DNA of 47,792 nt from an uncultured Bacteroidia bacterium. GTDB lineage: Bacteria; Bacteroidota; Bacteroidia; Bacteroidales; Prolixibacteraceae. The DNA lies in assembly GCA_903834845.1 (NCBI GenBank), contig CAILKW010000558.1, forward strand, positions 1 to 47,792, in the 5' to 3' direction. Under the pieces are notes generated by a model, which searched no databases, was not told the origin of the DNA, and worked only from the letters and a program-made list of their open reading frames with translations. Each line of letters starts with the position of its first letter. Within the stretch, counting starts at the first letter, position 1. Both the position numbers and the translations under genes were made by a program. Shown here piece after piece: positions 1 through 47,792 of this stretch.

Positions 1-1
1 A

Positions 2-139
2 GAGGGTTACGAAGCCATGATTTTGGGTGAATCCGAACCTTTCAGAGTGGGAATTGGATACAAAAAATTTAGTGAGGCGAAGGTTGCACTTGAAAAATTC
101 AAAAGTAATTACAAATCTGCATGGATAAAGAGCTATTGA
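2..139 (+). CDS. C-terminal fragment of a CDS entering from the left edge, SPOR-domain-like
   Basis: Open frame from nt 2 to TGA at 137-139: EGYEAMILGESEPFRVGIGYKKFSEAKVALEKFKSNYKSAWIKSY; FRVxxGxFxxxxxA pattern resembles SPOR domains. Confidence 0.5.
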   Translation, partial: EGYEAMILGESEPFRVGIGYKKFSEAKVALEKFKSNYKSAWIKSY

Positions 140-215
140 ACTAAAGTTTATAGTGCCTTCGGTTTTATTATAATTGGGACTTGTTAATCCGGAAAAGGAA
201 TGGTCAAATCTGTCA

Positions 216-1853
216 TTATCTGTCCAAATAGAGAAAAACGGGTTTTACCAACACACCGGTAGTAACATCAAGTACTTGCGTTTCGTATTTTTCCAATCTT
301 TCTTTTGGAAGCACAAAATCGTAGAAATATATCAGATATACTTGTTTAAGTTTTAATTGTTGTCCGTATAGAGCTGCTTTTCCTACATGCCTCTTGATGT
401 CAGAACTGTCACTAAAGCTTTTTAGCTCTAACGCATATTTCTTTCCACAATAAGTAATAATTATATCAATCTTACCATTTCCGGTGGGAAATTCGGGTAT
501 TACATAACCTTCGCGCCGATGAATAATATCGAACAACCATCTGAAAAAATTAAAATGGTAAAATGTTTCGTAAAAATGACCGTCAGTTCGAAGCGGCAAA
601 TCTTTATTGACCCAGTGCTTGTTTTTACTAAGGTATGCTTCATAGAGTTTTAACAACGGATAAACATTGAGTTCTGTTTCCAAAAAAATGTCATCCAATT
701 CGAGTAGCGGGTCGTGAGTTCTACCAATATAATTCGCATATTCACGGCAGAATCGGCTGAATAGTCGTTTTTGAACAAACGGACATGAAAATTTAGCATA
801 TTGCATATTAACCTCATTTTCATCCAAAGTTTCCTCAAAAGTAATAACACCGTTCATGTATAAGAAATTTATCGCAGGGTTTTCAAAATCGAAAAGCATT
901 TTTTCATCAATTTTAAATAACTGCAATACAGTTTCTTTGTGTTCTGGTTGATTGGCTTTGCTGATTAAATTCATTACTGTATTATTAGGCTCAATATGCG
1001 AAGCTCTGGAAAAAGTATTTAACCAATCTATCATTTTTAGGGGCTTTTCTGGTGTTTCGTTATATTTTTCGCACATCAGTTCGCCAAACCACGAGACTAA
1101 ACCGGGCTGGCCGTTGGTTTCGTAATATAGTTTTTCTATAACCTCATCATCAATTTGTTGTCCCCATTCCAGTTGATAATCTTCAAACATCAGTTTTACT
1201 TCGTCAAAAGTTAGGTTTGGAATATACAAACTTCGTTGTACGTTGAATGGTGAGCCTTTTGGATTTTCAATTCCCAAGACACTCCGAACACCAATTAAAG
1301 CAATACCATGAAGCAGATATTCCCATTCAAACGCACTTTTACTTGTATCTTTGCGCGTAGTATAAATATTCCGGAATACCTTTATCATTTCGGCTATAGC
1401 TTCAGGACTCAGATCATCAAATTCATCTAAAATCAGAATAAACGGTTTCTTCGTATTTCCATTTTTGAATATTTCCTGAAATTCTTTTAGAGTATTAGGA
1501 ATAACAATTCCTAATTTGAGATACATATTTATTTGTTCTACAATGTATTGAGCAACAGGCAATGCTTCCATAAAACCTAACTGAAGGTTTACTTTCACCG
1601 TGTAAAACCGATCATCTTGTTGCAATCGCCAAAGAGCTTCTCGTAAACTCCATGACTTACCCGCTTGTCGGGGAGCCCAAACAGTGAAATAATGACCTCC
1701 TTTTTCGGGGTTTTCACCCCTTAACTGCATTATAGCTTTTTGTACTAATTCCTCACGCGGAGCGTAATACTCAATGCTTTTGTCAACTGGTCCGTAAGAT
1801 GAGAATTTGCGCTTTGTTATCATATTTGTTTTTGTTTCAATCATTAAATTCAA
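216..1853 (-). CDS. AAA-like ATPase with C-terminal PD-(D/E)XK-type nuclease domain
   Basis: ORF 545 aa; Walker A-like APRQAGKSW, Walker B LILDEFDDL, C-terminal GNGKIDIIITYCGKKYALELK nuclease-like motif. Confidence 0.75.
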   Translation of the reverse strand: MNLMIETKTNMITKRKFSSYGPVDKSIEYYAPREELVQKAIMQLRGENPEKGGHYFTVWAPRQAGKSWSLREALWRLQQDDRFYTVKVNLQLGFMEALPVAQYIVEQINMYLKLGIVIPNTLKEFQEIFKNGNTKKPFILILDEFDDLSPEAIAEMIKVFRNIYTTRKDTSKSAFEWEYLLHGIALIGVRSVLGIENPKGSPFNVQRSLYIPNLTFDEVKLMFEDYQLEWGQQIDDEVIEKLYYETNGQPGLVSWFGELMCEKYNETPEKPLKMIDWLNTFSRASHIEPNNTVMNLISKANQPEHKETVLQLFKIDEKMLFDFENPAINFLYMNGVITFEETLDENEVNMQYAKFSCPFVQKRLFSRFCREYANYIGRTHDPLLELDDIFLETELNVYPLLKLYEAYLSKNKHWVNKDLPLRTDGHFYETFYHFNFFRWLFDIIHRREGYVIPEFPTGNGKIDIIITYCGKKYALELKSFSDSSDIKRHVGKAALYGQQLKLKQVYLIYFYDFVLPKERLEKYETQVLDVTTGVLVKPVFLYLDR

Positions 1854-1878
1854 AACGGTAAGAATAAATCAAACAATA

Positions 1879-1886
1879 CAAAGGTA
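1879..1886 (-). promoter_or_regulatory. Bacteroidota -7 box (TACCTTTG on minus strand) upstream of the AAA ATPase gene
   Basis: CAAAGGTA on + strand, matches TAnnTTTG. Confidence 0.45.
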
Positions 1887-2059
1887 CTATTTTAATGCAA
1901 TTTGTACAATTCAATAGAAATATGCTTCACTTTGCTATTGGAATTTTTAGTTGAAATTTGGAAGATAAAATACCTGAAAAGATAGATACTGGTCAACCTG
2001 AAGACAAACGGGCTGAAGCCAATGCACAACTAAAAAGTTATCAGGTTTTCAGAAACTAA

Positions 2060-2278
2060 TCAATAAAAACTATCAAGATAAAGTTGCTCAACTTTGGTTC
2101 GTGCCCAGGGTGTTTTACGTAAAAACTTCAGGCTCGATTGTATGCTCGGATCGCTGACAAAACAGTTAATCCTGATACGATTACCCAACTCCCTCCAACC
2201 AAAATGGTTTACCAGATCAATGAGTATCATCTCAAGAGTCTTGCCATGCAAAGGATTATTTTTCTGATTAATAGTCAT
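2060..2278 (-). CDS. VF530/DUF2132 family DNA-binding protein
   Basis: [62 protein letters not shown] is the family signature. Confidence 0.85.
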
Positions 2279-2302
2279 TTAAAAATTTGTAAAATTTGTT
2301 AA

Positions 2303-3649
2303 TCAGAATTTAAATTTAGGCGGTCTGACAATAGGTACAGGTTGTCTCTTTTGCTTACCGAATTTAGGATTTCGTGTTCCTGGTCCTCCCAGATTTACCT
2401 TTTTGTTTTTCTCCTTTTTCTCATGAAAAGCCCCCTGAGATTCCCTTATTGTGGATGACTTATGATAGTTTTTATCAAAAAGGTTTGTAGGACTTTCTTC
2501 TTCCGTATAAACGGTAGATATGACAAGATTGGGGGGCAGAGGTTTGGACTGAATAGATTTTTTCATCAAAGTCTCAGCTGCAATTTGATTGATTTTTTCC
2601 TTTTCAGTGACAAAAGAAATTACAATCCCCTCTTTATCAGCTCTTCCTGTTCGACCCATACGATTTATGTAGTCGCCTGGAGTATCTGCCATCTCAAAAT
2701 TTATCACATGCGAAACATCATTAATATCCAAACCACGGGCAATAAGATCGGAAGTAACAAGAACACGGTAAATTCCTTCCTCGAATTGTTTTAATGCGTT
2801 GATTCTGAAATTCTGCGATTTATTTGAGTGGAGTACACCAATCCGATTAGGGAATCTTTGATTTATGGCATCAAACAACCTGTCAGCAGTTTTTTTTGTG
2901 TTTACAAAAACCAAAACTCTGTTATAATTATCATTTTCTAAAAGCAGCAGCTCCAAAAGATTTACTTTTGTAAAATAATTTGGAACATGATAAACAATTT
3001 GTGATATTTTTTCGATTGGAGTACCATGTGGCGCAATCTCAATTTTGCAGGTATTGGAAAAAAAATCTGAAATTAACAAGTCCACCTCCTCTGTGAGTGT
3101 GGCAGTAAACATCAGATTTTGTCGCCTGACCGAAATAATCTCCATAAGGCTTATCAATTGTGGTCTGAAACCGAGATTAAGCATCTCATCTACTTCGTCA
3201 ATAACTAATTTTTGAATTGACTTCAATCGAAGAATTCCTGTCATTGAGAGATCCACCAACCGTCCGGGAGTTGCCACCAGAATATCCAGACCATCGTATA
3301 ATTGCTGTTTTTGGTTATTAATATTGGTTCCACCATAAACTCCTACTACTCTTATTGACATATAAGTAGTCAGTTTGCGAATTTCTTCTACAACCTGAAT
3401 AACCAATTCACGAGTTGGAACAAGGATTAGAACTCTGGGGTCTTTTTGGTTTGAGAAAGTATGCTGCCTTAATATGGGGAGTAAATAAGCAAGTGTTTTG
3501 CCTGTTCCAGTCTGGGCAATTCCAATTACATCCTTTCCCGACATAACCACTGGAAATGCCATTTCCTGAATAGGAGTGGGGTTAACAAACTCCATATCAG
3601 CCAATGCCTTTAGCAGCGAACTGCTTAAATTTAATTCTTCAAAAATCAC
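2303..3649 (-). CDS. DEAD/DEAH-box ATP-dependent RNA helicase
   Basis: Q motif, AQTGTGKT, PTRELVIQ, DEVDEM (DEAD variant), SAT-like TATL, HRxGR-like NRMGRTGR motifs. Confidence 0.92.
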   Translation of the reverse strand: MIFEELNLSSSLLKALADMEFVNPTPIQEMAFPVVMSGKDVIGIAQTGTGKTLAYLLPILRQHTFSNQKDPRVLILVPTRELVIQVVEEIRKLTTYMSIRVVGVYGGTNINNQKQQLYDGLDILVATPGRLVDLSMTGILRLKSIQKLVIDEVDEMLNLGFRPQLISLMEIISVRRQNLMFTATLTEEVDLLISDFFSNTCKIEIAPHGTPIEKISQIVYHVPNYFTKVNLLELLLLENDNYNRVLVFVNTKKTADRLFDAINQRFPNRIGVLHSNKSQNFRINALKQFEEGIYRVLVTSDLIARGLDINDVSHVINFEMADTPGDYINRMGRTGRADKEGIVISFVTEKEKINQIAAETLMKKSIQSKPLPPNLVISTVYTEEESPTNLFDKNYHKSSTIRESQGAFHEKKEKNKKVNLGGPGTRNPKFGKQKRQPVPIVRPPKFKF

Positions 3650-3672
3650 AAGTGTTCCGTTTTAATTCGCAA

Positions 3673-3680
3673 CAAATGTA
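3673..3680 (-). promoter_or_regulatory. -7 box (TACATTTG on minus) upstream of DEAD-box helicase
   Basis: CAAATGTA on + strand, 24 nt upstream of the start codon. Confidence 0.45.
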
Positions 3681-3916
3681 CTCCGATTCCTTTTAACGGT
3701 GATAGTTTTTGAAGTTATTATCACAAAATCAGGCGAAAAGAATTCAAAAGGAAGGAAAAATTTAAAGAAGAGCTGCCAGACTTTCTTTGATTCGGGAAAT
3801 ATCCGGCAGCTTAATAATTTCAGGGAAGGAGGGAATCACATGACTACTATGTCAGCCTTTTCATAAAGAAACAATGTAAAAGTACTTTATTATCAAAGTC
3901 TTTACCTCATTTTATA

Positions 3917-4024
3917 TTACTTCTTTCCTTCTCGTTTAGCCTTCTTCTCTGCTCTTTTTTCTTTGAGATTCTTTTCAGGTTCTTTTTTGTTTTTGTCCTT
4001 AGTTGGACTTTTCTCTTTACTCAT
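3917..4024 (-). CDS. 35-aa lysine-rich basic microprotein
   Basis: Hand-translated: MSKEKSPTKDKNKKEPEKNLKEKRAEKKAKREGKK*; below the ORF-track length cutoff. Confidence 0.4.
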   Translation of the reverse strand: MSKEKSPTKDKNKKEPEKNLKEKRAEKKAKREGKK

Positions 4025-4148
4025 AGCGATTGTTTATTAGTGATTGTTCTTTTCAATACAAAAATAAACTGATTTACCAGATTTTGAAAATATTCAGTTA
4101 AAATAATTAATAAAAACGGGTAACTTTGAACCAACAAAATTAATAAAC

Positions 4149-5105
4149 ATGAAAACAGAATCTTACAAGTTAGATTTTTTTCTTCAAGCTGCATTTACGT
4201 TACAAAGAACGATTCGATTATTGCTGGTCATTGCTCTGCTGCCATCGTTTTTAAGCCTGACATCGGCAAAAACAAAAGAGCGGACACTGATTATTAAAGG
4301 TGCAAAACCTGAAAAACTTGCTGGTGATTTTAAATTTACCGAAGGTCCGGCTTGTGATAGTGAAGGTAATATTTTCTTTACCGATCAGCCCAATAACCGG
4401 ATTATGAAGTGGTCAACAGATAACAAGCTGTCTCTTTTTGGTGAAAATTTCGGTAGAGCAAATGGTATGTATTTCGATCGTAAAGGGAATCTTGTTACTT
4501 GTTCGGATGAGAAGAATGAACTTTGGTCTATTGCTCCCGACGGCAAAGTAACTATTTTGATCAAAGATTATGAGGGTAAAAAACTTAATGGGCCAAATGA
4601 TCTTTGGATTGCTCATAATGGTGGTATTTACCTGACAGACCCATTTTATAAACGTTCGTGGTGGGATCATCAAGCTTCAGAACAGGATGGTCAGCATGTC
4701 TATTATCTCGCACCAGGAGCTTCGAAACTGATAAGAGTTACAAACGATTTAGAGCAGCCTAACGGAATTATTGGCACACCCGACGGTAAATATCTATATG
4801 TTGCTGATATTAAGGGAAATAAAACATGGCGTTTTTCGATTAATAAAGATGGTACTCTTTCCGAAAAAAAGCTTTTTACTGATCTCGGTTCCGATGGAAT
4901 GACCATTGATATTAAAGGAAATATCTATTTAACAGGTAAAGGAGTAAGTATTTTTAATCCCAAAGGTATCCTTATTGAAAAAATTCCTGTTGATGAAAAC
5001 TGGAGTGCCAACGTATGTTTTGGGGGGAAAGATCGTAATTTGTTGTTTATTACTGCTTCTAAATCAGTTTACGGTGTTAAAATGAAAGTTAAAGGTTGCA
5101 GATAG
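4149..5105 (+). CDS. SMP-30/gluconolactonase/LRE family protein
   Basis: EGPACDSEGNIFFTDQPNNRI, GPNDLWIAHNGGIYLTDPFY, PNGIIGTPDGKYLYVAD motifs; N-terminal signal-like segment. Confidence 0.88.
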   Translation: MKTESYKLDFFLQAAFTLQRTIRLLLVIALLPSFLSLTSAKTKERTLIIKGAKPEKLAGDFKFTEGPACDSEGNIFFTDQPNNRIMKWSTDNKLSLFGENFGRANGMYFDRKGNLVTCSDEKNELWSIAPDGKVTILIKDYEGKKLNGPNDLWIAHNGGIYLTDPFYKRSWWDHQASEQDGQHVYYLAPGASKLIRVTNDLEQPNGIIGTPDGKYLYVADIKGNKTWRFSINKDGTLSEKKLFTDLGSDGMTIDIKGNIYLTGKGVSIFNPKGILIEKIPVDENWSANVCFGGKDRNLLFITASKSVYGVKMKVKGCR

Positions 5106-5166
5106 CATCTTGTTTCAAGATATCCATAAATTTATATGTGTAGTTTTTGTCTCTAAGTTTTCACAA

Positions 5167-5727
5167 ATGACCGATACAATTAACAAAAGAATTGTAAATG
5201 GCGATAAACAGGCGTTTGAGCTGATTTACAGACAATATTTTGCCAGATTGTGTGCTTTTGCCAATAAGTTTCTGCACAACCATAGTGAAGCTGAAGAGGT
5301 TGTGCAGGATGTTTTTTTAATGCTCTGGGAAAACTGCGCCATGCTTCGCAGCGATGAATCCTTAAAGTCATTTTTATTTCAGGCAGTTCACAATAAAAGT
5401 TTGAATGTTCTGGCACACCAAAAGGTAACGAGCCGTTACTCTGAAATGATCAGAGCTGTGTATGCAAACCCCGAAGAATTTGATGTTCATGAATCATTGA
5501 TGGCAAAAGAGCTGAATTTACGGATACAAATTATTGTCAATGATCTTGCACCTGAATGTAAAAAGATATTCCTTTTGAGCCGGGCAAATGGTAAAAAACA
5601 ACTTGAGATAGCTGAAGAACTAAATATTTCCATTAAAACCGTTGAAACTCAAATAAACCGTGCTTTAAAAAAATTCCGCATCGCTCTGTCTGATTACATG
5701 ACAATAATGTTATCATTATTATTGTAA
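5167..5727 (+). CDS. RNA polymerase sigma-70 factor, ECF subfamily
   Basis: AFELIYRQYFARLCAFANKFLHNHSEAEEVVQDVFLMLWEN (region 2) and region 4 LSRANGKKQLEIAEELNISIKTVETQINRALKKFR; ATG at 5167 preferred over ORF start 5110. Confidence 0.88.
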   Translation: MTDTINKRIVNGDKQAFELIYRQYFARLCAFANKFLHNHSEAEEVVQDVFLMLWENCAMLRSDESLKSFLFQAVHNKSLNVLAHQKVTSRYSEMIRAVYANPEEFDVHESLMAKELNLRIQIIVNDLAPECKKIFLLSRANGKKQLEIAEELNISIKTVETQINRALKKFRIALSDYMTIMLSLLL

Positions 5728-5863
5728 TATAAATTTTTTAATGAAATTACTGTAGAAATACTTTTTAGATGTGAATATCAATCCAAAATGGCTTTTCATG
5801 TTAAAATATTGTGAAATATTTTAAATATGCCTGATAAAATTAGGGGGTACACAAAAAAATATA

Positions 5864-5871
5864 TAATTTTG
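5864..5871 (+). promoter_or_regulatory. -7 box TAATTTTG upstream of glnN
   Basis: TAnnTTTG motif about 45 nt upstream of ATG 5915. Confidence 0.45.
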
Positions 5872-5914
5872 TGGAATATTTAGAAAAATATTATAAACGT
5901 TAAATATTACAATT

Positions 5915-8104
5915 ATGGCAACATTAAGATTCAAAGCTCTGGAAATTCTTTATTCAAGAAAACCAATTACGGTAAAACGTGAGGAAAACCTTACATCCGA
6001 CTATTATGGCATGTTGGTTTTTGATCGTCCAAAAATGAAGAAGTATTTGTCGAAAGAATCCTACAAAGGGATCATCGATGCAATTGACAATGGAACAACT
6101 ATAGATCGGAAAATTGCAGATCAGGTTGCAATTGGTATGAAAGCCTGGGCTATGGAGAATGGGGCAACTCATTATACTCATTGGTTTCATCCGCTAACTG
6201 ATGGTACTGCCGAAAAGCATGATGCCTTTATAGATCATTCTGAACTTGGTGGCGTGGTTGAAAGTTTTTCAGGCAAACTGCTTGCACAACAAGAGCCTGA
6301 TGCTTCCTCATTCCCCAGTGGAGGTATTCGTAATACTTTCGAGGCTCGTGGCTATACAGCTTGGGATGTATCTTCACCTGCTTTTATTGTGGGCACAACA
6401 CTTTGTATTCCAACTGTTTTTATTTCTTACACAGGTGAGGCTCTCGACTACAAAGCACCTCTTCTGAAGGCTTTAAATGCTGTTGATAAAGCAGCTGTTG
6501 AGGTTTGTCAGTTTTTTGATAAAAATGTTACTCAGGTTCAGGCTAACCTTGGGTGGGAACAAGAGTATTTTTTAGTTGACGAAGCTCTATATTATGCACG
6601 TCCTGATCTAATTCTTACCGGTCGTACTTTGATGGGACATTCCTCGGCAAAAGATCAACAGCTCGAAGACCACTATTTCGGATCAATTCCCGAAAGAGTA
6701 GCAATGTTTATGCAGGATCTTGAAAATGAAGCTTATAAACTGGGAATTCCTTGTAAAACCCGCCACAATGAAGTAGCTCCGAACCAATTTGAGCTGGCTC
6801 CGATTTTCGAAGAGGTAAATCTTGCCAACGATCATAATCAGTTGATTATGGCTCTAATGGATAAAATAGCGCGTCACCACGGCTTCTATGTGTTATTGCA
6901 CGAAAAACCATTTGCCGGTATTAATGGTTCCGGTAAGCATAATAATTGGTCTCTTTCGACAAGTACAGGTGTTAACCTTTATTCTCCCGGTAAAAACCCG
7001 AAATCGAACCTTCAGTTCCTTACTTTTATTGTGAACACAATCAAAGCAGTTTACGATAATCAGGATTTATTGCGTGCCTCAATTGTCTCGGCAAGTAACT
7101 CTCATCGGTTAGGAGCCAATGAAGCACCTCCGGCTATTATCTCTTCATTTCTTGGTACAGAGGTAAATCGTATGCTCGACCTTCTGGAAGAAAATGTTGG
7201 CGATCGCAAGATGACTCCAGATGAAAAAACTTCGCTAAAATTGAATATAGGACGTATTCCTGAAATTTTGCTTGATAACACTGACAGAAATCGTACATCA
7301 CCATTCGCTTTCACTGGAAACAGGTTTGAGTTCCGTGCAGTAGGTTCATCAGCAAACTGTGCCTCGGCTATGATTGCTCTTAACTCGGTTGTAGCTTCGC
7401 AATTAATCAGTTTTAAAAAGGATGTAGATGCGCTTATCGAAAAAGATGTGAAGAAGGATGAAGCAATCTTTCAGGTTCTTAAAAAATATATTACTGAATG
7501 TAAGGCCGTTCGCTTCGATGGAAATGGTTACAGTCAGGAGTGGGCTGAAGAGGCTGAACGTCGTGGTTTGACAAATATCAAGAGTGTACCACAGGCTTTG
7601 GAAGCCTACCTTTATGATAAATCACGTAAGATTTTTGCCGATCTTGGTATCTTTAACCCAATTGAAATCGAAGCTCGTGTTGAAGTTGAGATGGAAAAAT
7701 ATACAAAGAAAATCCAAATCGAATCTCGTGTGCTCGGTGATATAGCAATCAATCACATAGTTCCAACGGCAATTGCTTATCAGACATCATTAATTGAAAA
7801 TGTAAAAGGATTGAAAGAGATCTTTTCCGATGTAGAGTTTAAAGAATTAGCAGGAGCGCGTCTCGACCTTATCAGGAAGATTTCCGGCCATATTTCTACA
7901 ATTAAAGCTCAGGTAAATGAAATGATTGAGGCACGTAAGGTGGCGAATCTTATTGAACATGCTAAAGATAAGGCTTTTGCTTATGAGAAAACCGTTCGTC
8001 CTTACCTCGATTCTATTCGTTATCATATTGATAAGCTCGAGGAAGTTGTTGACAACGAAAACTGGCCATTGCCAAAATATCGCGAATTGCTTTTCACAAG
8101 ATAA
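5915..8104 (+). CDS. glnN: Glutamine synthetase type III
   Basis: 729 aa; TAWDVSSPAF, NEVAPNQFELAPIFEE, GSGKHNNWSLST, RNRTSPFAFTGNRFEFRAVGSSANC motifs of GSIII. Confidence 0.95.
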   Translation: MATLRFKALEILYSRKPITVKREENLTSDYYGMLVFDRPKMKKYLSKESYKGIIDAIDNGTTIDRKIADQVAIGMKAWAMENGATHYTHWFHPLTDGTAEKHDAFIDHSELGGVVESFSGKLLAQQEPDASSFPSGGIRNTFEARGYTAWDVSSPAFIVGTTLCIPTVFISYTGEALDYKAPLLKALNAVDKAAVEVCQFFDKNVTQVQANLGWEQEYFLVDEALYYARPDLILTGRTLMGHSSAKDQQLEDHYFGSIPERVAMFMQDLENEAYKLGIPCKTRHNEVAPNQFELAPIFEEVNLANDHNQLIMALMDKIARHHGFYVLLHEKPFAGINGSGKHNNWSLSTSTGVNLYSPGKNPKSNLQFLTFIVNTIKAVYDNQDLLRASIVSASNSHRLGANEAPPAIISSFLGTEVNRMLDLLEENVGDRKMTPDEKTSLKLNIGRIPEILLDNTDRNRTSPFAFTGNRFEFRAVGSSANCASAMIALNSVVASQLISFKKDVDALIEKDVKKDEAIFQVLKKYITECKAVRFDGNGYSQEWAEEAERRGLTNIKSVPQALEAYLYDKSRKIFADLGIFNPIEIEARVEVEMEKYTKKIQIESRVLGDIAINHIVPTAIAYQTSLIENVKGLKEIFSDVEFKELAGARLDLIRKISGHISTIKAQVNEMIEARKVANLIEHAKDKAFAYEKTVRPYLDSIRYHIDKLEEVVDNENWPLPKYRELLFTR

Positions 8105-8127
8105 TCACACGGAAAATTGTTTTATTA

Positions 8128-8158
8128 AAAAGCTGTCCTCAAAAAGGATGGCTTTTTT
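8128..8158 (+). terminator. Intrinsic terminator after glnN
   Basis: AAAAGCTGTCC-tcaaaaa-GGATGGCTTTTTT hairpin (two wobbles) followed by T run. Confidence 0.7.
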
Positions 8159-8278
8159 GCTTCTTTTCGTACATTTGTGCCGGAAATGGTTTTATGATAT
8201 TACCGATCCGAAAATCATTTTAATATTTCACAACTTATTGAATAAATTGCTCTTATATTTATATTTTAACTTTTGTTT

Positions 8279-8533
8279 ATGACAAATAATGATATATTAA
8301 AAAAACTTCGGGTAGCACTCCATTTGAAAAATACTGATATCATTGAGATCCTTAAATTAGTTGATTTTAATATTACAGAAAGTGAATTAGGTGCCATTTT
8401 TCGTGCCGATGATCACCCAAATTACAAAGTATGTGGAGATCAGTTGCTGCGTAATTTTCTAAATGGGCTTATTATTTACAAGCGTGGCCCGATGGAGAAA
8501 AAAACTGTCCCGGTAAAAAAAATCCTCAGATGA
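8279..8533 (+). CDS. DUF1456 (YehS-like) family protein
   Basis: MTNNDILKKLRVALHLKNTDIIEILKLVDFNITESELGAIFRADDHPNYKVCGDQLLRNFLNGLI. Confidence 0.8.
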   Translation: MTNNDILKKLRVALHLKNTDIIEILKLVDFNITESELGAIFRADDHPNYKVCGDQLLRNFLNGLIIYKRGPMEKKTVPVKKILR

Positions 8534-8609
8534 GAATTTTGTTGACTGATTATTTTGATTTACTGTGTATTATATTAATAAAGCTGAAATACAATCGTCA
8601 GGTTATAGT

Positions 8610-9302
8610 TTAACCAGTGATTAAATCATTCTTAAGCAGAAGACCTACTACTCCAAAGCACATAATGATAACGAACAGGCCAGTAAGGATTATAACACTC
8701 GACTCTTTGTCTTTCATTGGATTCCTGACAAAAAGGTTAACTGGACTTAACCTTGCTTCTGAGTATAAGAGAAGTTTAAATATTACAATCCCAATGATTA
8801 TTCCTAAAATACTTCCACCAAGAATATCACCTGGATAGTGAACACCAAGATAGACTCTGCTATAGGCAATCAGCATTGCCCAGGGAATAATGAAAATGCT
8901 ATAGTGTAAGTTTTTAAAAAGTAATAATGAGAAAGTTGCAAATGCGAAGGTATTGGCAGCGTGAGCCGAAACAAAGCCAAACTGACCCCCTTTATTGAAA
9001 AAGACATGTGTAAGCAGGCTCATTTCAGGGTCGTTTGAAGGACGCAGACGTTGAAGTGAGTGTTTTAGCATACCTGCTGACTGATCGGCACACAAAATCA
9101 ATAGGGTAATAGCCACAAAAATAAAAAGTGATTTATTCCCGTATTTTTTTCCGATGATGACAAGAATTGTTCCGTAAAACAACAACCAAGTGGGTGTCAA
9201 AGTAAATAGGGTCATCGAATAATCCCATAAAGGGCTGTGCATGTCGTTCAAGAAAAGGAAGAGATCTTTATCCCAACTTTTAAGCAGATTAAGGAATTCC
9301 AT
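8610..9302 (-). CDS. PAP2 family phosphatase
   Basis: KHSLQRLRPSNDP, GFVSAHAANTFAFA, SRVYLGVHYPGDILGG = three-part PAP2 signature. Confidence 0.9.
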   Translation of the reverse strand: MEFLNLLKSWDKDLFLFLNDMHSPLWDYSMTLFTLTPTWLLFYGTILVIIGKKYGNKSLFIFVAITLLILCADQSAGMLKHSLQRLRPSNDPEMSLLTHVFFNKGGQFGFVSAHAANTFAFATFSLLLFKNLHYSIFIIPWAMLIAYSRVYLGVHYPGDILGGSILGIIIGIVIFKLLLYSEARLSPVNLFVRNPMKDKESSVIILTGLFVIIMCFGVVGLLLKNDLITG

Positions 9303-9330
9303 GATTTTATGATGTCTAACTATAAGATGT

Positions 9331-10317
9331 CTAACTATTTAATGATTTCCAGATTATATCTTTCAATTCAACAATTCCGCTTTCGGATACAGAGGAGAAA
9401 AAAACATGGGGAATTCCTCGCATCTCAGCACTAATGTCGTTCTTCAAGGCTTGATCGAGCAGATCGCTTTTCGAAATGGTTACAATCCGTTGTTTATCAA
9501 TAAGTTCAGGATTAAACTGTTGAAGCTCGTTTAAGAGAATCTGATATTCGTTGTAATGATTTTTACTGTCGGCTGGAATCAGAAACAATAAGATAGAATT
9601 TCTTTCAATATGACGTAAGAATCTTAATCCTAAACCTTTGCCCTCGTGCGCTCCTTCAATAATACCCGGAATATCGGCCATCACAAACGATTGATTGTCA
9701 CGATAACTTACAATTCCAAGATTTGGCACTAATGTAGTAAAAGGGTAATCAGCTATTTCAGGTTTTGCAGCAGAAACCTTTGAGAGCAATGTTGATTTTC
9801 CGGCATTTGGGAAACCCACCAAACCAACATCAGCAAGGATTTTAAGCTCCAGAATTTTCCATCCCTCATGGAAATCCTCACCTGGTTGGGCAAAACGGGG
9901 AGTCTGCATGGTTGCCGATTTAAAGTTCGTATTACCCAATCCGCCACGACCTCCTTTGGCAATAATAACCATTTCTCCATCGTTGTTGATTTCAAAAAGC
10001 ACTTCACCTGTTTCTGCATCTTTTGCAATTGTGCCAAGCGGAACATCAAGTATGATATCTTCACCGTCCTTGCCGGTACTTCGGGAAGCTCCACCCGAGC
10101 CTCCGTATTCGGCGATGATATGTTTTCTGTACTTCAGGTGTAACAGTGTCCACATTTGTTTATTCCCGCGCAAAATAATGTGTCCGCCGCGTCCTCCATC
10201 ACCGCCGTCAGGTCCGCCTTTAGGGGCAAATTTCTCGCGTCTGAAGTGCCTCGATCCGGGACCTCCATGCCCCGAACGAACCATTATCTTTACGTAGTCA
10301 ACAAAATTGGATTCCAT
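9331..10317 (-). CDS. obgE: GTPase ObgE/CgtA
   Basis: Gly-rich Obg fold, [37 protein letters not shown]. Confidence 0.95.
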
Positions 10318-10353
10318 TTTTTAAATCTTAAACACACTTTAAATAGCAAACTC

Positions 10354-10926
10354 TCAAATCGGAATATTTTCAATTGCACGTTTTAAGCTTACGGCAATAT
10401 CTTCTATTGTTCCAACTCCGTGAATAGAAATATATTTTCCCTGACTTTCATAAAAGCTGATGATCGGAGCCGTTTTCTCATTATAAACGTTAATCCGGTT
10501 TTCGATTGTTGCAGGATCTGTATCGTCACTCCTGCCTGAACTTAAACCTCTGTTAAGCAGACGGCTGATCAATTCTTCTTTAGCTACTTCGAGACAAAGC
10601 ATCACTGAAACTTTTGTACCATGTTTTTCAAGTAATGAATCTAAGGCTTGTGCCTGAGGTGTTGTTCGTGGAAATCCATCGAAGATAAACCCATTATTGG
10701 GATTTTTCAGTTTTACTTCAATCATTGAAATAACAATTGAGTCCGGAACTAACTCACCTTTACTCATAATCTCTTGTGCCATAAGTCCAAGCTCAGTTTT
10801 ATCAGCAATTTCCTGCCTTAAAAGATCGCCGGTTGACAAATGAACCAAATTAAACGTTTCGGCTAAAAAAATTGCCTGAGTTCCTTTACCCGCGCCCGGA
10901 GGGCCAAACAACACTAAATTAAGCAT
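10354..10926 (-). CDS. adk: Adenylate kinase
   Basis: FGPPGAGKGTQA, HLSTGDLLRQEI, FDGFPRT. Confidence 0.95.
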   Translation of the reverse strand: MLNLVLFGPPGAGKGTQAIFLAETFNLVHLSTGDLLRQEIADKTELGLMAQEIMSKGELVPDSIVISMIEVKLKNPNNGFIFDGFPRTTPQAQALDSLLEKHGTKVSVMLCLEVAKEELISRLLNRGLSSGRSDDTDPATIENRINVYNEKTAPIISFYESQGKYISIHGVGTIEDIAVSLKRAIENIPI

Positions 10927-10969
10927 CTTATAATGAATTAATTATTGATTTTTATTGATTTATTTTTTT

Positions 10970-11512
10970 CTATTTATCAACGAGCGTGTAGATATCTTTA
11001 AAATTGCGACCTCTACGGTCGTAGTCGAGGCCAAATCCGACAATAAAATCGTTAGGAATTACGATTCCTACGTAGTCGAGGTTGATTTCTACTTTCAATG
11101 CATCTGGCTTGAATAGCATAGTGGCGATTTTTACCTCCTTTGCTCCATGAGCCAAAACCTGCTCAATAACTCCCTTAATTGTATAACCTGTGTCAACAAT
11201 ATCTTCAAGTATTACCACAGTACGACCAGTAATAACCTCATTAATACCGATTAACTCTTTGATCTCACCGGTAGAATTGATTCCGGAATATGAGGCAAGC
11301 TTTAAAAAGGAAATTTCTGCATCAGTCAATTCCAGTTCTTTCATTAACTCGGCAGCGAACATAAATGCGCCGTTCAATATACAAATGAAAAGTGTTTCTT
11401 TTCCTTCCAAATCAGTTTTCATTTTTTCAGCCATCGTTTTGATAGCTAATTGAATATCTTCATTCAATAACGATATTTCAAACTCTTTATCCCAAAGCTT
11501 AATTCGTTTCAT
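10970..11512 (-). CDS. hpt: Hypoxanthine phosphoribosyltransferase
   Basis: VVILEDIVDTGYTIKGV PRPP motif; LNGAFMFAAELM. Confidence 0.93.
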   Translation of the reverse strand: MKRIKLWDKEFEISLLNEDIQLAIKTMAEKMKTDLEGKETLFICILNGAFMFAAELMKELELTDAEISFLKLASYSGINSTGEIKELIGINEVITGRTVVILEDIVDTGYTIKGVIEQVLAHGAKEVKIATMLFKPDALKVEINLDYVGIVIPNDFIVGFGLDYDRRGRNFKDIYTLVDK

Positions 11513-11609
11513 TCGTATTCTTTATTGTCTCCAGCAGGAGAAATTTCACTTAAATGCCATTACAAATATTATAATTCATACCACATTAATGGTTTAGGAA
11601 TTAAGCGTG

Positions 11610-11617
11610 CAAAGATA
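11610..11617 (-). promoter_or_regulatory. -7 box (TATCTTTG on minus) for hpt-adk-obgE
   Basis: CAAAGATA on + strand in the hpt/purE divergent intergenic region. Confidence 0.5.
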
Positions 11618-11742
11618 GAAATTCTTTTATTGCGAAAATATGATTTAAGAGGGGAGAAGAAGTAATTGATATAGTTTGCATAAAAATGCCTAATTTTGCT
11701 TTTTTAAGAAGAGTGTGAAAATACTTTAATCAACAATTTTGT

Positions 11743-12258
11743 ATGCAAAATATGAATCCAATAGTTAGTATAATCATGGGAAGTACTTCCGATCTTCCTG
11801 TAATGGAGGGTGCTGCGAGAATCCTTAACGATTTTGAGATACCATTTGAAATGAACGCGTTATCAGCACACCGTACTCCAGAAGAGGTTGAAAAATTTTC
11901 CAAAGGTGCCTTGGAGCGTGGAATCAAAGTGATTATTGCAGCAGCAGGAATGGCTGCACATTTACCAGGTGTAATTGCTTCGATGACACCTCTTCCTGTA
12001 ATTGGCGTGCCGATAAAAGCAAGTCTCGAAGGGTGGGATTCGATTCTGGCAATACTTCAGATGCCTCCCGGAATTCCTGTAGCAACTGTTGCACTCAACG
12101 GATCAGGAAATGCTGCAATACTTGCTGCACAGATTATTGCAACTGGCGATGAGGTTATGATGACCAAAATAATTGCTTATAAGGAAAGTCTTAAGCAGAA
12201 AATTGTTAAAGCCAATGTTGAATTGTCGAAAGTAAAATTCCCATATAAAACGAATTGA
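11743..12258 (+). CDS. purE: 5-(carboxyamino)imidazole ribonucleotide mutase
   Basis: IIMGSTSDLPVMEGAARIL, EMNALSAHRTPE, AAAGMAAHLPGVIAS. Confidence 0.95.
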   Translation: MQNMNPIVSIIMGSTSDLPVMEGAARILNDFEIPFEMNALSAHRTPEEVEKFSKGALERGIKVIIAAAGMAAHLPGVIASMTPLPVIGVPIKASLEGWDSILAILQMPPGIPVATVALNGSGNAAILAAQIIATGDEVMMTKIIAYKESLKQKIVKANVELSKVKFPYKTN

Positions 12259-12553
12259 GGCAGATTTTTGGACATTGAAATAGGCTTTTTTGTAACAGTG
12301 AGTACAAGCCATGCTACCCAGATTATGTAAAGGTTAGCAGTGATAGGGTTGAACTGCACATGCTACTGACTATTGATATTTGAAGTGAAAGGGTGTAAAT
12401 TTTAACAAAAAAGTGAAAGGATAACCACAACATTAATTTTAACTTCATAATATATTTAGGTCTGCCCTGTTAAAACACTTCAATCAATACTATAGCCACT
12501 TTTCATATTTTTGATGAAGCATTTTCAAATATTTTTCTGAGTTATGGTTTTAA

Positions 12554-12804
12554 TTATTGGGATTCGTAATATTTGTTGCGTATTTCCTCCATGACCTTTT
12601 CATGGGGAATTCCCTTTCCTGCATCTATCTCATCGATTGCGTTAATTATTCCTTGCCATTGCTGGTCAGTTAATTTACCCAAATCGTTTAATTTTTTTCC
12701 CCATTCAAGAAATTTGTTAAAACGCCACTTAGCTCTTCTAAACGATTCTTCCCCAAGGAATCAACTTGTCGAAATATTTTCAATTTTAAATCAGAAACAG
12801 TCAT
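12554..12804 (-). pseudogene. Frameshifted antitoxin-like protein (addiction-module antitoxin, StbD/DUF-type)
   Basis: Frame 1 MTVSDLKLKIFRQVDSLGKNRLEELSGVLTNFLNGEKN* and frame 2 KKLNDLGKLTDQQWQGIINAIDEIDAGKGIPHEKVMEEIRNKYYESQ* join at a 7-nt homopolymer (12692-12698). Confidence 0.6.
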
Positions 12805-12908
12805 ATTTTGTTTTTTTCCTAAGTTACAAATAAAATTAAAGCAAGGTTATTTAAAAAAAGAAAATACACGAGATTATGCTCCAACAAAATTTGTTTATCA
12901 TTATGCAA

Positions 12909-12941
12909 CAGCCTGTCCATAATATTTTACTTGACAGGCTG
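12909..12941. terminator. Perfect 9-bp inverted repeat downstream of lgt; possible terminator
   Basis: CAGCCTGTC ... GACAGGCTG; no strong T-run. Confidence 0.35.
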
Positions 12942-13061
12942 CTGTTATTTGAATTGCTACCTCCACTATAATCTCTTTGTCAATATTTACCTTTCTTTTG
13001 GTTTCTGCAAAATCATATTAACAACTAAAAAAACTGCAAACTTATCAGACAAATAGTTACA

Positions 13062-13940
13062 TTATTTAGTTTTGCCAACCTTATGACCCGGAATATTTGT
13101 ATTTTTCGCTTGTGGAGGATTAGTCAGGGCACGATAAATCAGCCATATTCCGGTAAGAATAAACGGAATACTCAAAATCTGTCCCATATTGAGTGGCATT
13201 CCTGCCTCGAAAGCTTCCTGATTTTCTTTCACAAATTCAATCAAAAAACGGGTAAAAAAGACTCCGATAAAGAAAACACCTGTCAGGAATCCTGTCCTGT
13301 CTTTCAGGTCTTTAGTCTTGTAATAGAAATATAATAATAAAATGAAAGTTATTAAATAGCACAAAGTTTCATAAATCATTGTCGGATGTTTGGCAATTGT
13401 CTCGCTGTTACGTTCAAAAATAAATCCCCATGGAAGGTTGGTGGCAACCCCATAGATTTCCGAATTCATCAGGTTGCCAGTACGAATCATTGCGCCAACG
13501 AGTGCAACAGGAACTAAAAGACGGTCGAGAGTCCATAAAACCGGTCGTTTTGTCACCCTTTTAGAGAAAATGATGACTGCCAATAGAATTCCAAAAGCAC
13601 CACCATGACTTGCCAGCCCCTGAAAACCTACAAATTTATACCCATCAGTACCTTTGGCAATCGGAAGAACAATTTCGATAAGATGTTGTGAATAGTATTC
13701 CCAGCCATAAAAAAATACATGGCCCAATCTGGCTCCTACAATGGTTGCAATAATTACATAAACAAAAAGTGTCTCTACCCATTCGGTATTCAAGCCCTCA
13801 TATTTAAACATCCGTGTAAGGATAGAAAAACCAAAAAGAAACCCCATCGCAAACATCAATCCATACCAGCGGATTGATAAAGGACCGAGACTAAAAAGCT
13901 CAGGACTGGCATTCCAGTGTATTGCCAAAAGTGTACTCAT
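13062..13940 (-). CDS. lgt: Prolipoprotein diacylglyceryl transferase
   Basis: IRWYGLMFAMGF, ARLGHVFFYGWEYY, GLASHGGAFG, RTGNLMNSEIYG. Confidence 0.95.
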   Translation of the reverse strand: MSTLLAIHWNASPELFSLGPLSIRWYGLMFAMGFLFGFSILTRMFKYEGLNTEWVETLFVYVIIATIVGARLGHVFFYGWEYYSQHLIEIVLPIAKGTDGYKFVGFQGLASHGGAFGILLAVIIFSKRVTKRPVLWTLDRLLVPVALVGAMIRTGNLMNSEIYGVATNLPWGFIFERNSETIAKHPTMIYETLCYLITFILLLYFYYKTKDLKDRTGFLTGVFFIGVFFTRFLIEFVKENQEAFEAGMPLNMGQILSIPFILTGIWLIYRALTNPPQAKNTNIPGHKVGKTK

Positions 13941-13994
13941 ATCGGGATATTTTCAATTATTAAACAACTATGAACATAAATATAGCGTAAGATA

Positions 13995-16900
13995 CTAAAC
14001 CACTCCGTGACCGTGGCAGTTTTTGAATTTTTTACCGCTGCCGCATGGACATGGTTCATTTCGTCCTACTTTTGGAGTAACCCTCACCTGCTGTACATGT
14101 GGTGCCGGCTTCTCCTCTGCTTTTCCAGATGAATTAGTTCCGGAAGCATCTTTTTTCTCTTCGTGGTATTGTGAACGGTCAGCCTGACGCCGTGCCACGG
14201 GTGCTTCACGAACCTGATCAGGATCACTAATTGGTATTTGTCCTTTCATTAGAGTAGAAACGACCCCTTTGTTGACCCTTTCCATCATGGATTTAAACAG
14301 GTTAAACGATTCGAGTTTATAAATCAGCAACGGATCTTTTTGCTCGTAAGATGCGTTTTGAACCGAGGTGCGTAATTCATCGAGTTCGCGAAGATTTTCC
14401 TTCCAATGCTCATCTATAGTTGCCAGAATTACCTGTTTTTCATACGATTTTACAAGATCCTGCCCCATAGTTTTGTAGGCCTTTTGCAAATTAGTTACAA
14501 TGTTAAATAACCTCAGACCATCTGTAATCGGAACTACTATATTATTATAAATATGTGACTTGGTTTCGTAAATATTTTTAATAACAGGCCATGCCTGTTT
14601 CGAGATAGCCTGCGCGCGTCTAGTAAAATTGGCAATAGCAGCATGATAGATTTTATCGCCAACCTCCTCCGGTTTCAGCGCAACTAATTCATCTTCATTT
14701 ACCGGCGAATCGAGAGATAATGACCGAATCAGATCTAATCTGAAATCTTCAAACCCGTCTTTTCCGTTCGGTTGGTGTTCGGCAGTAATAGTTTCCCCCA
14801 TATCGAAGATCATATTAAGGATGTCAACATCAATACGTTCTCCGAAAAGTGCGTGCCTTCTTTTCTTATAGATCACTTCACGTTGTGAGTTCATTACGTC
14901 ATCGTATTCGAGCAAACGTTTACGAATACCGAAATTGTTCTCTTCTACCTTTTTCTGTGCCCGTTCAATTGATTTTGAGATCATTGAGTGTTGAATAACC
15001 TCACCATCTTTCAATCCGAGCCTATCCATAATTTTTACTATCCTGTCGGAAGAGAAAAGACGCATCAAATCATCTTCAAGCGAAACAAAGAACTGTGATG
15101 AACCTGGGTCACCCTGCCGACCCGATCGTCCGCGTAACTGCCTGTCAACACGGCGTGACTCATGCCTTTCGGTACCAATAATGGCAAGGCCACCCAATTG
15201 ACGGGTTTCGGGAGTAAGCTTTATATCGGTTCCACGACCTGCCATATTGGTAGCAATAGTTACCATACCGAGCTTACCTGCTTCTGCCACAATATCTGCC
15301 TCACGTTGATGTAGTTTGGCGTTCAGAACCTGATGAGTGATTCCGCGCATTTTCAACATTCTGCTTAATAATTCCGAGATTTCCACTGAGGTTGTACCTA
15401 CGAGCATTGGCTGCCCTTTTTTATTAAGTCTGCCTATTTCGTCAATTATGGCATTATATTTTTCTTTCTTAGTTTTATAGACATAATCTTCAAAATCTTT
15501 TCTGATCACAGGTTGATTGGTAGGTATTACCACAACCTCTAATTTGTAAATATCCCAAAGTTCACCAGCCTCAGTCTCTGCTGTTCCGGTCATTCCTGCA
15601 AGTTTATGGTACATGCGGAAGTAATTCTGCAATGTGATGGTTGCAAAAGTCTGGGTAGCATCCTCCACTTTTACCCGTTCCTTAGCTTCGATAGCTTGAT
15701 GCAAACCATCGGAATAACGGCGACCCTCCATGATACGACCGGTTTGTTCATCAACGATCTTGACTTTTCCGTCCATTAGTACGTATTCGATGTCTTTTTC
15801 GAACATCGTATATGCTTTTAGTAACTGATTTACAGTATGTACACGTTCTGATTTAACTGCAAAATTAGCTAATAATACATCTTTCTTTTCAAGGCGATCA
15901 GCATCCGTTAAATTTTTATTATTTTGAATATCAGCTATTTCAGCACCAACATCAGGAAGAACAAAGAATCCGCTGTCATCATTATCTTTCGAGAGTATTT
16001 CAATGCCATTATCAGTCAATTCAATAGAATTCAATTTTTCTTCAATCACAAAATACAGGGGATCAGTGGCTACAAACATGTTTTTGTTATTGTCCTGCAT
16101 GTAGTAGTTTTCTATCTTGAGCATTTTAGCTTTATTTCCTTCTTCGCTCAAAAACCTGATCAACGGTTTATGCTTTGGAAGTCCTTTGAAAGCACGGAAA
16201 AGTGAAAGTGCACCCTCTTCTGACTCTTTGCTGTTTGACGATCCGATTTTCTTTTTTGCATCAACAAGATATTGTCCCACGAGTTCGCGCTGCGCTCTCA
16301 CTAATCGTTCAACAGGGGCTTTAAGCTCGTCAAAGAGCTGATTTTCACCTTTAGGTACCGGGCCTGAAATGATAAGTGGTGTACGGGCATCGTCAATCAA
16401 AACCGAGTCAACCTCATCAACTATGGCGTAATGGTGTTTACGTTGCACCAGATCCGTTGGGTTCACTGCCATATTGTCACGCAGATAATCGAAACCAAAT
16501 TCATTGTTTGTGCCGAACGTAATATCGGCTTCATAAGCTTTTCTTCTTTCGAGTGAATTTGGCTGATGTTTGTCAATACAATCAACAGATACACCATGAA
16601 ATTGATAAATTGGTCCCATCCATTCGGAGTCGCGTTTTGCGAGGTAATCATTGACAGTTACCAAATGAACTCCGCGACCAGCTAAGGCATTCAGAAAAAC
16701 GGGAAGAGTTGCAACCAACGTTTTTCCTTCACCGGTACCCATTTCAGAAATTTTCCCACTGTGAAGTACAATTCCGCCAATCAGCTGCACATCGTAATGC
16801 AACATATTCCATTTTTGTGGAGATCCTCCGGCAATCCATTCATTTTTGTAGATTGCTTTGTCGCCATCAATTTCGATAAAATCCTTTGTGATTGAAAGAT

Positions 16901-17318
16901 CGCGATCGAAATCGGTGGCTGTAACTACAATGGTTTCATTTTCGACAAACCTTCGGGCAGTATCCTTCACAATTGCAAAAGCGGTAGGAAGAACCTCATT
17001 CAATATCTCTTCAATTTTTTTCAGGATGACTTCCTCCAGTTTATCAACCCTGTCGTAGAGCTTTTCGCCCTCCTCAATTGGTATTTCACCGCTCTCTGCA
17101 CGCTCTTTTAGCGTTGCTATTTCGTCCTCTTCGACTTTAATATAATTGCGGATCTTAAGACGGAGCATGGCGGACTCAGCTCTCAGCTCATCGTTACTCA
17201 TAGTAGGAAACCGAAGATATTCCTGTTTAATCTTCTGCAATACAGGCGTTAACTCTTTAATATCTTTTTGCGACTTGTTTCCAAAAAAGTTTGAAAGTAC
17301 TTTTAAAAAAAATGACAT
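13995..17318 (-). CDS. secA: Preprotein translocase subunit SecA
   Basis: [47 protein letters not shown]-terminal zinc motif [15 protein letters not shown]. Confidence 0.97.
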
Positions 17319-17361
17319 TACTTTATGTTGTATGATTAATATCTATGTAAACATTCAGGCA

Positions 17362-17369
17362 CAAATGTA
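17362..17369 (-). promoter_or_regulatory. -7 box (TACATTTG on minus) for secA
   Basis: CAAATGTA on + strand, 44 nt upstream of start. Confidence 0.4.
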
Positions 17370-17621
17370 ACTCAAAAGTTGAAAGTACCGAAATGTAATA
17401 ACCATTTTCATTGATTAAGAGTAAACCTTTTTTGATGTTAGGTTTATTTTTTGTTTGGAAATGTTTAGTGTAGTGGCTTTTGTGAGCTTTTTATTGCTTA
17501 ATAATCTTCAATCCTGTATTAATTTATTTAAGGGTTAATCATCATAAATTCAATATACAACTCACAAAGTTTCTTGTTTAATCGCTGCTTTACGGCTGCT
17601 TCTTGTATCTCTGAAATAGTA

Positions 17622-17629
17622 TATCTTTG
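17622..17629 (+). promoter_or_regulatory. -7 box TATCTTTG upstream of the glycosidase-like gene
   Basis: Exact TAnnTTTG match with an upstream TTG. Confidence 0.45.
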
Positions 17630-17747
17630 CCGATATAGGAAGTTTTTTATACCCGCTTGATCATCTGGATCAAACGGACTGTTTCCTTTTCGGAAACTGC
17701 CTTAATGAATAATGGTTCAATTATAGTTTAATAGAAATATACATTCA

Positions 17748-19889
17748 ATGAGAACACTAACAGTTCTGTTTCTAATTTTTGGTTTGACATTGCAGGCTCA
17801 AGACTATTCCATAAACGACAAGAGTTATTTTTTGGGCAGGGATTATTTTTTGCTTCGAAGTGGAAACGCTAAAATGGTAATACAGTGCGATAAGGCCGAT
17901 GTTGGCCCCGCTTTTACTTATATGCTTTTTGATGCATCTGAGCCCAATCAGAGTCAGCGGAAGGATGGAGCTTTCAATTATATTCCTCAAATCGGTTTTT
18001 CCTCTAGTGCCCTTGTTGTTATGATGAAAAAGGCCGGATTTAATGCCTTGGGCCATAATACTGTTACTGGTTGGATTGTCAGGAACGGCATACCATCTGT
18101 GGAAGCACAATGGTGGGCAAGTGGTGTTAAAGTTCGCGAAGTGATTACCCCCGTTTCATTGAATGGTGTTTTTAAGCGCACTATTACCCTTGAATCTGCC
18201 GACCTTGTTGCAGATGATTCGGTTAGACTGCAATTATCATTACCGGTGCCTGCTTCTTTTGCAAAAGGAAATACACTCGTTTGCCAAAATGAAAAGGTTT
18301 CAATCGCTATTTCGATATCAGGTGACTTACCAATGGTGATTTCTTCGTCAAAAGAAAGTATAGAAATAGGTCCGTTACCAATTAAAGTTGGAGAAAAAAA
18401 GGTGATTGAGTCGTATTTATTCCTGCAAATCCCTAATATAAAGCAGGATGATTTATTTTCAAAAGTTCGCACCGTTGAAAAATGGATTCAGGAAGAACTA
18501 AAATCTGTTGCCATTAAGTGGAAAAACTCCAATACACTTAGCACCAACGATATACTTATTCAAAACATGCACAACTATTGCCGATATATTTTACCTGCTT
18601 ATGTTTCGGACTTAGGCAAAATGGATGCTGGCATATTCGAATATGGTAATCAATGGGTTAGGGATGCTTCCAACACCGCGTTGGGTATGGTTCATATTGG
18701 TGAGTTTGAACTGGCACGTGCAATGTTGGAACACATGCTGAAAAATATGATAATAGATAATGGAACAACAATGATTGCCGGCAGTTTTGATGATCCTGAC
18801 AGAGAACAATACGATCAAATGGGTGAGTTCATGCATGTAATGAAAAGCTATGTTGACTGGACCGGAGATATTTCATTGTTAACAGAATACTCAGGCAAAA
18901 TCGTAAATATGGTTGAACGACCCTTAAAGCCTGAGTTTCGGGATTCGACAGGAATGGTGCATAACAGACGTGAATTTTGGGAACGCACTTTTGATGATGC
19001 ATACGAATTGGCTTATCAGACTTGGGTTATTGAAGGTTTGCGAGATGCTGCCGATTTATCGAAGTATTTTAAAGCTGAGGCTAAAGCCACATATTGGCGG
19101 GCAGAAGCTAATAAAACTTTAAAAGCCATGTTAACACATCCAACTATGAAATTGATTGATAATGACCATTTAATTAAGAGACGTAGTACATCAGGTGAGG
19201 TGGTGGATAAAGTGAAATTTTACGGATGGGTTTATGGAGCACCAGCTCAGTCTGAACAATTAAGTCGCTTAATGCCCGATGCCTCATTGGCTTTACCAAT
19301 AACCCTTAATATAATTGACCCAAAATCGGTTATCTCAAAAAACACTCTGACTGAATTGGAAAAACTTTGGAACGAACGTTGGTCTTTTGGCGGTTACGAC
19401 AGATACAATACAAGTTCGCAAGGTGATCAGCCTGGTCCCTGGACATTTGCCACAACTTTCATTATGCGTGCCCAACATGAAGCGGGTCAATTAGATATGA
19501 GCCGTCGCTCCTTTGAATGGTTGTATAATAATGCAGGAGGAAGAACAGGTGCATGGTTTGAAGAAATCCCAATCATTAGTGCACAAAGTGCTACTGCCGG
19601 TTTACTACCCTGGACTTCGGCGGAGGTTTCATATTTCATAGTCCACCACATGTTAGGTATTAAATTCATTGGTGAACAAATGGTTATTAAGCCCGTCCTG
19701 TATAAAGGTACTGCACCTCTAAAGGCCGATCTTCGTTTTCGTAAAGGTCGTATTGCTCTTGATATTAACGGGTATGGCTCCGTAATTTATGCCATTATTA
19801 ACAACAAAAAAGTGTATCCTGACAATAATGGAGCAATTGGAGTTCCTATGGACTTTATAACAGGTTCAATTCAGATATTTTGCAAATAG
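17748..19889 (+). CDS. Secreted six-hairpin (alpha/alpha)6 glycosidase-like protein
   Basis: Signal-like N-terminus; GNQWVRDASNTALGMVHIGEFELARAMLEHML, DWTGDISLLTEY, RRSFEWLYNNAGGRTGAWFEEI resemble glucoamylase/six-hairpin enzymes. Confidence 0.65.
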   Translation: MRTLTVLFLIFGLTLQAQDYSINDKSYFLGRDYFLLRSGNAKMVIQCDKADVGPAFTYMLFDASEPNQSQRKDGAFNYIPQIGFSSSALVVMMKKAGFNALGHNTVTGWIVRNGIPSVEAQWWASGVKVREVITPVSLNGVFKRTITLESADLVADDSVRLQLSLPVPASFAKGNTLVCQNEKVSIAISISGDLPMVISSSKESIEIGPLPIKVGEKKVIESYLFLQIPNIKQDDLFSKVRTVEKWIQEELKSVAIKWKNSNTLSTNDILIQNMHNYCRYILPAYVSDLGKMDAGIFEYGNQWVRDASNTALGMVHIGEFELARAMLEHMLKNMIIDNGTTMIAGSFDDPDREQYDQMGEFMHVMKSYVDWTGDISLLTEYSGKIVNMVERPLKPEFRDSTGMVHNRREFWERTFDDAYELAYQTWVIEGLRDAADLSKYFKAEAKATYWRAEANKTLKAMLTHPTMKLIDNDHLIKRRSTSGEVVDKVKFYGWVYGAPAQSEQLSRLMPDASLALPITLNIIDPKSVISKNTLTELEKLWNERWSFGGYDRYNTSSQGDQPGPWTFATTFIMRAQHEAGQLDMSRRSFEWLYNNAGGRTGAWFEEIPIISAQSATAGLLPWTSAEVSYFIVHHMLGIKFIGEQMVIKPVLYKGTAPLKADLRFRKGRIALDINGYGSVIYAIINNKKVYPDNNGAIGVPMDFITGSIQIFCK

Positions 19890-20015
19890 ATTTTATAATT
19901 ACTAAAAATGAGAAAACATCTGCATTTTCTTCCGGGAATGTTTCAGGACCGTACGAGTCAGTGGAAAGTGTTTCTGGTTGTTTTTGATTAATTTTGTAAA
20001 AATCAATGTAATGAA

Positions 20016-21185
20016 ATGAAAAGAGTAATATCAACCGAAAAAGTCCCCATTAAACTATGGCTTGATGAAATTGAGGATGGTGCCCTACGACAGGCAAAGA
20101 ACCTTGCAAATTTGCCTTTTATTTTTAAACATTTGGCTATTATGCCCGATGCCCATGAAGGGTACGGAATGCCGATAGGAGGTGTTCTGGCTACGAATAA
20201 CGTTGTTATTCCAAATGCTGTAGGTGTGGATATCGGTTGTGGAATGTGTGCAGTCAAAACCAGCCTTACAAATATTGATAAATTGCAATTACAGTCTATT
20301 GTTGAGTTGATTAAGCAACGTATTCCTGTTGGTTTTAAACATCAGGAAAAGCGGCAGGATGATAATCTTATGCCAAAAGGTTATTTAATTGATGACATGC
20401 AGGTAATAAAAAAAGAATATAATTCGGCACTAAAACAAATTGGAACTTTGGGTGGAGGAAATCATTTTATTGAAATACAAAAGGGAGATGATGGTTTTAT
20501 CTGGATTATGATACATTCAGGGTCACGGAATCTTGGTAAAAAAGTTGCAGATTATTACAATAAAATCGCCGTTAAGTTAAATGAAATGTGGTTTTCGCAA
20601 GTTGAAAAGGCAAAAGAACTTGCGTTTTTTCCAATACAAACTAAAGAAGCAAAAGAATATTTTGACGAAATGAGCTATTGTGTTGAGTTTGCGCTGTCGA
20701 ATCGCCGGTTGATGATGGAAAATGCAAAAGGATGTTTTCAGGATTCATTAAATTTAAGCATTGAATTTGCACCTATTATAAACATAGCTCACAACTACGC
20801 CCGATGGGAAAACCATTTTAACACGGATGTAATTGTACACCGCAAAGGAGCTACTTCGGCCAAAGTTGGCGAAATAGGCATAATACCAGGATCTCAGGGA
20901 ACGAAATCTTATATTGTTGAAGGAATAGGAAACGCCGATTCTTTTATGTCGTGTTCGCATGGAGCAGGTCGAAAAATGGGAAGGAAACAAGCTCAACGGG
21001 AGTTAAACCTTGAAAATGAAATACAAGCTATGGAAAAGCAGGGTATTATTCACAATATTAAATCTGTATCTGATTTGGATGAAGCTTCAGGAGCGTATAA
21101 AGATATTGATATTGTGATGGAAAATCAAAAAGACCTTGTTAGAATCCTTGTCGGATTAAAACCGCTTGCCGTTGTTAAAGGTTAA
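20016..21185 (+). CDS. RtcB family RNA ligase
   Basis: MPDAHEGYGMPIGGVLAT, GVDIGCGMCAVKT, GTLGGGNHFIEIQ, HSGSRNLGKKVADYYN, SCSHGAGRKMGRKQA. Confidence 0.93.
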   Translation: MKRVISTEKVPIKLWLDEIEDGALRQAKNLANLPFIFKHLAIMPDAHEGYGMPIGGVLATNNVVIPNAVGVDIGCGMCAVKTSLTNIDKLQLQSIVELIKQRIPVGFKHQEKRQDDNLMPKGYLIDDMQVIKKEYNSALKQIGTLGGGNHFIEIQKGDDGFIWIMIHSGSRNLGKKVADYYNKIAVKLNEMWFSQVEKAKELAFFPIQTKEAKEYFDEMSYCVEFALSNRRLMMENAKGCFQDSLNLSIEFAPIINIAHNYARWENHFNTDVIVHRKGATSAKVGEIGIIPGSQGTKSYIVEGIGNADSFMSCSHGAGRKMGRKQAQRELNLENEIQAMEKQGIIHNIKSVSDLDEASGAYKDIDIVMENQKDLVRILVGLKPLAVVKG

Positions 21186-21223
21186 TTTCAAAATGAGATA
21201 TACTAATCTTCAATATTTTAGGC

Positions 21224-21231
21224 TATCTTTG
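21224..21231 (+). promoter_or_regulatory. -7 box TATCTTTG upstream of RND efflux operon
   Basis: Exact TAnnTTTG motif 52 nt upstream of ATG 21283. Confidence 0.45.
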
Positions 21232-21282
21232 CCTGAGTTACAAAAAAGCAAATAAATTATCTATTAGAAATACATATAAAAC

Positions 21283-22464
21283 ATGAATACAATTATGCAC
21301 ATAAGAATGCTGGCAACCCTAATAATTCTGTTTGCCGCTATTTCGTGTAACAATAAGCCAAATGGTGGTCAGGCAGGAAGCGGAGGACTGATAAAAGAAT
21401 ACCCGGTAATTGATGTAAAGTCTCAGTCAACTCATCTTTTCAAGGATTACCCAACTAAACTTCAAGGTCAGCAGACTGTTGAAATCAGGTCGAAAATTGC
21501 AGGATACATTGAGCAAATCATGATTGACGAAGGTGCTTTTGTGAAAAAAGGTCAGGTGCTTTTCCGTTTGAATGACAACGATATTCAGGCTACCGTACGT
21601 TCCGCCGAAGCTCAAGTAAAAGTTGCCGAAGCCGATGTTTACACAGCTCAGGTGAATGTAGAAAAAACCAAACCATTGGTAGAAAAGAACATTATCAGCA
21701 AGTTTGACTTACAGTCAGTTGAATCAACACAACGATCGAAGGAGGCCCAGCTGGCACAAGCAAAAGCTAATCTGGAAAATGCAAAGGCTAACTTACAATA
21801 CACTTTGATTTCAAGTCCTGCCGAAGGAACAATCGGAACCTTTCCTTTCCGCGTCGGCAGTTTGGTAAGCAGTTCTACTATTGAACCACTTACAACAGTC
21901 TCTAATATGGTAAAAATGTATGCCTATTTTTCCTTTAACGAAAAGGAATTCCTGCTAATAACCAAAGTACTCGAAGGAAAGACACTTCAGGAAAAGTTCA
22001 CCAAATTGCCTCCAATATCACTCATTCTTGCTGACAACACAGTCTATGAATTACCCGGTAATATTGAGACTGCCAGTGGATTGATTGATCAGCAGACTGG
22101 TGCAGTAAATGTTCGTGCAGGTTTTCCCAATCCTGACGGACTATTGCGAAGCGGTGGAAGCGGATTGGTTCGTATTCCTCAATATATTGATTCAGTGATT
22201 ATTATTCCGCAAAAGACGACTTATGAGTTGCAGGGTAAGCATTTTGTTTATGTAGTTGGATCCGACAATAAAGTATTAAATACCGAAATCGAAATATTAG
22301 CCGGGAACCTGAAAGATTCGTACATTGTGACTAATGGGCTGAAAGTAGGCGACAGAATTGTATATGAAGGAATTGCCTCCTTACGAAACGATATTGAAAT
22401 TAAACCGAAAATAATTGAGACTGGAAACCTTTCAGAAAACGTACCAAACAAGGTTAAAAACTAA
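21283..22464 (+). CDS. RND efflux periplasmic adaptor (MFP) subunit
   Basis: Lipoprotein signal ISCNN; EIRSKIAGYIEQIMIDEGAFVKKGQVLFRLND. Confidence 0.92.
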   Translation: MNTIMHIRMLATLIILFAAISCNNKPNGGQAGSGGLIKEYPVIDVKSQSTHLFKDYPTKLQGQQTVEIRSKIAGYIEQIMIDEGAFVKKGQVLFRLNDNDIQATVRSAEAQVKVAEADVYTAQVNVEKTKPLVEKNIISKFDLQSVESTQRSKEAQLAQAKANLENAKANLQYTLISSPAEGTIGTFPFRVGSLVSSSTIEPLTTVSNMVKMYAYFSFNEKEFLLITKVLEGKTLQEKFTKLPPISLILADNTVYELPGNIETASGLIDQQTGAVNVRAGFPNPDGLLRSGGSGLVRIPQYIDSVIIIPQKTTYELQGKHFVYVVGSDNKVLNTEIEILAGNLKDSYIVTNGLKVGDRIVYEGIASLRNDIEIKPKIIETGNLSENVPNKVKN

Positions 22465-22477
22465 AACCGGAAAAATC

Positions 22478-25400
22478 ATGTTCAGAAGATTTATAGAACG
22501 TCCGATTCTGTCCTCGGTCATTTCAATAATAATTGTCATACTTGGAGTTCTTAGTCTGGTAAGCCTCCCCATAGAACAATATCCAGACATTGCACCGCCA
22601 ACAATCAGGGTTTCTGCCTCTTACACAGGTGCAAATGCTGAAACCGTGCTTAAAAGTGTGGTTATCCCTCTCGAAGAACAAATCAACGGCGTAGAAAACA
22701 TGACTTATATGGCTTCGTCTGCCAGTAACGATGGCTCCGCTTCAATAGAAGTGTTCTTTAAACAAGGAATTAATGCAGATATGGCAGCAGTGAATGTCCA
22801 AAACCGGGTTGCGCGTGCCACCAGTTTGCTGCCTGCTGAGGTAATTCGTGCTGGTGTAATCACAGCCAAACGCCAGAACAGCATGTTGTTAGTATTTTCG
22901 TTATTCTGCGAAAATGACGAATTTGACGAGATATTCTTACAGAATTATAGTAAAATCAACCTTTTACCGCAGATTCAGCGAGTGAACGGAGTAGGTGAAG
23001 CGATGGTTTTTGGTGCCAAAGATTACTCAATGCGAATATGGCTGAAACCCGATATTATGGCTACATATAGTTTGATTCCATCGGATATAATTGCATCACT
23101 TACCGAGCAAAATCTTGAAGCAGCACCCGGCCGTTTGGGTGAATTGAACGGTCAAACTTTTGAGTACGTCATAAAATATAAAGGGAAACTCACACAACCA
23201 ATTGAATTTGAAAATATTGTAATAAGAGCTGACAAAGACGGAAATATTCTGAGACTGAAAGATGTGGCACGGGTCGAGATGGGTGCATTAAATTATTCGA
23301 TTTCAACCGCTGCTATGAACAAACCCGGAATCACTATGGCTGTTTTTCAGGCAACAGGCTCGAATGCTCGTAATGTAATCATTGAAGCAAAAAAAGTACT
23401 TGACGAGGCTTCAAAATCTTTTCCGCACGGCATTAAATACAAAATACAGGTTGATGCAAATGAATTTCTCGACAGTTCGATTTCAAAAGTTCTCAAAACT
23501 TTGTTGGAGGCTTTTATTTTGGTATTTATCGTGGTTTTTGTTTTCCTTCAGAACTTTAGGGCAACACTTATTCCTGCTATTGCAGTACCCGTGTCAATTA
23601 TCGGCACTTTTTTCTTTCTGAATTTATTCGGATTCACTATCAACCTGCTCACTCTTTTTGCTCTTGTACTTGCAATCGGGATTGTTGTTGACGATGCTAT
23701 TGTAGTTGTTGAAGCGGTTCATGCCAAAATTGATCAGGGTGCAAAAAATTCACTCGAAGCAGCAGTTTCAGCCATGGACGAAATTTCAACAGCTATCGTT
23801 TCTATTACCCTTGTGATGTCGGCAGTTTTCATACCGGTTACATTTATTACCGGAACTACAGGTGTATTCTATAAACAATTCGGCATTACACTGGCCGTAG
23901 CAATTGTCATTTCGGCAGTTAACGCACTGACGCTTAGCCCTGCCCTTTGCGCAATTTTTCTGAAACCAAACAGCGAAAGTTCGTTGCATAACAAAGGTAT
24001 TATGCAACGGTTTTATTCGATATTCAATGTTGTATTCGACAATATGACTTCCCGTTATAAAAAAACAACAAACTTCTTCATAGCTAAAAAATGGGTTGCT
24101 ATTGCGATGATCATCATTTTTTCAAGTGGATTATGGATTCTGGTGAAAACTACACCTTCTGGTTTTGTCCCGTCAGAAGATATGGGACGATTGTTTGTTG
24201 ATATAGGTCTTCCACCGGCAACATCAATGGAGCAGACCAAAAAAATAGTTATGCAGGTTGACCTTATGATTGCAAGTATTCCCGAAATGGAAGGAAGAAC
24301 GGCAATTGTAGGAAATTCTTTGATCAGCGGTCGTGGAAGTTCTTATGGAATGTTAATCTGTAGCATGAAACCATTCGAACAACGAAAAGGCAAAGGTCAG
24401 GACATAAACAGCGTGATTGCCAAACTTTACATGATGACAGCACAAATTAAAGGTGCGAAAATCATCATTTTTACACCTCCAATGGTACCGGGATTCAGTA
24501 TTTCAGGAGGCTTTGAACTCAAATTAGAAGACAAAACAGGAGGTGACATCAAACAGTTTGAACAAAACTCCCGACAGTTTCTGTCAGCATTAAATCAACG
24601 ACCTGAAATTCAGTATGCTATGACTTCATTTAATACCAACTTCCCACAATATCAGGTTGATGTAAATGTTGCACGTTGCAAACAATCTGGTATAACTGTC
24701 AGTTCTGTATTATCGGCATTGCAGGGCTACGTTGGCGGTTTTTATGCTTCCGATTTTAACCGATTCGGGAAACAGTACCGTATTATGGTGCAGGCAGAAC
24801 CCAGATACAGAGGAAATCCCGATGATTTGAATAGTATTTTCGTTCGGACTTCAAACGGAGAAATGGCTGCGATTACCGAATTTATCTCATTGAAAAGAGT
24901 TTTCGGTCCCGAGAATATTACGCGCTTTAATATGTACACTTCTATTGCTGTTAACGGATCTCCAAACTTCGGATTCAGCAGCGGCGATGCAATTAAAGCT
25001 GTTCAGGAAGTAGCCTTACAAACTCTTCCACCTGGTTACGGATACGAATTTTCAGGATTGACACGTGAAGAAATGGCCTCCGGCAACCAATCACTTTTGA
25101 TATTTCTTTTGAGTGTCGTATTTGTTTACTTCCTCCTCGCAGCTCAGTACGAAAGTTTTATCATGCCGTTTTCGATTATTTTTTCGCTTCCTATCGGGAT
25201 AGCAGGCTCATTTATCTTCGCGAAAATTTTGGGAGTTGAAAACAACATTTACCTTCAAATATCACTGATAATGCTTATTGGTTTGCTTGCCAAAAATGCT
25301 ATCCTCATTGTAGAGTTTGCCTTGCAGCGCCGTCATCGCGGAATGAGCATTGTCAATGCTGCTATCGAAGGTTCAACCGCACGTTTGCGACCAATTTTGA

Positions 25401-25630
25401 TGACTTCATTCGCCTTTATATTCGGACTTATCCCGCTTGTAATCGGTGGCGGAGTTGGTGCCAATGCAAACCGTTCAATTGGAGTCGGTGCTGTAGGTGG
25501 TATGTTTATAGGCACAATGATAGGAATTCTTGTCATACCTACCATGTTTGTAATCTTCCAAACAATTCAGGAAAAAATTACTAAGCCTGAAAAACCGGAA
25601 ATTACCGGAATAAACGATTTTGAAGCTTAG
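22478..25630 (+). CDS. RND efflux inner-membrane permease (HAE1/AcrB-like)
   Basis: MFRRFIERPILSSVISIIIVILGVLSLVSLPIEQYPDIAPP; VDDAIVVVEAV; internal ATG 22478 preferred over ORF start 22415. Confidence 0.94.
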   Translation: MFRRFIERPILSSVISIIIVILGVLSLVSLPIEQYPDIAPPTIRVSASYTGANAETVLKSVVIPLEEQINGVENMTYMASSASNDGSASIEVFFKQGINADMAAVNVQNRVARATSLLPAEVIRAGVITAKRQNSMLLVFSLFCENDEFDEIFLQNYSKINLLPQIQRVNGVGEAMVFGAKDYSMRIWLKPDIMATYSLIPSDIIASLTEQNLEAAPGRLGELNGQTFEYVIKYKGKLTQPIEFENIVIRADKDGNILRLKDVARVEMGALNYSISTAAMNKPGITMAVFQATGSNARNVIIEAKKVLDEASKSFPHGIKYKIQVDANEFLDSSISKVLKTLLEAFILVFIVVFVFLQNFRATLIPAIAVPVSIIGTFFFLNLFGFTINLLTLFALVLAIGIVVDDAIVVVEAVHAKIDQGAKNSLEAAVSAMDEISTAIVSITLVMSAVFIPVTFITGTTGVFYKQFGITLAVAIVISAVNALTLSPALCAIFLKPNSESSLHNKGIMQRFYSIFNVVFDNMTSRYKKTTNFFIAKKWVAIAMIIIFSSGLWILVKTTPSGFVPSEDMGRLFVDIGLPPATSMEQTKKIVMQVDLMIASIPEMEGRTAIVGNSLISGRGSSYGMLICSMKPFEQRKGKGQDINSVIAKLYMMTAQIKGAKIIIFTPPMVPGFSISGGFELKLEDKTGGDIKQFEQNSRQFLSALNQRPEIQYAMTSFNTNFPQYQVDVNVARCKQSGITVSSVLSALQGYVGGFYASDFNRFGKQYRIMVQAEPRYRGNPDDLNSIFVRTSNGEMAAITEFISLKRVFGPENITRFNMYTSIAVNGSPNFGFSSGDAIKAVQEVALQTLPPGYGYEFSGLTREEMASGNQSLLIFLLSVVFVYFLLAAQYESFIMPFSIIFSLPIGIAGSFIFAKILGVENNIYLQISLIMLIGLLAKNAILIVEFALQRRHRGMSIVNAAIEGSTARLRPILMTSFAFIFGLIPLVIGGGVGANANRSIGVGAVGGMFIGTMIGILVIPTMFVIFQTIQEKITKPEKPEITGINDFEA

Positions 25631-25658
25631 TTTTACCTGAAAAATCATAAAATTAAAA

Positions 25659-27050
25659 ATGAAAACAACTTCAATAAAACATATTATTCTGATCTCCGTC
25701 CTGACTGGAATTATGATTTCGTGTAATACTATGGTTCAGTTCCAGCGTGAAAAAGTCAACACTGACGGTCTTTACGGCAGTTCAGCCACCACCGATACCG
25801 CTACAATCGCTGACAAACCCTGGGAAGAGCTTTTTACCGAAACAACACTGCACCAGCTTATTCAGGAAGGTTTGGATAACAATCCTGATCTGAGGATTGC
25901 AGTACAAAGAGTTTTGGAAGCTGAGGCCTATTTTTCGCAAAGTAAAGCAGCACTTTTGCCAGGTATTTCAGCCAAAGGAACAGCAACCTATATCCGTAAT
26001 CCTGAGTCTGTTTATCCTGACGGTCCGCGCGAGATAAACTCCAATCAACTTGGAATTGAAGCAAGTTGGGAAATTGATTTGTGGGGTAAACTTCGCAGCT
26101 CAAAACGAGCAGCTTACGCCAATTTGCTGGCTGGTGATGCCGGTCAAAAAGCAGTTCAGACTCGTCTGATTGCCAATATTGCCTCAACTTATTACAGCCT
26201 TATTGGGTTGGATGCAAAACTGATTATAACACGTCAGACGGTTAAAAACAATATTGATTTGGTTGAAACCATAAAAGCACTTAAAGAAAGTGGAAAAGTT
26301 ACCGGAGCTGCCGTTGTACAAAGCGAAGCTGCCCGCTATGCTGCCGAAGTAACGATTCCTGATCTGGAACAACAGATTCGTGAAACAGAAAACACTCTTT
26401 GCCTTTTGCTGGGACGTGTTCCGGGAACTATCCAAAGGGGAAAAATTGACGAACAAGCTCTGTCATCTGTTTTGAACACAGGTATTCCTGCTCAATTACT
26501 TGATAACCGGCCCGATGTGATGCAGGCTTTATATGGTGTGATGAATGCTTATGAAATTACAAATAATGCCCGTGCAGGTTTTTACCCTGCGCTGACATTG
26601 ACTGCCTCAACCGGATTTGCAGCTACCGACCTCAATCAGTTGCTCGACCCAAAATCGTTTGCTGCCAATGTAATAGGCGGCCTTGCTCAGCCTCTGTTTA
26701 ATAGGAAGGTGAATGTAACACGACTAAAAGTTGCCAGAGCGCAGCAGGAAGAGGCTTTGATCAATTTCCGAAATACCTTGTTGAAAGCAGGCCAGGAAGT
26801 AAACAATTCACTTGGTTCATACCAATCATCGGTTCAGAAAATAGCTTTGCGTAAGTTACAGCTTGAGGCATTGGTCAAATCTGTTGACTACACCAAAGAA
26901 TTGTTGAACTATGGTTCTGCCAACTACACCGAAGTCCTTAATGCACAAACGAATCTATTGTCGGCCCAGTTAAGCAGTGTGAACGACCGTCTGCAGCAAC
27001 TTAATGCAGTGGTGTCGTTGTACAGGGCACTTGGAGGAGGATGGAAGTAA
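25659..27050 (+). CDS. TolC/NodT-family outer-membrane efflux lipoprotein
   Basis: ISCNT lipobox; NNPDLRIAVQRVLEAEAYF; LGIEASWEIDLWGKLRSSKRAAYANLLA; LLDNRPDVMQA. Confidence 0.93.
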   Translation: MKTTSIKHIILISVLTGIMISCNTMVQFQREKVNTDGLYGSSATTDTATIADKPWEELFTETTLHQLIQEGLDNNPDLRIAVQRVLEAEAYFSQSKAALLPGISAKGTATYIRNPESVYPDGPREINSNQLGIEASWEIDLWGKLRSSKRAAYANLLAGDAGQKAVQTRLIANIASTYYSLIGLDAKLIITRQTVKNNIDLVETIKALKESGKVTGAAVVQSEAARYAAEVTIPDLEQQIRETENTLCLLLGRVPGTIQRGKIDEQALSSVLNTGIPAQLLDNRPDVMQALYGVMNAYEITNNARAGFYPALTLTASTGFAATDLNQLLDPKSFAANVIGGLAQPLFNRKVNVTRLKVARAQQEEALINFRNTLLKAGQEVNNSLGSYQSSVQKIALRKLQLEALVKSVDYTKELLNYGSANYTEVLNAQTNLLSAQLSSVNDRLQQLNAVVSLYRALGGGWK

Positions 27051-27075
27051 AATCAGGCAATAAACTGTAAAACAT

Positions 27076-27222
27076 GATACCGCAACCGGTGCAATTGCAT
27101 GGGATGAAAATATTGAAATATGTCCTGATAATCTTTATTTGAAGATAAAGGGTTATACTTTTGATAATTGGAAGCGAATTGAGAATGGTCAGGCCATTCA
27201 GAAAATCTCCCCTCTGGTATAG
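27076..27222 (+). pseudogene. Possible DUF2442-like C-terminal remnant
   Basis: Open frame without ATG: DTATGAIAWDENIEICPDNLYLKIKGYTFDNWKRIENGQAIQKISPLV*. Confidence 0.3.
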
Positions 27223-27482
27223 AATTTTGTTAGAAAGGATTGGTTTGAGTTATAAAAAGTTGTTAAAAACAGTATTGGTGTAACACAGATTTGCCTAAGC
27301 CGCCGAAAACAGCCCTTTTAGCCGAATTTAATACAGACAACAATATGCAATCCTTATAAACGGGAACTATTACCTATAATTTTGAACTTCAATAAGATAG
27401 AAGTGTAGGTTGGCAATGAATAACGTTAAATTAATTGGATATATTTCACTAAAAAAGTTTGTGATTGCCATCTAATTATTTA

Positions 27483-27490
27483 TAATTTTG
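27483..27490 (+). promoter_or_regulatory. -7 box TAATTTTG with upstream TTTG for the DUF2281/PIN operon
   Basis: TTTG-(~21 nt)-TAATTTTG arrangement 33 nt before ATG. Confidence 0.45.
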
Positions 27491-27523
27491 CAATTGCAAG
27501 CATAAAAATTAAAACTATGAGTC

Positions 27524-27730
27524 ATGGAATCAACATCTTTGTATATTAAAATTTCAACACTTCCTCAACCAATTCATAATGAGATTGTTGATTATATGGA
27601 TTTTTTGATTCACAAACATAAACACCTTAAGGAAAGTATTCATCCAAAGGCTGGTTGTATGAAGGGATTTTTTAAAATGAGTCCTGATTTTAATGAACCA
27701 TTGGAGGATTTTAAAGAATACATGAAATGA
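27524..27730 (+). CDS. DUF2281/VapB-like antitoxin
   Basis: LYIKISTLPQPIHNEIVDYMDFLIHKHK; overlaps the PIN gene by ATGA. Confidence 0.8.
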   Translation: MESTSLYIKISTLPQPIHNEIVDYMDFLIHKHKHLKESIHPKAGCMKGFFKMSPDFNEPLEDFKEYMK

Positions 27731-28119
27731 GGATTCTTATTGATACACAAGCTTTTATTTGGTTTGTTGAAAATGACAAGCAACTTCCATTAAAGGTTAA
27801 AGCCGAACTTGAAGATTCTCATAATACCATCATTGTTAGTATCGCTACACTTTGGGAATTGACAATAAAAATCACACTTGGGAAACTTCGTTTAAGCGGC
27901 AATATTGAAGAGATGATTGATAAAGTTTACTCTAATGGATTTGAAATACTTCCAATACTCCCTTTGCATATAATGAAACTAAGTACTTTGGAATATTTTC
28001 ATAGAGACCCATTTGATAGAATAATAATCTCACAAGGTTTAAGTGAGAATTTGGCAATCGTAAGTTCAGATAAAGTGTTTGATGAATACGGCATAAATCG
28101 GAAATGGAATAATTTATAA
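27727..28119 (+). CDS. PIN-domain toxin (VapC-like ribonuclease)
   Basis: MRILIDTQAFIWFVEND, SIATLWELTIKITLGKL, HRDPFDRIIISQ PIN acidic motifs. Confidence 0.88.
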   Translation: MRILIDTQAFIWFVENDKQLPLKVKAELEDSHNTIIVSIATLWELTIKITLGKLRLSGNIEEMIDKVYSNGFEILPILPLHIMKLSTLEYFHRDPFDRIIISQGLSENLAIVSSDKVFDEYGINRKWNNL

Positions 28120-28446
28120 CGACATAATAGTTTTAAGCTTTTTTGGAGCTCTTTTTTTAATAATTAATCCTGCATCCTGAAGTTTCCGACCCAATTCATC
28201 GTCTTTAGCAAGTTGTCGGAAATCATTTTCAAGACCTAAAACAAATAATACCTGAAGGTATGTCCCAATTGATACTGAGGGTGTTCCCTTTTCTTTTTGC
28301 CATAAGGTAGAACGTGCTATCCCTGAACGCTCTGCAACCTGTTCGTAGGTAAATTTTCGCCTTAATCTTGCAAGCTTAATATTCTCTCCAAGCTCTTCCA
28401 TTATCCTTCCGACACGGGGCAGCAATACTAACTTTGTAGTTTTCAT
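28114..28446 (-). CDS. XRE-family HTH transcriptional regulator (HipB-like)
   Basis: ENIKLARLRRKFTYEQVAERSGIARSTLWQKEKG HTH; start at 28446 preferred because 28467 lies inside the operator/promoter. Confidence 0.82.
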   Translation of the reverse strand: MKTTKLVLLPRVGRIMEELGENIKLARLRRKFTYEQVAERSGIARSTLWQKEKGTPSVSIGTYLQVLFVLGLENDFRQLAKDDELGRKLQDAGLIIKKRAPKKLKTIMSL

Positions 28447-28456
28447 AACGATTGAA

Positions 28457-28489
28457 ATAACGAACAAATATACACTATTTGTTCGTTAT
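28457..28489. promoter_or_regulatory. Perfect 14-bp inverted-repeat operator overlapping the XRE gene -7 box
   Basis: ATAACGAACAAATA-tacac-TATTTGTTCGTTAT; minus-strand TATATTTG (28465-28472) lies within it. Confidence 0.75.
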
Positions 28490-28680
28490 AGCAAACATTA
28501 AATTATTATGACAGTAATTTAAATTTGGGATGATACCGGATAATTACTCATTGTGATCACTTAAATATGATTTTCAGGATAGGTCTGACGATGATTTTGT
28601 TAATCAATTGATCGAAATATTATGTGATAAATTTTTTTGGCACTTTGCAATAATGCTATGCTTTCCGCCAAGGTGGGTTT

Positions 28681-29013
28681 TCATAATAGGACTATTCCTT
28701 TATTGAGTATTTCATTTGAAAAACTACTTTTACTGGTCATAAAATGGTGATACATAGGTATTGTACACACAATTAGATCAACTGAAATCTGCTTTGCTAT
28801 CGGGCGTGTATAAGGACTGACTTTTAAATACAATTCCTGTTTTTCCTTGAAAGTTGTTGGCATCGAATTGTCGTTTAGAACCACAAAAATATCCAAATCG
28901 CTGTCTTGGTTCGGTAAACCGTAAGCATAAGAACCAAAAAGCAAAACCAAATATGGGTTTAGCTCTCTCAGACTTTCTTTAAGTTGCTGTATGTAAGTAT
29001 TTTCAATCTGCAT
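28681..29013 (-). CDS. Nucleotidyltransferase-domain protein (MNT antitoxin-like)
   Basis: LVLLFGSYAYGLPNQDSDLDIFVVLND = GSxxxGxxxxxSDxDL signature. Confidence 0.85.
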   Translation of the reverse strand: MQIENTYIQQLKESLRELNPYLVLLFGSYAYGLPNQDSDLDIFVVLNDNSMPTTFKEKQELYLKVSPYTRPIAKQISVDLIVCTIPMYHHFMTSKSSFSNEILNKGIVLL

Positions 29014-29257
29014 ATTCTGATTCTGTATTTACATGGCAAGTTAATATCTTTTATTGATTTATCAAATGTTAAATCTGTTGATCCTATTGAAGCGTGAAAT
29101 GCTTTATAAACCCGAACCTGCCCCGTAGATTTGACTTCAATTACAAATATCCAAAATTGATAACTATGTATGGGTTTGGGATGAAAATCGTTTTAAAACT
29201 TAATTTTTTTATCTAAGTTTACCGAAATTTCAAAAGTCAATAATCTAAGTCCGGTTA

Positions 29258-31216
29258 ATGAGCAAAGACGATCTAAAACTACTTATAGCACAGGCACGTT
29301 TAGACGAAGCTGTTGATGAATTATTGGAGCTTATCAGTAAATATTCAGCAACATCAAAACCGGATAAATTTGTAGGAAAGTTGAGCGAAGTACTTATCAG
29401 TAATTCAGGTAAACTGCGTGGTTTACAGCACGATAAAATGCTTGGGATAATTGATCGTCAAAACGAACTTATTACCATTGCTCAGGTACAACAAGCTATA
29501 CTGCATTTACTTGACGAGCTTCCTGCTCATTTCTGGAATGTTCAATCGCCACACACTGCAACCACAATAACAGGCAACGGCAATGAACAAACCGAAACCG
29601 ATTTTTGGCAAACTGCCACTAATGCTAATTCGTTGTCTTTGTTTCACGAATACCTTAAAAAATACCCCAAAGGTAAATTTGCCTATGAAGCAAAACAATT
29701 TATCGCAGTTTTAAAGCAGCAACCTCCGTTTAGAACAATTGATAGACGAAAAAAACTAATCTATCTTCTTTCGCCTATAGTGTTAATAATCATTGTTTTA
29801 ATGGTTTATTTCTCAACCAAAAACCCTGACAAACAGCAAATTTCGGTTCTACCAAATCCAGGTAGAGGTGATACAGTAAAAGTTGAAACTTCTAAAATAT
29901 CACAACCAAATGCTTACCAAACTGCAATAAATGAGAAAATAAAAAAAGATAGCATTGCAAAGTCTGAAAATGAAGATAAAATTTTGTATCAAAAAACAAT
30001 AACCCAAAATACAACAGAGGCTTACAATATTTACCTTAAAAAATACCCTGACGGATTATACTCGAAACAGGCAAAACAAAAGATTGCAGATTTGGAAAAT
30101 GAAAAACTGCAAAAACAGATTGCTGCCGACAAAGCAGAAAAGGAACGAAAGGATAGTATTGACTTGATTGACAGAAAGGATGAGTATTTGTATAAAAATA
30201 CTTTATTGCAAAATACAGAAGAAGCCTTCAAAGAATACCTTAAATTTTTTCCAAGTGGCAAATATTCAAAAGATGCAAATCAAAAAATTGCAAATTTGGA
30301 AATTGAAAAACGGCAAAAACAGATTGCTGCCGACAATGCAGAAAAGGAACGAAAAGATAGTATTGCCTTGATTGACAAAAAGGATGAGGATTTTTATAAA
30401 AATGCTTTAGCACAAAATAGGAGAGAAACTTTGAAAGATTACCTTAAATCTTTTCCAAGTGGCAAATATTCAAAAGCTGCAAAACAAAAAATTGCAGATT
30501 ATGGAGAGCAGCTTGTGGCCGACAATGCTGCAAAAGAAGCAGGAAATCCGGAAATGGTTTTTGTAAAAGGTGGAGAATTTATAATGGGTGATGACAATGG
30601 CTATTCTTGGGAAGAACCTGCACATAAAGTTGTTGTTTCAGATTTTTACATAGGTAAATACGAAGTTACGCAAAAGCAATGGACTGATATAATGGGAAGT
30701 AATCCTTCGTATTTTAAAGGTTGTGGTAATTGTCCTGTAGAACAGGTGAGTTGGAATGATATACAGGAATTTATTAAAAAACTGAACCAAAAAATAGGCA
30801 AAACTTATCGGTTACCTACTGAGGCAGAATGGGAATACGCAGCAGGTGGCGGAGCCAATAACCGTACAAAATGGGCTGGCACAAATATTGAAAGTGAATT
30901 AAAAAATTATGCCTGGTATAGCAGCAATAGTGGTTCAAAAACACATCCTGTCGGTTCAACAGCAAAAGCAAATTCTTTCGGTATTTACGATATGAGCGGC
31001 AATGTTTGGGAATGGTGCAACGATTGGTACGGAGCGGATTATTATAAAATTAGCCCGTTGAATAATCCACAAGGGCCTTCTTCCGGGTCTGGCCGTGTTT
31101 TGCGTGGCGGCTCGTGGCACGGCAACTCCGTCGGCAGCCGTATGGCTTACCGCTACCACATCACGCCAGGCAACGATGGGTACTTCATAGGGTTCCGGCT
31201 GTTGCTGGCCTTGTAG
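29258..31216 (+). CDS. EAD-like domain - TM - repeat - FGE/SUMF1 (C-type lectin fold) protein; candidate DGR target
   Basis: N-term MSKDDLKLLIAQARLDEAVDELLELISKY...ITIAQVQQAILHLLDEL (EAD11-like); TM LIYLLSPIVLIIIVLMVYF; EYLKxxPxGKYxxxAxQ repeats; FGE motifs FIMGDDNGYSWEEPAHKVVVSDFYIGKYEVTQKQW, YRLPTEAEWEYAAGG, MSGNVWEWCNDWY, RVLRGGSW..IGFRLL. Confidence 0.88.
   Translation: MSKDDLKLLIAQARLDEAVDELLELISKYSATSKPDKFVGKLSEVLISNSGKLRGLQHDKMLGIIDRQNELITIAQVQQAILHLLDELPAHFWNVQSPHTATTITGNGNEQTETDFWQTATNANSLSLFHEYLKKYPKGKFAYEAKQFIAVLKQQPPFRTIDRRKKLIYLLSPIVLIIIVLMVYFSTKNPDKQQISVLPNPGRGDTVKVETSKISQPNAYQTAINEKIKKDSIAKSENEDKILYQKTITQNTTEAYNIYLKKYPDGLYSKQAKQKIADLENEKLQKQIAADKAEKERKDSIDLIDRKDEYLYKNTLLQNTEEAFKEYLKFFPSGKYSKDANQKIANLEIEKRQKQIAADNAEKERKDSIALIDKKDEDFYKNALAQNRRETLKDYLKSFPSGKYSKAAKQKIADYGEQLVADNAAKEAGNPEMVFVKGGEFIMGDDNGYSWEEPAHKVVVSDFYIGKYEVTQKQWTDIMGSNPSYFKGCGNCPVEQVSWNDIQEFIKKLNQKIGKTYRLPTEAEWEYAAGGGANNRTKWAGTNIESELKNYAWYSSNSGSKTHPVGSTAKANSFGIYDMSGNVWEWCNDWYGADYYKISPLNNPQGPSSGSGRVLRGGSWHGNSVGSRMAYRYHITPGNDGYFIGFRLLLAL
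29986..30510 (+). repeat. Internal coding tandem repeat (~204-nt period) in the FGE protein
   Basis: Successive YLK(K/F)xPxGKYSKxAxQKIAxLExEKxQKQIAADxAEKERKDSIxLIDxKDE units, near-identical DNA at ~30110 and ~30316. Confidence 0.75.
31103..31216 (+). repeat. Candidate DGR variable repeat (VR) at the 3' end of the FGE gene
   Basis: ~64% GC (hand count over 31103-31186); from TGG onward: CAC GGC AAC TCC GTC GGC AGC CGT ATG GCT TAC CGC TAC CAC ATC ACG CCA GGC AAC GAT GGG TAC TTC, then invariant ATAGGGTTCCGGCTGTTGCTGGCC. Confidence 0.75.
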
Positions 31217-31411
31217 TTCACCTCTGAGCAAGGAAAGGCAAGGTAACCAGAAAAAAAATGGGAGTGTGGTGAGTGGGCTAACCGCTACGAACATTTTTTT
31301 GGAGCAGGAAAAACAATACCGCCTTTAGTCGGTCGAATTTTTTGGGGAAAACAGACCATTAGAAATAATAATGGCACGGATAAGCACATAGAGTTTATAT
31401 CGTAAAGAAGC

Positions 31412-31925
31412 TAAAATAAGGTTTTTAAATCACAACAAACCTTATTTCCCTTTTGATCTTAACCTTAGTAACCAACGGGTTACCATAAATCCCAACCTTA
31501 TTACCTTATTTTTGATTTGGTCAAACCCATTGTTGGCGTAAAGAAATTGAAATAAGGTAATAAGGTTAAAATACATATTGATTAACTATGTAGCTAACGT
31601 TAGGGAAACAAAAAATAAGGTTTTTAAAATCACAACATACCTTATTTTCATTTTAATCTTAACCTTAGTAACCAATGCGTTACCATAAATCCCCAACCTT
31701 ATTACCTTATTTTTGATTTGGTGAAACCCATTGTTGGCATAAAGAAATTGAAATAAGGTAAATAAGGTTAAAATACATATTGATTAACTATACTACTAAG
31801 GTTAGGGAAACAAAAAATAAGGTTTTTAAAATCAAGACAAACCTTATTTTCCTTTTGATTTTAACCTTAGTAACCAATGCGTTACCATATATCCCCAACC
31901 TTATTACCTTATTTTTGATTTGGTA
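31412..31925. repeat. Tandem repeat array, ~199-202-bp period, 2.5 copies, rich in inverted repeats
   Basis: Aligned ataaggtttt starts at 31416, 31615 and 31817; third copy ends at tttttgatttggt. Confidence 0.9.
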
Positions 31926-32033
31926 GAAGTCAGTAAAACAAATTAAGCACTGCTAAGTGCGACTGCTTATCCCTTTCGGTCAAGTTATTCTTGAAAACAT
32001 TATAAAGGAAGCAATTTTACGTTTGAACGACTT

Positions 32034-32051
32034 CCCCTTTCGAAAAAGGGG
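32034..32051. repeat. CCCCTTT...AAAGGGG palindromic motif followed by a G-rich run
   Basis: CCCCTTTcgaaAAAGGGG then ggcaggggggattt. Confidence 0.5.
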
Positions 32052-32167
32052 GGCAGGGGGGATTTGATGCAATTCCTTAATATGAATGCGTTACGAATAT
32101 AAATGAATTCCAATACATAGGGAACTTGAATGAAATAGATAGGCAGTATATATCAATATCTTAGACA

Positions 32168-32415
32168 ATGTTCAACCCGCTCTGGGGTTGCCGTTGGGTT
32201 TTATTCATATACCCCCGGTTCCGCAAGCTACACAGGGGGTTATTCACGTTTAACCACTCCGTGGTTGTGTTTCTGTTACATATTATTGCACAGAGTATTT
32301 TTTTCCGGGTGGCTAACTATCATGTTTCTACGATTTTGGAATCAAACTTCAAAATATGCAACTCCGGTAACAATCACGAATAGTGATAGTCTCACTCGAA
32401 GTGAGGCTATCACTA
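32168..32415. repeat. REP-like hairpin-rich noncoding segment
   Basis: CAACCCgctctGGGGTTG, TACCCCC...GGGGGTTA, AACCACtccGTGGTT and a 16-bp-stem hairpin TAGTGATAGTCTCACT-cga-AGTGAGGCTATCACTA (32381-32415). Confidence 0.55.
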
Positions 32416-32517
32416 ACTGACTTTTGGAGGAGGCCATATAGCCAACAGTAATAAAAGAAGGTTCAAGATGTTTGTAATTCTTATAAATTTAAAGTAGTTT
32501 TAAAAAAAAAACAGGTC

Positions 32518-32721
32518 ATGATAATTGAAAGAACAAGTAATCAAATCGTTATTAAAGTCTCTCCAGAGGTTGATTCTTTTGGTTTTCAGAGGATTATGGA
32601 TTATCTTGCATACCTTGAAATAACCTCACAGAGTAAAGCTACCCAAGAGGATGCAGATAAGCTTGCAGATGAACTTAATGAAAATTGGTGGGCAATAAAT
32701 CGGAGTAGGTTTATTAAATGA
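32518..32721 (+). CDS. Small antitoxin-like protein paired with a PIN toxin
   Basis: MIIERTSNQIVIKVSPEVDSFGFQRIMDYLAYLEITSQSKATQEDADKLADELNENWWAINRSRFIK; ATGA overlap with PIN fragment. Confidence 0.65.
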   Translation: MIIERTSNQIVIKVSPEVDSFGFQRIMDYLAYLEITSQSKATQEDADKLADELNENWWAINRSRFIK

Positions 32722-33084
32722 GAATAATAGTTGATGCAAATATTGTATTCAGTGCAATCTTAAACACAAATAGTAAGATTGCTGATCTGCTGTTAAATTC
32801 AAAAGAGATTTTTGAATTCATAGAAAATTGAAAATATGGTTACTAAGCCCATTTTATTTTTTTCAGGTATCCACATTCCTGAATTTTATTGGGTTAAAGC
32901 TGAACAATTAGTTATTAATATTGATCCAAAAGATACACCTTATGTTGCCTTTTCAATGTTCCTTAAAACTAAAATATGGTCTGGAGATAAGGTACTTAGG
33001 AACGGATTAATCCTAAATGGATTTAAAAAAGTGATAAACACCGAAGAGCTATTTGAGTTGAGAGAATTAAAAAGGAAAAGTTGA
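32718..33084 (+). pseudogene. Broken PIN-domain toxin with internal deletion
   Basis: N-part 32718-32831 MRIIVDANIVFSAILNTNSKIADLLLNSKEIFEFIEN*; C-part 32836-33084 ...WVKAEQLVINIDPKDTPYVAFSMFLKTKIWSGDKVLRNGLILNGFKKVINTEEL; central PIN region missing. Confidence 0.75.
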
Positions 33085-33310
33085 ATTAAAACCCCAAAAG
33101 AAGAATATTGATGCTTTACCCAAATGAAACAATTCCGGTAAATAAAAAAAAAGTAAGTATCAGCACTTAAGGATAAGCCGGAGTTTTTCGGTTTATGTTA
33201 TCCATGCTTGCTTATTCATGATTTGAACAAATCTTCCACAAATCTTTCTAATTAAAAATGTCAAATCAATGTACTATAAATTGACTGCAATGATATGAAA
33301 ATTGCAATAA

Positions 33311-33344
33311 AAAAAATGCCTCCCTTAAAAGAGAGGCATTTTTT
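33311..33344. terminator. Intrinsic terminator (works in both orientations) after the PLP enzyme
   Basis: AAAAAATGCCTC...GAGGCATTTTTT. Confidence 0.8.
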
Positions 33345-33359
33345 ATGAAAATTTGTATA

Positions 33360-34607
33360 TTATTTGGATACCTGAGCAAATTTCGTCCCCGAATATTTAC
33401 CGGCTTCGAGTTTTTTACGAACTTCCGAAAAAGCTTTAATCGTATATTCAACATCCTCAATTGTATGGATGGATGTCGGAATAAGACGCAATAATAACTG
33501 ACCTTTAGGAATTACCGGATATACAACGATGGAGCAAAAAATGTTGTAGTTTTCACGAAGATCCATTACTACATTAGTCCCTTCAGGTACACTTCCCGAA
33601 AGATAAACCGGAGTAACGGCTGAATTTGTTACTCCAAGGTCGAAATTTTCAGCTTTCAAACCTGTCTGAAGTGCCCGGACAATAACCCAAAGTTTTTCCC
33701 TTAATTCGGGTTCTGTACGTATCAACTCAAGTCGTTTCAGCAATCCAATCACCATCGCCATCGGAAGTGATTTTGCAAATGTCTGCGAACGCATATTGTA
33801 ACGCAGATAGTCGCAAACCTCTTCGCTACTTGCAATGAATGCACCAATACCGGCCATAGATTTCGCAAATGTTCCGAAATACATGTCAATCTTATCCTGA
33901 ACGTCAAAATGTTCTCCGATTCCGGCTCCCGAAGCACCCATAGTTCCAAAACCGTGCGCATCATCAACAAGTAACCTGAAGCTGAACTCCTCTTTAAATT
34001 CAACAATTTCGTCCAATTTACCCAGATCGCCGGCCATTCCAAAAACTCCTTCAGTTATTACCAGAATACCTCCGCCTGTTTTCTGAATCAAAGTGGTAGC
34101 GTGTTCCAATTGTTTCTTAAGGCTGTTCATGTCGTTGTGTTGAAATACAAAGCGCTTGCCGATATGCAACCTTACTCCGTCCAAAATACAAGCATGAGCC
34201 TCTGCGTCATAAACAATTACATCGTTGCGGCCACAGACTGCATCAATAATTGATATCATTCCCTGATACCCGAAGTTAAGTAAAAACGCATCCGGTTTGC
34301 TCACAAATGCAGCCAGTTGTCGCTCCAATTCTTCGTGCATGCTCGTTTGACCTGACATCATTCTTGCACCCATAGGATAGGCAAGACCATACTGTGCAGC
34401 TGCCTGGGCATCTGCTTTTCTAACCTCGGGGTGGTTGGCTAATCCACAATAGTTATTCAGACTCCAGTTGAGAACTTCTCTGCCTCTAAATTTCATTCTG
34501 GATCCTATTTCACCCTCTAATTTAGGGAAAGAGAAGTAACCATGAGCTTCTTTCTGGTATTGACCAAGATTGCCCTTGTCTGTTTTGAATTTTTCAAAAA
34601 TATCCAC
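33360..34607 (-). CDS. PLP-dependent alpha-oxoamine synthase, serine palmitoyltransferase/KBL-like
   Basis: NWSLNNYCGLANHPEV, DDAHGFGTMGASGAGIGEH, FGTFAKSMAGIGAFIA Lys motif. Confidence 0.85.
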   Translation of the reverse strand: MDIFEKFKTDKGNLGQYQKEAHGYFSFPKLEGEIGSRMKFRGREVLNWSLNNYCGLANHPEVRKADAQAAAQYGLAYPMGARMMSGQTSMHEELERQLAAFVSKPDAFLLNFGYQGMISIIDAVCGRNDVIVYDAEAHACILDGVRLHIGKRFVFQHNDMNSLKKQLEHATTLIQKTGGGILVITEGVFGMAGDLGKLDEIVEFKEEFSFRLLVDDAHGFGTMGASGAGIGEHFDVQDKIDMYFGTFAKSMAGIGAFIASSEEVCDYLRYNMRSQTFAKSLPMAMVIGLLKRLELIRTEPELREKLWVIVRALQTGLKAENFDLGVTNSAVTPVYLSGSVPEGTNVVMDLRENYNIFCSIVVYPVIPKGQLLLRLIPTSIHTIEDVEYTIKAFSEVRKKLEAGKYSGTKFAQVSK

Positions 34608-34636
34608 GATTGTCTTGATTTTATTTTAAAACTCTG

Positions 34637-34644
34637 CAAAAGTA
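34637..34644 (-). promoter_or_regulatory. -7 box (TACTTTTG on minus) for the PLP enzyme
   Basis: CAAAAGTA on + strand, 30 nt upstream of start. Confidence 0.4.
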
Positions 34645-34832
34645 TATTTTTTTATATTGCGACAAAAAAATAAAGAAACTGATTTTTTCTGATTAAGAAA
34701 TATTTTCCTTTGCAACCTTTTGAATGTATCTTTAATCATAGTACCGGAGGTTACATAAACCCATGATTAATATTCATATAATCGTTTCATTTATTACAAA
34801 AAAAAATGATGCACAAAATTGTTGAAAAAATG

Positions 34833-34840
34833 TATCTTTG
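34833..34840 (+). promoter_or_regulatory. -7 box TATCTTTG immediately before bamD ATG
   Basis: Exact motif; ATG 34845 begins 5 nt after it. Confidence 0.4.
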
Positions 34841-34844
34841 CAAA

Positions 34845-35669
34845 ATGATTCAAAAAGTAAAAAATATCCTTTGGGCAACCTTGTTTTTGTTGTCTTTTTC
34901 TTGCGGTGATTATCAGAAAGTCGTCAAAAGTACTGACTATGAATATAAACTGAAAAAGGCGAAAGAGTATTATGAAAATAAAGAATATAGTCGCTCCTCC
35001 CAGCTTTATCAGGAGTTGGTAAATATTTACCGTGGGACGAGCCGTGCCGACCAGATATATTATTATTTGGCCAAAAGTTGTTACGGACAACGTGATTATG
35101 TTCTTTCAAGTCACTATTTCAGGCAGATGCTTAAGGAATTCCCTCGCAGCGAGTATAATGAAGAGGCTCAGTTTTTGATTGGTTACTGTTATTTTTTAGA
35201 TTCACCAAGTGCAAGGCTTGATCAAAAAACAACTCAGGATGCAATTGATGCTTTACAGCTTTTTATCAATATTTTCCCGGGAAGTACAAGAGTTGCCGAA
35301 GCAAATAGGCTGATTGATGAGTTGAGGGAGAAATTGGTTAATAAATCATACTTATCAGGAAGACTGTATTACGATCTTGCAGAATACCGTGCAGCAGTTA
35401 TATCGTTGACTAATAGTATCAAAGAATTTCCTGATTCAAAATATCGCGAAGAATTGATGTATTATTTGCTGAAAGCGAAATATCTTTTAGGCGAAAACAG
35501 CATTGAAGAAAAGAAACGCGAAAGACTAAATAGTGCTCTGGATGAGTATTTTACGTTTACTGATGAGTTTCCCGAAAGTAAATATCGAAAGGAAGCTGAC
35601 AGATTCTTTGCAAGCACAAAGAAATTGATGAATTTAAGTGATGAAGAAATCAATAAAATACAAAAATAG
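34845..35669 (+). CDS. bamD: Outer membrane assembly lipoprotein BamD
   Basis: LSFSCGDYQKV lipobox; KAKEYYENKEYSRSSQLYQELVNIYRGTSRADQIYYYLAKSCY TPR-like. Confidence 0.88.
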   Translation: MIQKVKNILWATLFLLSFSCGDYQKVVKSTDYEYKLKKAKEYYENKEYSRSSQLYQELVNIYRGTSRADQIYYYLAKSCYGQRDYVLSSHYFRQMLKEFPRSEYNEEAQFLIGYCYFLDSPSARLDQKTTQDAIDALQLFINIFPGSTRVAEANRLIDELREKLVNKSYLSGRLYYDLAEYRAAVISLTNSIKEFPDSKYREELMYYLLKAKYLLGENSIEEKKRERLNSALDEYFTFTDEFPESKYRKEADRFFASTKKLMNLSDEEINKIQK

Positions 35670-35671
35670 AT

Positions 35672-35998
35672 ATGGATTATAAAAAATCAAAAGCTCCTTT
35701 ATCCACTGTTCCACGGGATTTAAACGAATTGGAGTCATTTACCGGTAATATTTATGAGTCGTTAATGGTATTGGCAAAACGTGCCAATCAGATTAATGCC
35801 GAATTAAAAGAGGAATTGAATATTAAACTTCAGGAATTTGCCTCTTTCGGTGATAATTTGGAGGAAGTTTTCGAAAATCGCGAACAGATTGAGATTTCCC
35901 GCTACTACGAAAAAATGCCAAAACCCACCCTTATTGCTTACGAAGAATTCAAAGAGGGACAGATTTACTACCGGAATCCTGCAAGAGATAAGAAATAG
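35672..35998 (+). CDS. rpoZ: DNA-directed RNA polymerase omega/Rpb6-like subunit
   Basis: NIYESLMVLAKRANQINAELKEEL...PTLIAYEEFKEGQIYYR; conserved position after bamD. Confidence 0.82.
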   Translation: MDYKKSKAPLSTVPRDLNELESFTGNIYESLMVLAKRANQINAELKEELNIKLQEFASFGDNLEEVFENREQIEISRYYEKMPKPTLIAYEEFKEGQIYYRNPARDKK

Positions 35999-36041
35999 CA
36001 AACAGGAGTACACCCAAAATTAATAATACATTTTTTCGCAG

Positions 36042-36602
36042 ATGCAACTTCAGGGAAAAAAGATCATTTTGTGTGTCACCGGAAGTATTGCAGCTTATAA
36101 GTCTGCATATATTTTAAGAGGGCTGATTAAGCAAGGTGCTGAAGTTCAAGTTGTAATGACTCCTTATGCCAAAGAGTTTATTTCTCCTTTAACGCTTTCA
36201 ACCCTTTCGGGAAGACCGGTTTTAAGTGATTTTTTTACACGCAACGATGGTCATTGGAATAGTCATGTTGACTTAGGATTATGGGCTGACCTTCTTATTG
36301 TTGCTCCTGCAACAGCCACAACCATCGGAAAAATGGCCAATGGTATTTGTGATAATCTATTGGTAACTACCTATTTATCAGCAAAATGTCCTGTGATGGT
36401 CGCACTTGCAATGGATCTTGATATGTTTCTGCATCCATCAACTACGCGGAATATCGGGCTGTTAAAATCCTACGGAAATATCATTATTGAACCGGCTTCA
36501 GGAGAGCTTGCCAGCGGTCTTTCCGGTAAGGGGAGAATGGAAGAGCCGGAAGTTATTGTTGGAATGATAGTTGATTATTTCACCGAAAAAAAAAACTGCT
36601 GA
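36042..36602 (+). CDS. coaBC: Phosphopantothenoylcysteine decarboxylase half of CoaBC
   Basis: GKKIILCVTGSIAAYKSAYILRGLIKQGAEVQVVMTPYAKEFI; ends in an A10 run followed by TGA. Confidence 0.9.
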   Translation: MQLQGKKIILCVTGSIAAYKSAYILRGLIKQGAEVQVVMTPYAKEFISPLTLSTLSGRPVLSDFFTRNDGHWNSHVDLGLWADLLIVAPATATTIGKMANGICDNLLVTTYLSAKCPVMVALAMDLDMFLHPSTTRNIGLLKSYGNIIIEPASGELASGLSGKGRMEEPEVIVGMIVDYFTEKKNC

Positions 36603-36613
36603 ATAAAACCTAT

Positions 36614-37261
36614 TTGGTAACAGCAGGTCCCACACACGAAAAAATAGACCCTGTTCGGTATATCGGTAATTATTCTTCCGGTAAGATGGGTTTTGCAATC
36701 GCAGAAGAATTGGCTTCGCAAGGTGCAAAAGTTATTTTGGTAACCGGACCTGTAGCGCTAAAATCCGGAAATGAAAATATTTTGCGCGTTGATGTTGTTT
36801 CAGCTGTTGAAATGAACACTCAATGCCATAGATATTTTAGAGATTGTAACGGAGCAATTATGGTTGCTGCAGTTGCCGATTTTGCACCTGTTTTAGTTGA
36901 TAATCAAAAAATTAAGCGTACTTCAGAGAATTATTTGCTTGAACTTCGACCCAATCCTGACATTGCCGAAAGTTTAGGGAAGATTAAACGAAAGGATCAA
37001 ATTCTTGTTGGATTTGCCCTCGAAACCAATAATGAAGAGAATAACGCATTTATGAAACTTCAAAAGAAAAATCTCGATTTCATTGTTCTTAATTCATTAA
37101 GTGACAGTGGTTCGGGTTTTCAGCACGACACAAACAGAATAAAAATTTTGGATAGGTCAGGAGCGATTACAACCTTCGGTTTGAAACAAAAAACGGAAGT
37201 TTCCGTTGATATTGTAAATAAATTGATTGAGATCGAAAATTCAATTTCAGGATTACCCTGA
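36614..37261 (+). CDS. coaBC: Phosphopantothenate-cysteine ligase half of CoaBC (frameshifted relative to the first half; apparent TTG start)
   Basis: VTAGPTHEKIDPVRYIGNYSSGKMGFAIAEELASQGAKVILVTGP; one extra A in the A10 tract would fuse both halves (EKKKLLNKTYLVTAGPT). Confidence 0.9.
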   Translation: MVTAGPTHEKIDPVRYIGNYSSGKMGFAIAEELASQGAKVILVTGPVALKSGNENILRVDVVSAVEMNTQCHRYFRDCNGAIMVAAVADFAPVLVDNQKIKRTSENYLLELRPNPDIAESLGKIKRKDQILVGFALETNNEENNAFMKLQKKNLDFIVLNSLSDSGSGFQHDTNRIKILDRSGAITTFGLKQKTEVSVDIVNKLIEIENSISGLP

Positions 37262-37296
37262 AATTTGTATTTTTATAGAAATTATTACGGATAAAT

Positions 37297-38202
37297 ATGC
37301 TACGAATTATTCTCATAATCACATTGTTATATTGCTCATTGGGAGTATCCGGACAGGAATTCCGATGCAATGTAAGCGTTTCGAGTTCCAGAGTTGAAGG
37401 AACTTACAAGCAGATTTTTGAATCTATGCGGACTGACATTTATGAGTTTATGAATAACCGAAAATGGTCTGGAAACGTTTTTAATACTGACGAAAGGATT
37501 GAATGTACTTTTTTTATTCAGATTACTGATCAGATTTCGGCCGATGAGTTTAAAGGAACTATGCAGGTTCAGTTAAACCGTCCGATTTTTAACTCTTCTT
37601 ATGATTCGCCAGTTCTGAATATTAAGGATAATGAAGTGCAATTCAGGTATGTAGAGTTTCAGTCAATGGAGTTTGACGAGAATTCAAATTCTAATGCGCT
37701 TACAAATATTTTGGCGTATTATGCCAATATTATTTTAGGATTCGATTATGATACTTTTTCTCCACTTGGAGGATCTGCCTATTTTCAGAAGGCTCGCGAC
37801 ATTGTTAATCGCTCACAGAATGCCCGAGAAAAGGGTTGGAGAGCATTCGAAGGGAATTTTAACCGCTTTTGGTTGGTTGAGAACCTTACCAATAAAGCTT
37901 ATGGCCCATTCCGTGAGCTGCTTTACCGTTATCATCGTTTAGGCTTGGACGTTATGGCTGAAAAACCTGATATTGGCCGTTCGGAAATTGCTGATGCTTT
38001 AAAAAATATGCAGCGCGTATATAGGTCTAAACCTGACACTTATATAAACCGTATTTTTTTTGATGCCAAATCAGATGAGCTTGTTAACATATTCTCGAAA
38101 GGAAATAATGACGAAAAAGGAAGGGTTATGATAGTTCTTACCGAATGTGATCCGTCCAACTCGGGAAAATATGAGAAAATTTTAGATCAAAAGATTTTTT
38201 AA
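37297..38202 (+). CDS. DUF4835 family protein
   Basis: QEFRCNVSVSSSRVEGTYKQIFESMRTDIYEFMNNRKWSGNVF; conserved between coaBC and recN. Confidence 0.85.
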   Translation: MLRIILIITLLYCSLGVSGQEFRCNVSVSSSRVEGTYKQIFESMRTDIYEFMNNRKWSGNVFNTDERIECTFFIQITDQISADEFKGTMQVQLNRPIFNSSYDSPVLNIKDNEVQFRYVEFQSMEFDENSNSNALTNILAYYANIILGFDYDTFSPLGGSAYFQKARDIVNRSQNAREKGWRAFEGNFNRFWLVENLTNKAYGPFRELLYRYHRLGLDVMAEKPDIGRSEIADALKNMQRVYRSKPDTYINRIFFDAKSDELVNIFSKGNNDEKGRVMIVLTECDPSNSGKYEKILDQKIF

Positions 38203-38218
38203 TACTAATCATACCCGA

Positions 38219-39871
38219 ATGTTAACACGTCTAAAAATTCAGAATTATGCCTTAATCAGGGAACTTGATGTAGATCTTCGACCCGGCTTTTCAATTATTA
38301 CAGGTGAGACAGGTGCCGGAAAATCAATTTTGCTTGGTGCTCTGTCTTTGATTCTCGGTCAAAGAGCCGATTCTTCAGTTCTGAAAGACAAAAAGGCTAA
38401 ATGTGTTGTTGAGGCTGTTTTCAAGGTTGATGTATTAGGGATTGAAGAGTTGTTTCATGCAAATGATCTTGATTATGAAAATTTTGCAATTTTTAGAAGG
38501 GAAATTAATCCAGCAGGTAAATCCCGTGCTTTTATTAACGATTCGCCTGTGATGCTTAAAACGATGCAGGATATTGGTATTCATCTTATTGATATACATT
38601 CTCAAAACCAAAATTTGGAATTGAACAATCAATCATTTCAAATGATGGTTGTTGATATCTGTGCAGGAAATCAGGAGTTGCTTTTGTCATACAAAGAAAG
38701 TTACAAAGATTATCAAAAAATATCCGGCGATTTAGAGGAGGCTGAATCTAAGTTTGAAAAATCGAAATCCGACATAGATTATTTCCAGTTTCAATTCGAT
38801 CAGTTGCACAAAGCCCTACTTGTTGCCAATGAGCAGGAGTTGCTCGAAAAGGAACTTGAGTTACTAACTCATGCTGAGGAGATTAAGTCAGTTTTGACAA
38901 ATGTATCGGAGTTACTCAATGGTGAGAATATTTCTGCACTGATCCAGCTTAAGACATCTCTTGGATTGATTATTAAATTGAACAATTTTTTACCGGAAGC
39001 TAATGGACTTTCTCAACGTTTAGAGAGTTTATATCTTGATTTAAAAGATGTTGCAGAAGAGTCTGGAGTTATTGCCGAAAAAGTGGAGTACGACCCCGAA
39101 AGAATAAGTTCAATAAATGAACGGCTTGATCTGATTTACTCATTGCAACAAAAACACCATGTGAAGACGGTTGATGACTTGATTTCACTCCGCAATTCTC
39201 TCGAATCTAAAATTATGGCTGTTTCCTCAAACGAAGATGAGATTCTCCGTCTGATACGTTTAAAAGAGCAGAAAAAAGTTGTTGTTGAAGATTTTGCTCA
39301 ACGTTTATCAGCTCAACGCCATTTAGTTACTGATGAAATTGAATCAAGGGTTCTAAAACAACTTTTACAGTTGGGAATACCGAATTCAAAGTTTAAAGTT
39401 GAAATAACACCAACCAAATCTCCCGGAATACAGGGAATGGATATCGTTAGCTTTCTTTTTACTGCCAATAAAAACGGAGTTCTTTGCGAAATAGCAAAAG
39501 TAGCTTCCGGCGGTGAAATGTCAAGGGTTATGCTTGCCATTAAAGCATTGATATCTAAATCGAAAGCATTACCAACAATTATCTTTGACGAGATTGATGC
39601 AGGTGTTTCGGGTGATATTGCCGAACGTATGGGAATAATTCTGAAAGAGATATCTGCTGATATGCAGGTTATTAATATTACTCACCTTCCACAAATTGCA
39701 GCTAAGGGTGATCATCATTTTCTTGTTTATAAGCAGGATTCTGAAAATGAAACGACTACAAGATTGAAACTTTTAACTAAATCCGAAAGGATTGAGGAGC
39801 TCGCTAAAATGCTCAGCGGCGAAAACATCACTGCTGCTGCCATTTTGAATGCGGAGGAACTATTGAAATAG
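38219..39871 (+). CDS. recN: DNA repair protein RecN
   Basis: ITGETGAGKSILLGALSLILGQRAD; VASGGEMSRVMLAIK; IIFDEIDAGVSGDIAERMG. Confidence 0.96.
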   Translation: MLTRLKIQNYALIRELDVDLRPGFSIITGETGAGKSILLGALSLILGQRADSSVLKDKKAKCVVEAVFKVDVLGIEELFHANDLDYENFAIFRREINPAGKSRAFINDSPVMLKTMQDIGIHLIDIHSQNQNLELNNQSFQMMVVDICAGNQELLLSYKESYKDYQKISGDLEEAESKFEKSKSDIDYFQFQFDQLHKALLVANEQELLEKELELLTHAEEIKSVLTNVSELLNGENISALIQLKTSLGLIIKLNNFLPEANGLSQRLESLYLDLKDVAEESGVIAEKVEYDPERISSINERLDLIYSLQQKHHVKTVDDLISLRNSLESKIMAVSSNEDEILRLIRLKEQKKVVVEDFAQRLSAQRHLVTDEIESRVLKQLLQLGIPNSKFKVEITPTKSPGIQGMDIVSFLFTANKNGVLCEIAKVASGGEMSRVMLAIKALISKSKALPTIIFDEIDAGVSGDIAERMGIILKEISADMQVINITHLPQIAAKGDHHFLVYKQDSENETTTRLKLLTKSERIEELAKMLSGENITAAAILNAEELLK

Positions 39872-39916
39872 TATTTATTAATTGGAAACCATAAGGTTTT
39901 CATAAATTGTAATTAG

Positions 39917-40762
39917 ATGGCTTTTAATTTATTAAAGGGAAAAAAAGGAATAATTTTCGGTGCATTGAACGAAAATTCGATAGCATGGAAAGTTGCGGAA
40001 AGGGCACTTGAGGAAGGGGCAACCTTTACACTTACAAATGTACCATTCGCCATCAGGATGGGTGATACTCAAACTCTGGCAGACAAATGCAACACTGTGG
40101 TAATTCCTGCTGATGCTGCAAATGTTGAAGACCTTGAAGCATTGCTTGTGAAATCAATGGAGCTTCTGGGTGGAAAACTCGACTTTATATTACATTCTAT
40201 TGGCATGTCACCAAATGTAAGAAAGGGAAGGCATTACAGTGATCTGGATTATGACTATCTTTCGAAAACACTCGATGTTTCGGCAATATCTTTTCATAAA
40301 TTATTGCAATCGGCACGAAAGCTTGATGCAATTAATGAATGGGGATCGGTGCTTGCACTATCGTATGTTGCATCTCAACGCACATTCTACGGTTATAATG
40401 ATATGGCAGATGCCAAATCGTTGCTTGAGTCAATCGCACGAAGTTTTGGATATATTTACGGCAGTGAGCGGAAGGTTCGTATCAACACAATATCGCAATC
40501 TCCAACGCCGACAACTGCAGGAAACGGTATAAAGATGTTTGGTAATTTACTCGATTTTTCAGAAAGGATGTCGCCACTTGGGAACGCCACGGCTGACGAA
40601 TGTGCTGACTATTGTATTGTTATGTTTTCGGATTTAACAAAGAAAGTTACGATGCAGAACCTTTTCCATGATGGAGGTTTTTCTTCGATGGGTATGAGTT
40701 TCAGTGCTATGGAGCAGTATAACAGAGGTTGCGATGAGGAACCAGATCACAAATTCGATTAA
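39917..40762 (+). CDS. fabI: Enoyl-[acyl-carrier-protein] reductase (NADH)
   Basis: KGIIFGALNENSIAWKVAERALEEGA; FILHSIGMSPN; SQSPTPTTAGNGIKMF. Confidence 0.93.
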   Translation: MAFNLLKGKKGIIFGALNENSIAWKVAERALEEGATFTLTNVPFAIRMGDTQTLADKCNTVVIPADAANVEDLEALLVKSMELLGGKLDFILHSIGMSPNVRKGRHYSDLDYDYLSKTLDVSAISFHKLLQSARKLDAINEWGSVLALSYVASQRTFYGYNDMADAKSLLESIARSFGYIYGSERKVRINTISQSPTPTTAGNGIKMFGNLLDFSERMSPLGNATADECADYCIVMFSDLTKKVTMQNLFHDGGFSSMGMSFSAMEQYNRGCDEEPDHKFD

Positions 40763-41025
40763 GAAAGTTACAGACGATTGATATTTTAGCTTTAATGGTT
40801 TTCTGAATGCAATTAATTCACTAAGAATACTTCAACGTGCTTAAATGCAATGATATAAATTATTTTTTTTAGGATGGAATGTACCATAAATATCGTTGAA
40901 GCTTTTTGAGTATCAGATATTTGGTAACTGATAACGATTGGGAAGTTCTGATTACAAAATTTCCATTACTAATGTAAACCAACCTACCGGCAACAACCGA
41001 CAACCAACAACCAACCAACTATACA

Positions 41026-41727
41026 TTATCTTTTGTGCAAACCACATTCCTTGGTATCGGGGCTTTCCCACCACCAACGGCCTGCTCTGATATCTTCACC
41101 AGGAAATATAGCTCTTGTACATGGTTGGCAGCCAATGCTTGGAAATCCTTTGTCATGTAATGGATTATATGGAATTCCATGTACTTTAATAAATTGTCGG
41201 ACTTCTGCTTCTGTCCAGTCCATCAATGGATTAAGTTTAATTAGTCCGTTAGCTTCATCCCATTCAATCCGCTCCATATTATGCCGGGTAACCGATTGCT
41301 CGCTGCGTAAACCGCAAATCCAGACTTCCAATCCTGCAAATGCCCGTTTTAAAGGTTCGATTTTCCTAATTTTGCAACATTGCTTTCTGTTTTCAACATT
41401 TTCAAAAAACAGGTTGATACCCTTAGTGTTAACCATCTCTTCAACCTGGTTGGCCTCAGGGAAAAAAATGCTCATTTTAATCCCGTATTTATGGTTTGTT
41501 CTGTGAATAAGGTCATAAGTCTCAGGGAAAAGTCTGCCGGTGTCGAGGGTAAAAATTTTTGTGGTTTTATCAAGCTTACAAACAAAATATGTAAGTATTT
41601 GATCTTCGATTCCAAGACTGCTTGACAAAGCGATCTTACCTTTGAATTCACTCAGAAAACCGCTAATAAGCTCTTCTGCTGTTGAGTGTTTATATTTTTG
41701 ATTGAGTGCTTCGATTTGTTTATTCAT
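41026..41727 (-). CDS. cysH: Phosphoadenylyl-/adenylyl-sulfate reductase
   Basis: FTLDTGRLFPETYDL, KQCCKIRKIEPL, GLRSEQSVTR, SIGCQPCTRAIFPGEDIRAGRWWWE, ECGLH; ATG 41727 preferred. Confidence 0.92.
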   Translation of the reverse strand: MNKQIEALNQKYKHSTAEELISGFLSEFKGKIALSSSLGIEDQILTYFVCKLDKTTKIFTLDTGRLFPETYDLIHRTNHKYGIKMSIFFPEANQVEEMVNTKGINLFFENVENRKQCCKIRKIEPLKRAFAGLEVWICGLRSEQSVTRHNMERIEWDEANGLIKLNPLMDWTEAEVRQFIKVHGIPYNPLHDKGFPSIGCQPCTRAIFPGEDIRAGRWWWESPDTKECGLHKR

Positions 41728-41910
41728 AGTTATTAATTTTTGAAGATTCTTTTTCAAGTTCTTCATCTGTTAAAAAGAATCCCTTTTTTACGGTTTTACG
41801 TCATTCTTCAATACATTTCCGAAAATCTTCAATATTTAAAACAAAAGCAGAATTTTGAGGAGCATCATTTATTACAGAATATTTAATACCAACATGTTTG
41901 CTACGAATGA
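41720..41910 (-). pseudogene. Small antitoxin-like remnant with in-frame TGA, overlapping cysH start
   Basis: RSKHVGIKYSVINDAPQNSAFVLNIEDFRKCIEE*RKTVKKGFFLTDEELEKESSKINNYE*; no ATG found. Confidence 0.3.
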
Positions 41911-41975
41911 CAAAATTAAATCAAATTTGCAATATATGCAACTTTCCCGTTAATCGTTTCCCTCTTCTAATGGTG

Positions 41976-43751
41976 TCACCTCGGCAGTGAAAACAAAAAT
42001 TCAAGTCCGCCTTCCTTTCTTTTACGTGCTGAAATTTCTCCCTTAAAGCTTAAAATTGCGTTTTTAACAATTGCAAGTCCCAAACCTGTTCCACCTTGCT
42101 TTCGTGAGCGACCTGAATCAACTCTGTAGAACCGCTCGAAAAGGCGGGATAGGTGTTCCTCATCAACACCGGCTCCGTTATCCGAAAATGAGAAATAGTG
42201 AAATGTTTGATCTTCGTGGTATCTGTTAATTGAAATGGTGATATTTTCTCCGCCGTAGTTTACTGAGTTTTCCATTAAATTTCGAAAAATCGAGAAAATT
42301 AATGACGAGTTTGCATTTACAATCACATCATCTTCAACGGTACAGGAAACTTGTATCATTTTTTGTCTGATCTGATCACTAAAACTTTCAATCGCTTCGT
42401 GAACAACCTTCTTTATCCGCACTTTTTCATGAATATACAGTTCCGAATACTCCTCAATTTTATTTAACAGAGCGATGTCGGCTACTAATTGTGTGAGTCT
42501 TTCAGCTTGATTATAAGCTTTTTCGATAAAATAAAGCTGTTTGCTTTGATCAAGATCGGGATTGTTTAGAATTGTTTCGAGATATCCCTTTACCGAAGAA
42601 ATGGGTGTCTTTAGTTCGTGAGAAATATTCGAGGTGATTTGTTGTTTCATTATGCTTCGCCGCATTAGTTGGGTTTGGTCGGCGATTAGTATTTCGAAAC
42701 TCTTATCCGGAAATATAATGCACTGAATATTAAAATGATACCCGTCTTTTTGTATTGAATAATCCATTCGTGGCAGTTCCTGAGGTTGGAAAGTTGTATT
42801 GGCAGATATCGTGTTGTCAATGAAGTCGTTTACTTTGCGAAATTCCTCCGACAGAAAGATTTTTTCAATAGAAATTGTTGTCTCTTCGGCAATTGTATTA
42901 ATGTAAAATATGAAATGGCTGTTGTTCAGAATTGCTTTTTTATTGGCCGAAAAGAAAGCAATACCTTCTTTTAGAACAAAAAGATGGCTGATTAATTTTT
43001 CCTTTTCGAGTACAAGCTCAGTCTTTGTTTTACGAAGTTGCTGGTATAACTGTATGATTTCCTGACTTATAAAGCCGAGTTCGTCTTTTGGAAAGCGGGT
43101 ATCGTCATCAATAACAATAGTTTCGTTTCGTCTTATTTTTACTGCAAAATCTTTTAATCTGGTTATTGAGTCGCCTAAATGATTCGCAATATAACTGAGT
43201 AACAAACCGAAAACAAAAAATAAAAAGATAAAAAATGGAATAAAAACCTTGTCTGCTTTGAGAAAAGCTTTTAGTTGTGTATCGTAAATTACGGCAGCTC
43301 TGATAACATAATTCTTGTATGATTTTGCATAGTAGATGTATTCTTTGTTTGTTGTTGACGAATGTCGGATATTTTCTCCGAATTCGCTGAAAAGAGCTTT
43401 TTGAAATTCGGGTCTTTCTTTATGGTTTTCCATACTATTATAATCGGATATTGTATTATCGTACAATACTTTACCTTCAAAGTTGATAACTGTAATACGA
43501 ACTTTTTCGGTCGGAACGATGTTTTTAAGACTGTCAAGTTTGGCGAAAGACACTGATTTAAGCAGCGAATAATGTTCAATGTAGCGATTTGCGAGGTCGG
43601 TATATTCATTCAATGATGTTTCGAGCTGAGCAATTCTGAAATGTTGTTCTCGTTTATTCTGGTAAAGAATAATGGAGAAAGTAAATATGGCAAAAAGAAG
43701 AAAATAATAAAAAAATAGTTTCCATCTGATTGTTTTTCTGTCGAATAGCAT
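41976..43751 (-). CDS. PhoR-like sensor histidine kinase
   Basis: NISHELKTPISSVKGYLETIL H-box; FSFSDNGAGVDEEHLSRLFERFYRVDSGRSRKQGGTGLGLAIVK. Confidence 0.93.
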   Translation of the reverse strand: MLFDRKTIRWKLFFYYFLLFAIFTFSIILYQNKREQHFRIAQLETSLNEYTDLANRYIEHYSLLKSVSFAKLDSLKNIVPTEKVRITVINFEGKVLYDNTISDYNSMENHKERPEFQKALFSEFGENIRHSSTTNKEYIYYAKSYKNYVIRAAVIYDTQLKAFLKADKVFIPFFIFLFFVFGLLLSYIANHLGDSITRLKDFAVKIRRNETIVIDDDTRFPKDELGFISQEIIQLYQQLRKTKTELVLEKEKLISHLFVLKEGIAFFSANKKAILNNSHFIFYINTIAEETTISIEKIFLSEEFRKVNDFIDNTISANTTFQPQELPRMDYSIQKDGYHFNIQCIIFPDKSFEILIADQTQLMRRSIMKQQITSNISHELKTPISSVKGYLETILNNPDLDQSKQLYFIEKAYNQAERLTQLVADIALLNKIEEYSELYIHEKVRIKKVVHEAIESFSDQIRQKMIQVSCTVEDDVIVNANSSLIFSIFRNLMENSVNYGGENITISINRYHEDQTFHYFSFSDNGAGVDEEHLSRLFERFYRVDSGRSRKQGGTGLGLAIVKNAILSFKGEISARKRKEGGLEFLFSLPR

Positions 43752-43768
43752 AATTTAGAAGTTTTAAA

Positions 43769-44455
43769 TTAAATTTCAAAATAATATCCGAAGCCGGGTT
43801 TGTTACGAATGTAACAACCATATTCTTCCATTTTTCGTCTCAAACGTGTAATATTGACATCTACTGTACGGTCAATTACAATTACGTCATTTTCCCAAAT
43901 TCGGCGTAGTATCTCCTCACGTGAGAAAATCCGGCCCGGAGTTTTGGCAAGTAAAGTGATAATCTCAAATTCTTTACGGGTGAGTTCAACTTTTTTGTCA
44001 CCGATAATAAGGCGTTTGGATTCGAAATCTATAATAATTTCACCTATGCTCATCGAAGTTGCATCCACCTTTGTTACCTCTACTTTAGCTCTTTTTAAAA
44101 CAGCTTTTACTCTTGCCTGCAATGCTCTGATAGAAAATGGCTTTGTTATATAATCATCGGCACCGAGACTAAATCCGGTTAGCAAATCGTTTTCGGTATC
44201 TCTCGCAGTTAGAAATATGATCGGTACTTCAAGTCGCATCTCCTTTCTTATCCTTTGAGCCAGACTAAATCCGGATATCTTTCCCATCATTACATCAAGA
44301 ATCAGTAAATTGTAAAGGGTGAGGTCTTTCTTTAGTGCCTCCTCTGCTGAAAAGCAAGTATCAACAAGATACCCCTCACTTTCGAGATTAAACTGCAAGA
44401 TCTCATTAAGATCCTCTTCATCTTCAACTATAAGTATCCTCTTATTCTCATTCAT
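43769..44455 (-). CDS. PhoB/OmpR-family response regulator
   Basis: ILIVEDEEDLNEILQFNLESEGY, LLILDVMMGKISGF, winged-helix VDVNITRLRRKMEEYG..RNKPGFGYYFEI. Confidence 0.94.
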   Translation of the reverse strand: MNENKRILIVEDEEDLNEILQFNLESEGYLVDTCFSAEEALKKDLTLYNLLILDVMMGKISGFSLAQRIRKEMRLEVPIIFLTARDTENDLLTGFSLGADDYITKPFSIRALQARVKAVLKRAKVEVTKVDATSMSIGEIIIDFESKRLIIGDKKVELTRKEFEIITLLAKTPGRIFSREEILRRIWENDVIVIDRTVDVNITRLRRKMEEYGCYIRNKPGFGYYFEI

Positions 44456-44457
44456 AG

Positions 44458-45156
44458 CTAATCTTTTGTTTCGTTTAGGTGATTCTGATGTCGGATATCT
44501 GTCCCTTCCATTGCATATATTGAAGCTTCGGCAACATTAGTTGCGTGATCTGCGATCCGTTCGATGCTCGAAATAATGCTGTTAATATGTATAAAGCTAA
44601 AAAGCAGTTGCTGGGTTTCTTCCGGCAATTTACTTTTTGTAATTGCCTTTCTGATTAGCTTGTGATTCATTTCGTCAACAACCTCATCATTTGTAATTGC
44701 CCATATTGCAAATTCTTTATCGCTGTTTACAAAGGATAAAATTGCTTTTTGAACCATATTTACACTAACTAAAAGCATGTTATATATAACATCCGACATG
44801 CGGTTGTATGTTTCGCCATCTTGTATCCGTGGTATAAACTTCACTATATCCATCACCAGATCACCAATTCTTTCAAGGTTAATGACAATCTGGTAGCAGG
44901 CCATCAACTTCCTAAGATCGGAGGCAACGGGTTTTTGCAGAACAATAGTATTTATGATTTTCTCACTAAGTTTTATCTCGAAATTGTCTGATTTTTCTTC
45001 ATTGATATTCAGCTCTTTCAACACTTCTTCCGAAATTGTTAGCGATCCTGAGTTAATCACTTTTTCGAGTATTGACAACTGACTCAAAATCAAGTTTGCA
45101 TAATCCTCGAAATGACTGATAATGTTCTGTATAGCACTCTCTTTTTTAATATTCAT
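44458..45156 (-). CDS. phoU: Phosphate signaling protein PhoU
   Basis: LVMDIVKFIPR, SIERIADHATNVAEASIYAMEGTDIRH. Confidence 0.93.
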   Translation of the reverse strand: MNIKKESAIQNIISHFEDYANLILSQLSILEKVINSGSLTISEEVLKELNINEEKSDNFEIKLSEKIINTIVLQKPVASDLRKLMACYQIVINLERIGDLVMDIVKFIPRIQDGETYNRMSDVIYNMLLVSVNMVQKAILSFVNSDKEFAIWAITNDEVVDEMNHKLIRKAITKSKLPEETQQLLFSFIHINSIISSIERIADHATNVAEASIYAMEGTDIRHQNHLNETKD

Positions 45157-45223
45157 AAGAAAACGTTTTTAAAAAGTAAAGGAATTTATAAAATACTACA
45201 TCCCATTTTTTCAAGGAATAAAT

Positions 45224-46006
45224 TTAGCCGAATTTTCCTGTCAGATAACCCTCTGTTCGTGAATCTTTCGGATTTGTGAACATTTTAGTTGTTTTATCAT
45301 ATTCCACTAATTCGCCAAGGTACATAAACATTGCATTATCAGATATACGTGCTGCCTGCGACATATTATGAGTTACCAAAATAATGGTGTAATTATTCTT
45401 GAGACCAACCAACAAATCTTCAATTTTGGCCGTTGAAAGTGGATCAAGTGCTGATGTTGGCTCATCCATAAGAATCACCTCTGGTTTAAAAGCCAAAGCA
45501 CGGGCAACGCAAAGTCGTTGTTGCTGACCTCCTGAAAGGAAATTGCCTTTTTTATTAAGCGAATCTTTCACCTCATCAAACAAACCAACATCATGAAGCG
45601 AACTTTCGACAATCTCGTCTTTTTGAGCTTTTTTTAATTTACTACCATTCAAATTGTATCCGGCTATCACGTTTTCGTAAATGCTCATGGTTGGGAAAGG
45701 GTTTGGTCTCTGAAAAACCATCCCAATCTTTCTACGAAGCTTAGTAGTTGACATTTCGTAAATACTGTCGCCATTTAATTTTATTTTTCCCTGAGTGTTG
45801 ATGTTGGGATACAATTCGTGCATTCGGTTGATGGCTCTGAGCAATGTACTTTTACCGCAACCCGAAGGACCCATAATGGCTGTAATGGCATTACGTTTTA
45901 CATCGGCTGTAACATCTTTAACTGCATACTTATCCTTTCCGTAAGCAATTGACAGATTGCTTATTGACAATACAGGATTCGATATTTGTAATATTTTGTC
46001 GTTCAT
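45224..46006 (-). CDS. pstB: Phosphate ABC transporter ATP-binding protein
   Basis: GPSGCGKSTLLRAINRMHELYP, LSGGQQQRLCVARALA, LMDEPTSALDP. Confidence 0.96.
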   Translation of the reverse strand: MNDKILQISNPVLSISNLSIAYGKDKYAVKDVTADVKRNAITAIMGPSGCGKSTLLRAINRMHELYPNINTQGKIKLNGDSIYEMSTTKLRRKIGMVFQRPNPFPTMSIYENVIAGYNLNGSKLKKAQKDEIVESSLHDVGLFDEVKDSLNKKGNFLSGGQQQRLCVARALAFKPEVILMDEPTSALDPLSTAKIEDLLVGLKNNYTIILVTHNMSQAARISDNAMFMYLGELVEYDKTTKMFTNPKDSRTEGYLTGKFG

Positions 46007-46034
46007 GAATTTTATGAAATTTATTTTGCGGATT

Positions 46035-46922
46035 TCAACTATATTTCATTGAGATTCGTTTTGCAATAATGTTTAAAGTTAAAACAAATCCCATTAAAAA
46101 TAGTGACGATGACCACACCAGGTCAATCATATTGGGATTATTGTAAAATTCCCAGATTTGGAGCGGTACGGCACTGGTTGGCTTAGCAATATTAAAATTG
46201 ATGGTTGTACAGCCCAGAGTAGTTAGCATAAGCGGAGCTGTTTCGCCTAATACTCTTGATATCGAGAGTAATATGCCTGTCATCAATCCACTGAATCCTG
46301 ATGGAATCATTACTTTAAGAATAATTTTATGATAAGGTACACCTAATGCTGCGCCTGCTTCTTTAATGGAAATTGCTATCATTTTCATTGTTTCTTCCGT
46401 TGATCGGATAATAAGTGGGAGCATCATAATTGCAAGTGCAACACTTCCTGCCAACGCAGAGAATCCTTTTGTTATACCTTGTACGATCCATATATAGGCT
46501 ATTAATCCCAATACTACTGATGGAACTCCCTGCAGAATATCGGTAAGGCTTCTGATAAAATTAGCATATTTTTTCCCTTGATTTTCATAAAGAAAAATCC
46601 CAATTAAGATACTTACCGGAATAGCAATCATAGATGCTACTGCTACCATCAACATGGTTCCTGTTATTCCGTTTGCAATTCCACCGGGGATGATTTCTCC
46701 GTTTCGTACAGCAGTCATAGCCTGTAGTGTATCGGGAGCAACTTTTACGAAAAAATCAATATTTATTTGTTTTAATCCTTTGATAAGTAATTCATATACA
46801 ATCAGTAAAATTGGAGATATGGTAAGGATAGACAGAGCTATAACTGTCCCAAAGAACATTTTATTTTTCAGTTCCCTCCAATTTGAACTGTCTTTATCTT
46901 CGATAATTGCTTCTCTTTTCAT
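46035..46922 (-). CDS. pstA: Phosphate ABC transporter permease PstA
   Basis: GITGTMLMVAVASMIAIPVSILIGIFLYE; EEAGAALGVPYHKIILKVMIPSG-type loop. Confidence 0.93.
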   Translation of the reverse strand: MKREAIIEDKDSSNWRELKNKMFFGTVIALSILTISPILLIVYELLIKGLKQINIDFFVKVAPDTLQAMTAVRNGEIIPGGIANGITGTMLMVAVASMIAIPVSILIGIFLYENQGKKYANFIRSLTDILQGVPSVVLGLIAYIWIVQGITKGFSALAGSVALAIMMLPLIIRSTEETMKMIAISIKEAGAALGVPYHKIILKVMIPSGFSGLMTGILLSISRVLGETAPLMLTTLGCTTINFNIAKPTSAVPLQIWEFYNNPNMIDLVWSSSLFLMGFVLTLNIIAKRISMKYS

Positions 46923-46933
46923 TATTTAATGAA

Positions 46934-47788
46934 TTATGCATATTTACGAATAATGAGTTTACCGGAGGCATTTACAAGAGCTGTAACAGCGAAGAGAAGT
47001 AACCCGATAGCTATCAATGAACTCAGTTTCAGCCCATCTGCTTCACCAAATTGGTTCGCAATTACACTGGCCATAGTATTTCCCGGACTGAACAATCCAG
47101 TTGGGATGATATTGGCATTTCCTATCAGCATCGTCACTGCCATTGTTTCGCCAAGTGCTCTGCCAAGTGCAAGTATATAACCTGCAACAAGTCCGGACCG
47201 GGCATTTGGCAGTATTACACTAATAATAACTTCGAGGCGTGTCGCTCCGAGAGAATATGCTGCTTCTTTCAATTCGTTGGGAACCATTGATATAATTTCA
47301 TTGCTGATTGAGGTTGCGTAAGGTATAATCATGATAGCCAATATCAAACCTGATGTAAATATGCCGTAACCCTGACCTGAATAACCAAGCTCAGCAATTA
47401 ACGGTCGTATGGTGTAAAAACCCCATAGACCATAAACGATTGATGGCACTCCAGCAAGTAAGTCAACCAAAGTACTTAAGATATTTGCAATCTTAGTTTT
47501 TCGGTAGTATTCGGCAATAAATAAAGAAGTGGAAAAAGCCAATGGAAAACATATCATCAGCGCAAGCAAAGAAGTAATAACTGTACCTGCAACAAATGGC
47601 ATTGCTCCATAAGATTCTCTGCCTTCTGTTGGATTCCAGTCTGTTGAGAAAATGAAACCAAACAAACCAAACTCCTTAAAAGCAGGAATAGCACCCTTAA
47701 TCATTGAGTATGCCATTCCTGCAAAAATGAGCAGAATAACAACTGACGATGCCTTTAAGAGGTTTTTTATAATTTTTTCGCTTGACAC
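46934..47788 (-). CDS. pstC: Phosphate ABC transporter permease PstC (may extend past the right edge)
   Basis: FGLFGFIFSTDWNPTEGRESYGAMPFVAGTVITSLLAL; NELKEAAYSLGATRLEVIISVILPNARSG; start codon read as GTG at the window edge. Confidence 0.92.
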   Translation of the reverse strand: MSSEKIIKNLLKASSVVILLIFAGMAYSMIKGAIPAFKEFGLFGFIFSTDWNPTEGRESYGAMPFVAGTVITSLLALMICFPLAFSTSLFIAEYYRKTKIANILSTLVDLLAGVPSIVYGLWGFYTIRPLIAELGYSGQGYGIFTSGLILAIMIIPYATSISNEIISMVPNELKEAAYSLGATRLEVIISVILPNARSGLVAGYILALGRALGETMAVTMLIGNANIIPTGLFSPGNTMASVIANQFGEADGLKLSSLIAIGLLLFAVTALVNASGKLIIRKYA

Positions 47789-47792
47789 CTTA

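What the first reader, a model, noticed from the sequence alone, without database searches (positions are those of the whole stretch)
31412..31925. ~200-bp tandem repeat array directly downstream of the putative DGR target
Two full units (offsets 199 and 202 bp) and a truncated third (~110 bp) are highly similar, differ by scattered substitutions, and encode no ORF. Each carries several AAATAAGGT/ACCTTATTT words in both orientations. It is not CRISPR (no short repeat/unique spacer pattern) and has no transposase. It may be a structured RNA locus, a recombination or replication-type iteron, or a passively mobilised palindromic element.
Basis: seen in the sequence. Interest (0 to 1): 0.7.

Follow-up and report, generated by a model that had tools for sequence, protein, structure and literature searches.

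The report
Orphan transposase-end repeats in tandem
The repeated stretch is a chain of five copies, in alternating direction, of a 73-base module that in related bacteria sits at both ends of a small 'Y1' transposase gene; it is a mobile-DNA repeat family left behind after its enzyme decayed, and it gives a poorly understood enzyme group a candidate DNA substrate.

Summary
The array is real (31413-31924, 2.6 copies of about 202 bp). Each unit is an inverted pair of one 73-nt module (M / M'): AACCTTATT - about 15 nt - ACCTTAGTA - about 25 nt - ACCTTATT(T)ACCTTATT. The array is the chain M-M'-M-M'-M. The window's genome holds 73 modules, nearly all intergenic and in inverted pairs, so this is a dispersed family. 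In relatives the module flanks, inverted, one monophyletic clade of IS200-like Y1 (HUH) transposases: a model built only from this genome's modules hits 18 of 21 clade loci and 0 of 19 sources with other Y1 genes. In 80 loci drawn by protein alone, 69 carry the words; where word 2 varies, both ends vary together (52/52). The window's genome keeps only two C-terminal transposase fossils, each beside a module. The enzymes carry the signature of TnpA-Y1 subclass 1.2, reported as lacking REP repeats. A single module does not fold; only the pair does. Best reading: a TIRtron/REPIN-like, non-autonomous repeat of a subclass 1.2-type transposase, tandemly duplicated locally. Y1-driven movement is inferred; in one relative the pair rides inside another MITE with 8-bp target duplications. 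Known kind, new variant.

The parts
31413..31924 (.). whole tandem array, about 2.6 units of 202 bp
   Evidence: TRF
31413..31423 (-). outer word (AAATAAGGT) of a truncated M' at the left edge of the array
   Evidence: sequence
31438..31510 (+). module M, copy 1 (AACCTTATT..ACCTTAGTA..ACCTTATTACCTTATT)
   Evidence: model R2, E 2.5e-17
31511..31550 (.). 40-nt spacer, inner end to inner end (the place that holds tnpA in relatives)
31551..31622 (-). module M', copy 1 (second word degenerate)
   Evidence: model R2, E 1.8e-8
31639..31711 (+). module M, copy 2
   Evidence: model R2, E 5.4e-17
31712..31751 (.). 40-nt spacer, inner end to inner end
31752..31824 (-). module M', copy 2
   Evidence: model R2, E 1e-13
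31840..31913 (+). module M, copy 3; its M' partner is missing, which gives the truncated third unit
   Evidence: model R2, E 5.1e-18

Best explanation
The array is a local tandem amplification of a non-autonomous repeat built from two inverted copies (M and M') of a 73-nt terminal module. In related genomes these modules bound a single-domain Y1 (HUH) transposase gene of the IS200-like, TnpA-Y1 subclass 1.2 type: M ends just before the ATG and M' begins at about the stop codon. Shown: module identity, dispersal, inverted-pair organisation, clade-specific association, coordinated change of the words at both ends, and transposase fossils in this genome. Inferred: the enzyme recognises the modules as single-stranded DNA (perhaps only when M pairs with M') and moves M-spacer-M' units whose tnpA has been lost, as in REPINs and TIRtrons; the window's chain then arose by slippage or unequal recombination between units.
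For: 73 modules in 33 contigs of this genome; 30 of 31 clusters lie outside ORFs against 78% coding. Neighbouring modules are inverted in 29 of 34 pairs (binomial p 2e-5), with set gaps of 34-41 nt (inner ends facing) and 7-17 nt (outer ends facing). Intact Y1 gene between inverted modules at G038:C9. A model trained only on this genome's modules (R2) hits 18 of 21 clade loci and 0 of 19 sources holding other Y1 genes, 92.8 kb. Clade is monophyletic, 100/100. Module and clade tnpA co-occur across 393 genomes of the order: 18/21 versus 51/372, p 3e-12. In 80 loci drawn by protein alone, 69 have at least two words in an end and 59 a significant inverted repeat; variants of word 2 agree between the two ends in 52 of 52. 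Fossil C-termini of the clade beside modules in C148 and C256, E 8e-7 and 4e-5; intact clade genes are common in the same family. Predicted fold matches ISDra2 and IS608 TnpA (E about 3e-8) and, more weakly, the REP-bound RAYT 4er8 (4.5e-5). Array units are 91-93% alike, against 79% to the best outside unit compared.
Against: No intact cognate transposase in this assembly, and 51 module-bearing genomes in the sample lack one. No clean pre-insertion site for an M-M' pair was found: the 'empty' copies in G340 look like internal deletions. In G052 recent copies moved as the interior of a larger element with other terminal repeats and 8-bp target duplications (8 of 13 copies against 4 of 156 swapped pairs), a DDE-type hallmark, so not all spread is by the Y1 enzyme. 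Single modules lack the hairpin that IS200/IS605 enzymes are known to use. The 52/52 agreement is not corrected for shared ancestry.
Confidence: 0.77

Rival explanations
1. The inverted pairs are interiors of ordinary MITEs moved by a DDE transposase; the link to Y1 genes reflects shared insertion sites or hitchhiking.
For: In G052 the pair lies inside a unit of about 250 bp with TIR GGCATTTTTCAT and 8-bp target duplications. In G340 a different TIR (TTGAATATCCG..ACCAGT) encloses pairs, and the same TIR encloses the second module type in L184.
Against: The outer arms differ between genomes while the module is constant. At clade tnpA loci the modules sit at fixed positions at start and stop codons and match at both ends. 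No such arms or target duplication were seen at the window's array edges.
Confidence: 0.12
2. A functional intergenic element (structured RNA, terminator or protein-binding array) that tnpA happens to adjoin.
For: Intergenic position; the M-M' pair folds better than shuffles as single-stranded DNA (z -2.8 and -4.4).
Against: No Rfam match in the window; no terminator-like or promoter-like site inside the array; neighbouring gene orientation and distance differ between copies; copies are strongly diverged outside the words.
Confidence: 0.06
3. Assembly artefact of a short-read assembly.
For: 851 contigs, 6% contamination; several copies lie at contig ends.
Against: Units differ by 7-9%, so they cannot be a duplicated read block; similar alternating chains occur on C79 and C471.
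Confidence: 0.03

Closest known systems
TIRtrons / TIRYT (PMC3733652)
   Same: A Y1 tyrosine transposase gene flanked by long terminal inverted repeats unrelated to REPs; TIR copies dispersed as dimers or clusters.
   Different: The sections read describe no module of this three-word design and name no Bacteroidales example; here the TIR defines a whole protein clade and its words change together at both ends.
REP / REPIN / BIME with RAYT (TnpA-REP)
   Same: Extragenic, inverted pairs, mosaic clusters, single-copy Y1 gene flanked by inverted copies; a GTAG tetranucleotide is common in word 2 (101 of 125).
   Different: 73 nt instead of 20-40 nt; the module has no hairpin of its own; repeated same-direction words instead of a palindrome.
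TnpA-Y1 subclass 1.2 (PMC6006769)
   Same: Y---Q--HH and WQ motifs, about 147 aa, low copy number, Bacteroidetes.
   Different: [quoted passage not shown] here terminal modules and dispersed relatives exist. The HUH motif of the clade is mostly EHVH/EHIH, not DH[IV]H.
IS200/IS605 (IS608, ISDra2)
   Same: Fold and HUH/Y chemistry family.
   Different: No subterminal hairpin in the ends, and one or two diverged copies per genome as a rule.

Membership tests
REP (classical) | 20-40 nt unit | tested here: not met
   73-position module
REP (classical) | unit is itself a hairpin | tested here: not met
   67 modules, mean z +0.35 and +0.51 on the two strands
REP (classical) | GTAG/GTGG at the hairpin foot | tested here: not met
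   GTAG in 101 of 125 word-2 copies, but there is no hairpin to be the foot of
REP (classical) | extragenic and dispersed | tested here: met
   73 copies; 30 of 31 clusters intergenic
TIRtron / TIRYT | Y1 gene flanked by long TIRs unrelated to REPs | tested here: met
   in relatives; in the window's genome only fossils
TIRtron / TIRYT | TIR copies dispersed as dimers or clusters | tested here: met
TIRtron / TIRYT | transposase sequence falls in the published TIRYT groups | not tested
   the supplementary alignment was not available
TnpA-Y1 subclass 1.2 (transposase) | Y---Q--HH motif | tested here: met
   all clade members long enough to judge
TnpA-Y1 subclass 1.2 (transposase) | DH[IV]H HUH motif | tested here: not met
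   DHVH in G038, mostly EHVH/EHIH in the others; the HUH core is kept, so I claim the signature, not formal membership
TnpA-Y1 subclass 1.2 (transposase) | low genomic copy number | tested here: met
   mostly one or two per genome
IS200/IS605 insertion sequence | IS200 TnpA domain | tested here: met
   PF01797 and NF033573 above cut-off
IS200/IS605 insertion sequence | subterminal hairpins | tested here: not met
IS200/IS605 insertion sequence | no target duplication; cleavage at a fixed tetranucleotide | tested here: inconclusive
   no clean empty site; larger units in G052 have 8-bp duplications
DDE MITE | TIR plus target duplication at the edges of the window's element | tested here: not met
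   array edges 31396-31415 and 31921-31945 inspected by eye; edges may be eroded
DDE MITE | TIR plus target duplication around pairs in other genomes | tested here: met
   G052 only: 8 of 13 copies with at least 7 of 8 bases alike

The most novel reading that the evidence does not exclude
A Y1 HUH transposase clade that recognises ends without any local hairpin: it reads three or four repeated linear words (plus GTAG), or needs the two ends paired with each other across the gene, and co-evolves with them. That would be a recognition mode different from the hairpin-based one of IS608, ISDra2 and E. coli RAYT.
Probability: 0.35. Interest if true: 0.7.

Novelty: new variant of a known kind. Interest (0 to 1): 0.55.

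Why it matters
Subclass 1.2 Y1 enzymes were described in 2018 as having neither REPs nor IS-type ends, so what DNA they act on was open. A large branch of that type (247 relatives in one scan of species genomes, in Bacteroidota, Ignavibacteria and Calditrichota records among others) now has a defined candidate substrate that can be tested in vitro, with natural variants whose words changed together at both ends. It also offers hairpin-less Y1 substrates, against which the rule that Y1 transposases recognise hairpins can be tested, and it explains a set of intergenic repeats in Bacteroidales genomes.

Tried and rejected
Rfam: only sub-threshold chance matches. Phage and plasmid collections: no match to the array, and no clade member with the protein (one 42% relative on a Bernardetia plasmid, none in phages). 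The four complete Y1 genes of the window's own genome as drivers: rejected, no module near them; at least one is flanked by other palindromes. Empty-site search in G340 and G052 with joined arms: short copies exist but still carry a remnant of the outer word, so they are read as deletions. Integron attC, CRISPR and iterons were considered from anatomy only and dropped: the spacing and inversion fit terminal repeats. Literature search for the module words: no relevant paper.

Full report
Observation. The array is present as described. TRF reports 31413-31924 with period 202 and 2.6 copies; start-to-start spacings are 200 and 202; units are 91-93% identical to each other. No ORF of 80 aa or more covers it.

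Anatomy. The 200-bp unit is not the elementary repeat. A sequence-only model built from 27 modules of this genome (A2, R2) finds five 73-nt modules in the window, in the order + - + - +. Each has the form AACCTTATT, about 15 nt, ACCTTAGTA, about 25 nt, ACCTTATT(T)ACCTTATT, with the words nearly invariant and the spacers free. Inner ends face each other across 40 nt, outer ends across about 16 nt.

A single module does not fold: over 67 modules the mean z is +0.35 (M strand) and +0.51 (complement) against shuffles. The M-M' pair folds as a long imperfect hairpin (z -2.8 and -4.4).

A dispersed family. The genome (8.2 Mb, 851 contigs) has 51 blastn matches to the array and 73 modules at E <= 0.01. 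In the contigs fetched, 30 of 31 clusters lie outside ORFs, against a coding fraction of 78%. Of 34 neighbouring module pairs closer than 350 nt, 29 are inverted, with preferred gaps of 34-41 and 7-17 nt. Alternating chains also occur on C79 and C471. The array's units resemble each other more (91-93%) than the best outside unit compared (79%), so this array most likely grew by local duplication.

The cognate gene. Searching by protein alone in 393 genomes of the order gave a group of 21 genomes at 52-73% identity to it, itself included. It is monophyletic with 100/100 support. The model R2, which had seen no tnpA locus, hits 18 of the 21 loci and none of 19 sources holding other Y1 genes; the three other clade loci (L080, L083, L090) carry modules by pattern. 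Modules and clade genes co-occur across genomes (18/21 versus 51/372, Fisher p 3e-12).

A second, wider sample: 80 loci from genome contigs, drawn with a protein alignment. 69 have at least two canonical words in an end, 59 have a significant inverted repeat between the two ends (one of these, L247, is a run of N and should be discounted). Where word 2 departs from CCTTA (mostly CCTCA), it does so at both ends: 38 canonical-canonical, 14 variant-variant, no mixed case. Relatedness is not corrected for. Word 3 varies with word 2 in the same direction but less strictly.

State in the window's genome. No intact clade tnpA was found. Two C-terminal fossils, E 8e-7 and 4e-5 to clade proteins, lie directly beside modules on C148 and C256. 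Clade genes are frequent in other genera of the same family, where six loci examined carry the words on both sides. Genomes with and without an intact gene can both hold many modules (G052 78, G434 64, G013 82).

Protein. Pfam Y1_Tnp and NCBIfam IS200/IS605 TnpA are above cut-off; the NCBI REP-transposase model is far below its cut-off. The model (pLDDT 84) matches ISDra2 and IS608 TnpA and, at lower rank, the REP-bound RAYT 4er8. The Y---Q--HH and WQ motifs are those given for TnpA-Y1 subclass 1.2 in PMC6006769, which reports no REPs for it and generally no terminal IS200 structure. The HUH motif is mostly EHVH/EHIH instead of DH[IV]H.

Mobility. What is shown directly is limited. In G052 near-identical copies (up to 99%) sit in different places, but those of the main subfamily end in GGCATTTTTCAT inverted repeats and carry 8-bp target duplications (at least 7 of 8 bases in 8 of 13 copies, against 4 of 156 swapped pairs). 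That is the mark of a DDE element with the pair as passenger or interior. In G340 another terminal repeat encloses the pair, and in one copy (L184) encloses the second module type found beside the paralogous tnpA (L132). In G052 subfamily 2 the left boundary of homology lies at the outer word of M, which fits Y1 action but is a single case. Movement by the Y1 enzyme is therefore inferred from association, co-evolution and family chemistry.

Comparison. The nearest described kind is the TIRtron/TIRYT of PMC3733652: RAYT-like genes with long TIRs, whose copies occur as dimers or clusters. It works like a REPIN/BIME system but fails defining REP features (size, own hairpin). I therefore call it a TIRtron-like variant belonging to a subclass 1.2-type enzyme, not a REP.

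Verdict. A confirmed observation, an ordinary local explanation (tandem mobile repeats), and a wider result of moderate interest: a defined candidate substrate for an orphan Y1 transposase branch.

Noticed in passing
window 31925-32480: A cluster of other short palindromes (for example 32381-32415 TAGTGATAGTCTCACTCGAAGTGAGGCTATCACTA, and GTTCAACCCGCTC..GGGGTTGCC near 32170) follows the array; the same kinds recur beside modules on other contigs of this genome.
   Followed up: partly
L062 (G000:C133) 1500-2900: A complete Y1 gene of this genome is flanked by arrays of CCATGGACGTTGCCCATGG and TCATCAGGCTGAAAGCCTG; other Y---Q--HH Y1 genes in relatives (L098, L099) are flanked by GCGTAGC hairpins. 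Repeat association may be general in this subclass in Bacteroidota.
   Followed up: partly
G052, loci L143-L156: A MITE of about 250 bp with TIR GGCATTTTTCAT and 8-bp target duplications carries the module pair in its centre.
   Followed up: yes
G340, L124-L129 and L184: The same terminal repeat (TTGAATATCCG..ACCAGT) encloses two different module types, matching two tnpA paralogues of that genome.
   Followed up: partly
window 30071-30505: A 204-bp tandem repeat (2.1 copies) inside the ORF 29258-31216, which has EAD11 and FGE-sulfatase domains.
   Followed up: no
window 27727-28119 and 32836-33084: A PIN-domain gene and a second, short PIN_2 fragment on either side of the FGE gene.
   Followed up: no
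L044 9141-9358 and L049 8610-8828: Pairs with outer ends facing across a 72-nt spacer that looks alike on C57 and C521: possibly a second composite unit.
   Followed up: no
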